A DNA stretch of 64,000 nucleotides from Parachryseolinea silvisoli (lineage in GTDB: Bacteria; Bacteroidota; Bacteroidia; Cytophagales; Cyclobacteriaceae), in contig NZ_JAIOAO010000003.1 of the NCBI RefSeq assembly GCF_021190955.1, forward strand, positions 930,001-994,000, written 5' to 3'. The notes beneath the pieces are model-generated. The model ran no database searches, was not told the DNA's origin, and saw only the letters and a program-made list of their open reading frames with translations. Both the position numbers and the translations under genes were made by a program. Positions within the stretch are counted from its first letter, which is position 1; the number at the start of each line of letters is the position of its first letter. This document shows, piece after piece, positions 1-64,000 of this stretch.

Positions 1-1555
1 ACACTACTGTCTCCGCGTTTGATGATGGGGCTTGCTCAACGGCAATATTGTTTTCTTTCAAGTATCCGGGACTAACTACGCGTATGCTATTACCATCAAC
101 TGTCGCTTCTATTCCCTTTCCGGTAATGGCTTTGAAATCTGACATTTTTGGCGATGGAAGATTAAGTCCTTTTGCTTTTCGCACGATCCCTGTAGCAATA
201 GGATGCTCCGAGTTTTGTTCAAGCACGGCAGCAAGTTGAAGTACTTGCTCTTTGTTTGACTTGCCGTCAAGACTTTCGTACCGCACTACATTGAATTCGC
301 CTTTTGTGAGCGTACCAGTTTTGTCAAAAACAACCATGGAGATTTTTCTCGAATTCTCAAATGCCGTCCGATCCTTAATTAATAATCCGCTTTGCGCTGA
401 GATGGCTGTTGATCTTGCCACTACTAATGGGACAGCGAGTCCCAAGGCGTGAGGACAACAAATCACAATGACCGTTACCATCCGTTCCATGGCAAAAGCG
501 AGATCCTTACCAAGCAAAAGCCAGACGATGAAAGTAGCTGTTCCCGACAGGAGAGCGATTATCGTTAACCATTTCGCAGCCTGGTCAGCGAGCAATTGCG
601 TTTTTGATTTTGCATCCTGTGCATCCTGAACCAGCTTGATAACTTGTGATAGGTAAGAATCTTTGGTACCATGAGATACCTGAATTTTCAGTGACCCTTC
701 ACCGTTTATAGAACCGGCAATGACTTTATCACCTTTATCTTTCTCCGTTGGCTTTGATTCACCGGTAAGCATGGATTCGTTAAGAAAGCTTTTGCCCTCG
801 TTAATAATCCCATCGGCTGCGATCTTTTCGCCAGGCTTTACAAGGATAATATCACCCGCTTTGAGCGAATCAGTTTTCACGTCCATAATATGATCTCCGT
901 GAACGAGGTGTGCCTCCGAAGGCATAAGCTGGACAAGAAGTTCAAGTTCTTTTGAGGCACTCATGATCGATTTCATTTCGATCCAGTGGCCGAGAAGCAT
1001 GATGAGGATAAGTGTCGCTAGCTCCCAGAAGAAGTCCATGCCCTCAAGACCCAGTACGATAGCCACACTGTATACGTAAGCGACGGTGATTGCTACCGCA
1101 ACCAACGTCATCATTCCAAGTGATTTAGATTTTACTTCTGTAATGAGACCTTGAAGAAAAGGCCACCCACCATAAAAGAACACAACAGTTGAGAGCGCCA
1201 ATAGAATATAACCAGACCCAGGGAATGCCCAATCGACACCAAGCCAATGTTGAATCATAGGTGAGAGTGCCATGATCGGTATAGCCAGGATAAGGGTAAC
1301 GTAAAATCGCCTTTTGAAATCATCAATCATTCCTGCATGATGCGCGTGCCCGCCAGCAGCCTTGTGATCATGCTCCGACATAGTATGTTTTGGCGCATGT
1401 GCTGAATGTACATGCGCTTCTTGTTCATGTTTCGGCTCGCCTTTCGTTGCCGGCTCTACAGGTACGAGATTCATTCCACACTTTGGGCATTGGCCGGGAG
1501 CATCCTTAATTACCTCTGGATGCATCGGGCAAGTGAATTGTTGATGTTGTTCCAT
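1..1555 (-). CDS. copB: CopB-type copper/silver P1B ATPase, 3' end outside window
   Basis: Heavy-metal-translocating P-type ATPase of the inner membrane, expected to export Cu or Ag ions to the periplasm. The start is the ATG at 1555, 11 bases after the YceI gene. Residues 10-32 form a small metal-binding module (CPMHPE then CPKCGM), followed by a His-rich linker. The actuator TGES motif lies near residue 263. The transmembrane ion-binding motif is CCPH near residue 367, so this is the CPH (P1B-3, CopB) subtype rather than CPC (CopA). The phosphorylation motif DKTGTL lies near residue 410. About 518 codons are visible; the rest of the nucleotide-binding domain and the last membrane helices lie beyond position 1. 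It is the last visible gene of the metal island. Family assignment is certain; Cu/Ag specificity is inferred from subtype and neighbours. Confidence 0.93.
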   Translation of the reverse strand, partial: MEQHQQFTCPMHPEVIKDAPGQCPKCGMNLVPVEPATKGEPKHEQEAHVHSAHAPKHTMSEHDHKAAGGHAHHAGMIDDFKRRFYVTLILAIPIMALSPMIQHWLGVDWAFPGSGYILLALSTVVFFYGGWPFLQGLITEVKSKSLGMMTLVAVAITVAYVYSVAIVLGLEGMDFFWELATLILIMLLGHWIEMKSIMSASKELELLVQLMPSEAHLVHGDHIMDVKTDSLKAGDIILVKPGEKIAADGIINEGKSFLNESMLTGESKPTEKDKGDKVIAGSINGEGSLKIQVSHGTKDSYLSQVIKLVQDAQDAKSKTQLLADQAAKWLTIIALLSGTATFIVWLLLGKDLAFAMERMVTVIVICCPHALGLAVPLVVARSTAISAQSGLLIKDRTAFENSRKISMVVFDKTGTLTKGEFNVVRYESLDGKSNKEQVLQLAAVLEQNSEHPIATGIVRKAKGLNLPSPKMSDFKAITGKGIEATVDGNSIRVVSPGYLKENNIAVEQAPSSNAETVV

Positions 1556-1566
1556 TGTCTTGAATG

Positions 1567-2169
1567 TTATTTTGGCTCTTCCCGTTTTAGTGTCAAGGTG
1601 ATGGATATATCGACATCATCATACACCAGTTTGTCTCCAAGATTTTCGTAGAATGACTGTGAGCCGAACTTCACATCGTACTTACTTCTGTCGAATGTCA
1701 TTATTGCTTTGGCTACGATCTTATCGTTCTCTCTTTTCAGTTTCACAGGAAAGGTTAAAGAATTCGTTTTGTCTTTAATTGTCAAATTTCCGGTGATATC
1801 ACATTCATTTTCCGACTTGCAGCTGACTGAAGTTATGGTGAAGCGCGAAAGTGGGTAACGTTTTACGGAGAAAAAGTCTTCTGATTTTAGATGGTCAATA
1901 AGTCTCTTGTTCGATTTTGCGTCGGTGATGTCGGTACAGTTTATACTGGCCATGTCCATTTCAAATGATCCCTCTGATATCTTTTCTTTTGAAAAGATCA
2001 AATTACCAGAGGCAAGCTTAATCTCACCGTAATGCTCACCCGTAAGTTTCTTGCCAGTCCACTCAATCTTGCTCGTTGCTGGATCAGCAGCGTACTTTTT
2101 CTTTATGTCTTGTGACGAAACAACGAATGAGTAGATGATACCGATGACTAGCAATATTGATCTCATCAT
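1567..2169 (-). CDS. YceI-family lipid-binding-like periplasmic protein
   Basis: A secreted protein of about 200 residues with an N-terminal hydrophobic signal (MMRSILLVIGIIYSFV). The mature part starts with the YceI pattern (SKIEWTGKKLTGEHYGEIKL) and ends with a run of beta strands (VKFGSQSFYENLG, then DVDISITLTL). YceI proteins are beta-barrel lipocalin-like carriers of isoprenoid-type ligands; the role in metal resistance loci is not known. The start overlaps the stop of the DUF2911 gene (ATGATGA at 2164-2169), which indicates translational coupling; ATG 2166 is equally possible. It stands directly before copB. Confidence 0.88.
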   Translation of the reverse strand: MMRSILLVIGIIYSFVVSSQDIKKKYAADPATSKIEWTGKKLTGEHYGEIKLASGNLIFSKEKISEGSFEMDMASINCTDITDAKSNKRLIDHLKSEDFFSVKRYPLSRFTITSVSCKSENECDITGNLTIKDKTNSLTFPVKLKRENDKIVAKAIMTFDRSKYDVKFGSQSFYENLGDKLVYDDVDISITLTLKREEPK

Positions 2170-3020
2170 TTTTTGGATTTTTTGTTGCTCCAATCTTGCG
2201 CTAGCTTTTCATTTGCCTTTAGGATGGGCTCTAGTTTTTTCGCTTTTGCCAGCTCGGTAGATTTAGATAGCGTAACCAATGCTTCACTGGCCCGGCGCTG
2301 CGCTGCCTCCAGTTTTGCTTGAAGCTGGAGGTACGCGGCATCCTGTGTTTTTCCGTTTGCGACCTTGACCCATTCATATGCCTGATTGAGATCTTTATTG
2401 TTATTGAAGTAGTAAAGACTTGCCTGATAATATAGACTTGCCTTTTCCTCTTTCTTAATATTGATTCTATCGGCTATCTCTGCCATGACCTTATGATCCG
2501 CATAACTTTGGATCGGGAATTTTACTAGTGTGTTCTCCCAAAGCAAATAAACGAATGCTCCGTCTTTCGTCAAATCATTGATCTCTATCGTAAACGTTTC
2601 GTAAAACCTGGGTGCCTTTTCAGATTTAACCTTGAAGCGCAATTGGTCATTGGCTTCTGCATAGCCCGAGGTTCCGTGCATTTCGGGAACCTTGTTGAAA
2701 ATGATTGTCCATTCATTTTTACCGGGAATTGTAAAAAGGCTAAAAGTGTCTGAAGGAATATTTACACCATTGATCATGATTGAATCGGACAACCAGATGG
2801 TGGTTGCATCGTGCGCTCCGGTTCGCCACAGTTGATCATATGGCACAAGGTCACCGAAAATAGTTCTGTCTCGGACGCTTGGCCTTGAATACTTGATCTG
2901 AACTTCAGTAAAACCGAGGTGCTGCGTGAGCTCTTGATCGGGACTTGCATTCGGAAGGTTGAGTTGTCCGAATGCAATGGATGTGACGCAGGCAAAGAAT
3001 AAAATGTGTATGAGTTTCAT
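2166..3020 (-). CDS. DUF2911 domain-containing secreted protein
   Basis: A 284-residue protein with a signal peptide (MKLIHILFFACVTSIAFGQ). Residues 25-170 match the Bacteroidota DUF2911 family: YSRPSVRDRTIFGDLVPY, LWRTGAHDATTIWLSD and the SLFTIPGKNEWTIIFNK segment. The C-terminal third is helical (YYQASLYYFNNN, AQRRASEALVTLSK) and resembles a short TPR-like tail. The function of DUF2911 is unknown. The gene is coupled by a 1-4 base overlap to the YceI gene and lies 78 bases after a DUF3347 gene, so it is probably cotranscribed with the metal genes. Confidence 0.85.
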   Translation of the reverse strand: MKLIHILFFACVTSIAFGQLNLPNASPDQELTQHLGFTEVQIKYSRPSVRDRTIFGDLVPYDQLWRTGAHDATTIWLSDSIMINGVNIPSDTFSLFTIPGKNEWTIIFNKVPEMHGTSGYAEANDQLRFKVKSEKAPRFYETFTIEINDLTKDGAFVYLLWENTLVKFPIQSYADHKVMAEIADRINIKKEEKASLYYQASLYYFNNNKDLNQAYEWVKVANGKTQDAAYLQLQAKLEAAQRRASEALVTLSKSTELAKAKKLEPILKANEKLAQDWSNKKSKK

Positions 3021-3098
3021 GGCTTATCAGTTAATTGCAGCTCATTGTATCGCTTTGTGGCGGTAGCGAAGCAAGGTCATTGCACCGACGTTTACCTA

Positions 3099-3611
3099 TT
3101 ATTGAATTGTTTCCTTCACGGACCCACACTTAAGCATGGCGTCACCGAAATATGGATTTTTGATTTGTTTTTCATTTGAAAGCCAATAAGCGCCTTCGTT
3201 ATTATTTGCCATAGGGCAGTACTCCACATAGATCGAACCCGTCGAAAGCTTTGAGGCTTTCACTAGTGATGTCATTTCGTTGCTAAGTGTTGAGAATTCT
3301 TTGCGTTGCTCCTCGAGATCAGTAGTCGCTGAAATCCTGGATGCGGATTCAGTGGCTTTTTTAGCGTTGCCCAGCGAGGTCAAAGACTTCTGTAATTCTG
3401 ATGCGGCCTTCTTTGCTTCGTCAGCTTTGGAAGCGACAAGTGCGTCTTTTAGATGCACATAGTGGGCATATGCCGTTCCGATTTTGTCGTCTTTGAACGT
3501 TGCGTGTCCTTGTGCCTGATCTTTGCTGTCACCGTGTGCAGCATGATCGTGTTGTGCATAAGCTCCGAAGCTCACCAGCGCAACAAGAGCAATCATTATT
3601 GTTTTTTTCAT
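3099..3611 (-). CDS. DUF3347 periplasmic protein, candidate Cu-binding
   Basis: A 170-residue exported protein: signal peptide ending near AYAQ, a His-rich start of the mature chain (HDHAAHGD), a helical middle (YAHYVHLKDALVASKADEA) and a conserved C-terminal block with EYCPMANNNEGAYWL and NPYFGDAMLKCG. This is the DUF3347 family, found near CusB-type efflux systems. The Cys, Met and His residues suggest metal handling, but that is inference. It lies between the multicopper oxidase and DUF2911 genes. A paralogue is encoded at 5106-5750, with nearly the same C-terminal block. Confidence 0.85.
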   Translation of the reverse strand: MKKTIMIALVALVSFGAYAQHDHAAHGDSKDQAQGHATFKDDKIGTAYAHYVHLKDALVASKADEAKKAASELQKSLTSLGNAKKATESASRISATTDLEEQRKEFSTLSNEMTSLVKASKLSTGSIYVEYCPMANNNEGAYWLSNEKQIKNPYFGDAMLKCGSVKETIQ

Positions 3612-3632
3612 AGCTATTGTGTTTTGTCGTCG

Positions 3633-5102
3633 TTAGATTATTTTATAATTGAGCATCATACCATCGTCTTCATGCTCAAGGTTGTGGCAATGGAATACGA
3701 AGACACCGGTGTAGTTCGGGAATGTCATAATTACTCGGACTTTCTCGCCAGGCATTAGAAGAATAGTATCCTTCCAACCTTTCTCGGAAGCAATCACTTT
3801 GTTCCGGGCACCCATTCTTTCCAATACCTGGAACTGAACGCCATGGATGTGCATGGGATGAATTTCATCACCCGCTAAGTTGTCGAACTCCCATATTTCT
3901 GTTGTTCCGGCTGAAACGGTTTCATCTACACGGTCCATTTCAAAAATCTTTCCGTTGATGGAGTGTCTACCCATTCCGCCATGTCCACCTTCTCCACCGA
4001 TGGTCTGTGCGATGTCGATAGTTCTTGTTTTGACCGAAAGGCTCTCACTAAGTGCGCTTATATTGGATAGGGTTGAAGGGAGTGTGAAGTCCGAAGTTCC
4101 TTCGCGATCAACCTTGAACTTCAGCAAACTGAAAGCCTGCCTTCCCTGCACATTGAATTCACTGAATTTATTGCTGACAAGATAGATTTCTTTGCCAACT
4201 GCCAGGTCAGAGAAATCAATGAGTACGTCCAGTCGTTCACCGGGTCCAAGCATAATATTTGAAACTGTTTCGGGAGTACGCAGCAAACCACCATCTGACC
4301 CGATGACGATCAGATTCGCTCCGCCGGTAAGACCAAGGTTGTAGACCCTAGCCGTTGAACCATTTAGTACTCGTAAGCGATACCACCGCGATGCAACATT
4401 GACAAATGGGGCATGTTGTCCGTTCACGAGGATTTGTTCTCCAAGATAGCCAGTCATGATCTCGTCATCATTGGGAGAATATTCAAGATTGTTTCCTTCG
4501 AAATGTTTGTCCTGAATAATGACTGGAATCTCGAATTCGCCCGAAGGCAAGTTCAATGCAGATTCTTCTGCATCGTTTATAATGAACATTCCTGCAAGCC
4601 CGAGAAAGACTTGTTTTGCAGTCAGTCCATGTGGATGAGGGTGATACCAATAGGTCCCGGCACGCTGAATGACCGGCAGTGAATAATTCAGGCTTCCTCC
4701 GGGCGATGCCACATCTCTTGGATGTCCGTCCATGTTTTCCGGCAGGATTAATCCATGCCAGTGAATATTGGTTTCTTCTGAAAGACTATTTTGCAGGGAT
4801 ACGTTTACGGTTTCGCCGGTATTAGCCCTTATCGTTGGACCTAGTAATCCATTCGCGTACGAAAGGGTTGTACTTGATTTGCCTTTTAGCAACTCGCTAA
4901 CGCTAAATTGCGCATTAAGTGAAGCGCTTCCGTTGCTGACGTAAGGTATTGTCAAAGGTCTATCAAAGGAGCCTTCGACAATCCAATTTGATTCTCCAAT
5001 CATATCTTCTTCGGTATGACATGCGTTAAGAACTAGGGACGATCCCATCCATGCTGTGAGAGCCGACAGGCTTGACCGTTTTATGAAATCTCTGCGTTTC
5101 AT
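3633..5102 (-). CDS. Multicopper oxidase (CueO/CopA laccase-like)
   Basis: A periplasmic three-domain multicopper oxidase of 489 residues, expected to oxidise Cu(I) to the less toxic Cu(II). The N-terminus has a twin-arginine signal (MKRRDFIKRSSLSALTAW) followed by a Cys that could be lipidated (LNACH). All four copper-site motifs are present: IHWHG near residue 113, WYHPHPHG near 150, HPMHIHG near 415 and HCHNLEHEDDGMM at 471-483 with type-1 Cys472. A short Met/Gly/His-rich stretch (GGEGGHGGMGRHS) in domain 3 resembles, in a small form, the Met-rich insert of CueO. It lies 3 bases after a DUF3347 lipoprotein gene, so both are likely on one transcript. Confidence 0.94.
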   Translation of the reverse strand: MKRRDFIKRSSLSALTAWMGSSLVLNACHTEEDMIGESNWIVEGSFDRPLTIPYVSNGSASLNAQFSVSELLKGKSSTTLSYANGLLGPTIRANTGETVNVSLQNSLSEETNIHWHGLILPENMDGHPRDVASPGGSLNYSLPVIQRAGTYWYHPHPHGLTAKQVFLGLAGMFIINDAEESALNLPSGEFEIPVIIQDKHFEGNNLEYSPNDDEIMTGYLGEQILVNGQHAPFVNVASRWYRLRVLNGSTARVYNLGLTGGANLIVIGSDGGLLRTPETVSNIMLGPGERLDVLIDFSDLAVGKEIYLVSNKFSEFNVQGRQAFSLLKFKVDREGTSDFTLPSTLSNISALSESLSVKTRTIDIAQTIGGEGGHGGMGRHSINGKIFEMDRVDETVSAGTTEIWEFDNLAGDEIHPMHIHGVQFQVLERMGARNKVIASEKGWKDTILLMPGEKVRVIMTFPNYTGVFVFHCHNLEHEDDGMMLNYKII

Positions 5103-5105
5103 TTA

Positions 5106-5750
5106 TTATTTTAATTTCTCTTTTACAGATCCACAGGTGAGCATCTTGTCTCCGAAGTATGGATTCTTAATCTGTGCCTGATCACTCAGCCAGTATGCGC
5201 CTTCGTTATTGAAAGCCATAGGACAGAATTCGTAGAACGCTTCTTTTCCCCCCAGGCCAAAGGCCTTGATACTTTTATATAAGTTGTCTGATAGATTGCT
5301 GAAGGCTTTTCTTTGGGTTTCAATGTCGCTGCTCGACTGAATTTCTTTCAATGCGCTTTGGATAGGAGACAGGTAGTTCATCCAATCATTGTGCGCGGCG
5401 CCCGACACAAGTTTCATGTCAACTTTTGCCAATGCTTCACCAGTTTTCTTCGCTTCGTCTTTAACGTTGCTTACGTCAGAGGCAACAAAGGCGTCCTTTA
5501 GTTCAACATAGGAAATGAAGACACTTGCAAGCTGATTCTGAAAGCTCGCGTCAACCTGGACCTGGGGCTCACTGGCTTCCGCAGCTGCGGTAGGTCCCGA
5601 AGCATATTCCGCACTATCTTTCACCGCACCTTCCTCATGGCCAGCGTGATTATCATCTTTTTTGTTTCCCGAACAATTTGCCAGGAGCGTGAATGCTGCT
5701 GCACTTACCAGCAGCGAGTAGAACATTGATTTGATTTTTATTGTATTCAT
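5106..5750 (-). CDS. DUF3347 lipoprotein
   Basis: A 214-residue lipoprotein; ATG 5750 is chosen because it gives a proper signal with lipobox LLANC. The mature N-terminus is acidic and His-containing (HAGHEE). It shares with the protein at 3099-3611 the helical core (YVELKDAFVASDVSNV) and the C-terminal block EFCPMAFNNEGAYWLS / NPYFGDKMLTCG. Membrane anchoring suggests it works beside the CusB-like adaptors whose genes lie just upstream. Function unknown; metal chaperone or sensor is an inference from the conserved CPM and MLxCG motifs and from context. Confidence 0.85.
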   Translation of the reverse strand: MNTIKIKSMFYSLLVSAAAFTLLANCSGNKKDDNHAGHEEGAVKDSAEYASGPTAAAEASEPQVQVDASFQNQLASVFISYVELKDAFVASDVSNVKDEAKKTGEALAKVDMKLVSGAAHNDWMNYLSPIQSALKEIQSSSDIETQRKAFSNLSDNLYKSIKAFGLGGKEAFYEFCPMAFNNEGAYWLSDQAQIKNPYFGDKMLTCGSVKEKLK

Positions 5751-5815
5751 GTTTTTAAGGTTATTACTGGTTAAATGGCTTTTCAAAAGCATCTTTACAG
5801 CACTTTTTCATATTA

Positions 5816-7036
5816 TTAATGAGAATGACCGGCCATCGGATCTGTTCCCTTTTTTAAAATTATTTCACTATACAGCAGGTATGCACCGGTTACAGCCACC
5901 GTGTCACCTTCGGTTAATCCTTCGGTGATTTCAACTTTCTCAAAATCTTCCATGCCGGTTTTCACCATTTGTGGCTTGAATGTGTTACGCCCTCGTTGCA
6001 CATAGACATGAGTTCCCCTGGCATCGCGGATCACTGCGTCAACCGGTAGGGATAAAGCTTTCTTGTTAGCATGGCTGAAGAACACTTGTGCTTGCATGCC
6101 CGGCTTGAATGACAGGGTCGGGTTTGATATCGATGCTCTCATTGACATAATCTGTGTGTTGGCGCGAAACTCGGGACTGAAAAAAGTAACCGTTGCTTCA
6201 ATCGGTTGATTTTCGAACCCACTTACTCTCACGGTTATTTTATCACCAACCTTCGCTACCTTGGCTTCATTTGGATATAATTCCGCTTCAAGCCAGAGAT
6301 GGGTTATGTTCTCAATCCGAAATAATGCCCCGCCCTCTGAAACATATTGTCCTTCGGATACTGAAATCTCTGTTACTATCCCCGAGCCAGGAGAAAGGAA
6401 TGTGATTCTATTCTGGGCGTTCTTATTTTTTGCCAAATGTTCAACCTGGGATTCGGAGAGCCCGTATAGCAGTAGCTTTCTCTTCGCAGCATCGAGAAAT
6501 GATTTGTAGCGCGTTTCGGACGAACCAAGTGCATCATATTGCTCTTTGGCTAGCAGGAATTCCCGTTGAAGAGTAAGTAATGTCTCACTGTACAATTCAT
6601 AGAGCGGTTCACCCTTTTGAATTGTACGCCCCGTTTCTTTTATAAATAGTTTTTCGACTCGTCCGGCTGCCCTGCTGCTAATGACTTGCGACAGGTCCTC
6701 ATTTTCTACAAGCTTACCATTGACAACAACCGATTCACCGATGGATTGAACGGAAACTTTTTGCGTAGTGATATTAGCAAGTTTTATCTGGCTATCCGTT
6801 AGCATCAAGTCACCAGTAGCTTCGGTTGTATTGGCATTTTTAGGCACGAGGTCCATTCCGCATACTGGACATTTACCTGGGCCATCCTGCACCACATTAG
6901 GGTGCATTGGACAAGTATATTTTGTCGCAGAACTTTCTTTCTTTGCACGATCATGGCTTGCATGTTCATCTGCTTGCTTTTCCTGCGAGCAAGCGAAGAA
7001 TATGAATGCGATTGTTATGAATAAAATGTGTTTCAT
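5816..7036 (-). CDS. cusB: CusB-like RND periplasmic adaptor with metal-binding N-terminus (adaptor 2)
   Basis: A membrane-fusion lipoprotein of 406 residues; ATG 7036 gives a lipobox (FFACS) and lies 1 base after the preceding stop. Residues 35-65 are a heavy-metal-binding module (CPMHPNV then CPVCGMDLV). Then follow barrel-sandwich and hairpin segments (GRVEKLFIKETGRTIQKGEP) and a C-terminal membrane-proximal domain (GLTEGDTVAVTGAYLLYSE). It ends in GHSH. The protein would link the inner-membrane RND pump to the TolC-like channel and may hand metal ions over through its N-terminal module. A second adaptor is encoded immediately upstream. Confidence 0.9.
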   Translation of the reverse strand: MKHILFITIAFIFFACSQEKQADEHASHDRAKKESSATKYTCPMHPNVVQDGPGKCPVCGMDLVPKNANTTEATGDLMLTDSQIKLANITTQKVSVQSIGESVVVNGKLVENEDLSQVISSRAAGRVEKLFIKETGRTIQKGEPLYELYSETLLTLQREFLLAKEQYDALGSSETRYKSFLDAAKRKLLLYGLSESQVEHLAKNKNAQNRITFLSPGSGIVTEISVSEGQYVSEGGALFRIENITHLWLEAELYPNEAKVAKVGDKITVRVSGFENQPIEATVTFFSPEFRANTQIMSMRASISNPTLSFKPGMQAQVFFSHANKKALSLPVDAVIRDARGTHVYVQRGRNTFKPQMVKTGMEDFEKVEITEGLTEGDTVAVTGAYLLYSEIILKKGTDPMAGHSH

Positions 7037-7037
7037 C

Positions 7038-8348
7038 TTATTTATTCGTTTTGATGAAGCTTTCACTATCGACCAGGTATTGCCCGTTGCTGGCGATTTC
7101 ATCCGATGACGAAAGCCCTTGTTTGATTTCTATGTGCTTTTCTGTACGAATGCCAGTCACCACTTTCTTAGGTCTGAAGACATTTTTCTCTTTTACAAAG
7201 ACTACGTCATCAACACCAAGGTGAAGTACAGCTTCCTTTGGCACCCATAGTGCCTCAACTGCGCTACTTTCGATCACCGCTTTTACCAAATGTCCGATAT
7301 GGAGACGTTCCGTGTTTTTGGTATAAACTCTTACTGTGAGAAATTCCTGACCTTCGTTGAAAAAAGGTTGGACGAAATCAATTGTTCCATCGTCACGGTG
7401 CTCATCACCGAAGTCAAGTTTTACTTTACTGCCTTTCTTTACCGTTGCAGTAAGCGTTGAAGCGATGTTCAATTCAACTCGTAATGCGGAAGGATTAACA
7501 ACCTTAAATAGAGTCTGCCCCGATGTTACATAACTTCCCTCGCGAATGAGTTGGTCACTTTTGCTTACAGCTGAGCTCGCGGATGTAGATGGCGATGTGC
7601 TCGCATTTCCACTCATTCCATCAGTCATTCCTCCGGCGGATGTTGACGCTCTTGGTGATGTCATTGGCGCAATCGGTGTCTGTTGCCCGTCAGCAAGAAC
7701 ATAACCGTCATAAGTACTGTAGATCGCGAACGTATTCTTTGGGTTTTTGCTTTGAATGAGATCGTTGATTTGTGCATCTGTTGCGCCAAGAAGTTTTAGA
7801 CGTTCTTTCGCACTCTGTATAAGTGCCTCGTTCTTCGAATCGTTCTCAATTACGAATAACAGTTCTCGCTGTGCTGTCAGTAGCTCTGGACTGTAAATCT
7901 CTGCGACCTTTTGTCCCTTACGTACTTGCTGAAAGGCATATTTGAGAAATACTTTTTCAAGTCGTCCACCGATTCGTGTTGGGATTGTATAGACGTTCCT
8001 TGTGTCGTAGGTTACTACGCCCTGCGCTTCTGTAGAAACAGGCATTGACATGTATTCGCCCTTGATCGTTTTAATAGAGGCAATGACGGTTTCACTTGGG
8101 GACTTAATCAGTTTCGAAAGATCCTCTGTAATTTCAACTTCTTCGCCGGGACGAGCTTTCCGAACGAGATCCATGCCGCATACCGGACACGTTCCTGGTT
8201 TATCAGAAATGGCCGTGGGGTGCATTGGGCATGTATAGGTGTCCGCATGCTCTGCGTGCTCTCCGCCTTTGTTGCAAGATGCTACCAACACGAGTAACGG
8301 CAGGAGCATAATTGGGAGTGACAATTTATTTCTCCAATTGTTTTTCAT
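7038..8348 (-). CDS. cusB: CusB-like RND periplasmic adaptor with metal-binding N-terminus (adaptor 1)
   Basis: A 436-residue lipoprotein (lipobox VASCN) of the membrane-fusion family. It has the same N-terminal module as its neighbour (CPMHPTAI then CPVCGMDLV, residues 39-62), a barrel-sandwich pair (GGRLEKVFLKYAFQQVRKGQ and REGSYVTSGQTLFKVV) and a helical hairpin (LTAQRELLFVIENDSKNEA). A low-complexity Ser/Thr/Ala/Met insert (about residues 225-260) interrupts the lipoyl-like domain and is odd for the family. The gene overlaps the end of the TolC-like gene by 23 bases. The two adaptors are divergent in sequence and are not a recent duplication. Confidence 0.9.
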   Translation of the reverse strand: MKNNWRNKLSLPIMLLPLLVLVASCNKGGEHAEHADTYTCPMHPTAISDKPGTCPVCGMDLVRKARPGEEVEITEDLSKLIKSPSETVIASIKTIKGEYMSMPVSTEAQGVVTYDTRNVYTIPTRIGGRLEKVFLKYAFQQVRKGQKVAEIYSPELLTAQRELLFVIENDSKNEALIQSAKERLKLLGATDAQINDLIQSKNPKNTFAIYSTYDGYVLADGQQTPIAPMTSPRASTSAGGMTDGMSGNASTSPSTSASSAVSKSDQLIREGSYVTSGQTLFKVVNPSALRVELNIASTLTATVKKGSKVKLDFGDEHRDDGTIDFVQPFFNEGQEFLTVRVYTKNTERLHIGHLVKAVIESSAVEALWVPKEAVLHLGVDDVVFVKEKNVFRPKKVVTGIRTEKHIEIKQGLSSSDEIASNGQYLVDSESFIKTNK

Positions 8349-9579
8349 AGCTTACGATCATGTTAAAGTATTCCTGAGTCTTTTCGATGTAGTCCATTTG
8401 CGCCATGTTTAATGCTTCCCATGCATCGATTACAATGGGGAGCTGTTCACGATTTTCCTCGTAAGCCAACATTAAGGTCTGGTAGTTTTTCCGCAACGCT
8501 GGAATGATCTTAGAGTCATAATTCGCCAGTTGCTGCTTCATCCGCGCTAACTGAGACGCCATGCCCGTTAGCATGCCCCGTGTTTCGATTAAAATTGCCT
8601 GACGGCCTTTTTTCATCGCCTCGATGTCATATTGCATTCCCTTCACTTCCGACTTGTACATTTTGGAAGACCACGGTGCGATCGGAATTGAAACCATTGC
8701 CATCCCAGTGAACTGGGTTGGCATATTTCCAATTGGCTGCATGTGGTCAAATCGGATCTTGAAATCCGGCCTTGATTGATAGCGCTGTAGCTGTTGATTC
8801 AAACGCATTACTTCAATTGTCTTGTCGATCTGTTTGATATCGCTCCGTTGTGTGCTGAGCGCTGCTGTGTCGTAAATCACCTGGTTCGGTTCATATGTGA
8901 TGTGGGTTGCTGTATCAATCATGATGAGCGTTTCGACCGGAAGGTTCATCAGGCTTTTTAATCTATATGAACTTTCCTCTATAGACCCATTCGTCATCTG
9001 GATCATATTCTGCACTTCACTCAGCCTTCCCTCTGCTTTATAGATATTTCCAAGGCTTCCCTGATTGTAGGGGTATCTGATTCTTGCGAGTTTCAGCATC
9101 AGGTCCATGATGCGTTCATTCTCTTTTAAAACCGTGAGTTTCTGTTCGGCCACTAACCATTGGTAATACATCGTTTTTGCTTCGCTTCGTAATTGATTGA
9201 ACTGAGCGGAGCGATTTTCACTTTCAACCGCGGCCCTTGATGAAAGGTATCTGCGATTCGCATTGAGCTTGGACGGATTGGTAATTTCTTGCTCGATGGA
9301 GAACATCCAGGCACCTTTGTCTCGTTCATCCATCAACATTTGGTTGGGATAGGGAGTCATGAAAGTCCCCGCGCCGATCATCGGGGCCATAAGGCTTCTC
9401 GCGCCCCCGGCGTATGTATTCAGGGCTTTGACTTTGCTGTCGTACTCCTGCAACATTGGGTTTTGCTTATCGATAAGATGCAGAACACTGTCGAGCGTGA
9501 TCACTTGAGCAGTTGCAATAGCATTCAGGCCTATCCAAAATGCTGCAAACAAGAAAGATATCTTAATGCTTAACTTCAT
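8326..9579 (-). CDS. TolC/CusC-like outer-membrane efflux channel
   Basis: An outer-membrane efflux protein of 417 residues; ATG 9579 (MKLSIKISFLF) gives a signal peptide ending at TAQ. Two similar halves rich in long helices are seen, with typical stretches such as ESENRSAQFNQLRSEAKTMY, KLARIRYPYNQGSLGNIYKA and YQTLMLAYEENREQLPIV. It forms the exit duct for the CusA/CusB complex. The start overlaps the end of the pump C-half gene by 17 bases and its end overlaps adaptor 1, so pump, channel and adaptors are one operon. Confidence 0.9.
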   Translation of the reverse strand: MKLSIKISFLFAAFWIGLNAIATAQVITLDSVLHLIDKQNPMLQEYDSKVKALNTYAGGARSLMAPMIGAGTFMTPYPNQMLMDERDKGAWMFSIEQEITNPSKLNANRRYLSSRAAVESENRSAQFNQLRSEAKTMYYQWLVAEQKLTVLKENERIMDLMLKLARIRYPYNQGSLGNIYKAEGRLSEVQNMIQMTNGSIEESSYRLKSLMNLPVETLIMIDTATHITYEPNQVIYDTAALSTQRSDIKQIDKTIEVMRLNQQLQRYQSRPDFKIRFDHMQPIGNMPTQFTGMAMVSIPIAPWSSKMYKSEVKGMQYDIEAMKKGRQAILIETRGMLTGMASQLARMKQQLANYDSKIIPALRKNYQTLMLAYEENREQLPIVIDAWEALNMAQMDYIEKTQEYFNMIVSYEKQLEK

Positions 9580-11488
9580 ATACTTCAAGTTTTCCAAATT
9601 TCCGTAGTTCATATTCTTTCGTCATCAGGAAGATGAGTGGCGTCACGAGAAGAATGTGTGTTGATGATGTAAGAACTCCGCCAATCATGGGAAGCACAAT
9701 TGGTTTCATTACATCGCTTCCAACACCGGTAGCCCACAACACCGGGATCAGACCAAACAGTGCCACGCAGACCGTCATCAATTTTGGGCGCAGTCGTTTA
9801 GCCGCGCCGGCGATTACATATTCCCGAAGCTCTTCGCGCGTAATTGTTTCGCTTGAATTGCCTCTGAGTTTGACGAGCTGCTGCATAGCATCGTTCAGAT
9901 AGATCACCATTACTACGCCTGTCTCTACAGCGATTCCAAACAGGGCAATGAAACCAACGGCCACGGCAACGGAGAGATTAACGCCATAGAAGTATACCAT
10001 GTATGCTCCACCGATCAGAGCAAAGGGAACTGTAATCAAGCTAAAGAATGCCTCGCGGATGGAATGAAATGCCAGGTATAGCGATACGAAAATGATCAAC
10101 AATACAACCGGTAGAATGACTATGAGCGTTTGTTTTCCGCGGATGAGATTTTCGTATTGGCCACTCCATTCGAGATAATATCCGTTGGGAAGGGCATCCA
10201 GATTTTTATTCAGCGTCTCCATTGCTTCCTGAACTGTGCTTCCAAGATCGCGATCTCTTACGTTGAACAACACGGCACCTCGTAACAGGGCATTTTCAGA
10301 CACAATCATTGGCGGTCCATTTTCGAATTTGATGTCCGCCACGGCGGAGAGAGGTACTGTTCCAAGTGCAGGTGTCTGAATAGGAATTCGCTTTAACTGC
10401 TCTACGCTGTTTCTATAATCTTGCGATAACCGCACACTGATGGTAAAGCGTTGACGCCCTTCGATGGTTTGGCCGATAGGACTACCACCAATGGCGGATT
10501 CTACAATCATGTTAACGTCATTCACACTTAATCCATATCTGCCGAGTGCGTCTCTGTTGATATCAATCGTCAGGTATTTTCCTCCGGTAATCGGATCTAC
10601 ATACAGGTCTTTCACTCCCGGAACATTTGCAAGCGCGGCTTTTACTTTTGTAGAGAGTACCGCGATGCTGTCGAGGTTCTGGCCGTATACTTTTATCCCA
10701 ACATCCGTTCGGATGCCGGTAGCCAGCATGTTTATTCTGTTGATGATGGGTTGAGTCCAGCCGTTCACAACTCCCGGAATCTGCATTTTAGCATCAAGCT
10801 CATTAATGATGTCATTCTTGGTGATTCCTTCTCTCCATTCTGATTTTGGTTTCAGCATAATGATCGTTTCAATCATACTGATAGGAGAGTTGTCCGTTGC
10901 TGTGCTCGCCCGGCCTGCCTTGCCCAATACTTTGTCAACTTCGGGGACAGACTTAATGATCTTGTCCTGGACTTGAAGAATTCTTTTCGCCTCTTCATTT
11001 GATACATCCGGAAGTGTTACAGGCATGAAAAGGATAGACTGCTCATCCAGTGGCGGCATAAATTCACTTCCAAGGCCGATCATCAACGGGACGCTGACCG
11101 CCAATGCGAGGATGTTGACACCAATCGTTGTTTTACGCCACTTCATGCAGGTGCGGATGATTGGCTCGTAGATCTTTTCAAGAAACCGATTGATAGGATT
11201 GTGCTTTTCGTCCCTGAATCTTCCTTTCATAAAAAAGGAGATTATAACGGGCGCGAGCGTTACAACGAGTATCGCATCAACCAGCATGATGAATGTCTTT
11301 GTGTAGGCAAGTGGGTGAAATAACTTTCCTTCCTGACCTGTGAGCATAAACACAGGAAGGAATGATGTTATGATGATGATGGTTGAATAGAAGACACCCC
11401 GTGAAACCTGCTTAGAGGATTTCTCGATGATCGCAAGCCTTTCGGCATCATCTATTTTGTTATATGGTTTTCGAGAGAAGAGTTTCAT
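9563..11488 (-). CDS. cusA: CusA/CzcA-type RND pump 1, C-terminal half (TM5-TM12)
   Basis: The second half of a heavy-metal RND permease: 641 residues starting in the cytoplasmic loop before TM5 (SFLPVFMLTGQEGKLFHPLA) and running through TM5-6, the second periplasmic domain (with NRINMLATGIRTDVGIKVYG) and TM8-12. The equivalents of the CusA proton-relay residues Glu939 and Lys984 are present (IAVETGVVM and RLRPKLMT). The start is ATG 11488; an in-frame TAA stands two codons upstream, so it cannot be read through from the N-half, whose stop is at 11499-11501 in another frame. Full-length CusA is about 1,040 residues; the two halves here sum to 1,068. Confidence 0.9.
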   Translation of the reverse strand: MKLFSRKPYNKIDDAERLAIIEKSSKQVSRGVFYSTIIIITSFLPVFMLTGQEGKLFHPLAYTKTFIMLVDAILVVTLAPVIISFFMKGRFRDEKHNPINRFLEKIYEPIIRTCMKWRKTTIGVNILALAVSVPLMIGLGSEFMPPLDEQSILFMPVTLPDVSNEEAKRILQVQDKIIKSVPEVDKVLGKAGRASTATDNSPISMIETIIMLKPKSEWREGITKNDIINELDAKMQIPGVVNGWTQPIINRINMLATGIRTDVGIKVYGQNLDSIAVLSTKVKAALANVPGVKDLYVDPITGGKYLTIDINRDALGRYGLSVNDVNMIVESAIGGSPIGQTIEGRQRFTISVRLSQDYRNSVEQLKRIPIQTPALGTVPLSAVADIKFENGPPMIVSENALLRGAVLFNVRDRDLGSTVQEAMETLNKNLDALPNGYYLEWSGQYENLIRGKQTLIVILPVVLLIIFVSLYLAFHSIREAFFSLITVPFALIGGAYMVYFYGVNLSVAVAVGFIALFGIAVETGVVMVIYLNDAMQQLVKLRGNSSETITREELREYVIAGAAKRLRPKLMTVCVALFGLIPVLWATGVGSDVMKPIVLPMIGGVLTSSTHILLVTPLIFLMTKEYELRKFGKLEVYEVKH

Positions 11489-11498
11489 ACGTTAATTG

Positions 11499-12782
11499 TT
11501 ACTTGTCCTCGGGGTTTAGTTCTGAGTACCGATGGGACAGGTTTTTATAAGAGTTCTCGGCCATGATAATTCCGTTATCAACGATGACCCCAATGGCAAG
11601 TGCTATTCCTGTCAGCGACATAATATTGGATGTAATACCAAACGCATTCAGAAAAATGAAGCTTGTTGCAATCGTGATGGGGATCTGAATGATGATGCTA
11701 GCCGCGCTCCTCCAGTGGAACAGGAACACAATGACCACCAAAGACACCACGATCATTTCTTCGATCAATGTTGTCTTGATAGAGGATACGGATTCCTCGA
11801 TCAGGTAGCTACGATCATATACGATATCGAATTTCATTCCCTGCGGAAACCCTTTCGCTACTTCAGTCATTTTCTTCTTCACCGCTTTGATCACTTCATC
11901 CGCGTTCTCGCCATAGCGCATCACCACAATTCCACCGACCACTTCACCTTCTCCGTCCTGATCAAAAATTCCGAGGCGTGTTTCGCCCGTCATCTGAACG
12001 GTTGCGATGTCACGAACCCGGACTGAAACAGTATTCACGGTCCTTACAGAAATGTTTTCGATCTCCTCTATTGATTTAAGGTAGCCAGTGGTCTTAATGA
12101 TGTATCCGATGTCGCTTTGTTCGAACTTTCTTCCACCTGCCTCATTATTATTGGCGCGTACGGACTGAATGACCTCTTGTGCAGAAAGCCCGTAATAGCT
12201 AAGCTTGTTCGGATCAACCGTGATTTGATATTGTTTTTGAAAGCCCCCGAACGATGCAAGCTCACTTACTCCCTGTACATTCTGCAGCGCGAATTTTACA
12301 TACCAGTCCTGGATGGCGCGTTGTTCGCCAAGGTCCATTCCGGGTGCATCGAGGGTATACCATAAAATATGGCCAACGCCTGTTCCATCCGGGCCGAGGG
12401 TAGGAGTGACCCCCTCCGGCAAGAGACGGGTAGCATAATTGAGTCGTTCGAGAACACGCTCGCGGGCCCAGTATACGTCGGTGTCATCGTTGAAGATGAC
12501 ATAGACGAAGCTCATTCCAAACATAGAAGCGCCGCGTACATATTTAACCTGAGGGAGGCCCTGAAGGTTTGTTACGAGTGGGTATGTTACCTGATCCTCA
12601 ATGATCTGAGGGCTACGGCCCATCCATTCCGTAAAGACGATCACCTGATTTTCCGACAAGTCTGGTATCGCGTCTATTTTATTTACTTTCACCGAATAGA
12701 CTCCCCAGGCAAATAGTCCAACTGCAACAAGCAGTACTAAGAATCTATTTCGAAGAGAGAAAGATATTAAGCTTTCAATCAT
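11499..12782 (-). CDS. cusA: CusA/CzcA-type RND pump 1, N-terminal half (TM1-TM4)
   Basis: The first half of a heavy-metal RND permease: TM1 (residues 12-32), the first periplasmic domain (DAIPDLSENQVIVFTEWMGR, SMFGMSFVYVIF, LGPDGTGVGHILWYTLD), TM2-TM4, and then a natural stop after the TM4 tail (ENSYKNLSHRYSELNPEDK). Asp402 in VIVDNGIIM corresponds to CusA Asp405 of the proton relay. The other relay residues are on the separately encoded C-half 10 bases downstream, so both polypeptides would be needed for one working pump. No decay is seen in either half. Confidence 0.9.
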   Translation of the reverse strand: MIESLISFSLRNRFLVLLVAVGLFAWGVYSVKVNKIDAIPDLSENQVIVFTEWMGRSPQIIEDQVTYPLVTNLQGLPQVKYVRGASMFGMSFVYVIFNDDTDVYWARERVLERLNYATRLLPEGVTPTLGPDGTGVGHILWYTLDAPGMDLGEQRAIQDWYVKFALQNVQGVSELASFGGFQKQYQITVDPNKLSYYGLSAQEVIQSVRANNNEAGGRKFEQSDIGYIIKTTGYLKSIEEIENISVRTVNTVSVRVRDIATVQMTGETRLGIFDQDGEGEVVGGIVVMRYGENADEVIKAVKKKMTEVAKGFPQGMKFDIVYDRSYLIEESVSSIKTTLIEEMIVVSLVVIVFLFHWRSAASIIIQIPITIATSFIFLNAFGITSNIMSLTGIALAIGVIVDNGIIMAENSYKNLSHRYSELNPEDK

Positions 12783-12882
12783 GACTTAAAATGAAGAATG
12801 TAAAAAGAGGAGTATTGTGATCGCGTTAGAGCAAAGCGATTACACGAAGAGCGGGTTGCCCTTCAAAATGGATGAAAATAAA

Positions 12883-13290
12883 TCAGATTAGGAAAACTTG
12901 ATGCTCGACCGTAAGGTCACAAGATCGCAATGGAGGATCGTAGTTGTAGTATTTGAACTGCGCGAGCGGTGAAGCTGGAATAACTTCTGATATAAGAATA
13001 ACAGGTTGCTCGATGTCCATCGGAGCGGGAGCAACGAAATGAATATGCTCGATTGAACCTTTAAAATCGGTGCCTTCGTGATAAACAAGCTCATCCTGGC
13101 AACAGGCAGGTTTCATGTGCTTGTGACAAGCTGGTAAAGCTTTTTCTTTCTGGCAGCTGTCAGCTTTTCCAAAGAGGGCAATGTTTTGAACTTCACCCAT
13201 ACAGATGTGCATGCCGACCGTAAAACTGGTAGCTGAAACCAGCACCAGGACGGCTAACAAAACGGCTGATATGGAACGGATTGCCTTCAT
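12883..13290 (-). CDS. HYC_CC_PP family protein
   Basis: A 135-residue exported protein with a signal-like hydrophobic N-terminus (ISAVLLAVLVLVSATSFTVG). It has the three signatures after which this Bacteroidota family is named: GMHICMGEVQNIALFG, ACCQDE near residue 72, and NYDPPLRS near residue 120. Additional Cys/His pairs (SCQKE, ACHKHMKP) suggest a metal-binding surface. The family regularly accompanies heavy-metal efflux genes; its role is unknown. Here it stands between the two pump gene pairs. Confidence 0.85.
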   Translation of the reverse strand: MKAIRSISAVLLAVLVLVSATSFTVGMHICMGEVQNIALFGKADSCQKEKALPACHKHMKPACCQDELVYHEGTDFKGSIEHIHFVAPAPMDIEQPVILISEVIPASPLAQFKYYNYDPPLRSCDLTVEHQVFLI

Positions 13291-13392
13291 TTGATCTCCA
13301 AATCTAACGTAATTCTTTGACTTTGGATTTATACTTTACGATTAATGCGTTATAGAATTCGTTGAAATCGCCCAAAAAATGGGTTTTTCGGG

Positions 13393-15279
13393 CTAATCTT
13401 CCAATAATTTGTGTTCAATCCGACCGCTTTTTGCCAATTCCTGCTCTCTGACGTAAGCATAGATAACCGGAAGCACGATAAGCACAAAGATCGTGGAGGT
13501 CAACAGGCCAAACACAAAGGGAATAGTAATTGGCTTCATCACATCGCTTCCGGTCCCGGTGGCAAATAGTACTGGCATTAAGCCAATGACGTCCACTAGC
13601 ACGGTCATGAGTTTAGGGCGAAGTCGTTGAACAGCACCTTCATATACCGCGTCTTCAATGATTTCGTTTGTCACCTGGCCGGAAGAATGATTTTTTATTT
13701 TGAAGTATAGTGCGTTGTTGAGATAGACAAGCATTAAAACACCAGTCTCCACCGCGATACCAAACAATGCTATAAAGCCAACGGCCACAGCAACCGAGAA
13801 ATTGACATCAAAGAAGTGCAAAGAGTATGCTCCACCAACCAGTGCGACTGGAATGCTGCTTAACACAATCAGTACCTCTCTCATGCTATTAAACGTGAGG
13901 TATAACACTCCAAGGATGATGATCAGCACGATCGGAATGATCACCATCAACCTGTTCTGTGCCCGAACCTGATTTTCGTACTGGCCGCTCCAATTCAAAT
14001 AGTAGCCTTTGGGCAGGTTCTTCATGGCTTTCTCCAGGCGTTCCTTGGCTTCTGAAACCGTGCTTCCCATGTCTCTGCCCCTGACGTTGAAAAGAAGCGT
14101 ACCACGAAGCATAGCGTTCTCTGAGTTAATCATTGGCGGCCCTTCGGTAACAATAACATCTGCGACTGCCGAAAGTGGAATAGGACCGAGATTGGTTGTC
14201 TGCACCTGAAGATTTTTGATTTGATTGATGGTGTTGCGGTAGTCTTGTGCAAAGCGCACATTTACCGGAAAGCGCTGACGAGCTTCAATCGTGGTTGTCG
14301 CGTTCATGCCGCCAAGTGCAGTTTCGATGAACATGTTAACGTCATCTACAGTAAGTTCATATCGCCCTATTTCTTCTTTTCGAATCTTTATATCGATGTA
14401 TTTGCCACCGACAATTGGTTCCACATACAGGTCCGCAACTCCCGCAAGGCCTTCGAGCTGTTTTTTAAATTCATGTGCAAGCACATTGATCGAGTCGAGA
14501 TTCTGACCATAGATTTTGATTCCAACATCTGTCCTTATGCCGGTTGATAGCATGTTGATTCGGTTGATGATTGGCTGGGTGTAGCTGTTAATCACGCCCG
14601 GTATTGCCAGTTTACTGTTTAATTCACGGATGATTTCTTCCTTTGTAATCCCATCCCGCCATTCTCGTTGAGGCTTGAGAATGATTATTGTTTCAATCAT
14701 ACTGATGGGAGCATTGTCCGTAGCGGTGTTAGCACGACCGGCCTTTCCTAAAACATTTTCCACTTCTGGTATTGACTTGATTATTCTATCCTGTACTTGA
14801 AGGAGGCGCTTTACTTCGTTGTTCGAAATATCCGGCAAGGTGACAGGCATGAATAGCAATGAGCCTTCATCCAGGGACGGCATGAACTCCGTTCCAAGGC
14901 TGATAACGAGTGGGACACTGCCTAGCACCAGGGCAAGCGCCAGTCCAAGCGTGACCTTCTTCCATCTCAGGCACCATCGTATGATCGGCCCGTAGATCCG
15001 TGTGAGAAACTTGCTGATAGGGTGTCTGCTTTCGGGTCTGACTTTTCCTTTTAAGAACAATGCCATCAGCACCGGCACCAGCATGATTGCGACAAAGCCT
15101 GAACCGATCATGGCAAATGTCTTTGTCCATACGAGCGGGGAGAAGAGTTTGTGTTCCTGACCGGTTAAAAAAAGGATCGGACTGAACGAGATGAGCGTAA
15201 TGAGAATAGAACTCACAACAGCTTTGCCGATCAGCTGCGAGGACTTTTCAATCTTATCTATGCGTGTTTCTTCCATCAT
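13393..15279 (-). CDS. cusA: CusA/CzcA-type RND pump 2, C-terminal half (TM5-TM12)
   Basis: Paralogue of the gene at 9563-11488 with the same architecture: it begins in the loop before TM5 (SFSPILFLTGQEHKLFSPLV) and ends after TM12. The relay residues Glu (IAVETGVLM) and Lys (RLRPKLMT) are conserved, as is the NRINMLSTGIRTDVGIKIYG segment of the periplasmic domain. ATG 15279 overlaps the TGA of the N-half by one base (TGATG), a classical coupling junction; TTG 15282 and ATG 15276 are alternative starts. No adaptor or channel gene follows this pump, so it may use those of pump 1. Confidence 0.9.
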   Translation of the reverse strand: MMEETRIDKIEKSSQLIGKAVVSSILITLISFSPILFLTGQEHKLFSPLVWTKTFAMIGSGFVAIMLVPVLMALFLKGKVRPESRHPISKFLTRIYGPIIRWCLRWKKVTLGLALALVLGSVPLVISLGTEFMPSLDEGSLLFMPVTLPDISNNEVKRLLQVQDRIIKSIPEVENVLGKAGRANTATDNAPISMIETIIILKPQREWRDGITKEEIIRELNSKLAIPGVINSYTQPIINRINMLSTGIRTDVGIKIYGQNLDSINVLAHEFKKQLEGLAGVADLYVEPIVGGKYIDIKIRKEEIGRYELTVDDVNMFIETALGGMNATTTIEARQRFPVNVRFAQDYRNTINQIKNLQVQTTNLGPIPLSAVADVIVTEGPPMINSENAMLRGTLLFNVRGRDMGSTVSEAKERLEKAMKNLPKGYYLNWSGQYENQVRAQNRLMVIIPIVLIIILGVLYLTFNSMREVLIVLSSIPVALVGGAYSLHFFDVNFSVAVAVGFIALFGIAVETGVLMLVYLNNALYFKIKNHSSGQVTNEIIEDAVYEGAVQRLRPKLMTVLVDVIGLMPVLFATGTGSDVMKPITIPFVFGLLTSTIFVLIVLPVIYAYVREQELAKSGRIEHKLLED

Positions 15280-16574
15280 CAATTCGTTTCGGCTTCACCA
15301 CCAATTGTCTTCATTGCATTCTCCACCATTACAATGCCTGCATCGACTAAATCACCTACTGCCAATGCCACGCCAGCCAAAGACATTATGTTTGACGTAA
15401 TCCCGAACCACTTCATGAGTATGAAAGCAAAAAGAACGGAGACAGGTATTGTAATCACAACGATCAGGGCGCTCCTGACGTGTAATAAAAAGATGAACAG
15501 CACGATGGCAACTACTATGATTTCTTCGGTAACCGCTTCCTTCAACGTGTCGATGGTAGCATTGATGAGATCAGACCGATCATAGGCGGGTTTAATATTT
15601 ATTCCTGCAGGCAGACCTTTTTTTATTTCCTCAATTTTTGTCTTGACGCGATCGATAACCTGTTTTGCATTTTCGCCATAGCGCATAATCACTATTCCGC
15701 CTACCTTTTCACCCTCACCATTTTCATCAACAATCCCTAAGCGCAAGTCGCCTCCCATTTGTACGGTGCCGATGTCTCTTACTCTTATGGGTGTGGTGTT
15801 TTCTGTTCTAAGCGGGATGTTCTCAATCTCCTCTATGTTTTTGATGTAACCTGTTGTTTTGACAATGTATCCGATGTCTGACAATTCAAACTTTCGACCG
15901 CCGACTTCATTGTTGTTCTCTTTGATTTTGTTCACAACTTCCATCAATGGTATTCCATGGTAACGAAGTTTCATCGGATCAACCACAACCTGATATTGCT
16001 TCTGATATCCTCCGAAGGATGCCACTTCACTCACACCTTCGACTGTTTGAAGGCCAAAACGCACATACCAATCTTGTAACGCTCTTAGTTCTCCAAGATC
16101 ATAGCCAGGAGCATCAAGAGTGTACCAATAGACATGCCCAAGGCCCGTGCCATCAGGGCCAAGGGTAGGAGTAACATTTTGTGGAAGTAATCTTGTTGCA
16201 TAGTTCAGCCGTTCCAGCACGCGTGCTCGTGCCCAATAGATATCGGCATCGTCTTCGAAAATGATAAAGACGAAACTCATTCCGAACATACTTGAACCAC
16301 GAATGTTCTTGACTTTAGGAATGCCCTGGAGGTTTGATGTTAGGGGATAGGTAATCTGGTCTTCGATGATCTGGGGATTTCGCCCCATCCACTCGGTATA
16401 AATGATAACCTGATTTTCCGACAGATCCGGGATTGCATCGACGGGCGTGTTATAAACGGAATACATCCCGTAGATGATCATGATGGAATACATCCCGTAG
16501 ATGATCATGATGGAATACATGATGATCACCATCCATTTGTTTTTGATCGACCAGCTTATCAGTTTCTTAATCAT
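15279..16574 (-). CDS. cusA: CusA/CzcA-type RND pump 2, N-terminal half (TM1-TM4)
   Basis: The first half of a second heavy-metal RND permease, 431 residues from ATG 16574 (MIKKLISWSIKNKWMV). It ends just after TM4 (MVENAMKTIGGEAETN), at the same place as pump 1. The relay Asp is Asp411 in DLVDAGIVM, nine residues later than Asp402 of pump 1. The shift is fully explained by a 9-residue tandem duplication in TM1 (SIMIIYGMY twice). Periplasmic-domain motifs are intact (DAIPDLSENQVIIYTEWMGR, LGPDGTGLGHVYWYTLD). It is the first pump gene of the island as transcribed. Confidence 0.9.
   Translation of the reverse strand: MIKKLISWSIKNKWMVIIMYSIMIIYGMYSIMIIYGMYSVYNTPVDAIPDLSENQVIIYTEWMGRNPQIIEDQITYPLTSNLQGIPKVKNIRGSSMFGMSFVFIIFEDDADIYWARARVLERLNYATRLLPQNVTPTLGPDGTGLGHVYWYTLDAPGYDLGELRALQDWYVRFGLQTVEGVSEVASFGGYQKQYQVVVDPMKLRYHGIPLMEVVNKIKENNNEVGGRKFELSDIGYIVKTTGYIKNIEEIENIPLRTENTTPIRVRDIGTVQMGGDLRLGIVDENGEGEKVGGIVIMRYGENAKQVIDRVKTKIEEIKKGLPAGINIKPAYDRSDLINATIDTLKEAVTEEIIVVAIVLFIFLLHVRSALIVVITIPVSVLFAFILMKWFGITSNIMSLAGVALAVGDLVDAGIVMVENAMKTIGGEAETN
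16458..16520. repeat. 27-bp perfect tandem duplication inside pump 2 TM1
   Basis: A 27-base unit starting ggaatacatcccgtagatga occurs at 16458-16484 and again, identically, at 16485-16511, followed by a 9-base partial third copy (16512-16520). It is in frame and adds nine residues to the first membrane helix compared with pump 1. Confidence 0.95.
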
Positions 16575-16759
16575 GATCTCAGTGCTTCTATGATTAGCGG
16601 ACGTATATCGATACAATTACGGCTAAGGGAAACTGTGTTGCTGGTTGCAATCTTAAACACTCCGGCTCCGGTCAACTCTCGGAATGAATTGTCAGTAAAT
16701 ATTACATGAACGCCAACGCAGTGAATTTAAAAAGGTGCGCCTGGTTGTAGGCAGCCATT

Positions 16760-17227
16760 TTAGTTCTTTATCTCCGTGTCAATTTCTTTTGCATCTTCAT
16801 TTTCCGAGCTGAAAAAACAATGGAGCGCGCAGCCGTGAGATTTGTCTTTATAGCCAGCTTCGACTTTGGCAATATCCTTTCCAGCCACTTTTACGACTCC
16901 GTCAGGATCGGTGGTTACTACATGACCTTTCATAGACTTGTAGCTTCCGTCTTTCTGGATCTTTCCAATCATCTTTCCACTCGCAGTTGACACATCGCCA
17001 TGGCCGGAGATTACCCCGATTACTTTGCCGGTGACGTCACATGCTTTGCCATTTTTAATGGAACCCAGTGGTTTACCATCATCATCGACTACGGTACCAT
17101 CTGTCTGAAGCCGCGGATGCATTCCTCTGTGCTTGGGCGGCATTTCCCTTTTCTGCGCATCTTGAGCGTGGATAAATGAAAATGCAAAAAGCATCAGCAT
17201 CATCGTTAAAATTGATTTTGTTTTCAT
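16760..17227 (-). CDS. Secreted repeat protein (5-fold beta-flower-like)
   Basis: A 155-residue protein with signal peptide (MLFAFSFIHAQ). The mature chain has about five short, degenerate repeats of the form DxxGKxIGxI (DDDGKPLGSIKNG, VTGKVIGVISGHG, ASGKMIGKIQKDG, then DPDGVVKVAGKD), typical of a small closed beta repeat fold seen in Bacteroidota exported proteins. The C-terminus has two Cys around a His (GCALHCFF) and an acidic tail. It is the first gene of the metal island as transcribed, about 185 bases before pump 2. Function unknown; a periplasmic metal-related role is a guess from position. Confidence 0.7.
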   Translation of the reverse strand: MKTKSILTMMLMLFAFSFIHAQDAQKREMPPKHRGMHPRLQTDGTVVDDDGKPLGSIKNGKACDVTGKVIGVISGHGDVSTASGKMIGKIQKDGSYKSMKGHVVTTDPDGVVKVAGKDIAKVEAGYKDKSHGCALHCFFSSENEDAKEIDTEIKN

Positions 17228-17565
17228 AGAATTTTTTGTTTAAAGTTTATGCAAACTGTAAAAAGAGAAGTTTTTATCTGCTGATCTTCGTTGTGATAAA
17301 AGATGATTTTCATCAGTTCCGGCCCAATGAATCCAGAGTAGCAATGGATCTACACTTGATAATTCTGGATGGTTGTATTAGTTGTTCGACGATACCTTTA
17401 GCGTCCAAATCATCAGATCCAGACTTGTTTGATATGCAAGGGAAGAATGAGTTATGGCTGGTAAGAATTTACTTTAATCAAAAGGTGTAATTTTCATGCC
17501 ATCATCTCCATGGTAGCCGATTCATCCAAGGATTTAATGATATTCATTACGATACTTTAGATTCT
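17228..17565. other. 338-bp intergenic region at the edge of the metal island
   Basis: Between the divergent upstream end of the metal island and the 3' end of an HxlR gene. No convincing gene, tRNA or direct repeat was seen; short open frames here lack homology features. Promoter signals for the island would be expected near its left side but none could be named with confidence. Confidence 0.5.
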
Positions 17566-17922
17566 CTATATTTCTGATTGACCCGTCACCTTCTTTTTGT
17601 GGTTAATTCCCCAATCCTTAAGCGAATAGATAATGGGCGTTAACGTGTCGGCATACGGCTCCAACTGGTAAAAGATTTTCACGGGGTACTCGTCCAAAAC
17701 AATGCGCTTAATCAATTTATGCTGCTCCAGATCTTTGAGCTCCTTGGCTAACACTTTTGGTGTAACACCGGGAATACTGTCCTGTATGTCCGTGAAGCGG
17801 TCGTTGCCAACTCCGACAGATATAATAATAGGTAATTTCCACTTACCGCTGATGACGTCAAGCGCGTCTCGAACGGGTTTCACTGTATCGAGACAATTAC
17901 AATGTGCCTTTTTCTGCGCCAT
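17566..17922 (-). CDS. HxlR-family transcriptional regulator (A)
   Basis: A 118-residue winged-helix regulator of the HxlR/YodB family. Cys residues stand at the N-terminus (HCNCLDTVKP); in YodB-like members such a Cys senses electrophiles and quinones. Core motifs: ISGKWKLPIIISVG, RFTDIQDSIPGVTPKVLAKE (recognition helix TPKVLAKELKDL) and the wing (LDEYPVKIFYQLEPYADTLT). It is divergent from the oxidoreductase at 18251, with paired GGAAAG half-sites in between, which suggests it represses that gene and itself. Confidence 0.92.
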   Translation of the reverse strand: MAQKKAHCNCLDTVKPVRDALDVISGKWKLPIIISVGVGNDRFTDIQDSIPGVTPKVLAKELKDLEQHKLIKRIVLDEYPVKIFYQLEPYADTLTPIIYSLKDWGINHKKKVTGQSEI

Positions 17923-17945
17923 AAATGCTGATTTAAGAAATAGTA

Positions 17946-17996
17946 CTTTCCTTTAGGAAAGCACTATACAAAGGAAAGTGCATATTTCTAACTTTG
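17946..17996. promoter_or_regulatory. HxlR operator and TAnnTTTG promoter
   Basis: A perfect inverted repeat CTTTCCT-tt-AGGAAAG covers 17946-17961, and a second AGGAAAG with following TGCATAT starts at 17972. The two AGGAAAG copies are 17 bases apart. TAacTTTG at 17989-17996 fits the Bacteroidota -7 element on the plus strand. The arrangement recurs at 48073-48110 beside another HxlR gene. Binding by HxlR is an inference. Confidence 0.5.
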
Positions 17997-18250
17997 CAAA
18001 GAAATGAAGCCGCAAAGAGATGAAGGGCGAAAATAAGAGTAAACAAATACACATTATCGCCTAGTTGGCAATTCGGCAGAGGGAATAGAACACGGAGGTT
18101 GGCGCTAGCCAACGGAAGGCCAGGCATCATGCGCGTACCCTGGAGGTGTGTGAAGCGGTATAAAAATTATGGGGAAGCTGGCCCGAAGGCGCTTTAAAAC
18201 TTGACGTCGAGTCGGGTGTATATAATCAGATAATACTAAAATTTAGAAAA
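17997..18250 (+). other. Long leader ahead of the oxidoreductase
   Basis: About 250 bases between the proposed promoter and the next start codon. It holds a 10-codon open frame from ATG 18004 (MKPQRDEGRK) and a hairpin GTTGGC-gcta-GCCAAC at 18098-18113. An A+T-rich stretch at 18220-18245 could be a nearer promoter instead. No known riboswitch class was recognised. Confidence 0.35.
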
Positions 18251-19003
18251 ATGAAAATTGGAATAATTGGAACGGGTGCCATAGGCGGTACTGTTGCAAA
18301 AAAGTTAGTAAATGCCGGACACCGAGTAAAGGTGTACAGTGCAGATGGCTCTAAATTAAAAACCCGAGCTCGGGAATTAGGTGCTTCACCATCCACACTT
18401 AATGATGTTGTCAGGGACGTAGAGGTAGTGATCTTGTCTGTTCCGACCACAGTAATTCCAAGTTTTCCCAAAGATTTGTTTGCTGGAATTGCAAAGGATG
18501 TAATCGTAGTGGATACATCTAACTATTATCCATTCCGCGATGGAGATATTCCGGAACTCCAGGATGGTAAAGTCGAAGGCGAATGGGTGGCTGAGCAAAT
18601 AGGACGCCCTGTTACTAAGGCATTCAACAACTTATTAGCTCATACCCTTGAACATGGCGGCAATCCCCAAGGTGCGGAAGGACGAATAGCGATGGCAATC
18701 TCTGGAGATGACGAAAAGGCGAAAGCCACCATATCTGGATTAATTAATGAAGTGGGTTTTGATGTTGTTGACGCTGGGTCTTTATCTGATTCATGGAGAC
18801 ACCAGCCGGGCACACCTGCTTATTGTACTGAACTCAATACAACCGAGCTTAAAGACGCCCTTGATGCGGGAGAAAAAGAGAAGGCAGCTCACATCAGGGA
18901 CTCTGCTATCGCTCAACTCATAGAACGCGTAACGCAGCCCTCCCATGAAGAAATCGTAGTGTTCAATCGTGCTTTGTTCCCCACAAATCCTAAAACAGCC
19001 TGA
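18251..19003 (+). CDS. NAD(P)-binding oxidoreductase, F420-dependent NADP reductase-like
   Basis: A 250-residue protein with an N-terminal Rossmann fold: IGIIGTGAIGGTVAKKLVNA at residues 3-22 (GxGxxG), then VVILSVPTT and VVDTSNYYP, as in the NADP oxidoreductase coenzyme-F420-dependent family. The C-terminal half carries a helix with HQPGTPAYCTELNTTEL. In bacteria without F420 such proteins reduce unknown substrates with NADPH. Divergent from HxlR regulator A, which suggests induction by reactive electrophiles. The real substrate cannot be told from sequence. Confidence 0.85.
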   Translation: MKIGIIGTGAIGGTVAKKLVNAGHRVKVYSADGSKLKTRARELGASPSTLNDVVRDVEVVILSVPTTVIPSFPKDLFAGIAKDVIVVDTSNYYPFRDGDIPELQDGKVEGEWVAEQIGRPVTKAFNNLLAHTLEHGGNPQGAEGRIAMAISGDDEKAKATISGLINEVGFDVVDAGSLSDSWRHQPGTPAYCTELNTTELKDALDAGEKEKAAHIRDSAIAQLIERVTQPSHEEIVVFNRALFPTNPKTA

Positions 19004-19102
19004 CGTCATTGTTCGGTAAGGAGAATTGTAGGCCCTGCATATCTACTTCACTGGGAATGCTCCTTGCGTACTTGTGGTTGTGCGCTCCAGATGGGTGCTC
19101 GT

Positions 19103-19912
19103 CTACCGTAATATCTGATCGAGTAACACGTCCTTTGATTCCATGGAGCCTTCCATGATGATACGTCCATCGGGTTCAACCACCGGGACCGGCTTTACAT
19201 TAAAATCAAGCAGCTGCAAGTCAATGATCGTATTGAATTTTCTTCTTTTCTGTTTGACTAGATCGTGCAACTGGCGACGCTCGCGATATGAAAGCTCATA
19301 AATGCCCCTATCTCTATAACCATTTCCGCGCGGAATAAAGGGCAAAAAGCTAATGCTTTTTATCTTGTTTTGCAGGCCATATCCGATCATCCAATCCATC
19401 ACTTCCAGGTGCTCGTGGACGATCGTTGTTTGTATCGAGGTCCGTACTCCCGAAGCGATGAGTCTGCGTATTGTATTGGTAGTGGCATCAAAAGCTTCAC
19501 GGCCCACCATTCGGTCGTGAAAAGCCAAGGGGCCATGGAGGCTCACCTTGACTTTTGTATCGGTAGCTTTAAGCACTGTAGTTAACTTGTCAGAAAGCGA
19601 AATTCCATTGGTGGTCAGCATTGGTTTTCCTCCTTTAGCATAAACATATTCGACGAGTTCCGGAAGTGCATGATGTATTGTCGGCTCACCGCCACAAAAA
19701 TGAATACGTCTGACACCTCTTTCGATCAACCAATCTATGTATTGTTTCAGTTGTCCGGCGGGTGGATGAATCCCACCGTCCGGCGGGGCCAGGCAGAAGC
19801 CGCAACGCGCATTGCAAAACCGCGTAACGCGAAAACAAACGCTCAACGGCAGCGGCTTTGCGTATGTACGGATTGCGCTTGCCTCGTAATCGCTGTGAGT
19901 AACGTTGACCAT
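19103..19912 (-). CDS. Radical SAM protein
   Basis: A 269-residue radical SAM enzyme. The [4Fe-4S] motif CNARCGFC gives Cys33, Cys37 and Cys40 (CxxxCxxC); the SAM-binding GGEP motif is near residue 74 (FCGGEPTIHH). Later strands include MLTTNGISL, VKVSLHGPLAF and SFLPFIPRGNGYRD. No C-terminal SPASM or TRAM domain with extra Cys is seen, so there is only one iron-sulphur cluster. It is the last gene of a tight operon, 6 bases after the Toprim gene and 19 after that from the exonuclease. Substrate unknown. It resembles general MoaA-like members more than viperin or QueE. Confidence 0.88.
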   Translation of the reverse strand: MVNVTHSDYEASAIRTYAKPLPLSVCFRVTRFCNARCGFCLAPPDGGIHPPAGQLKQYIDWLIERGVRRIHFCGGEPTIHHALPELVEYVYAKGGKPMLTTNGISLSDKLTTVLKATDTKVKVSLHGPLAFHDRMVGREAFDATTNTIRRLIASGVRTSIQTTIVHEHLEVMDWMIGYGLQNKIKSISFLPFIPRGNGYRDRGIYELSYRERRQLHDLVKQKRRKFNTIIDLQLLDFNVKPVPVVEPDGRIIMEGSMESKDVLLDQILR

Positions 19913-19918
19913 GATGAA

Positions 19919-20557
19919 TTAATTTTTTATGTTATTCTTTTTCAACCACAGCTCAATGCCATGTTGACCGTGTTTCATGAGCGCCGTGTTCCAGTCTTTG
20001 CTCCGTCCAGGGGGTGTGATCCGATAGCAACGCGCGCCCTTTAGAAATGCTTTGTAGAAATTTGCCTCGGTTTCGCCCGGACGGTTGCTATCAAACGCTA
20101 AGATTACCAGACGGTCTCTGCAAACTTCTGGCAACCACGGCGCATGTCTGCCCACAGTCGCCACCGCACTATAGCCGCACATAGCCAATGACAACGCATC
20201 AAAAAGACCTTCGACCAAAATAACAGGCTCGGCATTCCACCCGTGACCGACATACAGGGCTCCTCCGCCTGGTCCGATAGTAAACATTTTGTTCTGCTTG
20301 CCCGTGACGCTCAGATAGCGCCCATGAACAGAGCACAACGTGTGATCGGAATTCACCATCGGCACGATCAGGGCCGGTCGGCCGTTCCAGTTGGCATCGA
20401 AACGCACGGATGCCGTATGTGCAATCTCCGGGGAAATACCACGCTTTTCAATATATGGAAGACCGGGCGTATTAAACAAGGGGACACTTTGCTTTAGCCG
20501 TTCCTCCGCTGTTTCATTTGTAACCGGCATCACGGGAGGATCTATGAATGGCTTCAT
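19919..20557 (-). CDS. Toprim-domain protein, primase-like but without zinc finger
   Basis: A 212-residue protein resembling the middle of phage or plasmid DnaG-like primases: an N-terminal piece (GLPYIEKRGISPEIAHTASV, ALIVPMVNSDHTLCSVHGRY) and a Toprim fold with the catalytic Glu (ILVEGLFDALSLAMCGYSAV). The metal-binding DxD is altered to DSN (LAFDSNRPGE). There is no CHC2 zinc finger and no helicase or nucleotidyl-transfer domain, so a full primase activity is unlikely. It lies between the DEDDh exonuclease (13-base gap) and radical SAM (6-base gap) genes. It may be a nuclease-like or nucleic-acid-binding partner; real function unknown. Confidence 0.8.
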   Translation of the reverse strand: MKPFIDPPVMPVTNETAEERLKQSVPLFNTPGLPYIEKRGISPEIAHTASVRFDANWNGRPALIVPMVNSDHTLCSVHGRYLSVTGKQNKMFTIGPGGGALYVGHGWNAEPVILVEGLFDALSLAMCGYSAVATVGRHAPWLPEVCRDRLVILAFDSNRPGETEANFYKAFLKGARCYRITPPGRSKDWNTALMKHGQHGIELWLKKNNIKN

Positions 20558-20570
20558 AATCCCAGATCCG

Positions 20571-21086
20571 TTAAAATGAAAACTTGAGTCCTTCCTTTTT
20601 TAGTGCCAACAACGCTTCTGCGTTTCCTCTTGCATCGTCGACCGGGTGGTGCGTGTGTTTTGTCTTTCTCAAATGTTTAAAATTCACATACATATCTTTT
20701 TGCATGCCTTTATACAAGCTGCCGAGATTCTGCGAGCTGAAACCAAACGGATTTCGATCTAAAAAATGGTGAAAATACCAGCATATAAACATCCAGTCGA
20801 ATCCGTTATTGTCACTTATAAAAATGGGTCTGTCGTTACTATTGGACAGGATCCATTTTTCAAAATCGACCATTACGGACTGGGGCTCCGGAAAAGTCAA
20901 CGTCTCCTCTCTCGAATGACCTGAAACTCGTAAAGCTTCCGGGACGAATTTTTCCGAGATGGGCTTCAGACGCCCGTAAAAAGTTTTGTCAAGTTTGTCA
21001 TCTACCAAAACAGCTCCAAATGAAATCATGGAATAATCACCCGGTATAGATCCGTCGGTTTCCACATCGACCATAATCAACGACAT
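20571..21086 (-). CDS. DEDDh 3'-5' exonuclease
   Basis: A 171-residue exonuclease of the RNase T/DnaQ superfamily; ATG 21086 (MSLIMVDVETDGS) places the first DxE motif at the usual position. Further motifs: FISDNNGFDWMF (second Asp) and the C-terminal HHPVDDARGNAEAL with catalytic His and Asp. It most resembles stand-alone 3'-5' exoribonucleases of this family (compact size, HPVDDA ending). First gene of the exonuclease-Toprim-radical SAM operon. Confidence 0.88.
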   Translation of the reverse strand: MSLIMVDVETDGSIPGDYSMISFGAVLVDDKLDKTFYGRLKPISEKFVPEALRVSGHSREETLTFPEPQSVMVDFEKWILSNSNDRPIFISDNNGFDWMFICWYFHHFLDRNPFGFSSQNLGSLYKGMQKDMYVNFKHLRKTKHTHHPVDDARGNAEALLALKKEGLKFSF

Positions 21087-21393
21087 ATTAAATCTATTTA
21101 TGGAAATGAAATTACAAAATAAATTCAAGATGAGAGATCGTAGAGCCCCAGTACCGGTGACTCAGGTAACTACTTAATAATTACAGCCTCAAAAATATAC
21201 CTGTAATAAAAGAATCAGGAAAAGGCCCGAGGTTATCAAGACTATTCAAAAAAGCGTAACACAGGCCACGTGGCCAAGGACCTCGAGGAAGGGGAGTTTG
21301 TTGCCACTCCGGCAAACTAAAAGTACTATTCCTTCGGGCTATGCAAGTATCGGGCTGCTTCGACGCTTCATGGCGGTTACCATGAGCGTGCCG

Positions 21394-21996
21394 TTATTTT
21401 ACAGTGATCAGCTCTACTTCAAAGATCAGGGTGGCAAAAGGCGGAATGTCACCACCCGCGCCACCTGCACCATAGGCCAGATTATAAGGAATGTAAAGTA
21501 GCCACTTGTCGCCTTCGCGCATGAGCTGCAGGGCCTCAGTCCAGCCGGGAATAACCTGGCTGACACCAAAAGTTGTTGGCTGCCCACGCTGGACGGAGCT
21601 ATCGAACACCTTTCCATTAATCAGTTTCCCGGTATAATGTACCGTTACCTTTGACGTGGCGGTTGGGGTTTTGCCGTTGCCGAGCTTTAGTGCGCGGTAT
21701 TGCAGGCCGCTGGCGGTAGTGGTAACACCTTGCTTGAGCTTGTTATCGGCGAGAAATTTCTCACCTTCCTCTTTGGCACCCGCATGTTTCCTGTCAGCAG
21801 CAGCCTGCATATATGCCTGTACGGTGCTGTTAGCATCTTGCAGGCTAATTTTAAGATCGTTGTTTTCGAACACATCGCGGAAGGCTGCCGCGACTGCATC
21901 TATATCCAGGGCATCAGCTCCCTGCGAGCGTACGCTGGAGGCCATCAGCACGCCCAGGCTATAACTTATTTTTTGCAATTCTGTGGTCAGTTCCAT
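21394..21996 (-). CDS. FKBP-type peptidyl-prolyl cis-trans isomerase
   Basis: A 200-residue FklB/Mip-like isomerase; ATG 21996 (MELTTELQKISYSLGVLMAS) is the natural start. An N-terminal helical dimerisation segment (residues 1-85) is followed by the FKBP domain: VTVHYTGKLINGKVFDSS, VIPGWTEALQLM and IPYNLAYGAGGAGGDIPPFA. There is no signal peptide, so it is likely cytoplasmic, where it would aid protein folding. It ends with the usual ELITVK strand. Confidence 0.93.
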   Translation of the reverse strand: MELTTELQKISYSLGVLMASSVRSQGADALDIDAVAAAFRDVFENNDLKISLQDANSTVQAYMQAAADRKHAGAKEEGEKFLADNKLKQGVTTTASGLQYRALKLGNGKTPTATSKVTVHYTGKLINGKVFDSSVQRGQPTTFGVSQVIPGWTEALQLMREGDKWLLYIPYNLAYGAGGAGGDIPPFATLIFEVELITVK

Positions 21997-22330
21997 AGTC
22001 TTTTGGTTGTTTATTGATGACAGCACACGGCGGCTGGCGTCTTGTCGCTCCAGGCCATCCGTTACAACAAAGTTTTGCCGGAGGGCATGGTGAACCCGGA
22101 AGCGACGGCAAAATTATGTTTTTTTGGAGTCTTTCAAAGACGGTATGAGGACGGGCACACGCGGCAGGCGTATCTTCATGTTAAACAGGTGACTACCGAG
22201 GGTGGGTCCGGCACAGCGATTCAATCAGAAAATGTGTATTTTATTTCCCTACAAGTGGATAAGCAGTCAACATACATCGTACAATAGAGGCATGGATTTT
22301 TATGAAGAGTAAGAAAACGGCACAGGAGTT
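21997..22330. other. 334-bp intergenic region
   Basis: Between divergent FKBP and small membrane-protein genes. No gene, repeat or recognisable RNA was seen. A short open frame on the plus strand has no family features. Confidence 0.5.
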
Positions 22331-22525
22331 ATGAACATCAAAAGAATATTTGGCTCAATACTAACAGTTCTGGGAATGGTCGGCCTTATTTACGGCGCTA
22401 TACTTTTTGTGAATACGACAGGAGGAACGCGGGATATAAGAGCATTGATCATCTATGGTGTTCTTGGCTTTATTTTTCTTATATCCGGGCTTAGCCTGGT
22501 TCGAACGATTAAGGATGAGTCCTGA
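22331..22525 (+). CDS. Small two-helix membrane protein
   Basis: A 64-residue protein with two membrane helices (residues 7-27, SILTVLGMVGLIYGAILFV; and 40-58, IIYGVLGFIFLISGLSLV) joined by a short polar loop with GGTRDIRA. Such two-helix proteins of this length are common in Bacteroidota and have no known role. It is followed about 90 bases later by a VOC-family gene; shared transcription is possible. Confidence 0.7.
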   Translation: MNIKRIFGSILTVLGMVGLIYGAILFVNTTGGTRDIRALIIYGVLGFIFLISGLSLVRTIKDES

Positions 22526-22618
22526 TCAGGGTGAATTCTCACGCATGGAGCTGCTGACATAGGGTTGTCACTGTGATAGAATTTATTTGCTTTCTGTACT
22601 ATCAAAACAGATGAACGA

Positions 22619-23029
22619 ATGAATTTATCCTCAATCCGCATTATCACGGGTGACATTAAGCGCCTGGTTCAATTTTATGAGAACGTCACAGGAATGCCCT
22701 TTACATGGTATACGGACGACTTTGCTGAACTCCGAACCCCTCTTGGGGGCCTGGCGATCGGAAGCACGCGTACCCTGGCTCTTTTTGGAGGGAGTGATGT
22801 TGCCAGTGCCGCGAACAACCGTTCCGTTATCATAGAATTTATGGTGGATGACGTCGACGACAAGTACCGGCAGTTGACGGATATACTGGGTAGCCAGGTA
22901 GTGCAAAAGCCAACAACCATGCCCTGGGGCAACCGTTCGTTGCTGTTCCGGGACACCGACGGCAATTTGGTTAACTTTTTTACGCCGTTGAGTCAGGAAG
23001 CGAAGGAAAGATCGAAAACAAAAATATAA
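22619..23029 (+). CDS. VOC/glyoxalase superfamily protein
   Basis: A 136-residue single-chain vicinal-oxygen-chelate protein: two beta-alpha-beta-beta-beta modules, the first with IRIITGDIKRLVQFYENVTG, the second with VIIEFMVDDVDDKYRQLTDI and the ending LLFRDTDGNLVNFFTPL. Only part of the usual metal ligands can be seen, so substrate and metal use are open. Such proteins are often dioxygenases or resistance proteins. Confidence 0.88.
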   Translation: MNLSSIRIITGDIKRLVQFYENVTGMPFTWYTDDFAELRTPLGGLAIGSTRTLALFGGSDVASAANNRSVIIEFMVDDVDDKYRQLTDILGSQVVQKPTTMPWGNRSLLFRDTDGNLVNFFTPLSQEAKERSKTKI

Positions 23030-23190
23030 GAGTCGTGAACCCCTGGTTTGTGAACAGGCGATCAAAAACCGGGACTCGTACGCGTTGTCGATGTTAGTCA
23101 ATCAGTTATGTTCGATTTTAAGAAGGTCGATGTATCTTACCACCCCAATACACCGGACTGATCTAATCTAACATTGACAACGTATTTCAG

Positions 23191-23664
23191 ATGATTGCTT
23201 CTTCCATAAACGAGATAAAAAGAGAATTGAGCACCCTTGAGCCGGAGACGCTGCTTGCGCTTTGCATGCGTATGGCAAAATATAAAAAGGAAAACAAAGA
23301 ATTGCTCACGTATCTTTTGTTTGAGTCTCACCATGAGCAAGCGTATATTGAAAATATAAAGGAAGAAATTACGGAACAGTTCAAGACCTTGCCGAGCAAT
23401 ATCTATCTCCTTAAAAAAACACTCCGGAAGATTTTGCGCATTGCCAATAAGCAGATTAAATACTCCGGCGCAAAACAGACTGAGCTTGAAGTACGCATTT
23501 TTTTCTGTACAAAAATGAAAGAAGCACACGTTCCTCGGCAACAGGGTTCTGTGCTTTTTAATATGTACCAGCAACAGCTAAAAAAAATCAATGCCGTTCT
23601 CGGAAAACTTCACGAAGACATTCAGGGAGATTACCTGCGTGAGATCAGCGATATCTCACGTTAA
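23191..23664 (+). CDS. Conserved hypothetical protein of Bacteroidota
   Basis: A 157-residue, mostly helical, basic protein without signal or membrane segments (IASSINEIKRELSTLEPETL, MAKYKKENKELLTYLLFE, IRIANKQIKYSG-like core, then VLFNMYQQQLKKINAVLGKL). I recognise it as a protein found across the phylum, without a known function. It stands alone between a VOC gene and a convergent cupin gene. Confidence 0.7.
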   Translation: MIASSINEIKRELSTLEPETLLALCMRMAKYKKENKELLTYLLFESHHEQAYIENIKEEITEQFKTLPSNIYLLKKTLRKILRIANKQIKYSGAKQTELEVRIFFCTKMKEAHVPRQQGSVLFNMYQQQLKKINAVLGKLHEDIQGDYLREISDISR

Positions 23665-23741
23665 CGAAAGGGATGAAACAGAACGCTAATCACGCGTTCC
23701 CTCAACCCCAAGGGTAGGGTAGGGCCACCCACAGTCAGGAA

Positions 23742-24317
23742 CTACTGTTTGAGGTGGGTAATCGGCGGGCCTACGACTTCCAATCCATGTTCCTTACGAA
23801 AGGCTTTGCGTTCTGCCTCTGTCATGTTTGCTGTAACACCTTGGCTGATAGCGAGGAAATTAGCCTCCATTTTTCCCGCAGGCTGAAAGAACATAAGCAT
23901 ACGTGCTTCTCCCTCGCCCACTTTGGCGAAGGCGTGGGGAACACGACGTGGACCGAACACGCTATCGCCCGCTTTGGCGCGAAAAGTCTCGTCGCCCACC
24001 CGAAACAGAAACTCGCCCTGAAGGATATACCACCACTCATCCTGCTCGTAGTGAAAATGCAACGGCGGGCCACCCTCTTTCAGGCGGGTCGATTCGAAAA
24101 CAAAGATGTCGCCGTCTGTATCCTGGGTAGAAACTTTGGTATAGAATATATCACCCTCAAAAAGACTAATACTTTTACCCGAGCGATCTTTTCCCGCCTC
24201 TACCCGGAAGCCTTTGACCTCGCGGGAGCCTATCCAGGAACGGGCACGCGCCCATACTGGCGTTATCAGTAAAGCCAACGGGGCGATCAGCGCCTGGAGA
24301 AAAGAATTTCGTTTCAT
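23742..24317 (-). CDS. Exported cupin-domain protein
   Basis: A 191-residue protein with an N-terminal export signal (MKRNSFLQALIAPLALLITP). One cupin domain fills the middle: GGPPLHFHYEQDEWWYILQG (motif 1, His and Glu metal ligands) and FGPRRVPHAFAKVGEGEARM (motif 2 His). A C-terminal helix follows (MTEAERKAFRKEHGLEVVGP). Likely a periplasmic metal-binding cupin with unknown substrate. The upstream region contains a run of nine G/C pairs. Confidence 0.85.
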   Translation of the reverse strand: MKRNSFLQALIAPLALLITPVWARARSWIGSREVKGFRVEAGKDRSGKSISLFEGDIFYTKVSTQDTDGDIFVFESTRLKEGGPPLHFHYEQDEWWYILQGEFLFRVGDETFRAKAGDSVFGPRRVPHAFAKVGEGEARMLMFFQPAGKMEANFLAISQGVTANMTEAERKAFRKEHGLEVVGPPITHLKQ

Positions 24318-24339
24318 AGCCGTAAAGTAGCACTGCCCC

Positions 24340-24348
24340 GGGGGGGGG
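24340..24348. repeat. G9 homopolymer upstream of the cupin gene
   Basis: Nine consecutive G on the plus strand (C9 on the cupin coding strand), 23-31 bases before the cupin start codon. Such tracts can vary in length by slippage and change promoter spacing or leader structure. Confidence 0.6.
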
Positions 24349-24616
24349 TCAATTCCCTTTTAAGGGTACGTAAAAAAACGGCGTCTTTTAAGGGATCACA
24401 AGCGACCTGAGCTGTCAACGAGATCACGTTAAGACTTCGGCGAAAGTACTTGTGAAAGCAAACCGGAGGAGAGCCAACCTTCTATTGAGTGAAGAACCGG
24501 CAGGTGTTGATGGCGAACAAATACCGCCCGATTCAGGGCGTTTCAACGTTCATTTTACTATTTTTACCCGAGGAAATTTTTTGTAAGCCCTATGGCTGAT
24601 TTTTTTAACCTTCATC

Positions 24617-26083
24617 GTGGCCTTCAACAACAACATACGTGATCCGCTAAGACTTTGCCTGTGGGTCGTCGGTCTGTTATTCCTTTTTTCACTGCTGCCC
24701 AGGTTTTCGATTGGCACCTGGACGTTCCGGAAGGTCGATCCCGTCGCCGACATCCGCACGGATGGGCATGCCCCGTCCAACAACCCACAAATCTCCCTGG
24801 ATTCTATAAAAACGGAGTCGTCGCAAAAGAACATGGACTCCGCCACCCATATCGCTAAAACCGGTTGCCCTCCGGGCCTCACCTGCATCGAAAATTACAG
24901 CCCGGACGGTGTCGCGTTGAAGCACTTTATTCGGGCGCTGAACGAAATGCACGAAAAGCATAAAGCTGTGCGGGTGGCATTTTATGGCGATTCATTTGTA
25001 GAAGGAGACGTGTTTTGCGGCAGCCTGCGGGATACGTTGCAGCAGATCTTCGGGGGCGAAGGCGTCGGCTACGTTCCTATCACGTCCGAAGTAGCCGCAT
25101 TCCGCTCAACCATCCGGCATACATTCGAGCATTGGAAAACCTATTCGCTGCTCGGTAAAACAGACTCTTCCGCGCTGCCCGGCCCCTCGGGATTCTGCTT
25201 TCTCCCACAGGAAGGAAACCAGGTCGAGTACAAACCGTCACGCCAGCGGTTTTTGCGCGACTTCAACACCGTAAAATTGTATTACAAGAATACAGGGCAT
25301 GCCGTCATCGACTACACGGTCAATGACACCATCAACCACACCGAAAATCTCAAAACATCTGGCAAGCTGCAGGAGTGGTCGCACCGGGGCAAAAAGATGA
25401 GCGCCATCCGCTTTCAGTTTCAACAGCCGGACAGCCTGGAAATGTATGGCGCCAGTTTTGAAAACGGTGAAGGTATTTATGTCGACAACTTTTCCATCCG
25501 TGGAAACTCAGGCATGGGCCTGGCCAAAATTCCCGATGCGACACTCGCGGAATTCAATAAACATCGTAATTACAAGTTGATTGTTCTTCAATACGGACTC
25601 AACAGCGTGCTCGAAGATTCGCTGAACTATGGCTGGTACGTAGAGCGTATGATTAACGTGGTCAATAAGCTCAAACGTCTGTTTCCGAAAACGAGTATTT
25701 TGCTCATGAGCGTAAGCGACCGAAGTTCAAACACGACCGGCGAATTCAAGACCATGAAAGCCATTCCCGCCATGCGAGACGCCCAACGACTCATTGCAGA
25801 ACGCACCGGCATCGCCTTCTGGGACCTGTACGAGGCCATGGGCGGAGAAAACAGCATGGTAAAACTGGCAGAAGCAAAACCACCCCTGGCGGCGAAAGAC
25901 TACACCCACCTGAACTTTAAAGGAGGCAGGAAACTCTCGAGCCTGATGGCCAAGAGCCTGCTGCACGAGCAAAAATCCTATAACGAAAAACAGGTGCAAA
26001 CGCAAAAACCGAAGTCGAAGCAAAAGCCGAGACAAAAATCGAAGGGCAAACCAAAGCCCAAAACCAAAACCAAAAAGACATAG
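24617..26083 (+). CDS. SGNH/GDSL hydrolase-like membrane-anchored protein
   Basis: A 488-residue protein starting with GTG 24617; a stop precedes in frame and no ATG fits. One N-terminal membrane helix (LCLWVVGLLFLFSLLP) anchors it. The SGNH domain starts with VAFYGDSFVEGDVF (Ser of block I near residue 121), continues with LIVLQYGLNSVLED (block III-like), and ends with THLNFKGGRKLSSL (block V His). The last 30 residues are a Lys/Pro/Gln-rich low-complexity tail. It is followed by a second SGNH protein and an MBOAT acyltransferase: together an AlgI/AlgX-like module that acylates an extracellular polymer. Confidence 0.85.
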   Translation: MAFNNNIRDPLRLCLWVVGLLFLFSLLPRFSIGTWTFRKVDPVADIRTDGHAPSNNPQISLDSIKTESSQKNMDSATHIAKTGCPPGLTCIENYSPDGVALKHFIRALNEMHEKHKAVRVAFYGDSFVEGDVFCGSLRDTLQQIFGGEGVGYVPITSEVAAFRSTIRHTFEHWKTYSLLGKTDSSALPGPSGFCFLPQEGNQVEYKPSRQRFLRDFNTVKLYYKNTGHAVIDYTVNDTINHTENLKTSGKLQEWSHRGKKMSAIRFQFQQPDSLEMYGASFENGEGIYVDNFSIRGNSGMGLAKIPDATLAEFNKHRNYKLIVLQYGLNSVLEDSLNYGWYVERMINVVNKLKRLFPKTSILLMSVSDRSSNTTGEFKTMKAIPAMRDAQRLIAERTGIAFWDLYEAMGGENSMVKLAEAKPPLAAKDYTHLNFKGGRKLSSLMAKSLLHEQKSYNEKQVQTQKPKSKQKPRQKSKGKPKPKTKTKKT

Positions 26084-26134
26084 CGAAAGATAGGATGCCG
26101 GCATTGCCTGCAAGCCCCAATCATTAACTTTTCC

Positions 26135-27391
26135 ATGCGCGTGATTCATAAAATGAAATTGACATACGTTACGGCCTTTCTTCTCCTGGTCCACATCGGT
26201 GGATACGGACAGGCTATTGTCGATTTTACGTACAAGACGTTTAGTCTGGAGAATGAGGAAGCGAACACCATTCAAAATGCAGCCCACCTCGAGGAATTTT
26301 TTGAGGAGCTGATCCGGCTGAAAGTAGCGGGGAAAGGTAAGATCAACATCGTCCACATCGGCGATTCTCATATCCAGGGAGATTTTCTCACCGATGTCGT
26401 ACGCAGAAATTTCCAACATGATTTTGGTAATGCTGGCCGAGGATTAATCGTTCCCTACAGAGTTGCCGGAACAAACGAGCCTGCAAATTTCCACACGTCA
26501 TCATCGTCCCTCTGGCAATCCAAACGCTGCGTTCACCCCACGCAGCCGCTTCCCATTGGCATCGGTGGCGTAACGATCAGCACAGGCCAACCTCAAACAG
26601 ACCTTACCATTCGGGTAAACAGCAGTGAGCAGCGCGACTACAGCTTTAATGCAGTAACCGTATTCTTTCAAAAAGACAGTGCCAGTTTTCACTTTTCTGT
26701 ACGCGATACCGCCAATGCTGAGCTGGCATACATCGGACCCTATCCGGATGGGCCGTTTGTGAATTCCTCCAGGGTTATACTGCCCCGCGCCGTAGAGCAG
26801 ACAAGCATTTATACGGTAAATCCAAACGAGGGACAGCGACAGGCAACTATTTTCGGTGTTAACCTTGAAAATGGACGTCATGGCATTTTGTATCACGCCA
26901 TCGGTGTGAATGGAGCAAAGTATGCGCACTATAATGCCGCAATTCATTTTGCCCGGCAAACGCAAGCCTTGCATCCTGCCCTCATTATAATTTCCCTTGG
27001 CACGAACGAAGCCGCCGATTACCCTGCCCTCGATCTATCGATACCACAACATATTGATAAACTGGTGCAATCCCTGAGAGAATATAATCCCCAGGCAAAA
27101 TTTATCCTGGTCACACCTCCCGATTCTTTCCGCAAAAAGATAAAACCCAACCCGGGCGTAGAAACAATGCGTAACCATATCATTCAATATGCAGTCGAAA
27201 ACGGGCTGGCCTTTTGGGATATGTACAAAGCTACCGGCGGAAAAGATTCAGCCATGCAATGGAAAAACAAAGGCTTACTTCGCCCCGATGGCATACATTT
27301 CTCCAGAGACGGATATGCATATCAGGGCGATCTTTTTTATCAGGCCATCATGAAGCGCTACAACAACTATGTTTCCCTTCGACATCCATAA
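26135..27391 (+). CDS. Second SGNH/GDSL hydrolase-like exported protein
   Basis: A 418-residue protein with a signal peptide (MKLTYVTAFLLLVHIGGYGQ from Met7; ATG 26153 is a good alternative start). SGNH blocks: NIVHIGDSHIQGDFL (catalytic Ser), LIIISLGTNEAADY (block III Asn) and GIHFSRDGYAYQGDLF (block V Asp/His). A jelly-roll-like segment lies between the first two blocks. Its end overlaps the start of the MBOAT gene by 23 bases. Expected to transfer or remove acyl groups on an exopolysaccharide in the periplasm. Confidence 0.87.
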   Translation: MRVIHKMKLTYVTAFLLLVHIGGYGQAIVDFTYKTFSLENEEANTIQNAAHLEEFFEELIRLKVAGKGKINIVHIGDSHIQGDFLTDVVRRNFQHDFGNAGRGLIVPYRVAGTNEPANFHTSSSSLWQSKRCVHPTQPLPIGIGGVTISTGQPQTDLTIRVNSSEQRDYSFNAVTVFFQKDSASFHFSVRDTANAELAYIGPYPDGPFVNSSRVILPRAVEQTSIYTVNPNEGQRQATIFGVNLENGRHGILYHAIGVNGAKYAHYNAAIHFARQTQALHPALIIISLGTNEAADYPALDLSIPQHIDKLVQSLREYNPQAKFILVTPPDSFRKKIKPNPGVETMRNHIIQYAVENGLAFWDMYKATGGKDSAMQWKNKGLLRPDGIHFSRDGYAYQGDLFYQAIMKRYNNYVSLRHP

Positions 27392-28838
27392 ACTCGCGCA
27401 ACAATTTGTTTACCATGCTGACCAGCCCTTGCTTTTCAACAGTGGCTTCTTTCTGCTCTTGTTTACCGTGTTCTTATGGGTCTATAATGCGTTAAGCCAC
27501 ACACAACGGCCTAAGCTCATATTCGTAACACTATTCTCCCTGTACTTCTATTACAAGTCCAGTGGGATCTATTTTGTCTTACTGATTTTTGCCGCAATCG
27601 TGGACTTTACCCTGGCAAAATTGATTTACAATACCGACGAACAATGGAAGAAGAAATTCTTCATAGCACTCACCCTGGTGATCAACCTGGGACTGCTGGG
27701 GTATTTTAAGTACACCAATTTATTATACGAAGCATTTTGCTCGGTTTCAGGCAATGAGTTCAAGCCCCTTGATATTTTCCTTCCCGTAGGGGTTTCATTT
27801 TTTACATTTCAATCCCTCAGCTATACGCTCGATATCTATCGGGGCACACTAAAACCTGTCGATCATATTCTTGACTACGCTTTTTTTGTTTCGTTCTTCC
27901 CGCAATTGGTCGCGGGCCCCATTGTTCGCGCGGCCGATTTTATTCCTCAAATTTACAAGCCTACGATCGTAACCCGCGAAATGTTTGGCCGCGCCGTGTT
28001 TCTGATCGGTTGCGGATTATTCAAAAAGGCGATTATCTCAGACTACATCAGCATCAACTTTGTCGACCGTGTTTTCGATGCGCCCACGCTTTACACGGGA
28101 CTTGAGAATCTTTTCGCGGTCTATGGCTACGCCCTGCAAATCTATTGCGATTTCTCCGGATACTCCGACATGGCCATTGGAATCGCCTTGCTCCTGGGCT
28201 TTCACTTCAACATCAATTTCGATTCGCCCTATCAATCGGAAAGCATCACCGAGTTCTGGCGACGCTGGCATATCTCCTTGTCCACGTGGCTTCGTGACTA
28301 TTTGTACATTTCGCTGGGAGGTAATCGCCGTGGCAGGATCAGAACCTATCTGAATTTAATGATCACCATGTTGCTGGGTGGGCTATGGCACGGCGCATCC
28401 TGGCGCTTTATGATCTGGGGCGGTCTTCATGGTGGCGCCCTGGCGTTTCATAAATGGGTCAGTGAGAAGATCACGATTCCCGATACAACGCCCTGGCGGT
28501 GCGCCGGCTGGCTGCTCACGTTCCACTTCGTTTGCTTCTGCTGGATTTTCTTCCGTGCTAACGACCTCGAAATCGCTGGCCAGGTGCTCACGCAAATTAC
28601 CAGCCATTTTAATGCCGGAGTGTTAAGTGAATTTATCTCGGGCTATAAAATGGTGCTTATACTAATGCTGATTGGATATCTCTTGCATTTCACTCCTAAA
28701 ACAATCGAGCAGCAGGCAGAAGAATTTGTTATTAAAATGCCGCTGATGGCAAAAGCCATTTGCCTGACGACCGTGATCATTATTATGCTTCAGATAAAAT
28801 CCGCCGGCGTACAGCCCTTCATCTATTTTCAGTTCTAA
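27369..28838 (+). CDS. MBOAT-family O-acyltransferase (AlgI-like)
   Basis: A 489-residue polytopic membrane protein with many helices. AlgI/DltB-type motifs: GVSFFTFQSLSYTLDIYRG, PQLVAGPIVRA, YCDFSGYSDMAIGIALLLGF, FWRRWHISLSTWLRDYLYIS and GLWHGASWRF with the catalytic His. It moves acyl groups (usually acetyl) across the membrane to the SGNH partners encoded just upstream, which then esterify a polysaccharide. The 3' end overlaps the convergent HopJ-family gene by 20 bases. Confidence 0.94.
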   Translation: MFPFDIHKLAQQFVYHADQPLLFNSGFFLLLFTVFLWVYNALSHTQRPKLIFVTLFSLYFYYKSSGIYFVLLIFAAIVDFTLAKLIYNTDEQWKKKFFIALTLVINLGLLGYFKYTNLLYEAFCSVSGNEFKPLDIFLPVGVSFFTFQSLSYTLDIYRGTLKPVDHILDYAFFVSFFPQLVAGPIVRAADFIPQIYKPTIVTREMFGRAVFLIGCGLFKKAIISDYISINFVDRVFDAPTLYTGLENLFAVYGYALQIYCDFSGYSDMAIGIALLLGFHFNINFDSPYQSESITEFWRRWHISLSTWLRDYLYISLGGNRRGRIRTYLNLMITMLLGGLWHGASWRFMIWGGLHGGALAFHKWVSEKITIPDTTPWRCAGWLLTFHFVCFCWIFFRANDLEIAGQVLTQITSHFNAGVLSEFISGYKMVLILMLIGYLLHFTPKTIEQQAEEFVIKMPLMAKAICLTTVIIIMLQIKSAGVQPFIYFQF

Positions 28839-29172
28839 TAACGAGGGCCGGCCCTTCAAAAGCGATCCCTGGCCAGCCATGGATCATAAATTGCCTGATA
28901 TTCTGATGATCCGTTCCCGTTGGATTCTCTAATACGGACTGATAATGTTCTGCAAATAAATAAAGGGTGTCTTCTTTGTCCAGCGTATTTAGTTGCGCGA
29001 AGGTAAAAACCTTTGCACTCCCCTGATTTTGAGTTGCTTCATTATGCAACGCTCCATTTTTAAAGGCCGTTGGCTGATGTTGATAATACGTTTCTATAAA
29101 CTCAATCACCTCTTTAAACGGGAGTGAATTCTCTTTTAACTTTTTTAATAAGGTTGGCAGATGCTCTTTCAT
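28819..29172 (-). CDS. HopJ-family protein
   Basis: A 117-residue cytoplasmic protein; ATG 29172 (MKEHLPTLLKKLKE) matches the usual family start. Conserved core: IEFIETYYQHQPTAFKNGAL, NEATQNQGSAKVFTFAQLN and GTDHQNIRQFMIHGWPGI. Annotated elsewhere as HopJ type III effector, but the family is widespread in bacteria without type III secretion, as here, and its role is not known. It converges on the MBOAT gene with an overlap of 20 bases. Confidence 0.88.
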   Translation of the reverse strand: MKEHLPTLLKKLKENSLPFKEVIEFIETYYQHQPTAFKNGALHNEATQNQGSAKVFTFAQLNTLDKEDTLYLFAEHYQSVLENPTGTDHQNIRQFMIHGWPGIAFEGPALVIRTENR

Positions 29173-29342
29173 TCGGGATATTTTATCCAAAATTAAATAA
29201 CCTACCTTAAAACTCAAGAGTGACCATCTACTTTTGGTCACGCGGTTCCCCGATCTGCGGGCTGATAGAACATGCTATTCACGGCCGCATGGGCAGCGAC
29301 GTGAATAGCATGCTGTTTTTTTATATGGGATGTCAGCTCACC

Positions 29343-30986
29343 TTACAATCCGATCTTCGAATAGGGTATGCGCAAGCCGCGTATCCGGTAATAATTCGGG
29401 TCGATGAAGTTGTTGACACAGTCACTCACGCCGCAGGCCGACTGATTAACGGAATAGGTGATGAGCAACTCGTTACGCCCGTTCGTGAACGTAGGATGAA
29501 CGTTAGGCGTATAGTAACGCGTGTATTGACCCTGGAAATAGTCGTTGATCTTATACACTTCTACGGCCGCGGAGAATGGTCCTGTCGGGCTTGTCGACGT
29601 TGCCGTGTAGATGTTTCTCGGAGCGTCGCAGTTGAAACCCTGGTCCATGGTGATCATAACATATTTTCCATTGACGTAATTGATCGCCACGGTACCTTTT
29701 CCTTCCGCGATGCGGGCCCCGTTTCCGGTGGTCGGCGTGCTGGTCCAGCTGGAGCCGTTCCAGAACGTCCACGAATTCGGACTGCTGGTAGCGAATCGCG
29801 CCACATGTACATTGTTCAAATAGCCGAAGCTGGTGGCCTGCGTGCCGTAAACGTACACGTAGCCGTCGCTGGCCTTGACCATGCCCGCGGCGTAACCAAT
29901 GTCGGTCTGGCCCGACATGCCGGCGGGAGTAGTGCGTTGCACGGTCCATAATGTACCGGTGCTTTGGGTCAGCACGTAGATCGACTGATTGGTCATGTTC
30001 AAGCCGTTGCCCTCACCACAGTGCATATACACCTTATCGCCGATCTCCACGCCGTTGCCTGGCCAGCTCCAGCTGGTACCAGCCTGATTGCTGCAGATCT
30101 GCTTGGGCCTGCCCATAGGGCTATTGATGGTCATGTTGGGGTCGTCGGGAAGCCAGTTGGTCTTGTCCTGCTGAATGATGATGGAATTGTTATAGTCGAA
30201 AAAATCAGTACAGTTGAACATGCCGTTCGACTGAAGCTTGGCGCCGTCCCAGGCGTCTTGCGTTACCCAAAGCACTTTTCCATTGTTGCCGCTCCACGTC
30301 AACGGAATGCTGCTTCCCTGGTCCCAGGCCACCGATCCCAGCGACGTGCTGTTCCGCTGAAAGTACCGGGTCACCTCGTCGTCGAGGTAGGAATCGGCGG
30401 CAAGCGCCGTGAGGATCCAGCGTTGGTTGGCCGCTCCCGCGGAATAGGTTTGTTGCACGATGGCGGTACCATTCGCGGTAGAGCTGTTCAGATTGGTGAC
30501 AGCCAGTCCGTTACCCTTGTTGATAATGGCATATCCGCCGGTCACTTCGCGGAACTCCCAAAGCTGCGCGTTCGTGCCGTTGTACCGGTATTGCTGTAAC
30601 TGTAACCCGCTGGCCGTGCCGCTGTTGGGAACGTCCAGCACTTTGCCGCTATGAAGGTTCATGAGGGCATAGTAAGGAATGCTGTTGACAGTCTGTTTAT
30701 AAATGACCTGCCACTTCTGCCAGAGGTCGCCGGCGCTCGTGGCGCTCCACTGAACGATCTTGGTGCCGTCTTTGAACTTCTCGTTGATCCCTGGATTTCC
30801 GGTTACTTCCATAAATAAATTTCCGGCGGCGTTTTTGATCGTATACGTGCCGTACTGACTCGGCGCAGCGGCCGCAGTGCCGAACACCGTCTCGTCGGGA
30901 GTGTTGGGTTGAATGGAATCCTGTTGACAGGAGGGAAGGGTGAGCGCTATGCACAGCGCATAGGGCAAGACACGGGTGATTTTCAT
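29343..30986 (-). CDS. Ricin B-type lectin lipoprotein with glycosidase-like propeller
   Basis: A 547-residue lipoprotein (lipobox LPSCQ). Residues 45-195 form a ricin-type beta-trefoil with QxW-like repeats (LWQKWQVIYKQ, LMNLHSGKVLDVPN, AQLWEFREV, NQRWILTAL). The remaining 340 residues look like a five-bladed propeller hydrolase domain of the DUF5005/DUF4185 type (ENGT-like metal-binding strands not seen; IGYAAGMVKASDGYVYVYG, NPNVHPTFTNG-like end). Probably a surface enzyme that binds and cuts a polysaccharide. Domain borders are approximate. Confidence 0.78.
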   Translation of the reverse strand: MKITRVLPYALCIALTLPSCQQDSIQPNTPDETVFGTAAAAPSQYGTYTIKNAAGNLFMEVTGNPGINEKFKDGTKIVQWSATSAGDLWQKWQVIYKQTVNSIPYYALMNLHSGKVLDVPNSGTASGLQLQQYRYNGTNAQLWEFREVTGGYAIINKGNGLAVTNLNSSTANGTAIVQQTYSAGAANQRWILTALAADSYLDDEVTRYFQRNSTSLGSVAWDQGSSIPLTWSGNNGKVLWVTQDAWDGAKLQSNGMFNCTDFFDYNNSIIIQQDKTNWLPDDPNMTINSPMGRPKQICSNQAGTSWSWPGNGVEIGDKVYMHCGEGNGLNMTNQSIYVLTQSTGTLWTVQRTTPAGMSGQTDIGYAAGMVKASDGYVYVYGTQATSFGYLNNVHVARFATSSPNSWTFWNGSSWTSTPTTGNGARIAEGKGTVAINYVNGKYVMITMDQGFNCDAPRNIYTATSTSPTGPFSAAVEVYKINDYFQGQYTRYYTPNVHPTFTNGRNELLITYSVNQSACGVSDCVNNFIDPNYYRIRGLRIPYSKIGL

Positions 30987-31373
30987 ATGAGTTGGTTGTT
31001 TAAGAGTAATTCAAAACGGCAGCGTAATGCACATCATACAATCACACTCAATATGAGCACAGTCCCCCGCACCGCCAATAGGCAGGACACGAGGTTTGCT
31101 ATACTGATCACGTTCAGCATTACAATTCTTCAGGACAGGACAAAGGAATAACCGTAAACCGCATTACTGCGATTTTTCAAATCTCACCAGACAAAATTCC
31201 AGAAATAAAAACGGATACCGTATATCCAGACACTAAGTTAATCGTTTTAGCAAAAACGCGAACATTTTAATAAACTTTATTTAACCCCCTGCTTGGGGTG
31301 AGGGTCGATCGGGTATAGCATCTTTCTTGCGGTCTGGCATATTTGTCGTTTTATATGTAGCTATGCGAAAGTT
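30987..31373. other. 387-bp intergenic region between divergent genes
   Basis: Separates the lectin lipoprotein and the flavoprotein genes. The right part is A+T-rich with a small CCCC/GGGG hairpin near 31284-31300, and should contain promoters of both genes. No reading frame with coding character was seen. Confidence 0.5.
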
Positions 31374-32846
31374 ATGTATGATGTTGTCATTGTAGGCGGT
31401 GGGATGGCCGGCATGTCGTGTGCCTTGCGTTTGCAGGCAAAGGGCTTTTCAACGTTGGTATTAGAAGCGCACGGCCAGCTAGGAGGGTGCGCTGGCTTTT
31501 TTACTAAACAAGGTTTCTCTTTCGATGTGGGGGCAACGACCCTTGTTGATTTTCAGGAGAACGGTATCGGTGGATTGTTCTGCGCGGAAGTGGGCCTCGA
31601 ACTACCGGGCGGTGAGTACATCGACTACGTTGCGTGGTTGCCCGACCGGCAGGTTACGCTTTACCACGATCAGCGCAAATGGGTGCGAGAACGGGCAGAA
31701 AAACTTGGCGACAGCGACGCACACCGGGCATTCTGGAAATTGTCGGATAAGGTTTCGTCCGTATTCTGGAAGGCCAGTCGGAAGGGGATCGTTCTTCCGT
31801 TTACCAGTCTCGCGGATATTATTCGCGCTGTGAAATGTATCGGTGTCTCGAATCTATACCTGGCGCGGTACCTGAACAAAACCATGCTGGACGTACTGAA
31901 AGAACTTAAGCTGGAGAATGACCTGCCGCTGCGCGGGCTGTTGGCAATGTTGATCGAAGATACGCTGCATACGACCATCGAAGAAGCGCCCTTCATCAAT
32001 GCAGCTTTGGGGATCACGATACGAGGATCAGGACTGATGCGTCCCGTCGGCGGCATGCGCGGCTATTTTAATTATATAGAAGCACATTATAAGAAAATAG
32101 GCGGCACGGTTAAAAAGGGACATACCGTGACGGTATTGCAGCAACGGGAACAATGGGAAATTACGACATCCAAAGCAACCTTTGCTGCCAGGAAGGCCGT
32201 TGTAACGCTGCCGTTGGAGAACTTGTATGCAATCGTTTCTCCGTCCGTCCAGGTAAAATTGGATCGGTACCGGACGCCAGGCATAGACTTATACGGCGGG
32301 GCTATCGTTGTCTTTCTGGGTGTGCCCGAAGAGAACGTTGCCACACATGCCATCTGCCACCATCAGCTGTTAATCGACTATGATCGGCCGCTCGGAAACG
32401 GCAACAACATGTTTATCTCTATTTCGGCCGCCGGTGACCATGCAAGTGCGCCGCCGGGTTTCCGCGCGGTTATGCTATCCACGCATTGCAGTATCGCGCC
32501 GTGGATAGACTTGCCGGACGCAGAATATCACGAGAAAAAGGCGGCCATTGCCTCCGTACTCATCGACCACGCGACACGTGTGTACCCGTCGCTCATGCTT
32601 CATCACCGTATTTTAGAGGTCGGTACTCCCGTGACGTATCAAAAGTACACCCGACGGTATTTGGGCGCAGTTGGGGGCCATAAGCTTAACAGGAAAAATG
32701 CAAACCTGCATGCAATCCCGCACGATATCGGTGTAAAACACCTGCTGCTGGCGGGCGACGCTACCTGGCCGGGATTAGGGACCGTGGCCAGTGTAATGGT
32801 TAGCAAGATCGTCAGCGACAGGCTATACAGAACGCTCATGCGGTGA
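31374..32846 (+). CDS. Phytoene desaturase-like FAD oxidoreductase
   Basis: A 490-residue flavoprotein of the CrtI/CrtO-like amine-oxidase fold. The N-terminal dinucleotide motif VVIVGGGMAGMSCALRLQ and LGGCAGFFTKQGFSFDVGAT are typical; the C-terminus has the FAD motif LLLAGDATWPGLGTVASVM. The substrate-binding middle has PVGGMRGYFNYIEAHYKKIG. No carotenoid synthase or other pathway gene is adjacent, so the substrate (carotenoid, retinol-like or other polyene) is open. Confidence 0.85.
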   Translation: MYDVVIVGGGMAGMSCALRLQAKGFSTLVLEAHGQLGGCAGFFTKQGFSFDVGATTLVDFQENGIGGLFCAEVGLELPGGEYIDYVAWLPDRQVTLYHDQRKWVRERAEKLGDSDAHRAFWKLSDKVSSVFWKASRKGIVLPFTSLADIIRAVKCIGVSNLYLARYLNKTMLDVLKELKLENDLPLRGLLAMLIEDTLHTTIEEAPFINAALGITIRGSGLMRPVGGMRGYFNYIEAHYKKIGGTVKKGHTVTVLQQREQWEITTSKATFAARKAVVTLPLENLYAIVSPSVQVKLDRYRTPGIDLYGGAIVVFLGVPEENVATHAICHHQLLIDYDRPLGNGNNMFISISAAGDHASAPPGFRAVMLSTHCSIAPWIDLPDAEYHEKKAAIASVLIDHATRVYPSLMLHHRILEVGTPVTYQKYTRRYLGAVGGHKLNRKNANLHAIPHDIGVKHLLLAGDATWPGLGTVASVMVSKIVSDRLYRTLMR

Positions 32847-33088
32847 CATATAGCGTGAAGACTTCTCACGCATAGTCTTTGGCACGCCAGCGAATAAAGA
32901 ACTTTTTCGTATACTCGTGCTCAAATTAGTGTGAAAAGATAGTAACATCACGGTAAAAAAAGACGGTTACTTCACAAAGTTGGAGTGGTGACTGCGCAGG
33001 ATGGTCAGGTACTAGGCCTGAAGCTTTGAAAGGGCAGACACTGCTTCGGTATTTATCAAAATGTAAATTATAAATAAACTATAAAATC

Positions 33089-33505
33089 ATGGGAGCTTGG
33101 GACTACGGGATATTTGACGATGATACTGCCTACGAATTCACGGACGAGATTAAAGACGATCCGAGGGAATTCTTTAAGTCATCCTTTGAGCATGCCATCG
33201 GCCAGGAGTATTTAGATTATGACGAATGTCACGCCGTTACGGTATCGGCTGCTTACATGGACAATTTGCTTAACGGAACGCAGTTCAGGACGGATAGCGA
33301 TGAAGACACCGACGAAAGTAATGTGAATTTGTTCGGTACGCTGCATAAAGATTTAGATGTTTCCGATTTGAAGCCCCTGGCAGTACGCGCTTTAAAGAGG
33401 GTCTTGGCCGAGAATGCCGAGCTAAATGAACTCTGGTCTGAAAACGAGGAGCTCTACCCGAAATGGAAGCAAGGTATCATTGATGTCATGGAAAGGCTTC
33501 AGTGA
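33089..33505 (+). CDS. DUF4259 domain-containing protein
   Basis: A 138-residue acidic cytoplasmic protein starting with the family signature MGAWDYGIFDDDTAYEFTDE. The end (LKRVLAENAELNELW, YPKWKQGIIDVMERL) also fits DUF4259. The function of this family is unknown; members are often close to toxin-immunity-like genes, but nothing of that kind is seen here. Convergent with a cupin gene 11 bases downstream. Confidence 0.88.
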   Translation: MGAWDYGIFDDDTAYEFTDEIKDDPREFFKSSFEHAIGQEYLDYDECHAVTVSAAYMDNLLNGTQFRTDSDEDTDESNVNLFGTLHKDLDVSDLKPLAVRALKRVLAENAELNELWSENEELYPKWKQGIIDVMERLQ

Positions 33506-33516
33506 GAAGGCATACG

Positions 33517-33954
33517 TTAATGGTCCCGGGCTCCGTCACCTTTCGGCACCGTAATCGGAGTGCCCTCTATTCCGGCATAAAATACAATAAGCTCGACAGG
33601 CTCATTGCCGTCGTTTTTACCAGAATGCCAGATATTAACCAGCTCAACAATTGGTTCCCCCGCTTTAATAAGCATTGACTCTCCCGTCTCTGTGCTAACC
33701 GTCAGCTCGCCTTTCAAAACCACTCCTGCATTGATAACGGGGTGCTTATGCGTTTTTAAAGCCGTGTGTGGTGGGATCGTTATTTTTAGAATTGTAACCT
33801 GCGGCGTTCCGGCAGGATAGCCCGGCAGCGCCGCGCCGTTCCAGCTCTTCGAGCTTTCTACCAACTTCACCACCTCCGTCTTTGGTACATTTTGACCGTA
33901 CGCCGCAGCCATCACTATTAAAAAAAGCCCCAGGATTATGCTTACCCTTTTCAT
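33517..33954 (-). CDS. Exported cupin-domain protein
   Basis: A 145-residue protein with signal peptide (SIILGLFLIVMAAAYGQ). Cupin motif 1 is TIPPHTALKTHKHPVINAGV with two His, followed by VVLKGELTVST and motif 2 with NIWHSGKNDG. Likely a small periplasmic metal-binding protein; similar proteins bind Mn or Fe. Substrate unknown. Confidence 0.85.
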   Translation of the reverse strand: MKRVSIILGLFLIVMAAAYGQNVPKTEVVKLVESSKSWNGAALPGYPAGTPQVTILKITIPPHTALKTHKHPVINAGVVLKGELTVSTETGESMLIKAGEPIVELVNIWHSGKNDGNEPVELIVFYAGIEGTPITVPKGDGARDH

Positions 33955-34057
33955 TTCTATATGAGTTTAAGTACAATTACGCATCATTTACCGCCAAAAT
34001 CGCCTGTAGTTGGTTCCATACCCCAACTGGATTTTGTAGCCTCTAGTGTATATAAAA

Positions 34058-34086
34058 ATCCCGGCTCAGAAGAGCCGGGATTTGAT
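34058..34086. terminator. Orphan intrinsic terminator-like hairpin
   Basis: A perfect 10-bp stem ATCCCGGCTC / GAGCCGGGAT with the four-base loop AGAA (34058-34081), flanked by T-rich DNA on the plus strand and A-rich DNA on the left, so it could work in both directions. It lies between divergent genes, upstream of both starts, where a normal gene terminator is not expected. Confidence 0.7.
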
Positions 34087-34199
34087 TTTCTCGGCAACCA
34101 GCCGTTTGCAACGGCCTATTGTTACAGAATTCCAGTAATTACGCTTTTTTCGGAATTGAATATAGTTGCCTATCTTCGGATACACCAAATCCATCTGCT

Positions 34200-34631
34200 A
34201 TGACAACATCAACTAAACCTGCCACCTGGTTCTGGATCGTTAGCAGTATTGCATTGCTCTGGAATTTATTGGGCGTTATGGCCTATATCATGCACGTTAC
34301 CATGACTCCGGAAGCGCTCGCTGCATTGCCCGAGCAGGAGCGTGCTTTATACACCAATGTGCCGCTGTGGGCAACGGCGGCGTTTGCCATTGCCGTGTGG
34401 GGAAGCACGCTGGCCTGTGTTTTATTGCTGATTCGAAAGAAACTCGCGACGCATGTTTTTGTGATCGCGTTTATCGCGATACTGATTCAAATGGTTCACT
34501 CACTTTTTATCAGTAATTCAATTGCGGTATATGGTCCTGGCGGCATGGTTATGCCTCTTATGATCATTGTTATTGGATTGTATATGATTTTGTTTTCCCG
34601 GCAGGCAACTTCAAAGGGTTGGCTGCACTGA
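34200..34631 (+). CDS. Four-helix membrane protein
   Basis: A 143-residue protein from ATG 34200 (MTTSTKPATWFWIVSS). Four membrane helices: residues 11-32, 61-82 (AFAIAVWGSTLACVLLLI), 86-104 and 115-134. A conserved acidic segment lies in the first loop (ALAALPEQERALY). This small family is common in Bacteroidota and sometimes carries the doubtful name sugar transporter; I cannot support a transport function. Confidence 0.75.
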   Translation: MTTSTKPATWFWIVSSIALLWNLLGVMAYIMHVTMTPEALAALPEQERALYTNVPLWATAAFAIAVWGSTLACVLLLIRKKLATHVFVIAFIAILIQMVHSLFISNSIAVYGPGGMVMPLMIIVIGLYMILFSRQATSKGWLH

Positions 34632-34645
34632 TCAAGCGCAATCAT

Positions 34646-36292
34646 TTAAAGACCTTTTTCCATCCAGGGCACTTTGGGAGATTTATAGTAATCAATTTCC
34701 AGGGCGTCGAAACGTGGCGCGTGTTTGCCGAGACGCACTTTGTATTCATCCCAGGATCTGGCTCCAAGGGTCCAGCCTAGCTCGGCATAACCAAGCAGAC
34801 GGGGAAAGACAAGATATTCTATGTCATCCATGTTGGCGACGGTTTCTGTCCAGAGGGGGGCTTCTACACCCAGCACCTGCCCGGATTCAGCATACGCAGC
34901 CGGGTCCCAAATGTAGGCGGAGTCCACTTCGATGTAGGCCGCCCAATGCAGACCAATGCGGGAGGTAGAATCATACTGCATGTCGAGGTATGCTTTCTTC
35001 GCGGGCGACATAATGATCTGCGCATTTTTTTCCAGCGCATTCAGCGCATGCTGTTCTTTGTTCCAGTATTGGACAACAACGTTGCTATCGATATCAGCTT
35101 GCGCAATTTCTTCCCATCCGATCATTTTCTTGCCGTTGGCTTTCACAATTTCGGTGAAACGGTTTACGAATTTGATATACTCCTCTTTTTTGGTCACGTG
35201 CGCTTCGTCGCCGCCGACGTGGAAATACGGGCCGGGGGTAATAGCGGACAGCTCACGAACGACGTCGTTTATAAATTTGAACGTCTCTTCTTTTTCATAG
35301 CGAAGCGTACTAAAGCCTACTTCAGTACCGGTATACAACTGGGTGGGTTGCGTCTTTCCATTCAATGCGCCGGGCGTTGACAGGTCGAGCTCGATGCGCC
35401 CTTCTTTCGGCACCTGAATGCCACCGTTCAGCTCGCCGTAAGATGCCAGGGCCGAGTTGATGTGGCCGGGCATGTCGATCTCGGGTACGACAGTAATAAA
35501 ACGCTCGGCCGCATATGCGACAAGCTCCTTATATTGTTCCTGCGTAAAGAATCCGCCTTTTCCGCCGCCTACCTCGGTACTGCCGCCGTGCTCGGTGAGC
35601 TTCGGCCATGATTTGATCTCGATGCGCCAGCCCTGGTCATCGCTTAGATGCAGGTGAAGGATGTTCATTTTGTAGAGACTCATGAGGTCGATGTAACGCT
35701 TAACATCGTCCATGCCGAAGAAGTGGCGGGCGACGTCTAGCATCGATCCTCGCCACGAGAATTGGGGGCGATCGACGATTTGGCCGGAAGCTATTTCCCA
35801 GGAGGTAGTATCAATACCTGGCGTAGCAGCTTTTTCAATCACGGGCGGCAGTAGCTGGCGCAGCGTCTGTGTGGCATAAAACACACCGGCTGGTTTTCCG
35901 GTAATCGTCAGGAGGTCGCCTGCTGTCGAGATGCTATAGCCCTCGCGGCCCTGGTTGTGGTCGAAAAGTTTGGTGGTAATGAAGATGCCTGAAGCCGGAG
36001 CTTCTTGACTGACCTTTACAGCGATAGTATAACCGGTGCCTTTGTTGAGCACGCCGGCCAGGTATTGCGCTACCGGTTGAAGGCTGTCGTTGGCAATGGT
36101 GATGGTGGTGGCGCTGGTTATCAAAAATGCTTTGCCATCGGATTTTGCTTCCACGGAGGGCCTGGGGATGACGTTCTGAAACCTGGAAATGGCGTAGGGG
36201 GAAGCTTCTCTTGGCGCCTTTGTGCACGAGGTCACAGAGGCCACCAGCACGATGAAAAAGGATGTAAGTCGTAAGATTTGAAACAGGCTCAT
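34646..36292 (-). CDS. GH20 beta-N-acetylhexosaminidase lipoprotein
   Basis: A 548-residue lipoprotein (lipobox SVTSC; ATG 36292). An N-terminal GH20b domain (FQNVIPRPSVE, GYSISTAGDLLTITGKP, GVFYATQTLRQLL) precedes the catalytic barrel with HLHLSDDQGWRIEI, EIDMPGHINSAL and the Asp-Glu pair in HVGGDEAH. The end has WTETV and the conserved Trp-rich C-terminus. It removes terminal GlcNAc/GalNAc from chitin fragments or glycans at the cell surface or periplasm. Confidence 0.95.
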   Translation of the reverse strand: MSLFQILRLTSFFIVLVASVTSCTKAPREASPYAISRFQNVIPRPSVEAKSDGKAFLITSATTITIANDSLQPVAQYLAGVLNKGTGYTIAVKVSQEAPASGIFITTKLFDHNQGREGYSISTAGDLLTITGKPAGVFYATQTLRQLLPPVIEKAATPGIDTTSWEIASGQIVDRPQFSWRGSMLDVARHFFGMDDVKRYIDLMSLYKMNILHLHLSDDQGWRIEIKSWPKLTEHGGSTEVGGGKGGFFTQEQYKELVAYAAERFITVVPEIDMPGHINSALASYGELNGGIQVPKEGRIELDLSTPGALNGKTQPTQLYTGTEVGFSTLRYEKEETFKFINDVVRELSAITPGPYFHVGGDEAHVTKKEEYIKFVNRFTEIVKANGKKMIGWEEIAQADIDSNVVVQYWNKEQHALNALEKNAQIIMSPAKKAYLDMQYDSTSRIGLHWAAYIEVDSAYIWDPAAYAESGQVLGVEAPLWTETVANMDDIEYLVFPRLLGYAELGWTLGARSWDEYKVRLGKHAPRFDALEIDYYKSPKVPWMEKGL

Positions 36293-36453
36293 AGTGGTAT
36301 TACGTTCAAACGTTAATGATAATACCATCGCAGCCAGGAATCCAAACCGCCGGCGGATTTTGTTGCGTGTGTTTTAAGACACACTTCGACATGCAGACCT
36401 CTTACGCATGCCCTGGAAACATTATTGTAAGCAAGGAGGGAAGATCGTAGATT

Positions 36454-37284
36454 TCATTGGCAGGCATATTCATACGTCAGACGATACGTGCGTTGGCCGG
36501 CTTCGTTCTTATTCGCCACAGTACGCACAAGCGGGAACCCTTGTTCATTGTATTCATATTCTATGGATATCTTCATCGATTCCACTTCGTTAACGATCAA
36601 CCGATAGCTCGTCGGGTTGTTCTTACTCAAGGCTGTTATAATGGGCCACGAGTCGGAATTGTCCCAATTGAGAGTTAGGAATTTATATCCTTTGACGCCG
36701 GCATAGGGCGTCTGATGGTGATCATGCCCATCCACCACAATCACCGTGCTGACGTTAAGCGTGCCCGTAGTTAGTCGGTAAACCATTTTTATGACATTGT
36801 CTTGTTCATTGTACGTAATCAACAGCTCCCATTCGTCATCGCCTTGAACGTTCTCCGTTTCCTCGCCGACTCGGACGAGTCTGCCCCTAAAATCGTAATG
36901 GAAAAAGTACGTCTTCCAGTTTACCTGCGTTACACTATCCATTGTTACGGAGATAAGTGCGACGTCCGGCAGGGCTGTAAGAAACCCCACGCCATAGTAG
37001 GTAGTGAAAGTCATGGGATGCAATTTGTTCACTTCCGCGATAGACATTCCGTTACTGAGTACATTAAGCACATGTGTCATGTAATAGGGATTGTAGCTTT
37101 CGATCTTCGTTGGGTTTCCATCGTCATCGTAGCTATAGAGTAAAGAATGTCCGTCGTCAGTCATCTCTTTTTGAATGCGGCAAGCAGCAACAACAACGGC
37201 AACCGGACTGGAGTCGTCATCTTTCTGGCAGGCAAACAATGTTAAAAATAAAATGAATAGGGTAAGATAGCGTCGCATCGACAT
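36454..37284 (-). CDS. Hypothetical lipoprotein with YD-like strands
   Basis: A 276-residue lipoprotein (lipobox LFACQ; Met1 or Met3 start). The mature part consists of beta strands of the type LYSYDDDGNPTKIES, FFHYDFRGRLVRVGE, LLITYNEQDNVIKMVY and IEYEYNEQGFPLVRTV, as in DUF4595-like Bacteroidota proteins related to YD/RHS repeats. Function unknown. Confidence 0.7.
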   Translation of the reverse strand: MSMRRYLTLFILFLTLFACQKDDDSSPVAVVVAACRIQKEMTDDGHSLLYSYDDDGNPTKIESYNPYYMTHVLNVLSNGMSIAEVNKLHPMTFTTYYGVGFLTALPDVALISVTMDSVTQVNWKTYFFHYDFRGRLVRVGEETENVQGDDEWELLITYNEQDNVIKMVYRLTTGTLNVSTVIVVDGHDHHQTPYAGVKGYKFLTLNWDNSDSWPIITALSKNNPTSYRLIVNEVESMKISIEYEYNEQGFPLVRTVANKNEAGQRTYRLTYEYACQ

Positions 37285-37328
37285 TGTAATTTGGATTGGT
37301 TATCGTATAAGAAATTGCCTGGATCTAC

Positions 37329-37820
37329 CTACAGCCATCGCCTGACCTTACTTTTATAGCGGCTGAACTCTTCGCCAAATGCACGTTGGAGGTATTGTTC
37401 TTCTTTCCTGATCACATAGGTCTGTACCACGAACATCAGAGGGGCGATCATCAGAAATGTCCAGGAGTTGCCCTTAAAAAATGCGATTGCCGTAAATATT
37501 ATCAGCAACGCCAGATACATGGGGTTGCGTGTGAAAGCGTATACTCCCGTGGTCTGTAATGACTTTGCCGGTTTAACTGTGATTAAGGTATTTCGTGAGA
37601 TAGCAAAGCGCCAGAGCGCAGAGAGAAGGAGAAGTAGGCCGACCGCTACGATGCCCCATCGCATAGCATGTGCTGTGCCAGTGTCGAGCCATCCCGAGGG
37701 TAGCGGGACAACGCGTTGTAAACCTATGGAAAGGAAGAATGTAGCCACGTAAATCATGGGTGGCGGGAGAAACACACCCGCATGATCCCGCCCCGCAATA
37801 TGTAATGAGTTGTTTTCCAT
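37329..37820 (-). CDS. Isoprenylcysteine carboxyl methyltransferase-family membrane protein
   Basis: A 163-residue membrane protein with four to five helices and the C-terminal SAM-binding pattern of the ICMT/PEMT group: LQTTGVYAFTRNPMYLALLI (RNPxY) and RKEEQYLQRAFGEEFSRYKS. In bacteria such enzymes methylate small lipophilic molecules; the target is unknown. It precedes, on the same strand, no obvious partner; the AraC gene upstream is 69 bases away. Confidence 0.88.
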   Translation of the reverse strand: MENNSLHIAGRDHAGVFLPPPMIYVATFFLSIGLQRVVPLPSGWLDTGTAHAMRWGIVAVGLLLLLSALWRFAISRNTLITVKPAKSLQTTGVYAFTRNPMYLALLIIFTAIAFFKGNSWTFLMIAPLMFVVQTYVIRKEEQYLQRAFGEEFSRYKSKVRRWL

Positions 37821-37889
37821 ACTGAAGCAATTATGGAAACAAACGTAGGGTATCGGCCCGGGAACGCCTTAGTAAAAAAACGACATTCG

Positions 37890-38717
37890 TTATCCTGTCG
37901 GAAAATCACTGTACCCGCTCGTCGGTTGAAGATAAAAACGGCTTGGCGGAAACTCGGCAAACTCTTTGAATTCTCGCAGCAAATGGGACGAGTCCGTGTA
38001 GCCACATTCTTCGGCAATCTGAGACCAGCTTTTCTGTGGATGATCGTTCTTGATTTTCATCGCGTGTTCAAAGCGCACAATGCGGATAAAAAGTTTCGGC
38101 GTGATGCCTATCCGTGTCATAAAATTGCGCTCGAACTGTCGCAGGCTGAGGCAAGCCATGGCGGCCCATTCTTCTTGGGAATGATCAGTCAACGGATTAA
38201 GCATCTTCATGGCCACCAGATCGATAGGCTCCTGTGGACGGCATCGGGCATCAAACTTCGCTTCGATAAAAGCACTAATAATCTGTATCATACTTTCATA
38301 CGAGTCTGCCCCACGGAGTTGATAAAGAATGTCGTGGAGCGACTCGCCCCAAAAACGAGTTGCATCCAGCCCGTTGTTTACCGTCTCTTTCATATTGAGT
38401 CCGAGCAGGCGATACGTGCCGGTAGGATGGAAGATCACCTTGACCATCAAGTGGTCTTTTCCGAACAATAGTCCCACTGGTTTGTTCTTCGGTCCGGTGA
38501 TTACCACGGGAGGAACAGGAACTTCGACGTGTGCTTCGGGAACAATTCGGATCGTATCATTTACATAGAAGTAAAGGCACTGCTCGGTATTCGCAAGGCA
38601 GGTAATAAATGGCTCCGGAAGATTCTCCCCGGAATTCCAATCGACCCGGTATATTTCAAGCGCGCGGATCAATCCCGCGAGCGCGGTTGGGGGCATGAAC
38701 TGCTTGTAGAAACTCAT
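37890..38717 (-). CDS. AraC-family transcriptional regulator
   Basis: A 275-residue regulator. The N-terminal 150 residues form a DUF6597-like sensor domain (YFYVNDTIRIVPEAHVEVP, VVITGPKNKPVGLLF). The C-terminal HTH pair has AAMACLSLRQFERNFMTRIG with TPKLFIRIVRFEHAM, and IAEECGYTDSSHLLREFKEF. It may regulate the methyltransferase gene just downstream. Confidence 0.9.
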   Translation of the reverse strand: MSFYKQFMPPTALAGLIRALEIYRVDWNSGENLPEPFITCLANTEQCLYFYVNDTIRIVPEAHVEVPVPPVVITGPKNKPVGLLFGKDHLMVKVIFHPTGTYRLLGLNMKETVNNGLDATRFWGESLHDILYQLRGADSYESMIQIISAFIEAKFDARCRPQEPIDLVAMKMLNPLTDHSQEEWAAMACLSLRQFERNFMTRIGITPKLFIRIVRFEHAMKIKNDHPQKSWSQIAEECGYTDSSHLLREFKEFAEFPPSRFYLQPTSGYSDFPTG

Positions 38718-39006
38718 TGGGTCTGGCGGAAGGGTATTCGAATCTATTCCTGGATCCGATTCAACGGATGAAAGGCAGGGTGACGGATGTCATGGCACCC
38801 TACAAAAGCAAGTAGCCGCTGCTCTCACAGCGACCACAATCAATATACGACAAATCTCAAATATTGCTTACAAAATTTCTGCGGAGGCTATCTGCCGGGT
38901 GATTTCTGTTCCATGGACAATTCCATCGCCTCATAGTTCTACCTCCGGGAGCTGTGTCAGAGGATACGCGTAATTGACTTCGCCCTGCCTGTTTTCCTCG
39001 GATGGC

Positions 39007-39390
39007 TTAGACTTCTGCCAGTTGCTCTGCCGACCGCTGCTCGTTCAACGTGCTGCGCAGACGGCCCCATTCAGCCATCGCGTGTAGCATGGGGCCCATC
39101 GTACGTCCAAGCTGAGTGATCTCATACTCGACCCTCGGCGGGACCTCGGGGTATACGACCCTGCGTACAATGCCTTCCCGCTCGAGCTCGCGCAGCTGGG
39201 CTACCAGCATGCGTTCAGAAATGCCCTCAATCGATTTTTTTAGTTCACTATAACGCATTGTGCTATCCGCCAACCGACATAAAATAGCGGGTTTCCACCG
39301 GCCACCGATTACCCGTAACGCCACGGCCATGCCGCAGGTATCAATGATGCGTTTTTCATTCAAAGCGTTTGTAGAAGTCTGCTTTCTCAT
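39007..39390 (-). CDS. HxlR-family transcriptional regulator (B)
   Basis: A 127-residue winged-helix protein with an N-terminal Cys (DTCGMAVALRVIGGRWKPAI), the position used for redox sensing in YodB-type members. The recognition helix differs from that of the other two HxlR proteins of this window (GISERMLVAQLRELEREG). The wing is YPEVPPRVEYEITQLG. It is divergent from the short-chain dehydrogenase at 39489; a clear 17-bp dyad in the gap is the probable operator. Confidence 0.93.
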   Translation of the reverse strand: MRKQTSTNALNEKRIIDTCGMAVALRVIGGRWKPAILCRLADSTMRYSELKKSIEGISERMLVAQLRELEREGIVRRVVYPEVPPRVEYEITQLGRTMGPMLHAMAEWGRLRSTLNEQRSAEQLAEV

Positions 39391-39401
39391 TTCTTACTAT
39401 T

Positions 39402-39418
39402 TTGTTAGTATCTAACAA
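39402..39418. promoter_or_regulatory. Dyad operator TTGTTAG-tat-CTAACAA for HxlR B
   Basis: A perfect inverted repeat with 7-base arms and 3-base spacer between the divergent HxlR and SDR genes. On the minus strand a TAccTTTG element (39441-39434) stands 16 bases upstream of it, so the dyad would sit at or just after the HxlR transcription start, a good place for autorepression. Confidence 0.65.
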
Positions 39419-39488
39419 TCAGATGCTTACTTGCAAAGGTAAAGCTGCTCGAGGTAGGTTTGTGCCATACTTTGAAACACAAACAAAA

Positions 39489-40235
39489 ATGGGAATGAAA
39501 AAGTTAGAAAATAAAGTAGCCCTGGTCACCGGCGGTAGCCGTGGTATCGGAGCCGCGACCGTGCGGCGTTTGGCGGCGGAAGGGGCGCGTGTAGCCTTTA
39601 CCTACACCCGGTCTGCCGAGAAAGCAAATGCGTTGGCCGCAGAAGTCAACACGGCCGGAGGTCGTGCCATCGCTATTGGCGCAGACAACGCCAACGCGCA
39701 CGATATCATTAACGCCGTGAACAAAACCGTAGCCGAGTTTGGCCGCCTGGACGTATTGGTGAACAACGCCGGCATCTACATTGGTAAAGATTTTCATGAA
39801 CATACGATGGAGGAATATGATCAGGTAATGACCGTGAACGTCAAGGCGGTATATGTCGCCACGCTGGAAGCTGTAAAACACCTTAAGGCGGGCGGGCGGA
39901 TCATTACGATTGGCAGCAACATGGCCGACAATGCTATCGGGAACCAAACTACGCTATATACCATGAGCAAGTCGGCCCTGCAAGGCTTTACCCGTGGGCT
40001 GGCCCGCGACCTCGGTCCGAAAGGCATATCTGTAACATTGGTGCAACCCGGCCCAACCGAAACCGATATGAACCCAGCCGAAGGCGCGCACGCCGACCAT
40101 GCACGTAGCCGGATGGCGCTGGGCCATTATGGCAACGCCGAGGACGTTGCCGGCTTGGTATCATACCTGGCAAGTGACGAGGCACGGCAGATCACCGGGT
40201 CGTGGGTGACCATTGACGGAGGGTTTAACGCATAA
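39489..40235 (+). CDS. SDR-family NAD(P)-dependent oxidoreductase
   Basis: A 248-residue classical short-chain dehydrogenase; ATG 39489 (MGMKKLENKVALVTGG) is preferred. Cofactor motif TGGSRGIGAA near residue 14, NNAG near 90, catalytic Tyr/Lys in LYTMSKSALQGFTRGLARDL, and the end GSWVTIDGGFNA. Arg following the first strand (FTYTRSAEKA) suggests NADP(H). Likely controlled by the divergent HxlR regulator B through the dyad at 39402. Confidence 0.94.
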   Translation: MGMKKLENKVALVTGGSRGIGAATVRRLAAEGARVAFTYTRSAEKANALAAEVNTAGGRAIAIGADNANAHDIINAVNKTVAEFGRLDVLVNNAGIYIGKDFHEHTMEEYDQVMTVNVKAVYVATLEAVKHLKAGGRIITIGSNMADNAIGNQTTLYTMSKSALQGFTRGLARDLGPKGISVTLVQPGPTETDMNPAEGAHADHARSRMALGHYGNAEDVAGLVSYLASDEARQITGSWVTIDGGFNA

Positions 40236-40242
40236 CAAAAAC

Positions 40243-40272
40243 AAAGAGCTGCCACCAGCAAGGCAGCTCTTT
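40243..40272. terminator. Intrinsic terminator after the SDR gene
   Basis: An 11-bp stem AAAGAGCTGCC / GGCAGCTCTTT with an 8-base loop, 8 bases after the SDR stop codon. The trailing T tract is short. Confidence 0.75.
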
Positions 40273-40418
40273 ACCCGTGAGTCTGCTAAGCAGTTGATAC
40301 AATTCGGCAAACCTTTCATTGCTAATCCTGATCTGCCAGAACGTTTCCGGCAAACACCTGCAGAGGGAGACTCTAAAAGAAGGGTGTCCTGATAATTTGT
40401 TTTTAGTAATTTGTGGTT

Positions 40419-40790
40419 ATGAACAGCTCCAACACACACGATCAGCGCATTGCAAAGATGATCTTCGCCTCCGTCTATCCTATGTATGTCGCTAAGGTGG
40501 AGAAAAAAGGACGCACAAAAGATGAACTGGATCAGGTCATCAAGTGGTTGACCGGCTTTAGCGATAAAAAGCTCAGGCAGCTTATCGAGGATAAAGTCAC
40601 CTTTGAGACTTTCTTTCAGCAGGCCACACTGAACCCCCATGCGAGCCTGATCACCGGCGTGATCTGCGGGTATCGCGTGGAAGAAATTACAAATCCGTTG
40701 ACACAGCAGGCCAGGTATTTAGACAAGCTGGTGGACGAGTTGGCGAAAGGCCGGAAAATGGATAAGATCCTGCGAAATACAAACGGTTAA
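40419..40790 (+). CDS. DUF2200 domain-containing protein
   Basis: A 123-residue protein; ATG 40419 is preferred over GTG 40413. It fits DUF2200 over its whole length: [38 protein letters not shown] and [20 protein letters not shown] with YRVEEI. The family is cytoplasmic and of unknown function. The gene stands alone, with terminators on both sides. Confidence 0.9.
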
Positions 40791-40823
40791 CAGGAAGTGT
40801 CCGCATGGCTCGTGGCATACGAA

Positions 40824-40854
40824 AAGAGGCGATCGTCTCGAATCGCCTCTTCCT
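40824..40854. terminator. Intrinsic terminator after the DUF2200 gene
   Basis: A 10-bp stem AAGAGGCGAT / ATCGCCTCTT with an 8-base loop, followed by cctttac; 34 bases after the DUF2200 stop. Confidence 0.75.
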
Positions 40855-40938
40855 TTACGCGTATACCGGCTTTCGGTTAATGTCAGTACCTTCCGAATTT
40901 CACACATGGATACTTCTACCAACGGAGCAATTTTCTTC

Positions 40939-41442
40939 CTATTGTTTTGGTGACAAAGTTGTCAACAGATTTTCCAAATTGATCATGGACGCCTTAAATC
41001 CTTCAGTGAAGCCCATTTCAATCATCTTCTCCATGCGGGCAAGGGATTCGTTGTAAATAGTAATATTCACTTTTGTCTTTTCGTCTTGCTCGCTAAAGGT
41101 GTAATCCCAATCAGAACCCGGCAACTCAGGGTTCTCGTCTTTGTCTGCAAAAGCATTAAACATTTTGAAATTGGTTTCCGGGCTGATAGAAGTGTATCGC
41201 TGAATTGCCCAACGCTCTTGTCCCTCCGGGCTTACCATGGCATAAAATCTTCGCCCGCCAACTTTGAAATCCATAAATTTTGTTCTTGATATCCAGGGTT
41301 TAGGCGCTACCCATTGATCCAGGATCTCGGCCTTGGTAAATGCCTCCCACACCAACGATCGGTCAGCATCAAACTCTCTTGTTATGAATACCGTTTTCGC
41401 TGCTTTGTCAACAGTAAAATCAAATAGCAAGCTGTTTTTCAT
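40939..41442 (-). CDS. SRPBCC/AHSA1-family protein
   Basis: A 167-residue START-like protein: [40 protein letters not shown] and a C-terminal amphipathic helix ([20 protein letters not shown]). Such proteins bind a small hydrophobic ligand in a helix-grip cavity. It is coupled to the ArsR regulator gene by an ATGA overlap (41439-41442), a very common pair in which the regulator controls the operon. Confidence 0.9.
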
Positions 41443-41765
41443 TTTCTTTGTTTTTTTAGGGTTAATAATACTTTATCTAATTGATTGAATTGAGTTTCCT
41501 GGATGGCCTTGAATTGTTCAACCCATTCACTGATTTCATTCACTTTCTTTGCATTGATGTGATAATAAATCTCTCTTCCCTTTTTTTCTTGTTTTACCAA
41601 TTCACATTCTGTAAGAATTTGAATGTGTTTGGAGACAGCTTGCCTGCTGGATTGAAATTCTTCCGCGATGGCATTGGGCGTCATTGCCTGGGCTGCAATC
41701 AATAATAAAATTGCCCTGCGTGTCGGGTCAGCGATTGCCTGAAAAACATCCCGCCTGGCTTCCAT
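41439..41765 (-). CDS. ArsR-family HTH regulator
   Basis: A 108-residue winged-helix repressor: [20 protein letters not shown], then the [23 protein letters not shown] and wing [20 protein letters not shown]. No Cys pair of the metal-sensing type is present, so it is of the non-metal subgroup linked to SRPBCC partners. First gene of a two-gene operon. The two genes look more A+T-rich than their surroundings. Confidence 0.93.
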
Positions 41766-41919
41766 TTGTGTTTATGTGCAATTAAGTAGTTGCAAGTATA
41801 AGGGCAATTATTCGGTTGCACAATTCTTTGCTGAAATTTATTTTCAACCTGAGACCTGGAAGGCTCGAATTGTATTCAGGGGAAGCGCTACGGGAGCTGC
41901 GGCAGGCAAAGGAACGACA

Positions 41920-42846
41920 TCACATTCCGTACGTTATCCCAACGGAGACAAACGGGCTCGGCGCGAAATGGGGCAGATCATCTTTCCCGAGGTACGAAAA
42001 GAAATCCTGAACGGTACGATCGTTAACATACATGTTGCGTGAAGCACTGACTCCCAGCGTCACCGGTATCGAGAAATATTTACCGACCTTGAACTCCGGC
42101 GTGACGCCGACTGCATAGTACATGTGCGTAAACATCTCATCTTTATACAGCGCCGACGCGCCAAACACATCGACGTTCATATACAGCTGAAATTTGTCAC
42201 TGTACTTAATGCCCGCTTTAATCTCGTTGGAGTTCAGCCTGGCGAAGTACTTTCCGCCTTTACCATCGATAGCCCAGTCTACGATAAGCCCGGGATAGAC
42301 CATGGGAAATCCGAACGTATTATCGAACGCCAGCCCGGCACCTACTTTGAGGTTGGGCGTAATGTTTCTGACAAAGATTACCGCCGCCTCGCCAATCACC
42401 TGCCGAATGCCGATGTTTGCCGACGACGTATATACCCCTGCACCGACGGTCGACCAGAGCGTCCACTTTTTATTTAAGGTATGCAGGTAGACCACCCCCA
42501 GCCGGTAATTGTAAACGTTCGTCGGAAATCCATGCTCCTCCATGTGCTGATGGTCAAAGCGGGTATGCGAACCGTCGAACCGTATGGCCCAGACGGACTG
42601 GATGGGTACCGTGTCTGCGCCGTCCAACAGAGTATCTGTTTTTACGGACAGTGGCAACTGAAGGCCGCCCCGCAGCACATACGCCGATCCTTTTTCGTTT
42701 GCGTCGGCCGCGTGGTCGTCTTTATAGTCGGATGGTCCGATCCACGCCGATTTCAGGTAGACTTGTGCCTGTACGTGTTTCAGGCCAGGGGAGGTCATCA
42801 GCAAGCAAAACATGATAATCGCCCGGATTAAAAAATTTGTTTTCAT
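41920..42846 (-). CDS. DUF6268-family outer-membrane beta-barrel protein
   Basis: A 308-residue exported protein with signal peptide (AIIMFCLLMTSPGLKHVQAQ). The mature part is a chain of amphipathic strands with alternate aromatic residues (VWAIRFDGSHTRFDH, YNYRLGVVYLHTLNKKWTLW, FQLYMNVDVFGASALY) and ends with a strand like an outer-membrane insertion signal (PFVSVGITYGM). Ligand unknown. Divergent from the LytS-type kinase gene, so the two-component pair may regulate it. Confidence 0.78.
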   Translation of the reverse strand: MKTNFLIRAIIMFCLLMTSPGLKHVQAQVYLKSAWIGPSDYKDDHAADANEKGSAYVLRGGLQLPLSVKTDTLLDGADTVPIQSVWAIRFDGSHTRFDHQHMEEHGFPTNVYNYRLGVVYLHTLNKKWTLWSTVGAGVYTSSANIGIRQVIGEAAVIFVRNITPNLKVGAGLAFDNTFGFPMVYPGLIVDWAIDGKGGKYFARLNSNEIKAGIKYSDKFQLYMNVDVFGASALYKDEMFTHMYYAVGVTPEFKVGKYFSIPVTLGVSASRNMYVNDRTVQDFFSYLGKDDLPHFAPSPFVSVGITYGM

Positions 42847-42973
42847 AATCTGTTTCTTTGAGTGAAAATACGGGCTGCCTTTCGGTCGGGATTTTTATTT
42901 TTGATCAACTGTCGGGATTTGTTGACGGACCGTGTCTCTTCCCTGGAATTATCTGGCGTACTTTGTCGGGCAT

Positions 42974-43999
42974 ATGGTGACATCTAGAGATAAGCTAACG
43001 TGGTTCTTTTGGGTATTCCTTTTCCTAACGGTGATGTTACAGCTTTTAGCCAACAAGGGAATCCCGTTCACTACCGCATCGGGCTATGCCGGATGTCTGG
43101 TTATTACCTTCAGGATATACCTGCGATACACCTCTACAAAAAAGGTGAAGCGCTTTCTCGCACGTTTGAACATGGCGACCATGCTCGTCGTGATCGGGGC
43201 TTTTTGTCTGAGTGTAACGTTGCTGCTGCTGGCAGAAGGGTATTGCATCGTTCAGCTCACCGTGCCGGACAGTGTTGCAGGGCTCATTATCGAAGACTGG
43301 CGGTCCGCTTTTTTTGGTTTGTTTATGGCCAGCGTTTTCATCTCGGGGTTGAGCTACTCGTTTGAAAAATACAAAGACTACCTGGTACAGGAGAAGGAGC
43401 TGGAGAGGCTCAAACGAAAATCGCTGGAAATGGAGATCAGTCTTCTGCGGAGCCAGCTGAGCCCGCATTTTACGTTTAACACACTGAACAACCTGCAGTT
43501 CCTGATCCGCAAGGACAAAGACGAAGCGCTGCGGTTGTTGGAACGTTATAGCAAGGTCTTGCGCTACTATGTGTACGAGTCGCAGAAGGAACGGATCCCC
43601 CTTGATCGGGAGGTGGCTTTTCTGAAAGAATATTTCGATCTGGAGATAGACCGGCACGTAGCAGACTTGCAAATCTCTTGCCACTGGAACATGCCGTCGG
43701 GCAACGTTCACATTGCGCCCTTTATCCTGTCTGCCTTCGTTGAAAATGCCTTCAAGCATGTACTGCCGAATCGGGACAACGCGTATTTTATACGGCAGTC
43801 CTGCGAGCTGAACGCACACGGCGAGCTGGTGTTTGAGATTGCGAATACGTTCGATGAAAGCGAAACAGCCGGCAGGCCCAGGGGAGTGGGGCTGAAGCAC
43901 GTACAGGAACGGCTGGCCCTGGCTTACCCAGGCCGATACCAGCTTACACTCACCCATGAAAACGAGCTGTTTGTGGCCAGGATTGAACTGAAATTATAA
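42974..43999 (+). CDS. LytS-type sensor histidine kinase
   Basis: A 341-residue membrane kinase from ATG 42974 (a GTG at 42932 is also possible). Four membrane helices occupy about the first 130 residues with no separate sensor domain. The His-kinase region has the phospho-acceptor motif LSPHFTFNTLNNLQFLIRK and the N-box FVENAFKHVLP; the G-box is RGVGLKHVQERLAL. It ends 4 bases before its response regulator gene. Confidence 0.93.
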   Translation: MVTSRDKLTWFFWVFLFLTVMLQLLANKGIPFTTASGYAGCLVITFRIYLRYTSTKKVKRFLARLNMATMLVVIGAFCLSVTLLLLAEGYCIVQLTVPDSVAGLIIEDWRSAFFGLFMASVFISGLSYSFEKYKDYLVQEKELERLKRKSLEMEISLLRSQLSPHFTFNTLNNLQFLIRKDKDEALRLLERYSKVLRYYVYESQKERIPLDREVAFLKEYFDLEIDRHVADLQISCHWNMPSGNVHIAPFILSAFVENAFKHVLPNRDNAYFIRQSCELNAHGELVFEIANTFDESETAGRPRGVGLKHVQERLALAYPGRYQLTLTHENELFVARIELKL

Positions 44000-44003
44000 A
44001 AGG

Positions 44004-44702
44004 ATGATACGGTGCATCGTTATAGATGATGAACGGATAGCCCGCGACGGCTTGCTGGAGTTTATCAAGACGTTCGACTTTCTCGAATGTATAGGCGACT
44101 ATTCCAATCCGCTCCAGGCCGTCGATTTGATCCGGAATAAGCAGGTGGACCTGGTATTCCTGGACATCGAGATGCCACGGATGAAGGGTATCCCGTTTGC
44201 CGAGATGGTTAACAATAATGCTACGATGATCGTCTTTACCACGGCGTATCCTGAATATGCGTTGAAAGGGTATAAAGTAAATGCGATCGACTATCTGTTG
44301 AAGCCCATTTTTTTTGATGATTTTAAACGCGCGGTAGTAAAAGCCAGGGACCTGTTCAATATGCGGTTTCCTGCAAGCGACGGTCCCCAATTTGTTTTCT
44401 TTCGGGAAGATGGTGTCGACCACCGGGTCATTATCGACGACATCGTTTATATCAGCGGCCTGCAAAACTACGTACAGGTGCACCTCGTGGATAAGCGTAG
44501 CATTGTCGTTCACAAAACGCTCAAGAGCATGCAGGAGATGTTGCCGGAGGAGAAGTTCATCCAGCCACACCGATCATACCTTGTGCAAAAACGGTATATC
44601 CGCGCGATCGACGGCCTTACCGTGATGGTCCATGACACTTCATTGCCGATTGCACGGGAGCGTAAGCAGGTACTCCTGGACCTGATCACAAAGAACGAAT
44701 GA
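44004..44702 (+). CDS. LytTR-family response regulator
   Basis: A 232-residue regulator: receiver domain with Asp8/Asp9, phospho-acceptor Asp54 (VFLDIEMPRMKG) and Lys in YLLKPIFFDDF; LytTR DNA-binding domain with IVYISGLQNYVQVHLVDK and FIQPHRSYLVQKRYIRAIDG. An AAAGGATG sequence lies at its start. It forms a two-component system with the kinase directly upstream; the likely target is the divergent DUF6268 gene or distant loci. Confidence 0.95.
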   Translation: MIRCIVIDDERIARDGLLEFIKTFDFLECIGDYSNPLQAVDLIRNKQVDLVFLDIEMPRMKGIPFAEMVNNNATMIVFTTAYPEYALKGYKVNAIDYLLKPIFFDDFKRAVVKARDLFNMRFPASDGPQFVFFREDGVDHRVIIDDIVYISGLQNYVQVHLVDKRSIVVHKTLKSMQEMLPEEKFIQPHRSYLVQKRYIRAIDGLTVMVHDTSLPIARERKQVLLDLITKNE

Positions 44703-44712
44703 TTATCAACGG

Positions 44713-44756
44713 AAGCGGATAACCCAAGCGTTAAACTTCGGTTATCCGCTTTTTCT
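44713..44756 (+). terminator. Intrinsic terminator after the LytTR operon
   Basis: A 12-bp stem AAGCGGATAACC / GGTTATCCGCTT with a 15-base loop, followed by TTTCTGTTTTT; 11 bases after the response-regulator stop. Confidence 0.85.
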
Positions 44757-44779
44757 GTTTTTCAATGCCTCGGATCCGT

Positions 44780-46027
44780 TTATGTCGTTTCTAACGTAAA
44801 CTTAATGGGGAGCGTCAAAACACAGCTGACAGGTTTTCCATTTTTCTGCGCAGGAATGAACGCACCCAGGCCTTCAACAGCCTGAACCGCCGCCGCCTTC
44901 AGCGCATCATCGATTCCTTTTGCTTCTTCTGTTGTTTGGTGATACCCCACAACCACCATTTCCTTCAGCAGATATCCATCCTTTCGCATCTCTGCCCGGA
45001 TGTTCTCGACATGACCCTTTTCGTTAACCGTGAAAGAGACCTGTACTAAACCCGAACGGTTCTCGTGGCGGGCCGTGGCGGGGTACATGATTCGCTTCGT
45101 AAGAATTTGATACATCGCCGCTTCACCTTGTTTGTAGGTTGCGATCTTATCAAATGGCTGTTCTTCGGTCCGACCCGAGAAAGCGCCGAGGAATACGATT
45201 ACAGACATCAACGCTAAATAAAGAGAAACTCTCCAATAGCTGTGTTGGGGGTTTGTTCTTGCTTTTGTCATCATATTAAATCGTTTAATTAAACTGGTTT
45301 TGCTACTCAGATGATTACCGAATTCTATCGGTACGCCCGTTCTTGCCTTAAACAATATGTACTGATAGTCCTCCCGGTCGATCCCATTCTCCAACACGCG
45401 CTCGTCCGCGTAATACTCATGCTCCGCCTTGATATCCCGCCTGAAAAGCCACGCCACAGGATTAAACCAAAACAGCACGGTCACAACCTCCAGGAATATA
45501 TTATCGACGGAATGATATTGATCGCGATGAACCCGCTCATGCAACAGCATCGTCGCCCTTACAGTGTCATCCATATTCTCTTTTCCCATAAACAAAATGT
45601 TGAAAAAAGTAAACGGAGATACAGGCTGTTGAAGGTCGACAACCGTAAATCCCCACTGGTGCCGTCTGGGCGAATGCATATAAAGCCTCAGTAAAGCCGC
45701 CAGCCCGAAGACACAACGGAATAAACATACACCTGCTCCCAGTATATAGAGAGCTAAAACAATATCGATGGTACTCGCCGATAGTGCAGACGAAACAGTT
45801 TCCTGAAAATCGGCTGTACCGCTGGTCACCACCGAGAACATACCCGGAAACCGACCCGCTTGCGAGACATGTTTAAATTGTATAAAAGGAATGGCGATCG
45901 AGAAAACTATACAGGCTAATCCAATAAATCTATTCAACTGGTGATTGCGCTCATACCGAAGCATTACTCCGTACAAAGCATAGAGTACGACCAATGAAAA
46001 GCCGGACTTCCATAAATAACTTTCCAT
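44780..46027 (-). CDS. M56 (BlaR1-like) metallopeptidase with TonB C-terminal domain
   Basis: A 415-residue membrane protein; ATG 46027 overlaps the BlaI stop as TGATG. N-terminal helices are followed by the cytoplasmic zinc-peptidase motif LLHERVHRDQYH (HExxH) and the third ligand region KAEHEYYADERVLENG. After one more helix, a periplasmic TonB-like C-terminal domain (MYPATARHENRSGLVQVSFT, VNEKGHVENI) ends the chain. BlaR1 relatives sense a signal and trigger cleavage of the BlaI repressor. No penicillin-binding sensor domain is present, so the signal is not obviously a beta-lactam. Confidence 0.9.
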   Translation of the reverse strand: MESYLWKSGFSLVVLYALYGVMLRYERNHQLNRFIGLACIVFSIAIPFIQFKHVSQAGRFPGMFSVVTSGTADFQETVSSALSASTIDIVLALYILGAGVCLFRCVFGLAALLRLYMHSPRRHQWGFTVVDLQQPVSPFTFFNILFMGKENMDDTVRATMLLHERVHRDQYHSVDNIFLEVVTVLFWFNPVAWLFRRDIKAEHEYYADERVLENGIDREDYQYILFKARTGVPIEFGNHLSSKTSLIKRFNMMTKARTNPQHSYWRVSLYLALMSVIVFLGAFSGRTEEQPFDKIATYKQGEAAMYQILTKRIMYPATARHENRSGLVQVSFTVNEKGHVENIRAEMRKDGYLLKEMVVVGYHQTTEEAKGIDDALKAAAVQAVEGLGAFIPAQKNGKPVSCVLTLPIKFTLETT

Positions 46028-46407
46028 CACTTTTTCTTTTTTTGTTCGATCTGTTTCCGAAAATGCTCCATAAGCTCCTGCATATCTTTGGTGCTGAGGT
46101 TTTCCGCACTGCTGAACTCCGACACCATATTCTTGAATGAGCTCGAGAAATAGTTTTCCACCAGAGATTTCACGGACTGAGTAGTGTAGTCCTTTCGCGC
46201 TACCAGCGGATAATATTCATGGGAATTCGCGACAGGCGTTCTTCCCACAAACCCTTTCTTTTCCAGAATCTTGAATATGGTCGCCACCGTTGTATAGGCA
46301 GGCTTGGGGTCTTCGTATTCGTTAACAATATCCCGGAGCAGGCCCTTCTCGATCGACCAAAGGATCTTCATAGCCTTTTCTTCCGCTTTGGTAAGGTTTA
46401 AATCCAT
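46027..46407 (-). CDS. BlaI/MecI-family repressor
   Basis: A 126-residue repressor from ATG 46407: winged helix with LTKAEEKAMKILWSIEKGLL, PKPAYTTVATIFKILEKKGF and the wing VANSHEYYPLVAR, then a helical dimerisation tail. The tail has the LVENYFSSSFKNMVSEF region where BlaI proteins are cleaved. It is transcribed with the M56 gene and preceded by two consecutive 18-bp dyads, its probable autoregulatory operators. Confidence 0.93.
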   Translation of the reverse strand: MDLNLTKAEEKAMKILWSIEKGLLRDIVNEYEDPKPAYTTVATIFKILEKKGFVGRTPVANSHEYYPLVARKDYTTQSVKSLVENYFSSSFKNMVSEFSSAENLSTKDMQELMEHFRKQIEQKKKK

Positions 46408-46436
46408 CGCGCTATTTTTTGTTGATGTATTCAAAA

Positions 46437-46474
46437 CTACTAAATAATTAGTAGATCTACTATCTTCTTAGTAG
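46437..46474. promoter_or_regulatory. Tandem BlaI operators
   Basis: Operator 1 (46437-46454) is a perfect dyad CTACTAA-ataa-TTAGTAG. Operator 2 (46457-46474) is CTACTAT-cttc-TTAGTAG with one mismatch. Their centres are 20 bases apart, about two helical turns, so two dimers would bind on the same face. They lie 30-67 bases before the BlaI start. Confidence 0.82.
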
Positions 46475-46578
46475 TTTATTTCTTCGTCCGCGATAAAACA
46501 CGGCAGAGGGCCGTAAACTTTTGGTGGGCGGTAGTATTTATGCACAGCAGCTCATTATTTTAGAGCAGCGCTTAAATA

Positions 46579-47349
46579 ATGAAGATCGCCACCTATAACA
46601 TCAACGGTATCAACGGACGACTTCCCGTTTTGCTGCGCTGGTTGAGTGAAGCAAAGCCAGACGTTGTATGCCTGCAGGAGCTAAAGACGCCTGAGGGACA
46701 ATTCCCCATAGCGGCGATCAACGCCGCCGGGTATCAGGCCATCTGGCATGGACAAAAATCCTGGAATGGCGTAGCCATTCTTTCCCGTAAACTACCTATT
46801 CAGGAACTGGGCCGGGCTTTGCCCGGTGACCCTGCGGACGAACACAGCCGATACATAGAGGCGATTGTGGGCAAGATGGTGATCGCATGCCTCTATCTGC
46901 CCAACGGCAACCCTTACCCGGGACCAAAATTCGACTACAAGCTCAAATGGATGAAACGACTCTCCGCGCATGCCAGGAAGCTGCTGGCACACGACGTACC
47001 CGTTGCGCTGGTGGGCGATTTCAACGTGATGCCGACGGAGCTGGATGTCTACAAACCGGAGAAGTACCTCAACAACGCTCTGTTCCGCAAAGAAGCCCGG
47101 GCTGCATACGCCCGCCTGCTGAAGCAGGGTTGGGTGGATGCTGCCCGTCACCTGCACCCGGATGAACGAATCTACACCTTCTGGGATTACTTGTACAAGG
47201 CCTGGGAACGCAATGCAGGCCTCAGACTGGATCATTTCCTCGTAAGCCCGCACCTGGTACCCAGGCTTCGTAAAGCTGGCGTAGATACCGCCGTAAGGGG
47301 CTGGGACAAAGCCAGTGACCATGCCCCGGCGTGGATCATCCTCAAATAG
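46579..47349 (+). CDS. xthA: Exodeoxyribonuclease III
   Basis: A 256-residue AP endonuclease/3'-5' exonuclease of the XthA family for base-excision repair. Catalytic motifs: ATYNINGINGR (Asn), CLQELKTPEGQFP (Glu), ALVGDFNVMPTELD (Asp/Asn), LRLDHFLVS and the ending KASDHAPAWIIL (Asp/His). Length and order match E. coli XthA. It stands alone and converges with the azoreductase gene. Confidence 0.95.
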   Translation: MKIATYNINGINGRLPVLLRWLSEAKPDVVCLQELKTPEGQFPIAAINAAGYQAIWHGQKSWNGVAILSRKLPIQELGRALPGDPADEHSRYIEAIVGKMVIACLYLPNGNPYPGPKFDYKLKWMKRLSAHARKLLAHDVPVALVGDFNVMPTELDVYKPEKYLNNALFRKEARAAYARLLKQGWVDAARHLHPDERIYTFWDYLYKAWERNAGLRLDHFLVSPHLVPRLRKAGVDTAVRGWDKASDHAPAWIILK

Positions 47350-47369
47350 CCCGGGGATATCCGGCCGTA

Positions 47370-47972
47370 TTAGTCGATGTGTATACTTTCGATCCCTTTT
47401 GTCAGGGCATACTCCTTAACACGCGGAACCTTGACGCCTTCTGCACGAAAAACTGTCAGGTCCGTCATGCCTAAAAAACCTAGAAAAGCTTTCAGATAGG
47501 GCGCTACAAAATCGTTCGCTTTTGCGGGGCCGTCGGAATAGATGCCGCCCGAAGACGTAGCGACATAGACCTTTTTACCAGTAACCATGCCAATAGGGCC
47601 GTTCTCGCCATAGCCAAAGGTTATTCCTGCCCTTGTGATATGGTCGATCCAGGATTTCAGCGCGGTGTGTATGGTGAAGTTGTAAAGGGGCGCACCGATG
47701 ACAATGATATCAGCGGCCATCAGCTGCCTGACCATGCTATCGGAAAATTGGATAGATTCTTTGTCCTCGGCCGTAAGTTGATCTCCGGGGACAAAGAACG
47801 TCCGCAGGACAGCAGGTGTTAAATGCGGGATGTTTAATTCAACCAGATTAACTTCCTCCAGCGTACTGCCCGGATACTTTTCGATTACCTTTTCGACGAT
47901 AGCCTTGCCAAGCTTGATGCTGTAAGACTCATTATTCTGGATGCTCGACATGATGTGAAGTATACGTTTCAT
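47370..47972 (-). CDS. azoR: FMN-dependent NADH-azoreductase
   Basis: A 200-residue flavodoxin-fold enzyme: N-terminal phosphate loop IMSSIQNNESYSIKLGKAIV, FMN contact GAPLYNFTIHTALKSWIDHI and ATSSGGIYS. AzoR reduces quinones and azo compounds with NADH. It is divergent from HxlR regulator C, with paired GGAAAG sites between them, which is the pattern of a quinone-responsive detoxification unit. Confidence 0.94.
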   Translation of the reverse strand: MKRILHIMSSIQNNESYSIKLGKAIVEKVIEKYPGSTLEEVNLVELNIPHLTPAVLRTFFVPGDQLTAEDKESIQFSDSMVRQLMAADIIVIGAPLYNFTIHTALKSWIDHITRAGITFGYGENGPIGMVTGKKVYVATSSGGIYSDGPAKANDFVAPYLKAFLGFLGMTDLTVFRAEGVKVPRVKEYALTKGIESIHID

Positions 47973-48072
47973 GGGATTTTTATTTAAGTACTACTTTTGA
48001 CAGCGGGTGTGTTTCGCTTTTGTCTGTACAAAAGTAGCTGCACGGGCGATCGGAAAAACGGGACTTACATAA

Positions 48073-48110
48073 AGGAAAGCGGTTACTTTTAGGAAAGTGC
48101 TTATCTTTGG
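48073..48110. promoter_or_regulatory. HxlR operator and promoter between azoR and HxlR C
   Basis: AGGAAAGC starts at 48073 and AGGAAAGTGCTTAT at 48091, 18 bases apart, closely like the pair at 17955 and 17972. The second half-site forms ACTTT-tagg-AAAGT. TAtcTTTG at 48103-48110 fits a -7 element on the plus strand, only 3 bases before ATG 48113. On the minus strand TActTTTG (48039-48032) can serve azoR. Confidence 0.55.
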
Positions 48111-48112
48111 GT

Positions 48113-48484
48113 ATGACAATGATGATAAAGGATACGCTTCCCGACAAAGCAGAATGTGCCAGTTCGCTCAGGAATGTCGTGGACGCACTATACGTTCTCA
48201 ATGGTAAGTGGAAACTTCCTGTTGTCCTCAATCTGATGCACTCCCCCAAGCGCTTTAATGAATTACAAAACGAGCTCAGGGGTATATCTCCGAAAGTTCT
48301 GGCGAGCGAGCTAAAACATCTCGACCTGAATGGGTTTATTAAACGTAATGTGTCTGCCGGTTCGCCGGAAACCATCGTTTATGAAGTAACAGAATACAGC
48401 TGGACATTAAAGAATGTACTGCGTGAGCTCAGTGCCTGGGGCGGCCAACATCGGGAGAAAATCAAACAAAGCATGCGGGAGTGA
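48113..48484 (+). CDS. HxlR-family transcriptional regulator (C)
   Basis: A 123-residue winged-helix regulator; ATG 48113 or the ATGs at 48119 and 48122 may be the start. N-terminal Cys in AECASSLRNVVDAL, core LNGKWKLPVVLNLM, recognition helix GISPKVLASELKHLDLNG and wing SPETIVYEVTEYSWTL. The recognition helix is nearly the same as in regulator A. Divergent from azoR and followed by a RidA gene. Confidence 0.93.
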   Translation: MTMMIKDTLPDKAECASSLRNVVDALYVLNGKWKLPVVLNLMHSPKRFNELQNELRGISPKVLASELKHLDLNGFIKRNVSAGSPETIVYEVTEYSWTLKNVLRELSAWGGQHREKIKQSMRE

Positions 48485-48515
48485 CCCTGCCATGATCAAT
48501 AGAAATAATACCATC

Positions 48516-48971
48516 ATGCGAAATAATGGCTTTATAAAATACATACTGGTGCTTACGCTAACGCTGGTGAGCACAGCGTTAACGGCACAGAACAATGGTA
48601 TTGCAAAGGACAAGTGGCACTGGGGTAATACGATCCGGCAGGATACAACCGCCGGATACGTGCAGGTAATAAAGGTGGACAACATCCTGTACATTTCGGG
48701 AGCCGTTGCAACCGACGTGACCCCCGAGGGGATCACAAGTGTTTATCGTGCATTGGAGCAATCGTTAAAGAGTTTCGGCGCGACATTTCAAAATGTGGTC
48801 AAAGAAAATTTATATACAACGGACATAGACGCGATGAAGAAATTCAATCATGCGCGAAAAGTGTTTTACAAAAATGATTTTCCGGCAGCGACCTGGGTTC
48901 AGGTCTCACGATTGTATATGCCCGAGGCCAGGTTAGAGGTTGAATTGGTCGCACATCTCCCGAAGAAGTGA
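48516..48971 (+). CDS. Exported RidA-family protein
   Basis: A 151-residue member of the RidA/YjgF/UK114 fold with an N-terminal signal peptide (FIKYILVLTLTLVSTALTAQ), unusual for this mainly cytoplasmic family. Core: IKVDNILYISGAVATDVTPE, VVKENLYTTDIDAM and the C-terminal VSRLYMPEARLEVELVAHLP with the conserved Arg-like turn changed. ATG 48492 is an alternative start. It lies 31 bases after HxlR C and may be cotranscribed. Deaminase activity cannot be confirmed. Confidence 0.85.
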   Translation: MRNNGFIKYILVLTLTLVSTALTAQNNGIAKDKWHWGNTIRQDTTAGYVQVIKVDNILYISGAVATDVTPEGITSVYRALEQSLKSFGATFQNVVKENLYTTDIDAMKKFNHARKVFYKNDFPAATWVQVSRLYMPEARLEVELVAHLPKK

Positions 48972-49250
48972 CCGTAACTAGTACTACTTTGTCATTGTAA
49001 GTTTAGGTGAAATCAAGTAGTTGGTTATTGTTTGTTGCTAACGGCTATGAGACATTGGTTGGCGTCAAGGCCAGCCTGTCTTCGTACTTACAGCACTTCC
49101 AAAGTGTAAGGTACCATGCCCGCTACCGAACACCAAACCTCACAACCGAACGGTAAATCTTCAAAATACCTTAATAAACCTCAGTAATTGCAAGGTGTAC
49201 ACACTGGCTCGAAAATGGCAAAGGCATCGGAACCCTTAACCTGACGACTT

Positions 49251-51668
49251 ATGATTATCAATTATTTAAAGATCTCGCTTCGCAATCTGCTCAAGAACAA
49301 ATATTACAGTCTCATCAACATTCTGGGGCTTGCTTTGGGTATCACATGCGTGTTCCTCATCATCCAATATCTTAGCAGAGAGCTTGCGTACGATAAATTT
49401 CATGAAGGTTCAGAAAATATCTATCGCGTTATCTGGGAAAACGATAATCCACAAACACGAACGCCTCATCCGCTCGCACAGGCGATGGTGCACGACTTTC
49501 CTGAAGTAGAAAATGCCGTAAGTCTTTCCCCTCTCTGGGGCCCTGGCCTTACACGCGAAACGTTCTCCATCCGCAACCCACAGAAAAATATTCAATACGA
49601 TGAAACCGGTGTGCTCGCAGTTGATACCACATTCTTCAAAGTTTTTTCATTTCCGATCGTAAAAGGTGATCCCGACAAGGCACTGAAAAAAATGGGGGGC
49701 TTGCTGATATCCGAAAAAGCCGCATACAAATACTTCGGTGATGAAAGTCCTATTGGGAAATTTCTCTCGGTCAATGACGACAAAACGCTTATCGAAGTAG
49801 TAGCGGTATTCAAAGACGTTCCGGAGCTTTCGCATTTTCATTTCGACTTCCTCGTTTCCTATGTCCTTGAAAAAGCACTCGAAGACCCGCAAAGTCAGTA
49901 CTACACCTGGGCAGATTTCGGACACTATAATTATGTAAGACTGAAACCAGGAGCAGATGCAAAAAAACTTGAAAGCCAGTTAATGCCCTGGCTCAAAAAT
50001 TATGTGGATTGGTCACCTGAAGATTTCAAATACTTTGAGGACAATCATAGTGGACTGAAACTTCAACCTATTACTGATATTCACCTCAAATCAAATGTTC
50101 GCTGGGAACTGGAGGGCAACGGCAACATCGATTATGTTTATATGATGATTGCTGCTGCTATTCTGATTCTTGTCATCGCGTGCATCAACTTCATTAATCT
50201 TACGACCGCACAATCAGCAGAGCGCGCAAAAGAGATTGGTATACGCAAATCACTTGGCGCTTTAAAAAGACAACTCATCATTCAGTTCACGGGTGAATCT
50301 GTGCTGGTGGCTTTGGCAGCGATGCTGGTGTCGCTTGCGATGATTCAGACACTGGTTCCAATGTTCAACTTTATCACGGAAAGTGCAGTTCAGTTTTCGA
50401 TGATCTCATTGATCGCGATTTTGGCAGCGATCGGAATAGTGGTTGGACTTGTTGCCGGTATTTATCCGTCACTTTACTTATCGTCGGTAAAACCAACCGC
50501 CGTGCTGAAAGGCAAATTTCTGCAAAGTCCAAAGGGAACTTCAGTACGCAAGGCCTTTACTGTTTTTCAGTTCAGTGCATCGATGGTACTGATTTGTGTT
50601 GCAGTCGTAATCTTCAATCAGCTTCAGGCAGTTCAAAACAGATCTGTTGGTTTTAGCAAAGAAGAAGTGATCGTAATACCCGTAAAGAATCAGGATGCAT
50701 GGAGAGATCGCTTCGCAGAGGTGGAGACAGAACTCAGGCAACTTGCCGGTGTGAAAGAAGTTTCAGCAGCATCGAACATTCCGGGTCGATCATTCAATCA
50801 AAATGAAATTTTTGAATCGACTCATCCTGAAAATGACATTGATGTTTCTGAGCTCGTCGTTGATCACGATTTTCTTAAAGTATTAAACATTTCGCTGGCG
50901 GAAGGACGTGATTTCCTACGGGAGAATCCTGCGGATGCAGACAATGCATTTCTGATTAACGAAACTACTGCGCGCAATCTTCAGCTCGATCAGCCGATTG
51001 GAAAGCAAATTACCTGGGAACGAGATGGCGATGCCCTGAAGGCTACTGTGATCGGCGTTGTGAAAGATTTCAATTTTCAATCCCTGCATCACACAGTGAA
51101 ACCACTGTTGATCAAATTGGGAAATAATGGTTTCAATTACATCGTTCTAAAACTCAACACCAATGATTTCAACAAAACGATTAAGAAAATAGAAGGAACC
51201 TGGAAAAAATTCGACAACAGGTTTACGTTCGAATTCTTTTTCCTGGCTGATAATCTTAACCAACAATATCGCAATGAGCAAAATATCAATCGCGTTATCA
51301 TTACATTCTCCGGAGTAGCTATTTTGATTGCTTGCTTTGGACTGCTGGGAATCGCAGCGCTCACATTCCGCAACAGGACTAAAGAAATCAGTGTAAGAAA
51401 AGTTCTCGGTGCTGAATTCGGTAATCTCGTGGTTTTGTTACTTAAAGATTTTACTATTCTGATTTTGATTGCCGTAATCATCGCTACACCGGTTGTAATC
51501 TGGATCATGCAAAACTGGCTTGAGAATTTTGCTTATCGCGTTACGTTAAATCCAATCATTTTCATTGGCGCGGGAATGTTTTTGATTTTACTATCGTGGA
51601 TTACATTAGGCTACCTAACGCTGACAATGACAAGAATCAACCCAGCCACTACGTTGAAGAGTGAGTAG
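49251..51668 (+). CDS. MacB/FtsX-type ABC transporter permease
   Basis: An 805-residue permease with two FtsX-like units: TM1 (YSLINILGLALGITCVFLII), periplasmic MacB-like domain 1, three helices near residues 290-430 (ILILVIACINFINLTTAQSA with RAKEIGIRKSLGAL), a further helix and domain 2, and three C-terminal helices (VAILIACFGLLGIAALTFRN, KEISVRKVLGAE). This is the standard Bacteroidota form without its own ATPase domain. No ATPase or adaptor gene is adjacent. The gene looks A+T-richer than its neighbours, which may indicate transfer. Confidence 0.92.
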   Translation: MIINYLKISLRNLLKNKYYSLINILGLALGITCVFLIIQYLSRELAYDKFHEGSENIYRVIWENDNPQTRTPHPLAQAMVHDFPEVENAVSLSPLWGPGLTRETFSIRNPQKNIQYDETGVLAVDTTFFKVFSFPIVKGDPDKALKKMGGLLISEKAAYKYFGDESPIGKFLSVNDDKTLIEVVAVFKDVPELSHFHFDFLVSYVLEKALEDPQSQYYTWADFGHYNYVRLKPGADAKKLESQLMPWLKNYVDWSPEDFKYFEDNHSGLKLQPITDIHLKSNVRWELEGNGNIDYVYMMIAAAILILVIACINFINLTTAQSAERAKEIGIRKSLGALKRQLIIQFTGESVLVALAAMLVSLAMIQTLVPMFNFITESAVQFSMISLIAILAAIGIVVGLVAGIYPSLYLSSVKPTAVLKGKFLQSPKGTSVRKAFTVFQFSASMVLICVAVVIFNQLQAVQNRSVGFSKEEVIVIPVKNQDAWRDRFAEVETELRQLAGVKEVSAASNIPGRSFNQNEIFESTHPENDIDVSELVVDHDFLKVLNISLAEGRDFLRENPADADNAFLINETTARNLQLDQPIGKQITWERDGDALKATVIGVVKDFNFQSLHHTVKPLLIKLGNNGFNYIVLKLNTNDFNKTIKKIEGTWKKFDNRFTFEFFFLADNLNQQYRNEQNINRVIITFSGVAILIACFGLLGIAALTFRNRTKEISVRKVLGAEFGNLVVLLLKDFTILILIAVIIATPVVIWIMQNWLENFAYRVTLNPIIFIGAGMFLILLSWITLGYLTLTMTRINPATTLKSE

Positions 51669-51746
51669 TCTTTAAGGTGATATAGAACTGGCTAGGGGAG
51701 AGCCTCCTGATAACGTCAGTAGAAATAGTTCCTCGTGCTTTCGGTT

Positions 51747-52334
51747 ATGGACAAATCAAATGGATACGAATCAATAGCCGCGACGTTTATGAAATACCGG
51801 GGACAGAGCGTCTCCGGTATTGGAACATCCGCCATCCGCCAATGGGCCGGGGCACTGCCTCCAGGCGCTGCCGTATTGGACCTGGGGTGTGGAACAGGAC
51901 TCCCGGTCACCCATGTGTTGGTGGAGGAAAGCCTGACCGCTTACGGAATCGACGCATCGCCTACATTGGTAGCGGCTTTTCGACAAAACTTTCCAGGTAC
52001 TCCCGTTGCTTGCGAGGCAGCCGAGGAATCAGCGTTCTTCAACCGGCAGTTTGATGCCGTCATCGCCGTGGGGCTGTTGTTTCTTCTGCCGGCGCACGTG
52101 CAGGAAATGCTTATCCGAAAAGTAAGTCACGGGCTGAATCGCGGCGGAAAATTCCTGTTCACGTCTCCGGCTGTAAAAACGGACTGGGTCGATATACTCA
52201 CAGGGCAAAGCTCCACATCGCCTGGTGCGGCAATGTATCAGACCTGGTTGTCCGCCGCGGGATTAACCCTACGCGAGGAATTTGAGGATGAAGGCAATAA
52301 TCATTACTACCATGCCGTTAAACACGAAGAGTAA
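51747..52334 (+). CDS. Class I SAM-dependent methyltransferase
   Basis: A 195-residue methyltransferase from ATG 51747. SAM-binding motif I is AAVLDLGCGTGLPVTH, motif II YGIDASPTLVAAF and motif III-like FDAVIAVGLLFLLP. The N-terminal part with YESIAATFMKYRGQ is typical of small-molecule methyltransferases. Substrate unknown; no pathway context. Confidence 0.9.
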   Translation: MDKSNGYESIAATFMKYRGQSVSGIGTSAIRQWAGALPPGAAVLDLGCGTGLPVTHVLVEESLTAYGIDASPTLVAAFRQNFPGTPVACEAAEESAFFNRQFDAVIAVGLLFLLPAHVQEMLIRKVSHGLNRGGKFLFTSPAVKTDWVDILTGQSSTSPGAAMYQTWLSAAGLTLREEFEDEGNNHYYHAVKHEE

Positions 52335-52587
52335 CTATACAAATTCTTTACAGTGAGAATACGGCTGACAATTAGAGACGATCGAAGGTTTCAGTAGTTT
52401 TTCGGTGGAATTTCATACTCCGCGCCTCCGTTGTTGACGATCTATAGCGTAAATTATCGCGCCGAATGCGAATGAATTCCGAATTTATTGAGCGGCGCCC
52501 CGGCTTTGTCAGAAAGCTGAATATCAAAACTTTTCAGGTATTGTATTTGGCCGGTTATTCCGTTCTTTTGTAAGAAAGAAGCTGGTA

Positions 52588-53160
52588 ATGTTTGAAGTTT
52601 TTGCGCAATATCTAAGAAAGAATGCCCTCCTTACCGACACCGAAATAGAACAATTCCATGCCCGGGCTGCAGTTAAAAAGCTTCGTAAACGGCAATATTT
52701 GCTACAGGAAGGTGATGTTTGCCACCACAATTGTTTTGTCGCTGCAGGCTGTCTGCGTTTGTACCGCGTAGGGGATCGCGGCACCGAACATATTTTAAAG
52801 TTTGCCGTAGAGAACTGGTGGATAGGGGACTACGAAAGTTATAATGCAGGCACGCCGGCAAAGAACAACATCGATGCGTTGGAAGACAGTGAATTAATCC
52901 TGATTAAAAAGACCGATCTGGATGAGTTGGTGAGCACGATCCCGAACTTTCGGAATTTCAAGGAAAGACTGGATACCAGAAGCTTTGATGCAAGTCAAAA
53001 TCGTATCCTAAGTAGTATCAGTGATAGCGCGGAAAAGCGTTACGAAAATTTCGTTAAAACATATCCGAATGTTTTTAACCGCGTACTGCTTCACATGATT
53101 GCATCCTACCTGGGTGTGACACGAGAAACCTTAAGCCGGGTCAGAAACAACTATGCGTAA
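52588..53160 (+). CDS. Crp/Fnr-family regulator
   Basis: A 190-residue regulator with a cyclic-nucleotide-binding-like domain (YLLQEGDVCHHNCFVAAGCL, LKFAVENWWIGDYESYNAG) and a C-terminal HTH (ASYLGVTRETLSRVRN). The usual cAMP-contacting residues are not seen, as in most Bacteroidota members, so the ligand is unknown. No adjacent target is obvious. The 250 bases upstream show nothing recognisable. Confidence 0.92.
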   Translation: MFEVFAQYLRKNALLTDTEIEQFHARAAVKKLRKRQYLLQEGDVCHHNCFVAAGCLRLYRVGDRGTEHILKFAVENWWIGDYESYNAGTPAKNNIDALEDSELILIKKTDLDELVSTIPNFRNFKERLDTRSFDASQNRILSSISDSAEKRYENFVKTYPNVFNRVLLHMIASYLGVTRETLSRVRNNYA

Positions 53161-53191
53161 TCCGAAAACGCATTGATAAGGAAGTCGCCGA

Positions 53192-54010
53192 TCACACACG
53201 GCGCAAAGACCATTCGCTCGGTGCCTTGCCAAATTTGTTCTTAAAAGAATTTGAAAAATGAGAGAGGCTTTCAAACCCTAAGTCAAGATATATTTCCGAA
53301 GGTTTCTTTTGTTTTTCGATCAACGCGCGAGCCTCCGTCAGTCGTTTTTCTTGCAGCCAATGCCTCGGTGCCATTCCGAATACCTTTTGAAAATCACGCT
53401 TGAATCCCGCCAGGCTTCTGCCTGTTAATTCCGCAAATTCTGTAATGGGAATATTATATTGGAAATGGTTGATCATGAATTTTTCCAGATCGATCTTGTA
53501 GGGCGCTGAAAAATCAAACAACAAGCCGCCGAGCCGGGGCATGGCATGCAGCAGTAGCTTCACGGCTTCCTTTACCTTCAAAAGCGCTACTTCGTTCGTG
53601 ATGGTTTCCGTTGGATTGCGCACATACGGCATGACAGATTGAAAATATCCCCTCAGAAAATCATTTGCCGGAATGAGCACATTGGGTGGCCCGACGTATT
53701 TCGGTGGCGTCTCCATGTGCTCCTCCAGCGCGATCTTCCGAAGTAAATCCTCTTGCAGCGAAATGACGATCGTCTCATAATCCTCGCCGGGCAGGGGAGT
53801 TTTGGTAATTTGCCCGAGTTGATTTTTTCCAATCAGCAGCATCTCACCTTTGGTCAAGGTGACTTTCTGCACAGAAGTTTCCAACGTAAAATGTCCCGAT
53901 ACCACTAACACCAGCGTATTATGTGACAGGAAGCCCACTCTTGCTTTTCGCAGGGTGGAGAGATAGGAGTAGAAAATAACCCCCGGGACCGGTTCAGCTG
54001 GATTCGTCAT
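53192..54010 (-). CDS. AraC-family transcriptional regulator
   Basis: A 272-residue regulator: N-terminal cupin-like domain (VLVVSGHFTLETSVQKVTLT, GEMLLIGKNQLGQI) and C-terminal double HTH (ITEFAELTGRSLAGFKRDFQ with APRHWLQEKRL; EIYLDLGFESLSHFSNSFKN). It lies 51 bases downstream of the aldo/keto reductase gene on the same strand, and may be cotranscribed with it. Confidence 0.92.
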   Translation of the reverse strand: MTNPAEPVPGVIFYSYLSTLRKARVGFLSHNTLVLVVSGHFTLETSVQKVTLTKGEMLLIGKNQLGQITKTPLPGEDYETIVISLQEDLLRKIALEEHMETPPKYVGPPNVLIPANDFLRGYFQSVMPYVRNPTETITNEVALLKVKEAVKLLLHAMPRLGGLLFDFSAPYKIDLEKFMINHFQYNIPITEFAELTGRSLAGFKRDFQKVFGMAPRHWLQEKRLTEARALIEKQKKPSEIYLDLGFESLSHFSNSFKNKFGKAPSEWSLRRV

Positions 54011-54061
54011 AGCCTAAAGTTATAAAACAAAAAGGGGAAGGGGGGATAAGCCCCCAACCCG

Positions 54062-55057
54062 TTACCGTTGCAGGTACGTACCGCCCAGGATCGCCCCCGG
54101 AGCGAAATGAGTATTAAGCGCATTCAGCTCGTCCGGCGTGAACGTAATCCCCATCGCCTGCGTGTTTTCCGGTAGACGCGATCGACGGCTCATGCTGACC
54201 AATGGCATGATATGATCACCTTGCGCATTCACCCAGGCAATGGCCAGCTGTGTTGGCGTAAATCCTTTCGCCTTGGCCAGTTGTTTTAATAGCTCGACCT
54301 TCTCCAGGTTCCTGACCAGATTCTCCCCTTGAAAACGCGGGAAGTGGTTTTGATAGCTGTCCGCGGCGAGTGGCGCGCTCATTTCGCCCGTGAGTAGTCC
54401 TTCGGCCGTATTGGCGAACGCCACCACGCCGATACCTAACGCTTTCGCCGTAGGTAGCAGGTCGCTTTCAATCTGGCGATCGGCCAACGAATAGCCTATC
54501 TCCAACGCCGTAACCGGGTAAACGCTATTGGCCTTGCGCAGTTGATCGGCGGTGATTTCCGAAACCCCCAGATAGCGAACCTTCCCTTCTTTGATCAGAT
54601 CGGCTATCGTGCCGATCACGTCTTCCACCGGCACACTGTTGTCCAGTCGGCACGGCTGGTATAGATCAATCGTGTCGATCCCCAAACGCACCAACGAGTA
54701 GTTGATAAAGTTCTTAATAGCCATCGGGCGTAGGTCCAATCCCAGCCAGTGTGCGCCGTAGAAAATGGCGCCGAACTTAACGCTTATAAACGCATCATCC
54801 CGTCTGCCCTTAATGGCTTTTCCGACCAGCAGCTCGTTGTGGCCGCTGCCATAAAAGTCACCGGTGTTCAAAAAGTTAATGCCGTTGTCTAATGCCGCCT
54901 GAATGGTGGCAATACTCTCATTTTCGTCCCTCACAGGCCCGCCCCAGACGGGCGACATGCGCATACACCCCAATCCAAGCTTGGATACAAGGGGGCCATT
55001 GTTGCCCAGGGCCATCTTCTTAATAGCTGTCATAGCTGATGTTTTTTGTTGACTCAT
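54062..55057 (-). CDS. Aldo/keto reductase
   Basis: A 331-residue NADPH-dependent reductase of the AKR fold: VSKLGLGCMRMSPVWGG, FLNTGDFYGSGHNELLVGKA (Asp and Tyr), ISVKFGAIFYG (Lys) and DLYQPCRLDNSVPVEDVI. In the last motif the common catalytic His before Arg is Cys, as in the subgroup where Ala is found there. The C-terminal part has SMSRRSRLPENTQAMGI for the cofactor phosphate. ATGs at codons 9 and 15 are possible later starts. Confidence 0.92.
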   Translation of the reverse strand: MSQQKTSAMTAIKKMALGNNGPLVSKLGLGCMRMSPVWGGPVRDENESIATIQAALDNGINFLNTGDFYGSGHNELLVGKAIKGRRDDAFISVKFGAIFYGAHWLGLDLRPMAIKNFINYSLVRLGIDTIDLYQPCRLDNSVPVEDVIGTIADLIKEGKVRYLGVSEITADQLRKANSVYPVTALEIGYSLADRQIESDLLPTAKALGIGVVAFANTAEGLLTGEMSAPLAADSYQNHFPRFQGENLVRNLEKVELLKQLAKAKGFTPTQLAIAWVNAQGDHIMPLVSMSRRSRLPENTQAMGITFTPDELNALNTHFAPGAILGGTYLQR

Positions 55058-55155
55058 GACAACAAAGGTCAGCGTTTATGCCAGGTGACTGTTTTCGTGC
55101 ACGGCTCAATTTACTTGCCTGGACGGCTCAATCCAGACCGTGCCGGCGTCCATAC

Positions 55156-56094
55156 TTAATTCGTCAGAATGAAATCCATCTTGGGTTGGTCCATAGAGTG
55201 GTCGATTACCTGGCGCTCGATCTCCAGGATAGACTGCAGGGCGTTGTAGTCAATTTTCTCGGCATCGTCACCCGGCTTGTGATAGTCTGCGTGACCACCC
55301 GTATGGAAAAAAAGAACGGGAATGTCCTTCTTGTAAAAGGATGTCTGGTCGGAGCCGCCGCTCCCGTCTTTACCGGTATAGAACTTAATGTCGCTTTTGA
55401 CTCCCTCAAAGATCAAGGGGAACTTCGAGCTTGTTCCATACCCGATCACAGCAACACCGTTCTCGGGATTGTAGCGGCCAATCATATCCATGTTCAGCAT
55501 CCATTGGATGTCTGCCAACGGAAGGGTAGGGTGATTGGTAAAATATTTGGAGCCTACGAGCCCCAGCTCTTCTGCGCCAAACGCGATGAAAAGCAAATTG
55601 TATTTTTCTGTAGCACCATTGGTGGCGTAATACCGGGCAAGCTCCAGCAACCCGGCAACACCGGAAGCATTATCATCCGCACCATTGTGGATCTTCCCAA
55701 CACCCAGCGAGTCCTTCGAGCTACCCTGGCGGCCTTCGCCCAGGTGATCGTAGTGTGCTCCCACAACAACCGTATAGCGGCCGCCGTTGTCCAGAAACCC
55801 GATGATGTTATCCGCCTGGCGAATGCTATCCTTCACCACGACCCGTTTTACCCTCGCCTCGAATGTCTGACGATAGCCCTTTTCGCCCTTCGGCGCCAGG
55901 CCATACTTTCTGAACTCCTTTTCGACATAGTCCGCAGCCTTTTTTGCCTGCCGGGAGCCCGTGCCCCGGCCTTTCATCTTGTCATCCGCGAGATAATAGA
56001 TGTGTTTCTTCAGCTGATCCTGGTCGATCTGTGCCTGGGAAAAATGGCTGAAGACAATAAGAGACAATACCAGAAAGGCTTGAATTTTTCTCAT
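55156..56094 (-). CDS. M28-family zinc aminopeptidase, exported
   Basis: A 312-residue secreted peptidase with signal peptide (IQAFLVLSLIVFSHFSQAQ). All M28 metal ligands are visible: GAHYDHLGEG (His), GADDNASGVAGLLELARY (bridging Asp), FGAEELGLVGS (catalytic and ligand Glu), NMDMIGR (Asp) and HTGGHADYHKPGDD (His). Likely cleaves N-terminal residues from peptides in the periplasm. It stands alone. Confidence 0.95.
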   Translation of the reverse strand: MRKIQAFLVLSLIVFSHFSQAQIDQDQLKKHIYYLADDKMKGRGTGSRQAKKAADYVEKEFRKYGLAPKGEKGYRQTFEARVKRVVVKDSIRQADNIIGFLDNGGRYTVVVGAHYDHLGEGRQGSSKDSLGVGKIHNGADDNASGVAGLLELARYYATNGATEKYNLLFIAFGAEELGLVGSKYFTNHPTLPLADIQWMLNMDMIGRYNPENGVAVIGYGTSSKFPLIFEGVKSDIKFYTGKDGSGGSDQTSFYKKDIPVLFFHTGGHADYHKPGDDAEKIDYNALQSILEIERQVIDHSMDQPKMDFILTN

Positions 56095-56262
56095 GTTACG
56101 TGCATCGTGTTTCCGATGTGTGGTGTGTGCTTTGAAACACGGCCGCCAAAGATAAGCGCCCGGCAGTAAACTGAATATGCGAGGGCGGAAAAGTTTGCAC
56201 GGGAGTAGGAGACAATCGTTTGTTTAAGTATACTGGTAGCATGTTTTTTACCCCCGATAACC

Positions 56263-57192
56263 ATGACCCGCATCCCCCTCGGAAGTCTTTTCCTGATAAC
56301 CCTTGTGTGGCTAACCACACAATGCACCCGCGAACAGCGACACGAGGCGTTCATCCTTGATAGCCCGCATTACCCCCAACCGTTGCCGGACTCCGCAGCC
56401 TTACGATTTCTTCCCGGTATTGTCAGTAGCGACTCACTGGATTTTAATGCAGCTTTTTCGCGCGACGGAAAACGGTTTTATTTCTCGCGGTCCTACCAGG
56501 GCAAGTGGATGATCTACGTAACGGAGTTTCTGAACGGTGCGTGGAGCAAACCGCTGCTGGCCCCTTTTACCGAAGCGGCCTATTCACAGGCCGACCCGTT
56601 CATTACGCCCGACGAAACAATATATTACATTTCCAACAGACCGACCCATGCGACCGACACGCTGCCGGATTATAACATCTGGTTCGTGCGTCCGCTGGGC
56701 AATGGTACGTGGACAGCGCCGAAGACCCCCGAGGGTATAAACTCCGACAGCACCGAATACTATGTGTCACTGGCAGCAAACGGTAATATGTACTTTGCTT
56801 CCGATCGCGCCGGAACGCTGGGATCGCATGACATCTACGTTAGCCAATACATCCATGGAGCTTATACCACGCCTGAAAACCTGGGAGCGGCCATCAATTC
56901 CCCCAAAATGGAACACGACCCGGTAGTCACCCCCGACGAGCAATACCTTATTTTTACCGCGGTCGATCGCTCCGACGCGTATGGCAGCGCCGACCTTTAC
57001 TACTCCCGGTACAGCGACGGCACGTGGGCGCCCGCGAAGAACCTGGGACGCAAATTTAATACCGCCACCTATGAATATTGCACCTACCTCACCCCCGACG
57101 GCCAGTACCTTTTTTATAGTACCGACTACGATGTAAAATGGATCAGCACCCGGCACCTGCCGTGGATGGCACAAACAGATGTTGTAAAATAA
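56263..57192 (+). CDS. PD40/TolB-like beta-propeller lipoprotein
   Basis: A 309-residue lipoprotein (lipobox TTQCT). Repeated blades of the PD40 type follow: FNAAFSRDGKRFYFSRSYQG, DPFITPDETIYYISNRP, VSLAANGNMYFASDRAG, DPVVTPDEQYLIFTAVDRS and TYLTPDGQYLFYSTDYD. Such proteins bind peptides or act as surface scaffolds. It ends 5 bases before an AraC gene on the same strand, so the two are likely one operon. Confidence 0.88.
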   Translation: MTRIPLGSLFLITLVWLTTQCTREQRHEAFILDSPHYPQPLPDSAALRFLPGIVSSDSLDFNAAFSRDGKRFYFSRSYQGKWMIYVTEFLNGAWSKPLLAPFTEAAYSQADPFITPDETIYYISNRPTHATDTLPDYNIWFVRPLGNGTWTAPKTPEGINSDSTEYYVSLAANGNMYFASDRAGTLGSHDIYVSQYIHGAYTTPENLGAAINSPKMEHDPVVTPDEQYLIFTAVDRSDAYGSADLYYSRYSDGTWAPAKNLGRKFNTATYEYCTYLTPDGQYLFYSTDYDVKWISTRHLPWMAQTDVVK

Positions 57193-57197
57193 GCACC

Positions 57198-58073
57198 ATG
57201 CAGAAAAAGTTTAACCTGAAGTCGTTCAACCTGTACGAATTCCTGAAACACCAAAACGCGCACAGCCCCAGCCTGCCGTTTTTCTTAGCCGACAGCCACA
57301 CCTACCGAAACGCCCATGTCAATTTCCCGTTCAGAACATTTTCGTACGGTCTCGGAGTGACCTATACCGGCGTCAGCAAAGACGACATCTTCAGGATCGG
57401 CAGCACAGATTATAACCTGAAAGCAGGCTGCCTCACAACCGTGGGCCCCGGCCTCGTATGCCAGTGGACCGGCAACTACACGGCAGAACATGACACCGTA
57501 TACTTTACAGAGGAGCTGTTTGCGGGCATGCAGGGGAAGCTGTTCTTACAAGCCATGACATTCTTTTTCCACGGCGGCAATCATGTCATACAGCTTACAG
57601 CCGAGCAGGTAAAGAAAATGAAGTCCGCGTTTGCGTTGCTCAAAGCGTTGAAGGATGAGAAAGAAGCTATACCGGGCATCGTGCATACCATTTTGATGCT
57701 GGCCAATACATATCATTCCATTCAAAACCACAAACCCAAAAGCGCCGGGGTGTCCCGGCGGGAAGAGATCACGCAAAAGTTCAGAAAGCTGGTGGCACAG
57801 GACTTTAGCCGGCATAAAGAAGTAGCCTACTATGCCACGAGCCTGAGCATCACCCCCAAATACCTGAGCGAAGTCCTGCAAGCAGAGCTGGGCAAATCGG
57901 CAAAAACGTTCATCGACGAGTTTGTGATGATGGAAGCGAAAAGTTTACTCAAGCAAACAACCATGTCCATACAGGAAATCTGCCACTGGCTCGGCTTTGA
58001 TGATGCCTCGCATTTTACCAAGGCCTTCAAGAAGTTGGTAAAAATCACACCTTCGGAGTACCGCAAAGGATAG
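57198..58073 (+). CDS. AraC-family transcriptional regulator
   Basis: A 291-residue regulator from ATG 57198 (MQKKFNLKSFNLYEFLKHQN). The N-terminal part is a cupin-like sensor (LKAGCLTTVGPGLVCQWTGN); the C-terminal HTH pair has YYATSLSITPKYLSEVLQAE and MSIQEICHWLGFDDASHFTK with KKLVKITPSEYRKG. The neighbouring epoxide hydrolase gene, 91 bases downstream, may be a target. Confidence 0.93.
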   Translation: MQKKFNLKSFNLYEFLKHQNAHSPSLPFFLADSHTYRNAHVNFPFRTFSYGLGVTYTGVSKDDIFRIGSTDYNLKAGCLTTVGPGLVCQWTGNYTAEHDTVYFTEELFAGMQGKLFLQAMTFFFHGGNHVIQLTAEQVKKMKSAFALLKALKDEKEAIPGIVHTILMLANTYHSIQNHKPKSAGVSRREEITQKFRKLVAQDFSRHKEVAYYATSLSITPKYLSEVLQAELGKSAKTFIDEFVMMEAKSLLKQTTMSIQEICHWLGFDDASHFTKAFKKLVKITPSEYRKG

Positions 58074-58164
58074 ATACCGAAATTTGTACCATTTCTTCCG
58101 GCATGTCGACTAACGGCGAAGCTATCAGACCGGTAGCTTTGTTCTATGTAACCCCCTAAAACGT

Positions 58165-59364
58165 ATGAATAAATTGTATGTAATCATGTTTGTGCTGCTC
58201 TTGTCGGGCAGCGCCTCTTATTCACAAACAAAAAAAACACCGGTCATGAAAAATGTAACAGAATTTAAAGTAGCCGTCGCGCAACCCGTAGTAGACGATC
58301 TGAAACACCGCTTACAAAACACCCGTTGGCCCGGCGAAGCAGAAGGCTCTGGTTGGAACTTCGGTACCAGCGAAAAGTACCTGCGCGAGCTCGTGCAGTA
58401 TTGGCTCACCAAATATGACTGGCGCAAGCAAGAGGCACAACTAAACCAATACCCGCAATATATTGCCGATGTGCACGGCACGAAGGTCCACTTCCAATAC
58501 ATCAAAGGAAAAGGTAAAAATCCCAAGCCGCTGATCCTGACGCACGGCTGGCCTGACAGCTACTATCGCTTTCACAAGATCATACCCCTGCTGACACAAG
58601 GCGAGCAAAGCTTCGACCTCGTCATTCCCTCTATACCCGGGTTCGGTTTTTCTGATAAGGTTGCCGTGACCAGCGAGGCCGTAGCCGACCTGTGGAAAGC
58701 CCTGATGACCGAAAACCTGGGCTATGACAAGTTCTACGCTGCCGGTGGCGATGTGGGCATGGGCGTGACCAAAGCGCTCGCGTCAAAATATGCAGGCGTG
58801 GTAGCCGGTGTCCATTTTACCGACATAGGCTATCCCATGGGCCAGGAAGATCCCGCGACTATGACCGAAGCTGAAAAACAATTCGCACAGTTTGTACAGC
58901 AGTGGTGGTATTCCGAAGGAGCTTATGCCATGGTCCATGCCACCAAGCCGCAATCGCTGGCCTACGGCCTGAACGATTCCCCTGCGGCCCTTGCCGCCTG
59001 GATGTTGAGCTTCACCAATGCCGGCGCAACGCCCGAGCTGATCGAAGCCGCATGGGGCGGGAGAGATGCGCTGCTCACCAACATCATGATCTACTGGGCA
59101 AGCCAAACAGTAGCCACCTCCGTCAGAATGTATAAGGCCGATGCGATCGCCCAATGGAGCGGCGCACAACCGCTACAAAAAAGCAATGTCCCAGCCGGCC
59201 TGGCCGTATTCCCAAGAGAAGCGCAATTCCCCAAAGAATGGGCAGAGCGATTTGTAAACGTAGTGAGCTTTAGAAAGATGAAAGAAGGCGGCCACTTCGC
59301 CGCCCTGGAAGTACCCGATGCCTTCGCCGGCGAGCTCCGGACATTCTTCTATAGCATTGACTAA
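58165..59364 (+). CDS. Exported epoxide hydrolase (EHN plus alpha/beta hydrolase)
   Basis: A 399-residue protein with signal peptide (VLLLSGSASYSQ). The N-terminal EHN domain (LKHRLQNTRWPGEAEGSGWN, YLRELVQYWLTKYDWRKQEA) precedes the hydrolase fold: oxyanion loop THGWPDSYYR, nucleophile Asp in AAGGDVGMGVTKAL, and C-terminal His in EGGHFAALEVP. Expected to open epoxides on hydrophobic compounds in the periplasm. Followed by a strong terminator hairpin. Confidence 0.93.
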   Translation: MNKLYVIMFVLLLSGSASYSQTKKTPVMKNVTEFKVAVAQPVVDDLKHRLQNTRWPGEAEGSGWNFGTSEKYLRELVQYWLTKYDWRKQEAQLNQYPQYIADVHGTKVHFQYIKGKGKNPKPLILTHGWPDSYYRFHKIIPLLTQGEQSFDLVIPSIPGFGFSDKVAVTSEAVADLWKALMTENLGYDKFYAAGGDVGMGVTKALASKYAGVVAGVHFTDIGYPMGQEDPATMTEAEKQFAQFVQQWWYSEGAYAMVHATKPQSLAYGLNDSPAALAAWMLSFTNAGATPELIEAAWGGRDALLTNIMIYWASQTVATSVRMYKADAIAQWSGAQPLQKSNVPAGLAVFPREAQFPKEWAERFVNVVSFRKMKEGGHFAALEVPDAFAGELRTFFYSID

Positions 59365-59370
59365 ATCAAC

Positions 59371-59397
59371 AGGGTGCCGATACGTCGGCACCCTTTC
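59371..59397 (+). terminator. Intrinsic terminator after epoxide hydrolase
   Basis: Stem AGGGTGCCGA / TCGGCACCCT around the loop TACG, then TTCTAT; 6 bases after the stop. Its core is almost the same as the terminator at 61295. Confidence 0.85.
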
Positions 59398-59556
59398 TAT
59401 GACAAACAGTAAATTGATGCAACCCTTGTGGGTATATCCTCCGGCGCGATGTGTGCAACATCCTGCCATTTGTCGCCGATAGCAGATAAATATACAGGAG
59501 TATATTTATTTTGTATTATGAATAGGCGACATCCAGGTAATATAGGCTGCGATCGA

Positions 59557-59587
59557 TTTGGTATATAGTGTGTTTTTGTTACATTGG
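59557..59587 (+). promoter_or_regulatory. Candidate Bacteroidota-type promoter
   Basis: TTTG at 59557-59560, a 19-base gap, then TACATTGG at 59580-59587, one base off TAnnTTTG. It would give a leader of about 120 bases before the surface protein at 59714. The rest of the 59398-59713 gap is A+T-rich without a visible gene. Confidence 0.4.
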
Positions 59588-59713
59588 TAGTAGAATTAAT
59601 TGTTAGGCGTCAGCTGAATTTCTATATCAGGTTATAGGTTAATTTAATCAATATGTTATGCGGCACGCCCTACAGTCAGTTAAAACGTTAATAAAAACAA
59701 ATCTCCTACCATT

Positions 59714-61258
59714 ATGAAAACAAACTTTTCCATCCTGGTCTTTATGCTGGCCATTGCCGGCGTAGCCCAGGCACAAGTCACCACGTACGGCACGGGCGCT
59801 GGCACCGTGGGCACCCGCAGTGCTTATTACGGCATTGATGCTGGCCGCATATGTCTCCCGGCGAGCGTAGAAAATACTGCCTTAGGTTATCAATCATTGT
59901 ACTCCAATACGTCGGGTGGCAAAAACACCGCGATCGGTACCGAGGCCCTATACTTTACTACCACGGGGACTGAAAACACCGCCGTGGGTTATCGCGCCGG
60001 ATACAAGCACACGACGGGAGCCTTTAATACCGCCGTCGGTTCGAATTGCATGGTCAACTTGACCGATGGGGGTGGTAACAGTGCATTTGGAAACGGCACA
60101 CTATACTATGCCACAAGCGCCTTCCATAATACCGCCCTGGGTGCTAATGCCATGTCCCAGAATACTACAGGAAGCCATAATACCGCTACAGGGGCAGGTG
60201 CATTGTATCGGAACACGACGGGCGGGCATAATACCGCGATCGGAATAAATTCCATGTTTGATAATATCTTTGGAACAGCCAATACCGCGGGCGGGAGCCA
60301 ATCGCTCTCGAAAAACACTTCAGGCAATGAGAATACAGCGCAAGGCTACCAGGCCATGTATACCAACACCACAGGAAGCTATAATACGGCCGTAGGGCGC
60401 TCTGCACTCTACAACAACCTAACCGGCAGTGACAATACTGCGGTAGGCTCCCAGGCGGGCCCCTCCAGCGCAAACACAAACCTCAGCAATACCACCGCCA
60501 TCGGCAGCGGTACCGCCGTTACCGCGTCCAATCAGGTACGCATCGGCAACTCCGCCGTCACCAGCATCGGCGGCCAGGTATCCTGGTCGACATTGTCGGA
60601 CGGGCGATTTAAAAAAGACCTTCAGGAAAATGTAGCCGGCCTCGATTTTATCAACAAGCTACATCCCGTAAGCTATGTGCTCGATTACGATCGTATTGAT
60701 AAGTTTCTGGGAATACCCGATAGCGTTAGTGCCAAAAATAGGCTTAATCGCAAAGCTGCTGTCAGACAGGCAGGCTTCATTGCACAGGAGGTAAACACGT
60801 TGGTCAAGGAAACGGGTTACACATTCAGCGGCGTGGAGACTCCTCAAAACGATAATGATGCCTACGCCATCCGCTATTCCGATTTTGTGGTACCCCTGGT
60901 GAAAGCCGTACAGGAACTGTCAGCCCGTGTGGACAAGCTCACGGCAGAGCTGCTGGAAAAAAAGCAATCAAGCGTATTGTCTACAACTGCCGCGGGTGCC
61001 GCGCTTTTTCAAAATGGCCCCAATCCGTTCTCACAGACCACCGCCATAGACATGATCGTTCCAGATGCTGCGCAGCAACCCAACCTGATCATCTATTCGC
61101 TTGACGGCAAACAAGTGAGCTCGATTCCTGTGTCGGGTCGCGGTAAAACATCCGTGCAGATACAAGGCAACCAGCTGCCGGCGGGAATCTATTACTACGC
61201 ACTAACAATCGATGGTCAATTGATCGATGTAAAGAAAATGGTCATAACAGATCGTTAG
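59714..61258 (+). CDS. T9SS-exported surface protein: YadA-like repeats, S74 chaperone domain
   Basis: A 514-residue protein with a signal peptide (SILVFMLAIAGVAQAQ). Residues 45-270 hold about ten 23-residue repeats of the form ENTAxGYxAxxxNTTG, as in YadA-type adhesin heads. Residues 293-400 match the Peptidase_S74 intramolecular chaperone: LSDGRFKKDLQENVAGLDFI, HPVSYVLDYD and AGFIAQEVNTLV. A coiled stretch (VQELSARVDKLTAELLEKKQ) follows. Residues 430-514 form a type A T9SS sorting domain: FQNGPNPFSQTTAIDMIVP and GIYYYALTIDGQLIDVKKM. The S74 domain would help trimer folding and the C-terminus would direct export and surface attachment. Confidence 0.88.
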   Translation: MKTNFSILVFMLAIAGVAQAQVTTYGTGAGTVGTRSAYYGIDAGRICLPASVENTALGYQSLYSNTSGGKNTAIGTEALYFTTTGTENTAVGYRAGYKHTTGAFNTAVGSNCMVNLTDGGGNSAFGNGTLYYATSAFHNTALGANAMSQNTTGSHNTATGAGALYRNTTGGHNTAIGINSMFDNIFGTANTAGGSQSLSKNTSGNENTAQGYQAMYTNTTGSYNTAVGRSALYNNLTGSDNTAVGSQAGPSSANTNLSNTTAIGSGTAVTASNQVRIGNSAVTSIGGQVSWSTLSDGRFKKDLQENVAGLDFINKLHPVSYVLDYDRIDKFLGIPDSVSAKNRLNRKAAVRQAGFIAQEVNTLVKETGYTFSGVETPQNDNDAYAIRYSDFVVPLVKAVQELSARVDKLTAELLEKKQSSVLSTTAAGAALFQNGPNPFSQTTAIDMIVPDAAQQPNLIIYSLDGKQVSSIPVSGRGKTSVQIQGNQLPAGIYYYALTIDGQLIDVKKMVITDR

Positions 61259-61294
61259 CGCTAAGGCCGAAAGTCTACGCTTAGTCACCAGATC

Positions 61295-61326
61295 AAAGAG
61301 GTGCCGATACGTCGGTACCTCTTTTT
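61295..61326 (+). terminator. Intrinsic terminator after the surface protein
   Basis: A 13-bp stem AAAGAGGTGCCGA / TCGGTACCTCTTT (one G-T pair) with loop TACG and a following T-rich tract. It repeats the core of the terminator at 59371. Confidence 0.87.
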
Positions 61327-61369
61327 ATTTGATACTCTTTTTAGCTTTTCTAATTGTATCCCATGTATA

Positions 61370-61906
61370 CTAATTACCCATCTGATTGACCACCTGTGCC
61401 ATTTTGCCCAGTAGTTCGCGACGCCTTGCATCATAGCGCGCGTCGAACACCTCCATCATTTCGTCTGTTAACTGACGCTGGATGGCGCATTGAGTCCAGG
61501 ATTGCAGTTCGATGTCAATCTTTCCTTCCAGGGCAAATTGAGCGAAACCCACGGCGATAACCGCGCTGTCATGCCTGACGATCATCTCTGCATCGAATGC
61601 TTCTGCCAGCGCTCGAATCCCCGACTCGCTGGTTTCAAGTGGATTGAATACCGGGTACCCCCAATCTTCGAACAATTCCAGCAGGAACACGGATGGTTTT
61701 TCGTCGGCGTGATCCCTTCGCCACTTCGCAAATGTATAGGAAGCATCAGCCCCGTCGTCGCTGCCGAACGGGCCGGCCTCTTCGACAGGGCTCCAATAAA
61801 AGTCTTCGTTTAATAAAGCCTGCGCTTTCGGATGCGCGTGCTCGGGCGAAAATTCAAAGTCTTCGTTCATAACTATCGGTGTGAAAAAGCGCTTTAACTG
61901 AATCAT
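61370..61906 (-). CDS. Hypothetical protein, MolR/YehI N-terminus-like
   Basis: A 178-residue acidic cytoplasmic protein from ATG 61906 (MIQLKRFFTPIVMNEDF). Conserved-looking segments are ALLNEDFYWSPVEEAGPFGS, DDGADASYTFAKWRRDH and FLLELFEDWGYPVFNP. I associate this pattern with short proteins called molybdenum metabolism regulators, but this is from memory and the real function is unknown. Divergent from the gene at 61946, with only 39 bases between the starts. Confidence 0.6.
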   Translation of the reverse strand: MIQLKRFFTPIVMNEDFEFSPEHAHPKAQALLNEDFYWSPVEEAGPFGSDDGADASYTFAKWRRDHADEKPSVFLLELFEDWGYPVFNPLETSESGIRALAEAFDAEMIVRHDSAVIAVGFAQFALEGKIDIELQSWTQCAIQRQLTDEMMEVFDARYDARRRELLGKMAQVVNQMGN

Positions 61907-61945
61907 AAAATTATCATATTTGCCTCGTTTTTCAATCACCAGGCT

Positions 61946-62620
61946 ATGAAGAGACCACCTATCGATGAATTGTTTTTTGAGCTCTACGGGTATTATCCGG
62001 AGAAGGCAGGGCAGGGGTTCGAAATGTTGGTGGCCGCTGCACTAAAACTATTAGCGGGGCGGGACATGCCCTATGGCAATGCAGGAGATGAACAGCTGGG
62101 CTCACGCGACGGTATGCGGACATCGACGGAAGAGAACGACCAGGGCGGAATCTCAAAGATCACCTTGAGAATGCTCATGCATGTAGCCGAATATGAGCAA
62201 GGTGAATTTTCGATTGTCTTTACCGACGATGGCTATGCCCAGTTGGCGCAGCAGGAACCGGAGGGGATAGAAATAACCTCTGAAATGGAGGAGTTCTATG
62301 ACGCCGGGGGCAACGTGGCCGCCACGCTGGATGAGCTGGGCGATCTGGTAGCGGCAGGCACCACCGGCGAAGACGATTTTATGGCCATCGGCACCTGGAT
62401 GCTGATCGGTAAGTATTTTAAATACAAAGGCCGGCTCTATGGCGTCCGCGGCGTCGAATATAGCGTTCCCGTGAGAGCCATTAAGTATGTGGTCGTCATT
62501 GAAGGTACCGGACGCGCCAACCTGTTCGTGAAATCGGAGTCCGGCGAAATGGACAAACTTGTAAAATACGTCGATCTAAGAACAGCGGCATTTACGGGCG
62601 GTAAAGTGATTCAAGTTTAA
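61946..62620 (+). CDS. Restriction-endonuclease-like protein without visible catalytic core
   Basis: A 224-residue protein. The N-terminus (ELYGYYPEKAGQGFEMLVAA, LKLLAGRDMPY) looks like the first helix of Mrr-like PD-(D/E)XK nucleases. The segment from residue 57 (RTSTEENDQGGISKITLRML) resembles the part that normally follows the nuclease core, and no D-ExK motif is found between. The C-terminal 60 residues are beta-rich (WMLIGKYFKYKGRLYGVRGV, PVRAIKYVVVIEGTG). Either an inactive remnant or a member of another family; the frame is open and shows no decay otherwise. Confidence 0.5.
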   Translation: MKRPPIDELFFELYGYYPEKAGQGFEMLVAAALKLLAGRDMPYGNAGDEQLGSRDGMRTSTEENDQGGISKITLRMLMHVAEYEQGEFSIVFTDDGYAQLAQQEPEGIEITSEMEEFYDAGGNVAATLDELGDLVAAGTTGEDDFMAIGTWMLIGKYFKYKGRLYGVRGVEYSVPVRAIKYVVVIEGTGRANLFVKSESGEMDKLVKYVDLRTAAFTGGKVIQV

Positions 62621-62626
62621 TAGTGC

Positions 62627-64000
62627 TTATTCACTTTTCAGATTATCCACAGGCTTCACCAATGCCGCTCTACTCGTCTGCGATCCAATCGTGATCACGC
62701 CGAATACTATCAGCAACCCTACACCCAGCAAGATCGTTGGCAGATCTACACTCACGTGGTAGGGCAGAAGCTCCAGCCACAGCGCATTTAGAAAATACGC
62801 TGCCGGTACGGCAATGACGACCGCCATGAGCAGGATCACAACAAACCCCTTCGACAATAAATAGATCAGCGCTCCGTCACTGCTGCCCAGAATCTTGCGG
62901 ATGGAGATTTCCTTAAGGCGCGTTTCGGTAGTATAGGTCGCCATGCCCAGCAGACCAAGACAGGAGATCAGGATGGCCAGGGAGGCTACGGTCATGAGGA
63001 TGTGTACAGCGTCACCGAAGATAAGCTCGTAAAACTTCAACACTTCACCTTCTACGTCTTTACAATCGATCTTCAGACCGGGATTTACGGCGGCCCAGGA
63101 TTTTTCGATAGAAGCGATTGCCGCCTCGCGGGTGCCACTATACTTTACCTGCACCAAACCATAGCGTGTCGGGTCAACCAGCAGCGCCAGCGGAGCAATT
63201 TCGTCCAGCATCGGTGCGTGGTTATAGTCTTTCAGCACACCGATAATCGTCTTGGTCGTGGAATCACGACGGTAGATGACCGTTTCGCCCAGCGCGTCGA
63301 GGGGTGTTTTGAATTGCAGGGCCTCGGCGGCTTTTTCGTTGATCACGATAAAGTTCTTATTAGAGGCGCCTCCGTTTGGTGGAAAGAATTTGCCCGCCAC
63401 CAGCGTCAGGCGCAGGTTGGCCATATAGTCTTCATCTACAATAAATTGGTGGATATAGGTTCCCTCGGCATCTTCCGGTCCACGTCGGAAGCTGTCGCCA
63501 TCATCAAAACCCGAAGCCAGTATATTGGACGCCGCGGAGACATTCGTGAGGTTATTGTATTTGAGTAGCTCTGCTTTGAGTGCAGCGGCGGAGCTCCCGT
63601 TCAAGCGTACCGCGATGTTGTTGTGCATGTCGAAGCCGTGGTCCCTGTACATAAAAAGACCGAGCTGGTTGTACGTTACAATTACACTCAGAATAAAGAT
63701 CAGTGACACCGTGAACTGCAAGACAAGCAGCACCTTACGCATTCCCACCCGTGACAGCAACTTCACGTTGCTCAGACTCTTGAGTACCTTGACCGGCTCA
63801 AAGCCCGAAAGCACCACCGCCGGGAAGAACCCCGCGAGTACGCCCACCGTGGCAGCGAATGCCACAAACAAAGCATATACCATCGAGCCCCCCTGCAGGT
63901 CCCAATGGAACAGGCGGGCAAAGTTAAGCTGGAGCAACAGGGGTTTAAGGGCCACCAGGAGTAACAGGGCCAGCACCAGGGCAAACAATGCCACCACTAT
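62627..64000 (-). CDS. MacB/FtsX-type ABC permease, 5' end outside window
   Basis: The C-terminal 458 residues of a permease of the same family as the gene at 49251: FtsX helices at the start (FVAFAATVGVLAGFFPAVVL), FEPVKVLKSLSN linker, TM (LLVLQFTVSLIFILSVIVTY), the second periplasmic domain, and three terminal helices (ILISCLGLLGMATYTTETRL, KEISIRKILGSSDGA). It ends with RAALVKPVDNLKSE. The frame is open up to position 64000. The stop is 6 bases from the stop of the convergent gene. Confidence 0.92.
   Translation of the reverse strand: MVVALFALVLALLLLVALKPLLLQLNFARLFHWDLQGGSMVYALFVAFAATVGVLAGFFPAVVLSGFEPVKVLKSLSNVKLLSRVGMRKVLLVLQFTVSLIFILSVIVTYNQLGLFMYRDHGFDMHNNIAVRLNGSSAAALKAELLKYNNLTNVSAASNILASGFDDGDSFRRGPEDAEGTYIHQFIVDEDYMANLRLTLVAGKFFPPNGGASNKNFIVINEKAAEALQFKTPLDALGETVIYRRDSTTKTIIGVLKDYNHAPMLDEIAPLALLVDPTRYGLVQVKYSGTREAAIASIEKSWAAVNPGLKIDCKDVEGEVLKFYELIFGDAVHILMTVASLAILISCLGLLGMATYTTETRLKEISIRKILGSSDGALIYLLSKGFVVILLMAVVIAVPAAYFLNALWLELLPYHVSVDLPTILLGVGLLIVFGVITIGSQTSRAALVKPVDNLKSE

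Follow-up and report, generated by a model that had tools for sequence, protein, structure and literature searches.

Heavy-metal RND permeases encoded in two halves: CusA-like pumps of Bacteroidota that seem to stem from a single old gene fission

The window analyzed here is a stretch of 64,000 nucleotides from Parachryseolinea silvisoli (contig NZ_JAIOAO010000003.1, positions 930,001 to 994,000). On its minus strand, two pump units lie in tandem; next come a TolC-family gene and two adaptor genes, which adjoin the two pumps, then a DUF3347 gene and a gene for a multicopper oxidase. In the direction of transcription, the features of this locus are:

15279..16574, minus strand: pump 2 N-half, 431 amino acids, TM1-TM4 by homology to CusA; TIGR00914 positions 1-421
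15279..15281, minus strand: pump 2 junction TGATG, in which the stop codon TGA of the N-half shares one base with the ATG of the C-half
13393..15279, minus strand: pump 2 C-half, 628 amino acids, TM5-TM12 by homology to CusA; TIGR00914 positions 434-1041
12883..13290, minus strand: open reading frame for a 135-amino-acid protein with Cys, His and Met, located between pump 1 and pump 2
11499..12782, minus strand: pump 1 N-half, 427 amino acids, TM1-TM4 by homology to CusA; TIGR00914 positions 1-425
11489..11498, minus strand: pump 1 junction, 10 bp after a TAA stop codon, followed by ATG
9563..11488, minus strand: pump 1 C-half, 641 amino acids, TM5-TM12 by homology to CusA; TIGR00914 positions 430-1036
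8326..9612, minus strand: TolC-family outer membrane factor (TIGR01844, E 9e-7)
7038..8348, minus strand: periplasmic adaptor 1, CusB/CzcB-like (TIGR00999, E 1e-26)
5816..7102, minus strand: periplasmic adaptor 2, CusB-like (PRK09783, E 1e-39)
5106..5792, minus strand: DUF3347 protein (domain match), a recurrent neighbor of split-pump operons
3633..5102, minus strand: multicopper oxidase

A Pfam search with the 135-amino-acid protein gave no match. The DUF3347 gene also adjoins split pumps on Runella and Pontibacter plasmids.

Both pumps are encoded by two open reading frames and not as one 12-TM polypeptide, the number of helices being derived from homology to CusA alone. The N-half and C-half of each pump together fill the TIGR00914 profile (CusA/CzcA, 1051 positions) from end to end; each pair thus corresponds to one complete pump that is cut at a common site. 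This site is the cytoplasmic TM4-TM5 loop after the conserved E-N of TM4, where the profile coverage ends and resumes at positions 425/430 in pump 1 and 421/434 in pump 2. A sequence-only reading of this DNA had described precisely such an arrangement, with an N-half and a C-half gene for each of two CusA/CzcA-type pumps, the same break in both, stop codons separating the halves of pump 1 and a TGATG junction in pump 2; all of this is borne out. The frame of the pump 1 C-half is closed by a stop codon just 5' of its ATG. At pump 2, the sequence ATGATG provides two possible starts for the C-half, and the program-made open reading frame begins at a TTG one codon earlier. TM1 of the pump 2 N-half contains a tandem duplication of nine amino acids; the relatives compared in this helix lack it.

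Among proteins of solved structure, E. coli CusA is the best homologue of every one of the four halves (E 8e-157 and 3e-166 for the C-halves, 3e-118 and 3e-129 for the N-halves). Scored singly, the halves reach between 454 and 643 bits against TIGR00914, and they hence fall below its curated cut-off of 701.45 bits. Apart from the N-halves of the window, all other matched places in the genome of P. silvisoli lie in open frames of 1025-1147 amino acids, so that the split is limited to these two pumps.

Residues equivalent to those of CusA were read by eye from alignments, in which the chain index is the CusA residue number + 7. Both pumps keep the proton relay (D405, E939, K984, T987), the copper site (M573, M623, M672, E625) and the relay methionines M391, M410, M486 and M1009. 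M403 is replaced in both (by I in pump 1 and by L in pump 2), and the position of M501 is occupied by I in pump 1 and by M in pump 2. The earlier statement that all family motifs are intact is consequently right as regards the proton relay and the copper site, the exceptions being the relay methionines M403 (both pumps) and M501 (pump 1), and any transport from the cytoplasm may therefore differ from that of CusA. In CusA, TM4 carries D405 together with M391, M403 and M410; D405 bonds with K984, E939 and T987, and the methionines form the pairs M410-M501, M403-M486 and M391-M1009 (PMC8092243). The equivalents of D405, M391 and M410 are present on the N-half, and those of E939, K984, T987 and M573/M623/M672 on the C-half; the sequence-only reading had likewise assigned the Asp to the N-half and the Glu and Lys to the C-half. 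Since the helices of the N-half end with TM4, whose partners are all found on the C-half, every TM4 relay or methionine pair position spans two chains. TM1 and TM3-TM6 of AcrB form one repeat, R1 (PMC4359379); the cut falls inside this five-helix repeat and not at the boundary of the two repeats.

A gene that appears to be broken might still yield a single chain if programmed frameshifting or stop read-through fused the two halves. The halves are indeed nearly always adjacent, and the junctions are often tight, with a 4-base ATGA overlap in 29 of 150 cases and a gap of 1-30 bp in 82. These numbers derive from 178 N/C pairs that gave 152 distinct junctions; two of them (one with an N base near the junction, the other with no start found) are included in the frame counts and left out of the gap bins. 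A single frameshifted or read-through gene is expected to keep a fixed frame and the adjacency of its parts, and neither is found. The C-half lies in relative frame 0, 1 or 2 in 24, 53 and 75 of the 152 junctions, respectively, and the spacing varies between overlap and a gap as wide as 620 bp, exceeding 100 bp in 20 of 150. Whole genes separate the halves in several lineages: an open reading frame for a 203-amino-acid methyltransferase-like protein in Spirosoma, Rudanella and Fibrella, and a gene of the 23S_rRNA_IVP family at five other loci. In two genomes (G247 and G263) the order is even permuted to C-half, TolC-like gene, adaptor, adaptor and N-half, which places the N-half 3.9 and 3.6 kb downstream of the C-half. 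The three middle genes are 33-36% identical to the TolC and adaptor proteins of the window. Neither genome contains a second close copy of either half: after the one match per half, the next best are single-chain pumps with 33-37% identity. A further candidate, a pump 2 with a downstream N-half at another locus (L032), was rejected as an artefact of the locus edge. As a general mechanism in this clade, fusion by frameshifting or read-through is refuted, and we regard it as hardly credible for the pumps studied here. Because both halves share one frame in 24 of the 152 pairs, read-through could nevertheless add some fused chain at those loci.

The distribution of the two-gene form was determined through four overlapping genome scans. 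Matches of at least 54% identity in their union were taken as clade-like pumps, so that membership is judged by identity, except for the rows placed on trees; two-gene status in the scans was read from the length of the C-half open frame, and the N-half was located in the fetched loci only. A clade-like pump is present in 143 genomes, 136 of which have it in two genes and seven as a single chain only, as judged by open-frame length. The sequence-only reading had proposed counting the same split in other Bacteroidota, and its recurrence is evident from these numbers. In a scan of the P. silvisoli genome and its relatives (59 genomes, E 1e-150), 15 had matches, and all 25 places lie in frames of 631-673 amino acids. 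The phylum, order and class scans scored up to three candidates per genome, further copies remaining uncounted. The phylum scan (395 genomes, E 1e-150) gave a match in 120 genomes. Its 30 best places (24 genomes, at least 55% identity) are all in frames of 633-728 amino acids, and the lower places (at most 55% identity, from family f36 on) are in single frames of 1031-1187 amino acids with three exceptions (913, 720 and 622 amino acids) that are apparently cut or damaged. In the order scan (390 genomes, E 1e-200) 79 genomes matched, and the 88 places comprise 85 short frames (563-752 amino acids) and three single chains; in the class scan (395 genomes, E 1e-225) 51 genomes matched with 60 places, 56 short and four single-chain. 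One of these four single-chain places sits at a contig edge. Among the loci in genome contigs, the top 80 of a longer list (from Cytophagales, Chitinophaga, Pedobacter, Spirosoma and others) comprise 72 two-gene pumps, five single-chain pumps, and three C-halves alone at a contig end. Longer matches at three loci were considered as possible insertions and rejected, since these loci are ordinary split pairs.

Plasmids add to this picture. Among 72,556 records, all 12 with a best place at least 60% identical are from Bacteroidota. Records from Runella, Haliscomenobacter and Hymenobacter sp. DG01 list two adjacent genes, each annotated as "efflux RND transporter permease subunit"; Spirosoma and Pontibacter plasmids contain two pump genes by open reading frame analysis, both of which are absent from their incomplete gene tables. 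The pump of a Pelobacter plasmid, 53% identical, is one gene.

These data bear on the suggestion that the breaks reflect decay, with pseudogene formation or sequencing errors having disrupted a single-chain gene. The duplication in TM1 of pump 2 would fit such a view, as would a few damaged members of the group, for instance one genome (G716) with a single TGA and a Hymenobacter plasmid whose C-half is irregular. However, two genes are found in 136 of 143 genomes and on finished plasmids as well, and the catalytic residues are intact. Moreover, comparisons of both halves of the window with near relatives gave dN/dS ratios between 0.012 and 0.036 in 11 of 20 cases; these ratios are rough, as dS was saturated in the other nine and is high (up to 3.1) in several of the 11. 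In the least saturated comparison (locus L030), the values are 0.032 and 0.036. Both halves are, by these sequence comparisons, under strong purifying selection. Decay is refuted for the clade and has next to no probability as an account of these genes, even though pump 2 alone may have lost its function. Neither a frameshift nor an error of assembly accounts for the two-gene structure.

Trees were calculated from concatenated alignments of N- and C-halves, with 113 rows in FastTree and with 98 and 102 rows in IQ-TREE; the latter two exclude near-identical rows, rows that lack the N part or in which the N or C part is short, and some single-chain outgroup rows that were removed by name. All two-gene pumps, those of the pump 1 type and those of the pump 2 type, form one clade with a support of 100, and single-chain HME-RND pumps fall outside of it; these trees were built under LG+G4 without a mixture model and with a quick search, and contain one basal long branch (L132). 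Single-chain members are nested within the two-gene clade at 11 loci, and one further such member (L223) is placed in the pump 2 branch. One of the 11 (L201) comes from a one-contig genome. Close single-chain relatives have C-halves that are 82-87% identical. The sequence-only reading had named close single-chain relatives combined with a plain frameshift at this locus as evidence that would speak against it; such relatives do exist, but they are nested in the clade. Approximately unbiased (AU) tests on the 98-row tree, for groups chosen after a tree had been inspected, rejected the placement of all 27 single-chain rows on one side of a branch (p 1e-7) and the union of the first eight nested single-chain rows in one clade (p 4e-42). 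Given their nested positions and the rejection of a grouping with the outgroup, the close single-chain relatives are best read as re-fusions.

A different history would take the nested single-chain genes as ancestral and have the gene break many times independently at one hot spot. The TM4-TM5 loop is cytoplasmic and varies in length from 38 to 82 amino acids in single-chain relatives, so that breaks may be tolerated there. With re-fusion disallowed, the 102-row tree calls for 18 fissions, whereas a single fission plus five re-fusions is otherwise enough; this history also conflicts with the AU test of all single-chain rows. In addition, the loops of the nested single-chain members (39-50 amino acids) lack most of the extra residues found in the split pumps. 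We therefore consider many separate fissions to be quite improbable. The shortest account of the sequence data is that one fission, apparently in an ancestor inside the Bacteroidota, preceded the divergence of the two pump types and was followed by about five re-fusions. Since the starred branches of the tree force at least five changes overall, the number five is less certain than the statement that there were several. An old split that predates the divergence of the two pumps and was held by selection, as had been proposed from the sequence of the locus, is supported by the trees and by the low dN/dS ratios.

The new ends created by the fission have properties of their own. In the single-chain outgroup the TM4-TM5 loop has a median length of 41 residues (25 rows), and in the re-fused pumps it has 44.5 (8 rows). 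The split pumps possess an N-half tail of 19 and a C-half head of 44 residues (medians of 170 and 167 rows, with the C-half starts picked by their nearness to the N-half stop), that is, about 20 residues more in tail and head than in the single-chain loop. The C-half head contains on average 7.7 basic and 4.5 acidic residues, and the mean net charge of its first 12 residues is +3.1 (n=114). TM5 is now the first helix of its protein, and the basic head may well fix it with its N-terminus inside; the lack of most of the extra residues in the re-fused forms fits such a role in the orientation of TM5. Support for an amphipathic helix in the head was mild (mean z of 0.64 for 114 heads, 44% of them above 1), and we retain only the description as a basic head.

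N-half and C-half distances are strongly correlated in a mirror-tree comparison (r 0.91 over 71 loci; the maximum of 500 permutations is 0.21), and the nearest neighbor of a half never belongs to the other pump type among these 71 two-gene loci. Such data need to be considered when one asks whether the split was kept for a new benefit, for example an independent dosage of the halves or trimers mixed from pump 1 and pump 2. The window, with both pumps in tandem and with one TolC-family gene and two adaptor genes, could be viewed in this way. However, besides this nearest-neighbor result, a pump-2 gene or piece is seen in the flanks of only five of the 80 pump-1 loci (the 80 top-ranking ones on a longer list, with some flanks short), the pump-2 type is the single match in eight genomes of the class scan, and re-fusion happened repeatedly. 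Repeated re-fusion and an optional pump 2 argue for a split that is tolerated rather than needed. The sequence-only reading had offered a different assembly or an independent dosage of the halves as possible reasons for the split; nothing was found in support of either, and about five lineages returned to one chain. We hence judge a new benefit to be unlikely. Very unlikely, too, is the more specific idea that the halves of both tandem pumps combine into mixed pumps, in which as many as four kinds of chains would sit on one TolC/adaptor set; if true, this would be a combinatorial copper exporter in which TM4, the proton-coupling helix, is exchangeable between C-halves.

We suggest, with a probability of roughly 0.86, that these proteins are two-chain CusA-like copper/silver pumps that derive from one old fission and whose halves assemble as a trimer of pairs. 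In this proposal, the permease gene of a CusA-like copper/silver-type pump would have been split in the TM4-TM5 loop in an ancestor, and each half would since have been translated as its own protein, the N-half with TM1-TM4 and the first periplasmic domain, and the C-half with TM5-TM12 and the second periplasmic domain. The products of the two genes presumably come together in the inner membrane and would there rebuild one CusA-like protomer; a basic C-half head would aid the insertion of TM5 with its N-terminus in the cytoplasm. By analogy with CusA, three N/C pairs, six polypeptides in all, would make up the trimer, docking in turn on TolC and the shared CusB-like adaptors. With the proton acceptor D405 on TM4 of the N-half and K984, E939 and T987 on the C-half, proton coupling would run across a non-covalent helix-helix contact. 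Association of the halves, their 1:1 stoichiometry, the trimer, the metal specificity, and the role of the head are all inferred. AlphaFold models of the single halves are weak (mean pLDDT of 64.9 and 59.5, from alignments of 18 and 22 rows); their best PDB matches are CusA and CusBA, but with an rmsd of about 11 Å, so that they tell us nothing beyond sequence homology. The last two helices of the N-half model are of low confidence, with a shallow alignment; they might need the partner chain, and we draw nothing from this.

If correct, this proposal means that two chains made independently of one another can build up an RND protomer, and this with a break that lies within a stretch regarded in AcrB studies as one moving five-helix unit, immediately behind the helix by which protons are coupled to metal. 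The group also constitutes a natural experiment with one fission, inserted genes, a permuted gene order and re-fusions, in which split and fused functional-looking orthologues can be compared. The structure seems to have had a single origin in a large group of related bacteria, with several fusions back since. As each half of the window's pumps scores below the TIGR00914 cut-off, and halves carry a generic RND name in the RefSeq plasmid records inspected, a census of metal pumps that is based on this cut-off would miss pumps of this kind.

RND permeases are mostly single chains, as far as a survey of Burkholderia indicates (PMC2891726). Our search of the open literature, beyond which most subscription papers lay, turned up no paper on a CusA or another HME pump that is split in nature. 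The closest known system is CusA of E. coli (HME-RND, TIGR00914; PDB accession codes 3K07, 3NE5 and 7KF5), with which each pair shares whole-chain homology, the D405/E939/K984/T987 relay, the M573/M623/M672/E625 copper site, and an operon that also encodes CusB-like adaptors and a TolC-family protein. Unlike CusA, a single chain of about 1,050 residues, the pumps of the window are encoded by two genes cut after TM4, carry about 20 additional residues at their new ends, and have M403 (both pumps) and M501 (pump 1) replaced. An RND pump in two pieces has reportedly been obtained with MexB, divided into two halves by Eda in 2003 in what was presumably a man-made construct, a case cited in the Burkholderia survey (PMC2891726) and known to us by its title alone. 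SecD and SecF are often encoded by two genes. They provide a 12-helix RND unit from two 6-helix parts that are either heterodimeric or fused (PMC8277102); in SecD/SecF the cut is 6+6 and lies between the two repeats, whereas the pumps of the window are cut 4+8, inside the first five-helix repeat. Heterotrimers of the MdtBC type likewise contain more than one kind of RND chain per pump (PMC8277102), but they combine two full-length homologous pumps, whereas the chains described here are the two halves of one.

An exact 27-bp tandem duplication lies within the first transmembrane helix (TM1) of the pump 2 N-half (window 16467-16520) and adds nine residues to it, an extension that is absent from every relative in which this helix was compared. 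The duplication may perturb TM1, or it may be an assembly artefact. Two further genes of the window adjoin the pumps:

12883-13290, between pump 1 and pump 2: protein of 135 aa that contains several Cys, His and Met residues, begins with a hydrophobic N-terminus and lacks a Pfam match
16760-17227, directly upstream of pump 2: 5-fold beta-flower protein (Pfam match to PF21785)

Members of the PF21785 family are also annotated next to split pumps on a Runella plasmid and on a Haliscomenobacter plasmid, and the protein encoded in the window may therefore be part of the copper set.

In five other pump loci, the two halves are separated by a gene from PF05635, the family of 23S rRNA intervening-sequence proteins, at the following positions in each locus's own coordinates:

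L019, 3437-3793
L193, 1084-1449
L196, 1083-1457
L200, 1081-1458
L212, 5511-5885

This is an unusual location for a family whose name derives from inserts in rRNA genes.

In the permuted locus of genome G263 (L140), a stretch of about 30 codons (7487-7582) immediately ahead of the C-half matches the metal-binding N-terminal region of the adaptors encoded in the window, with 56-67% identity. A diverged pump relative (identity about 50%) is present on a Hymenobacter radiodurans plasmid (L169, 2682-5997); its C-half match falls into two pieces, only the later of which is covered by the annotation, and it is possibly undergoing decay. This locus was left out of the counts of N/C-half pairs.

In the re-fused, single-chain pump of L100 (4647-7869), the linker resembles a short insert derived from a repeat (SSGEGPGVR); that of its sister L063 does not.
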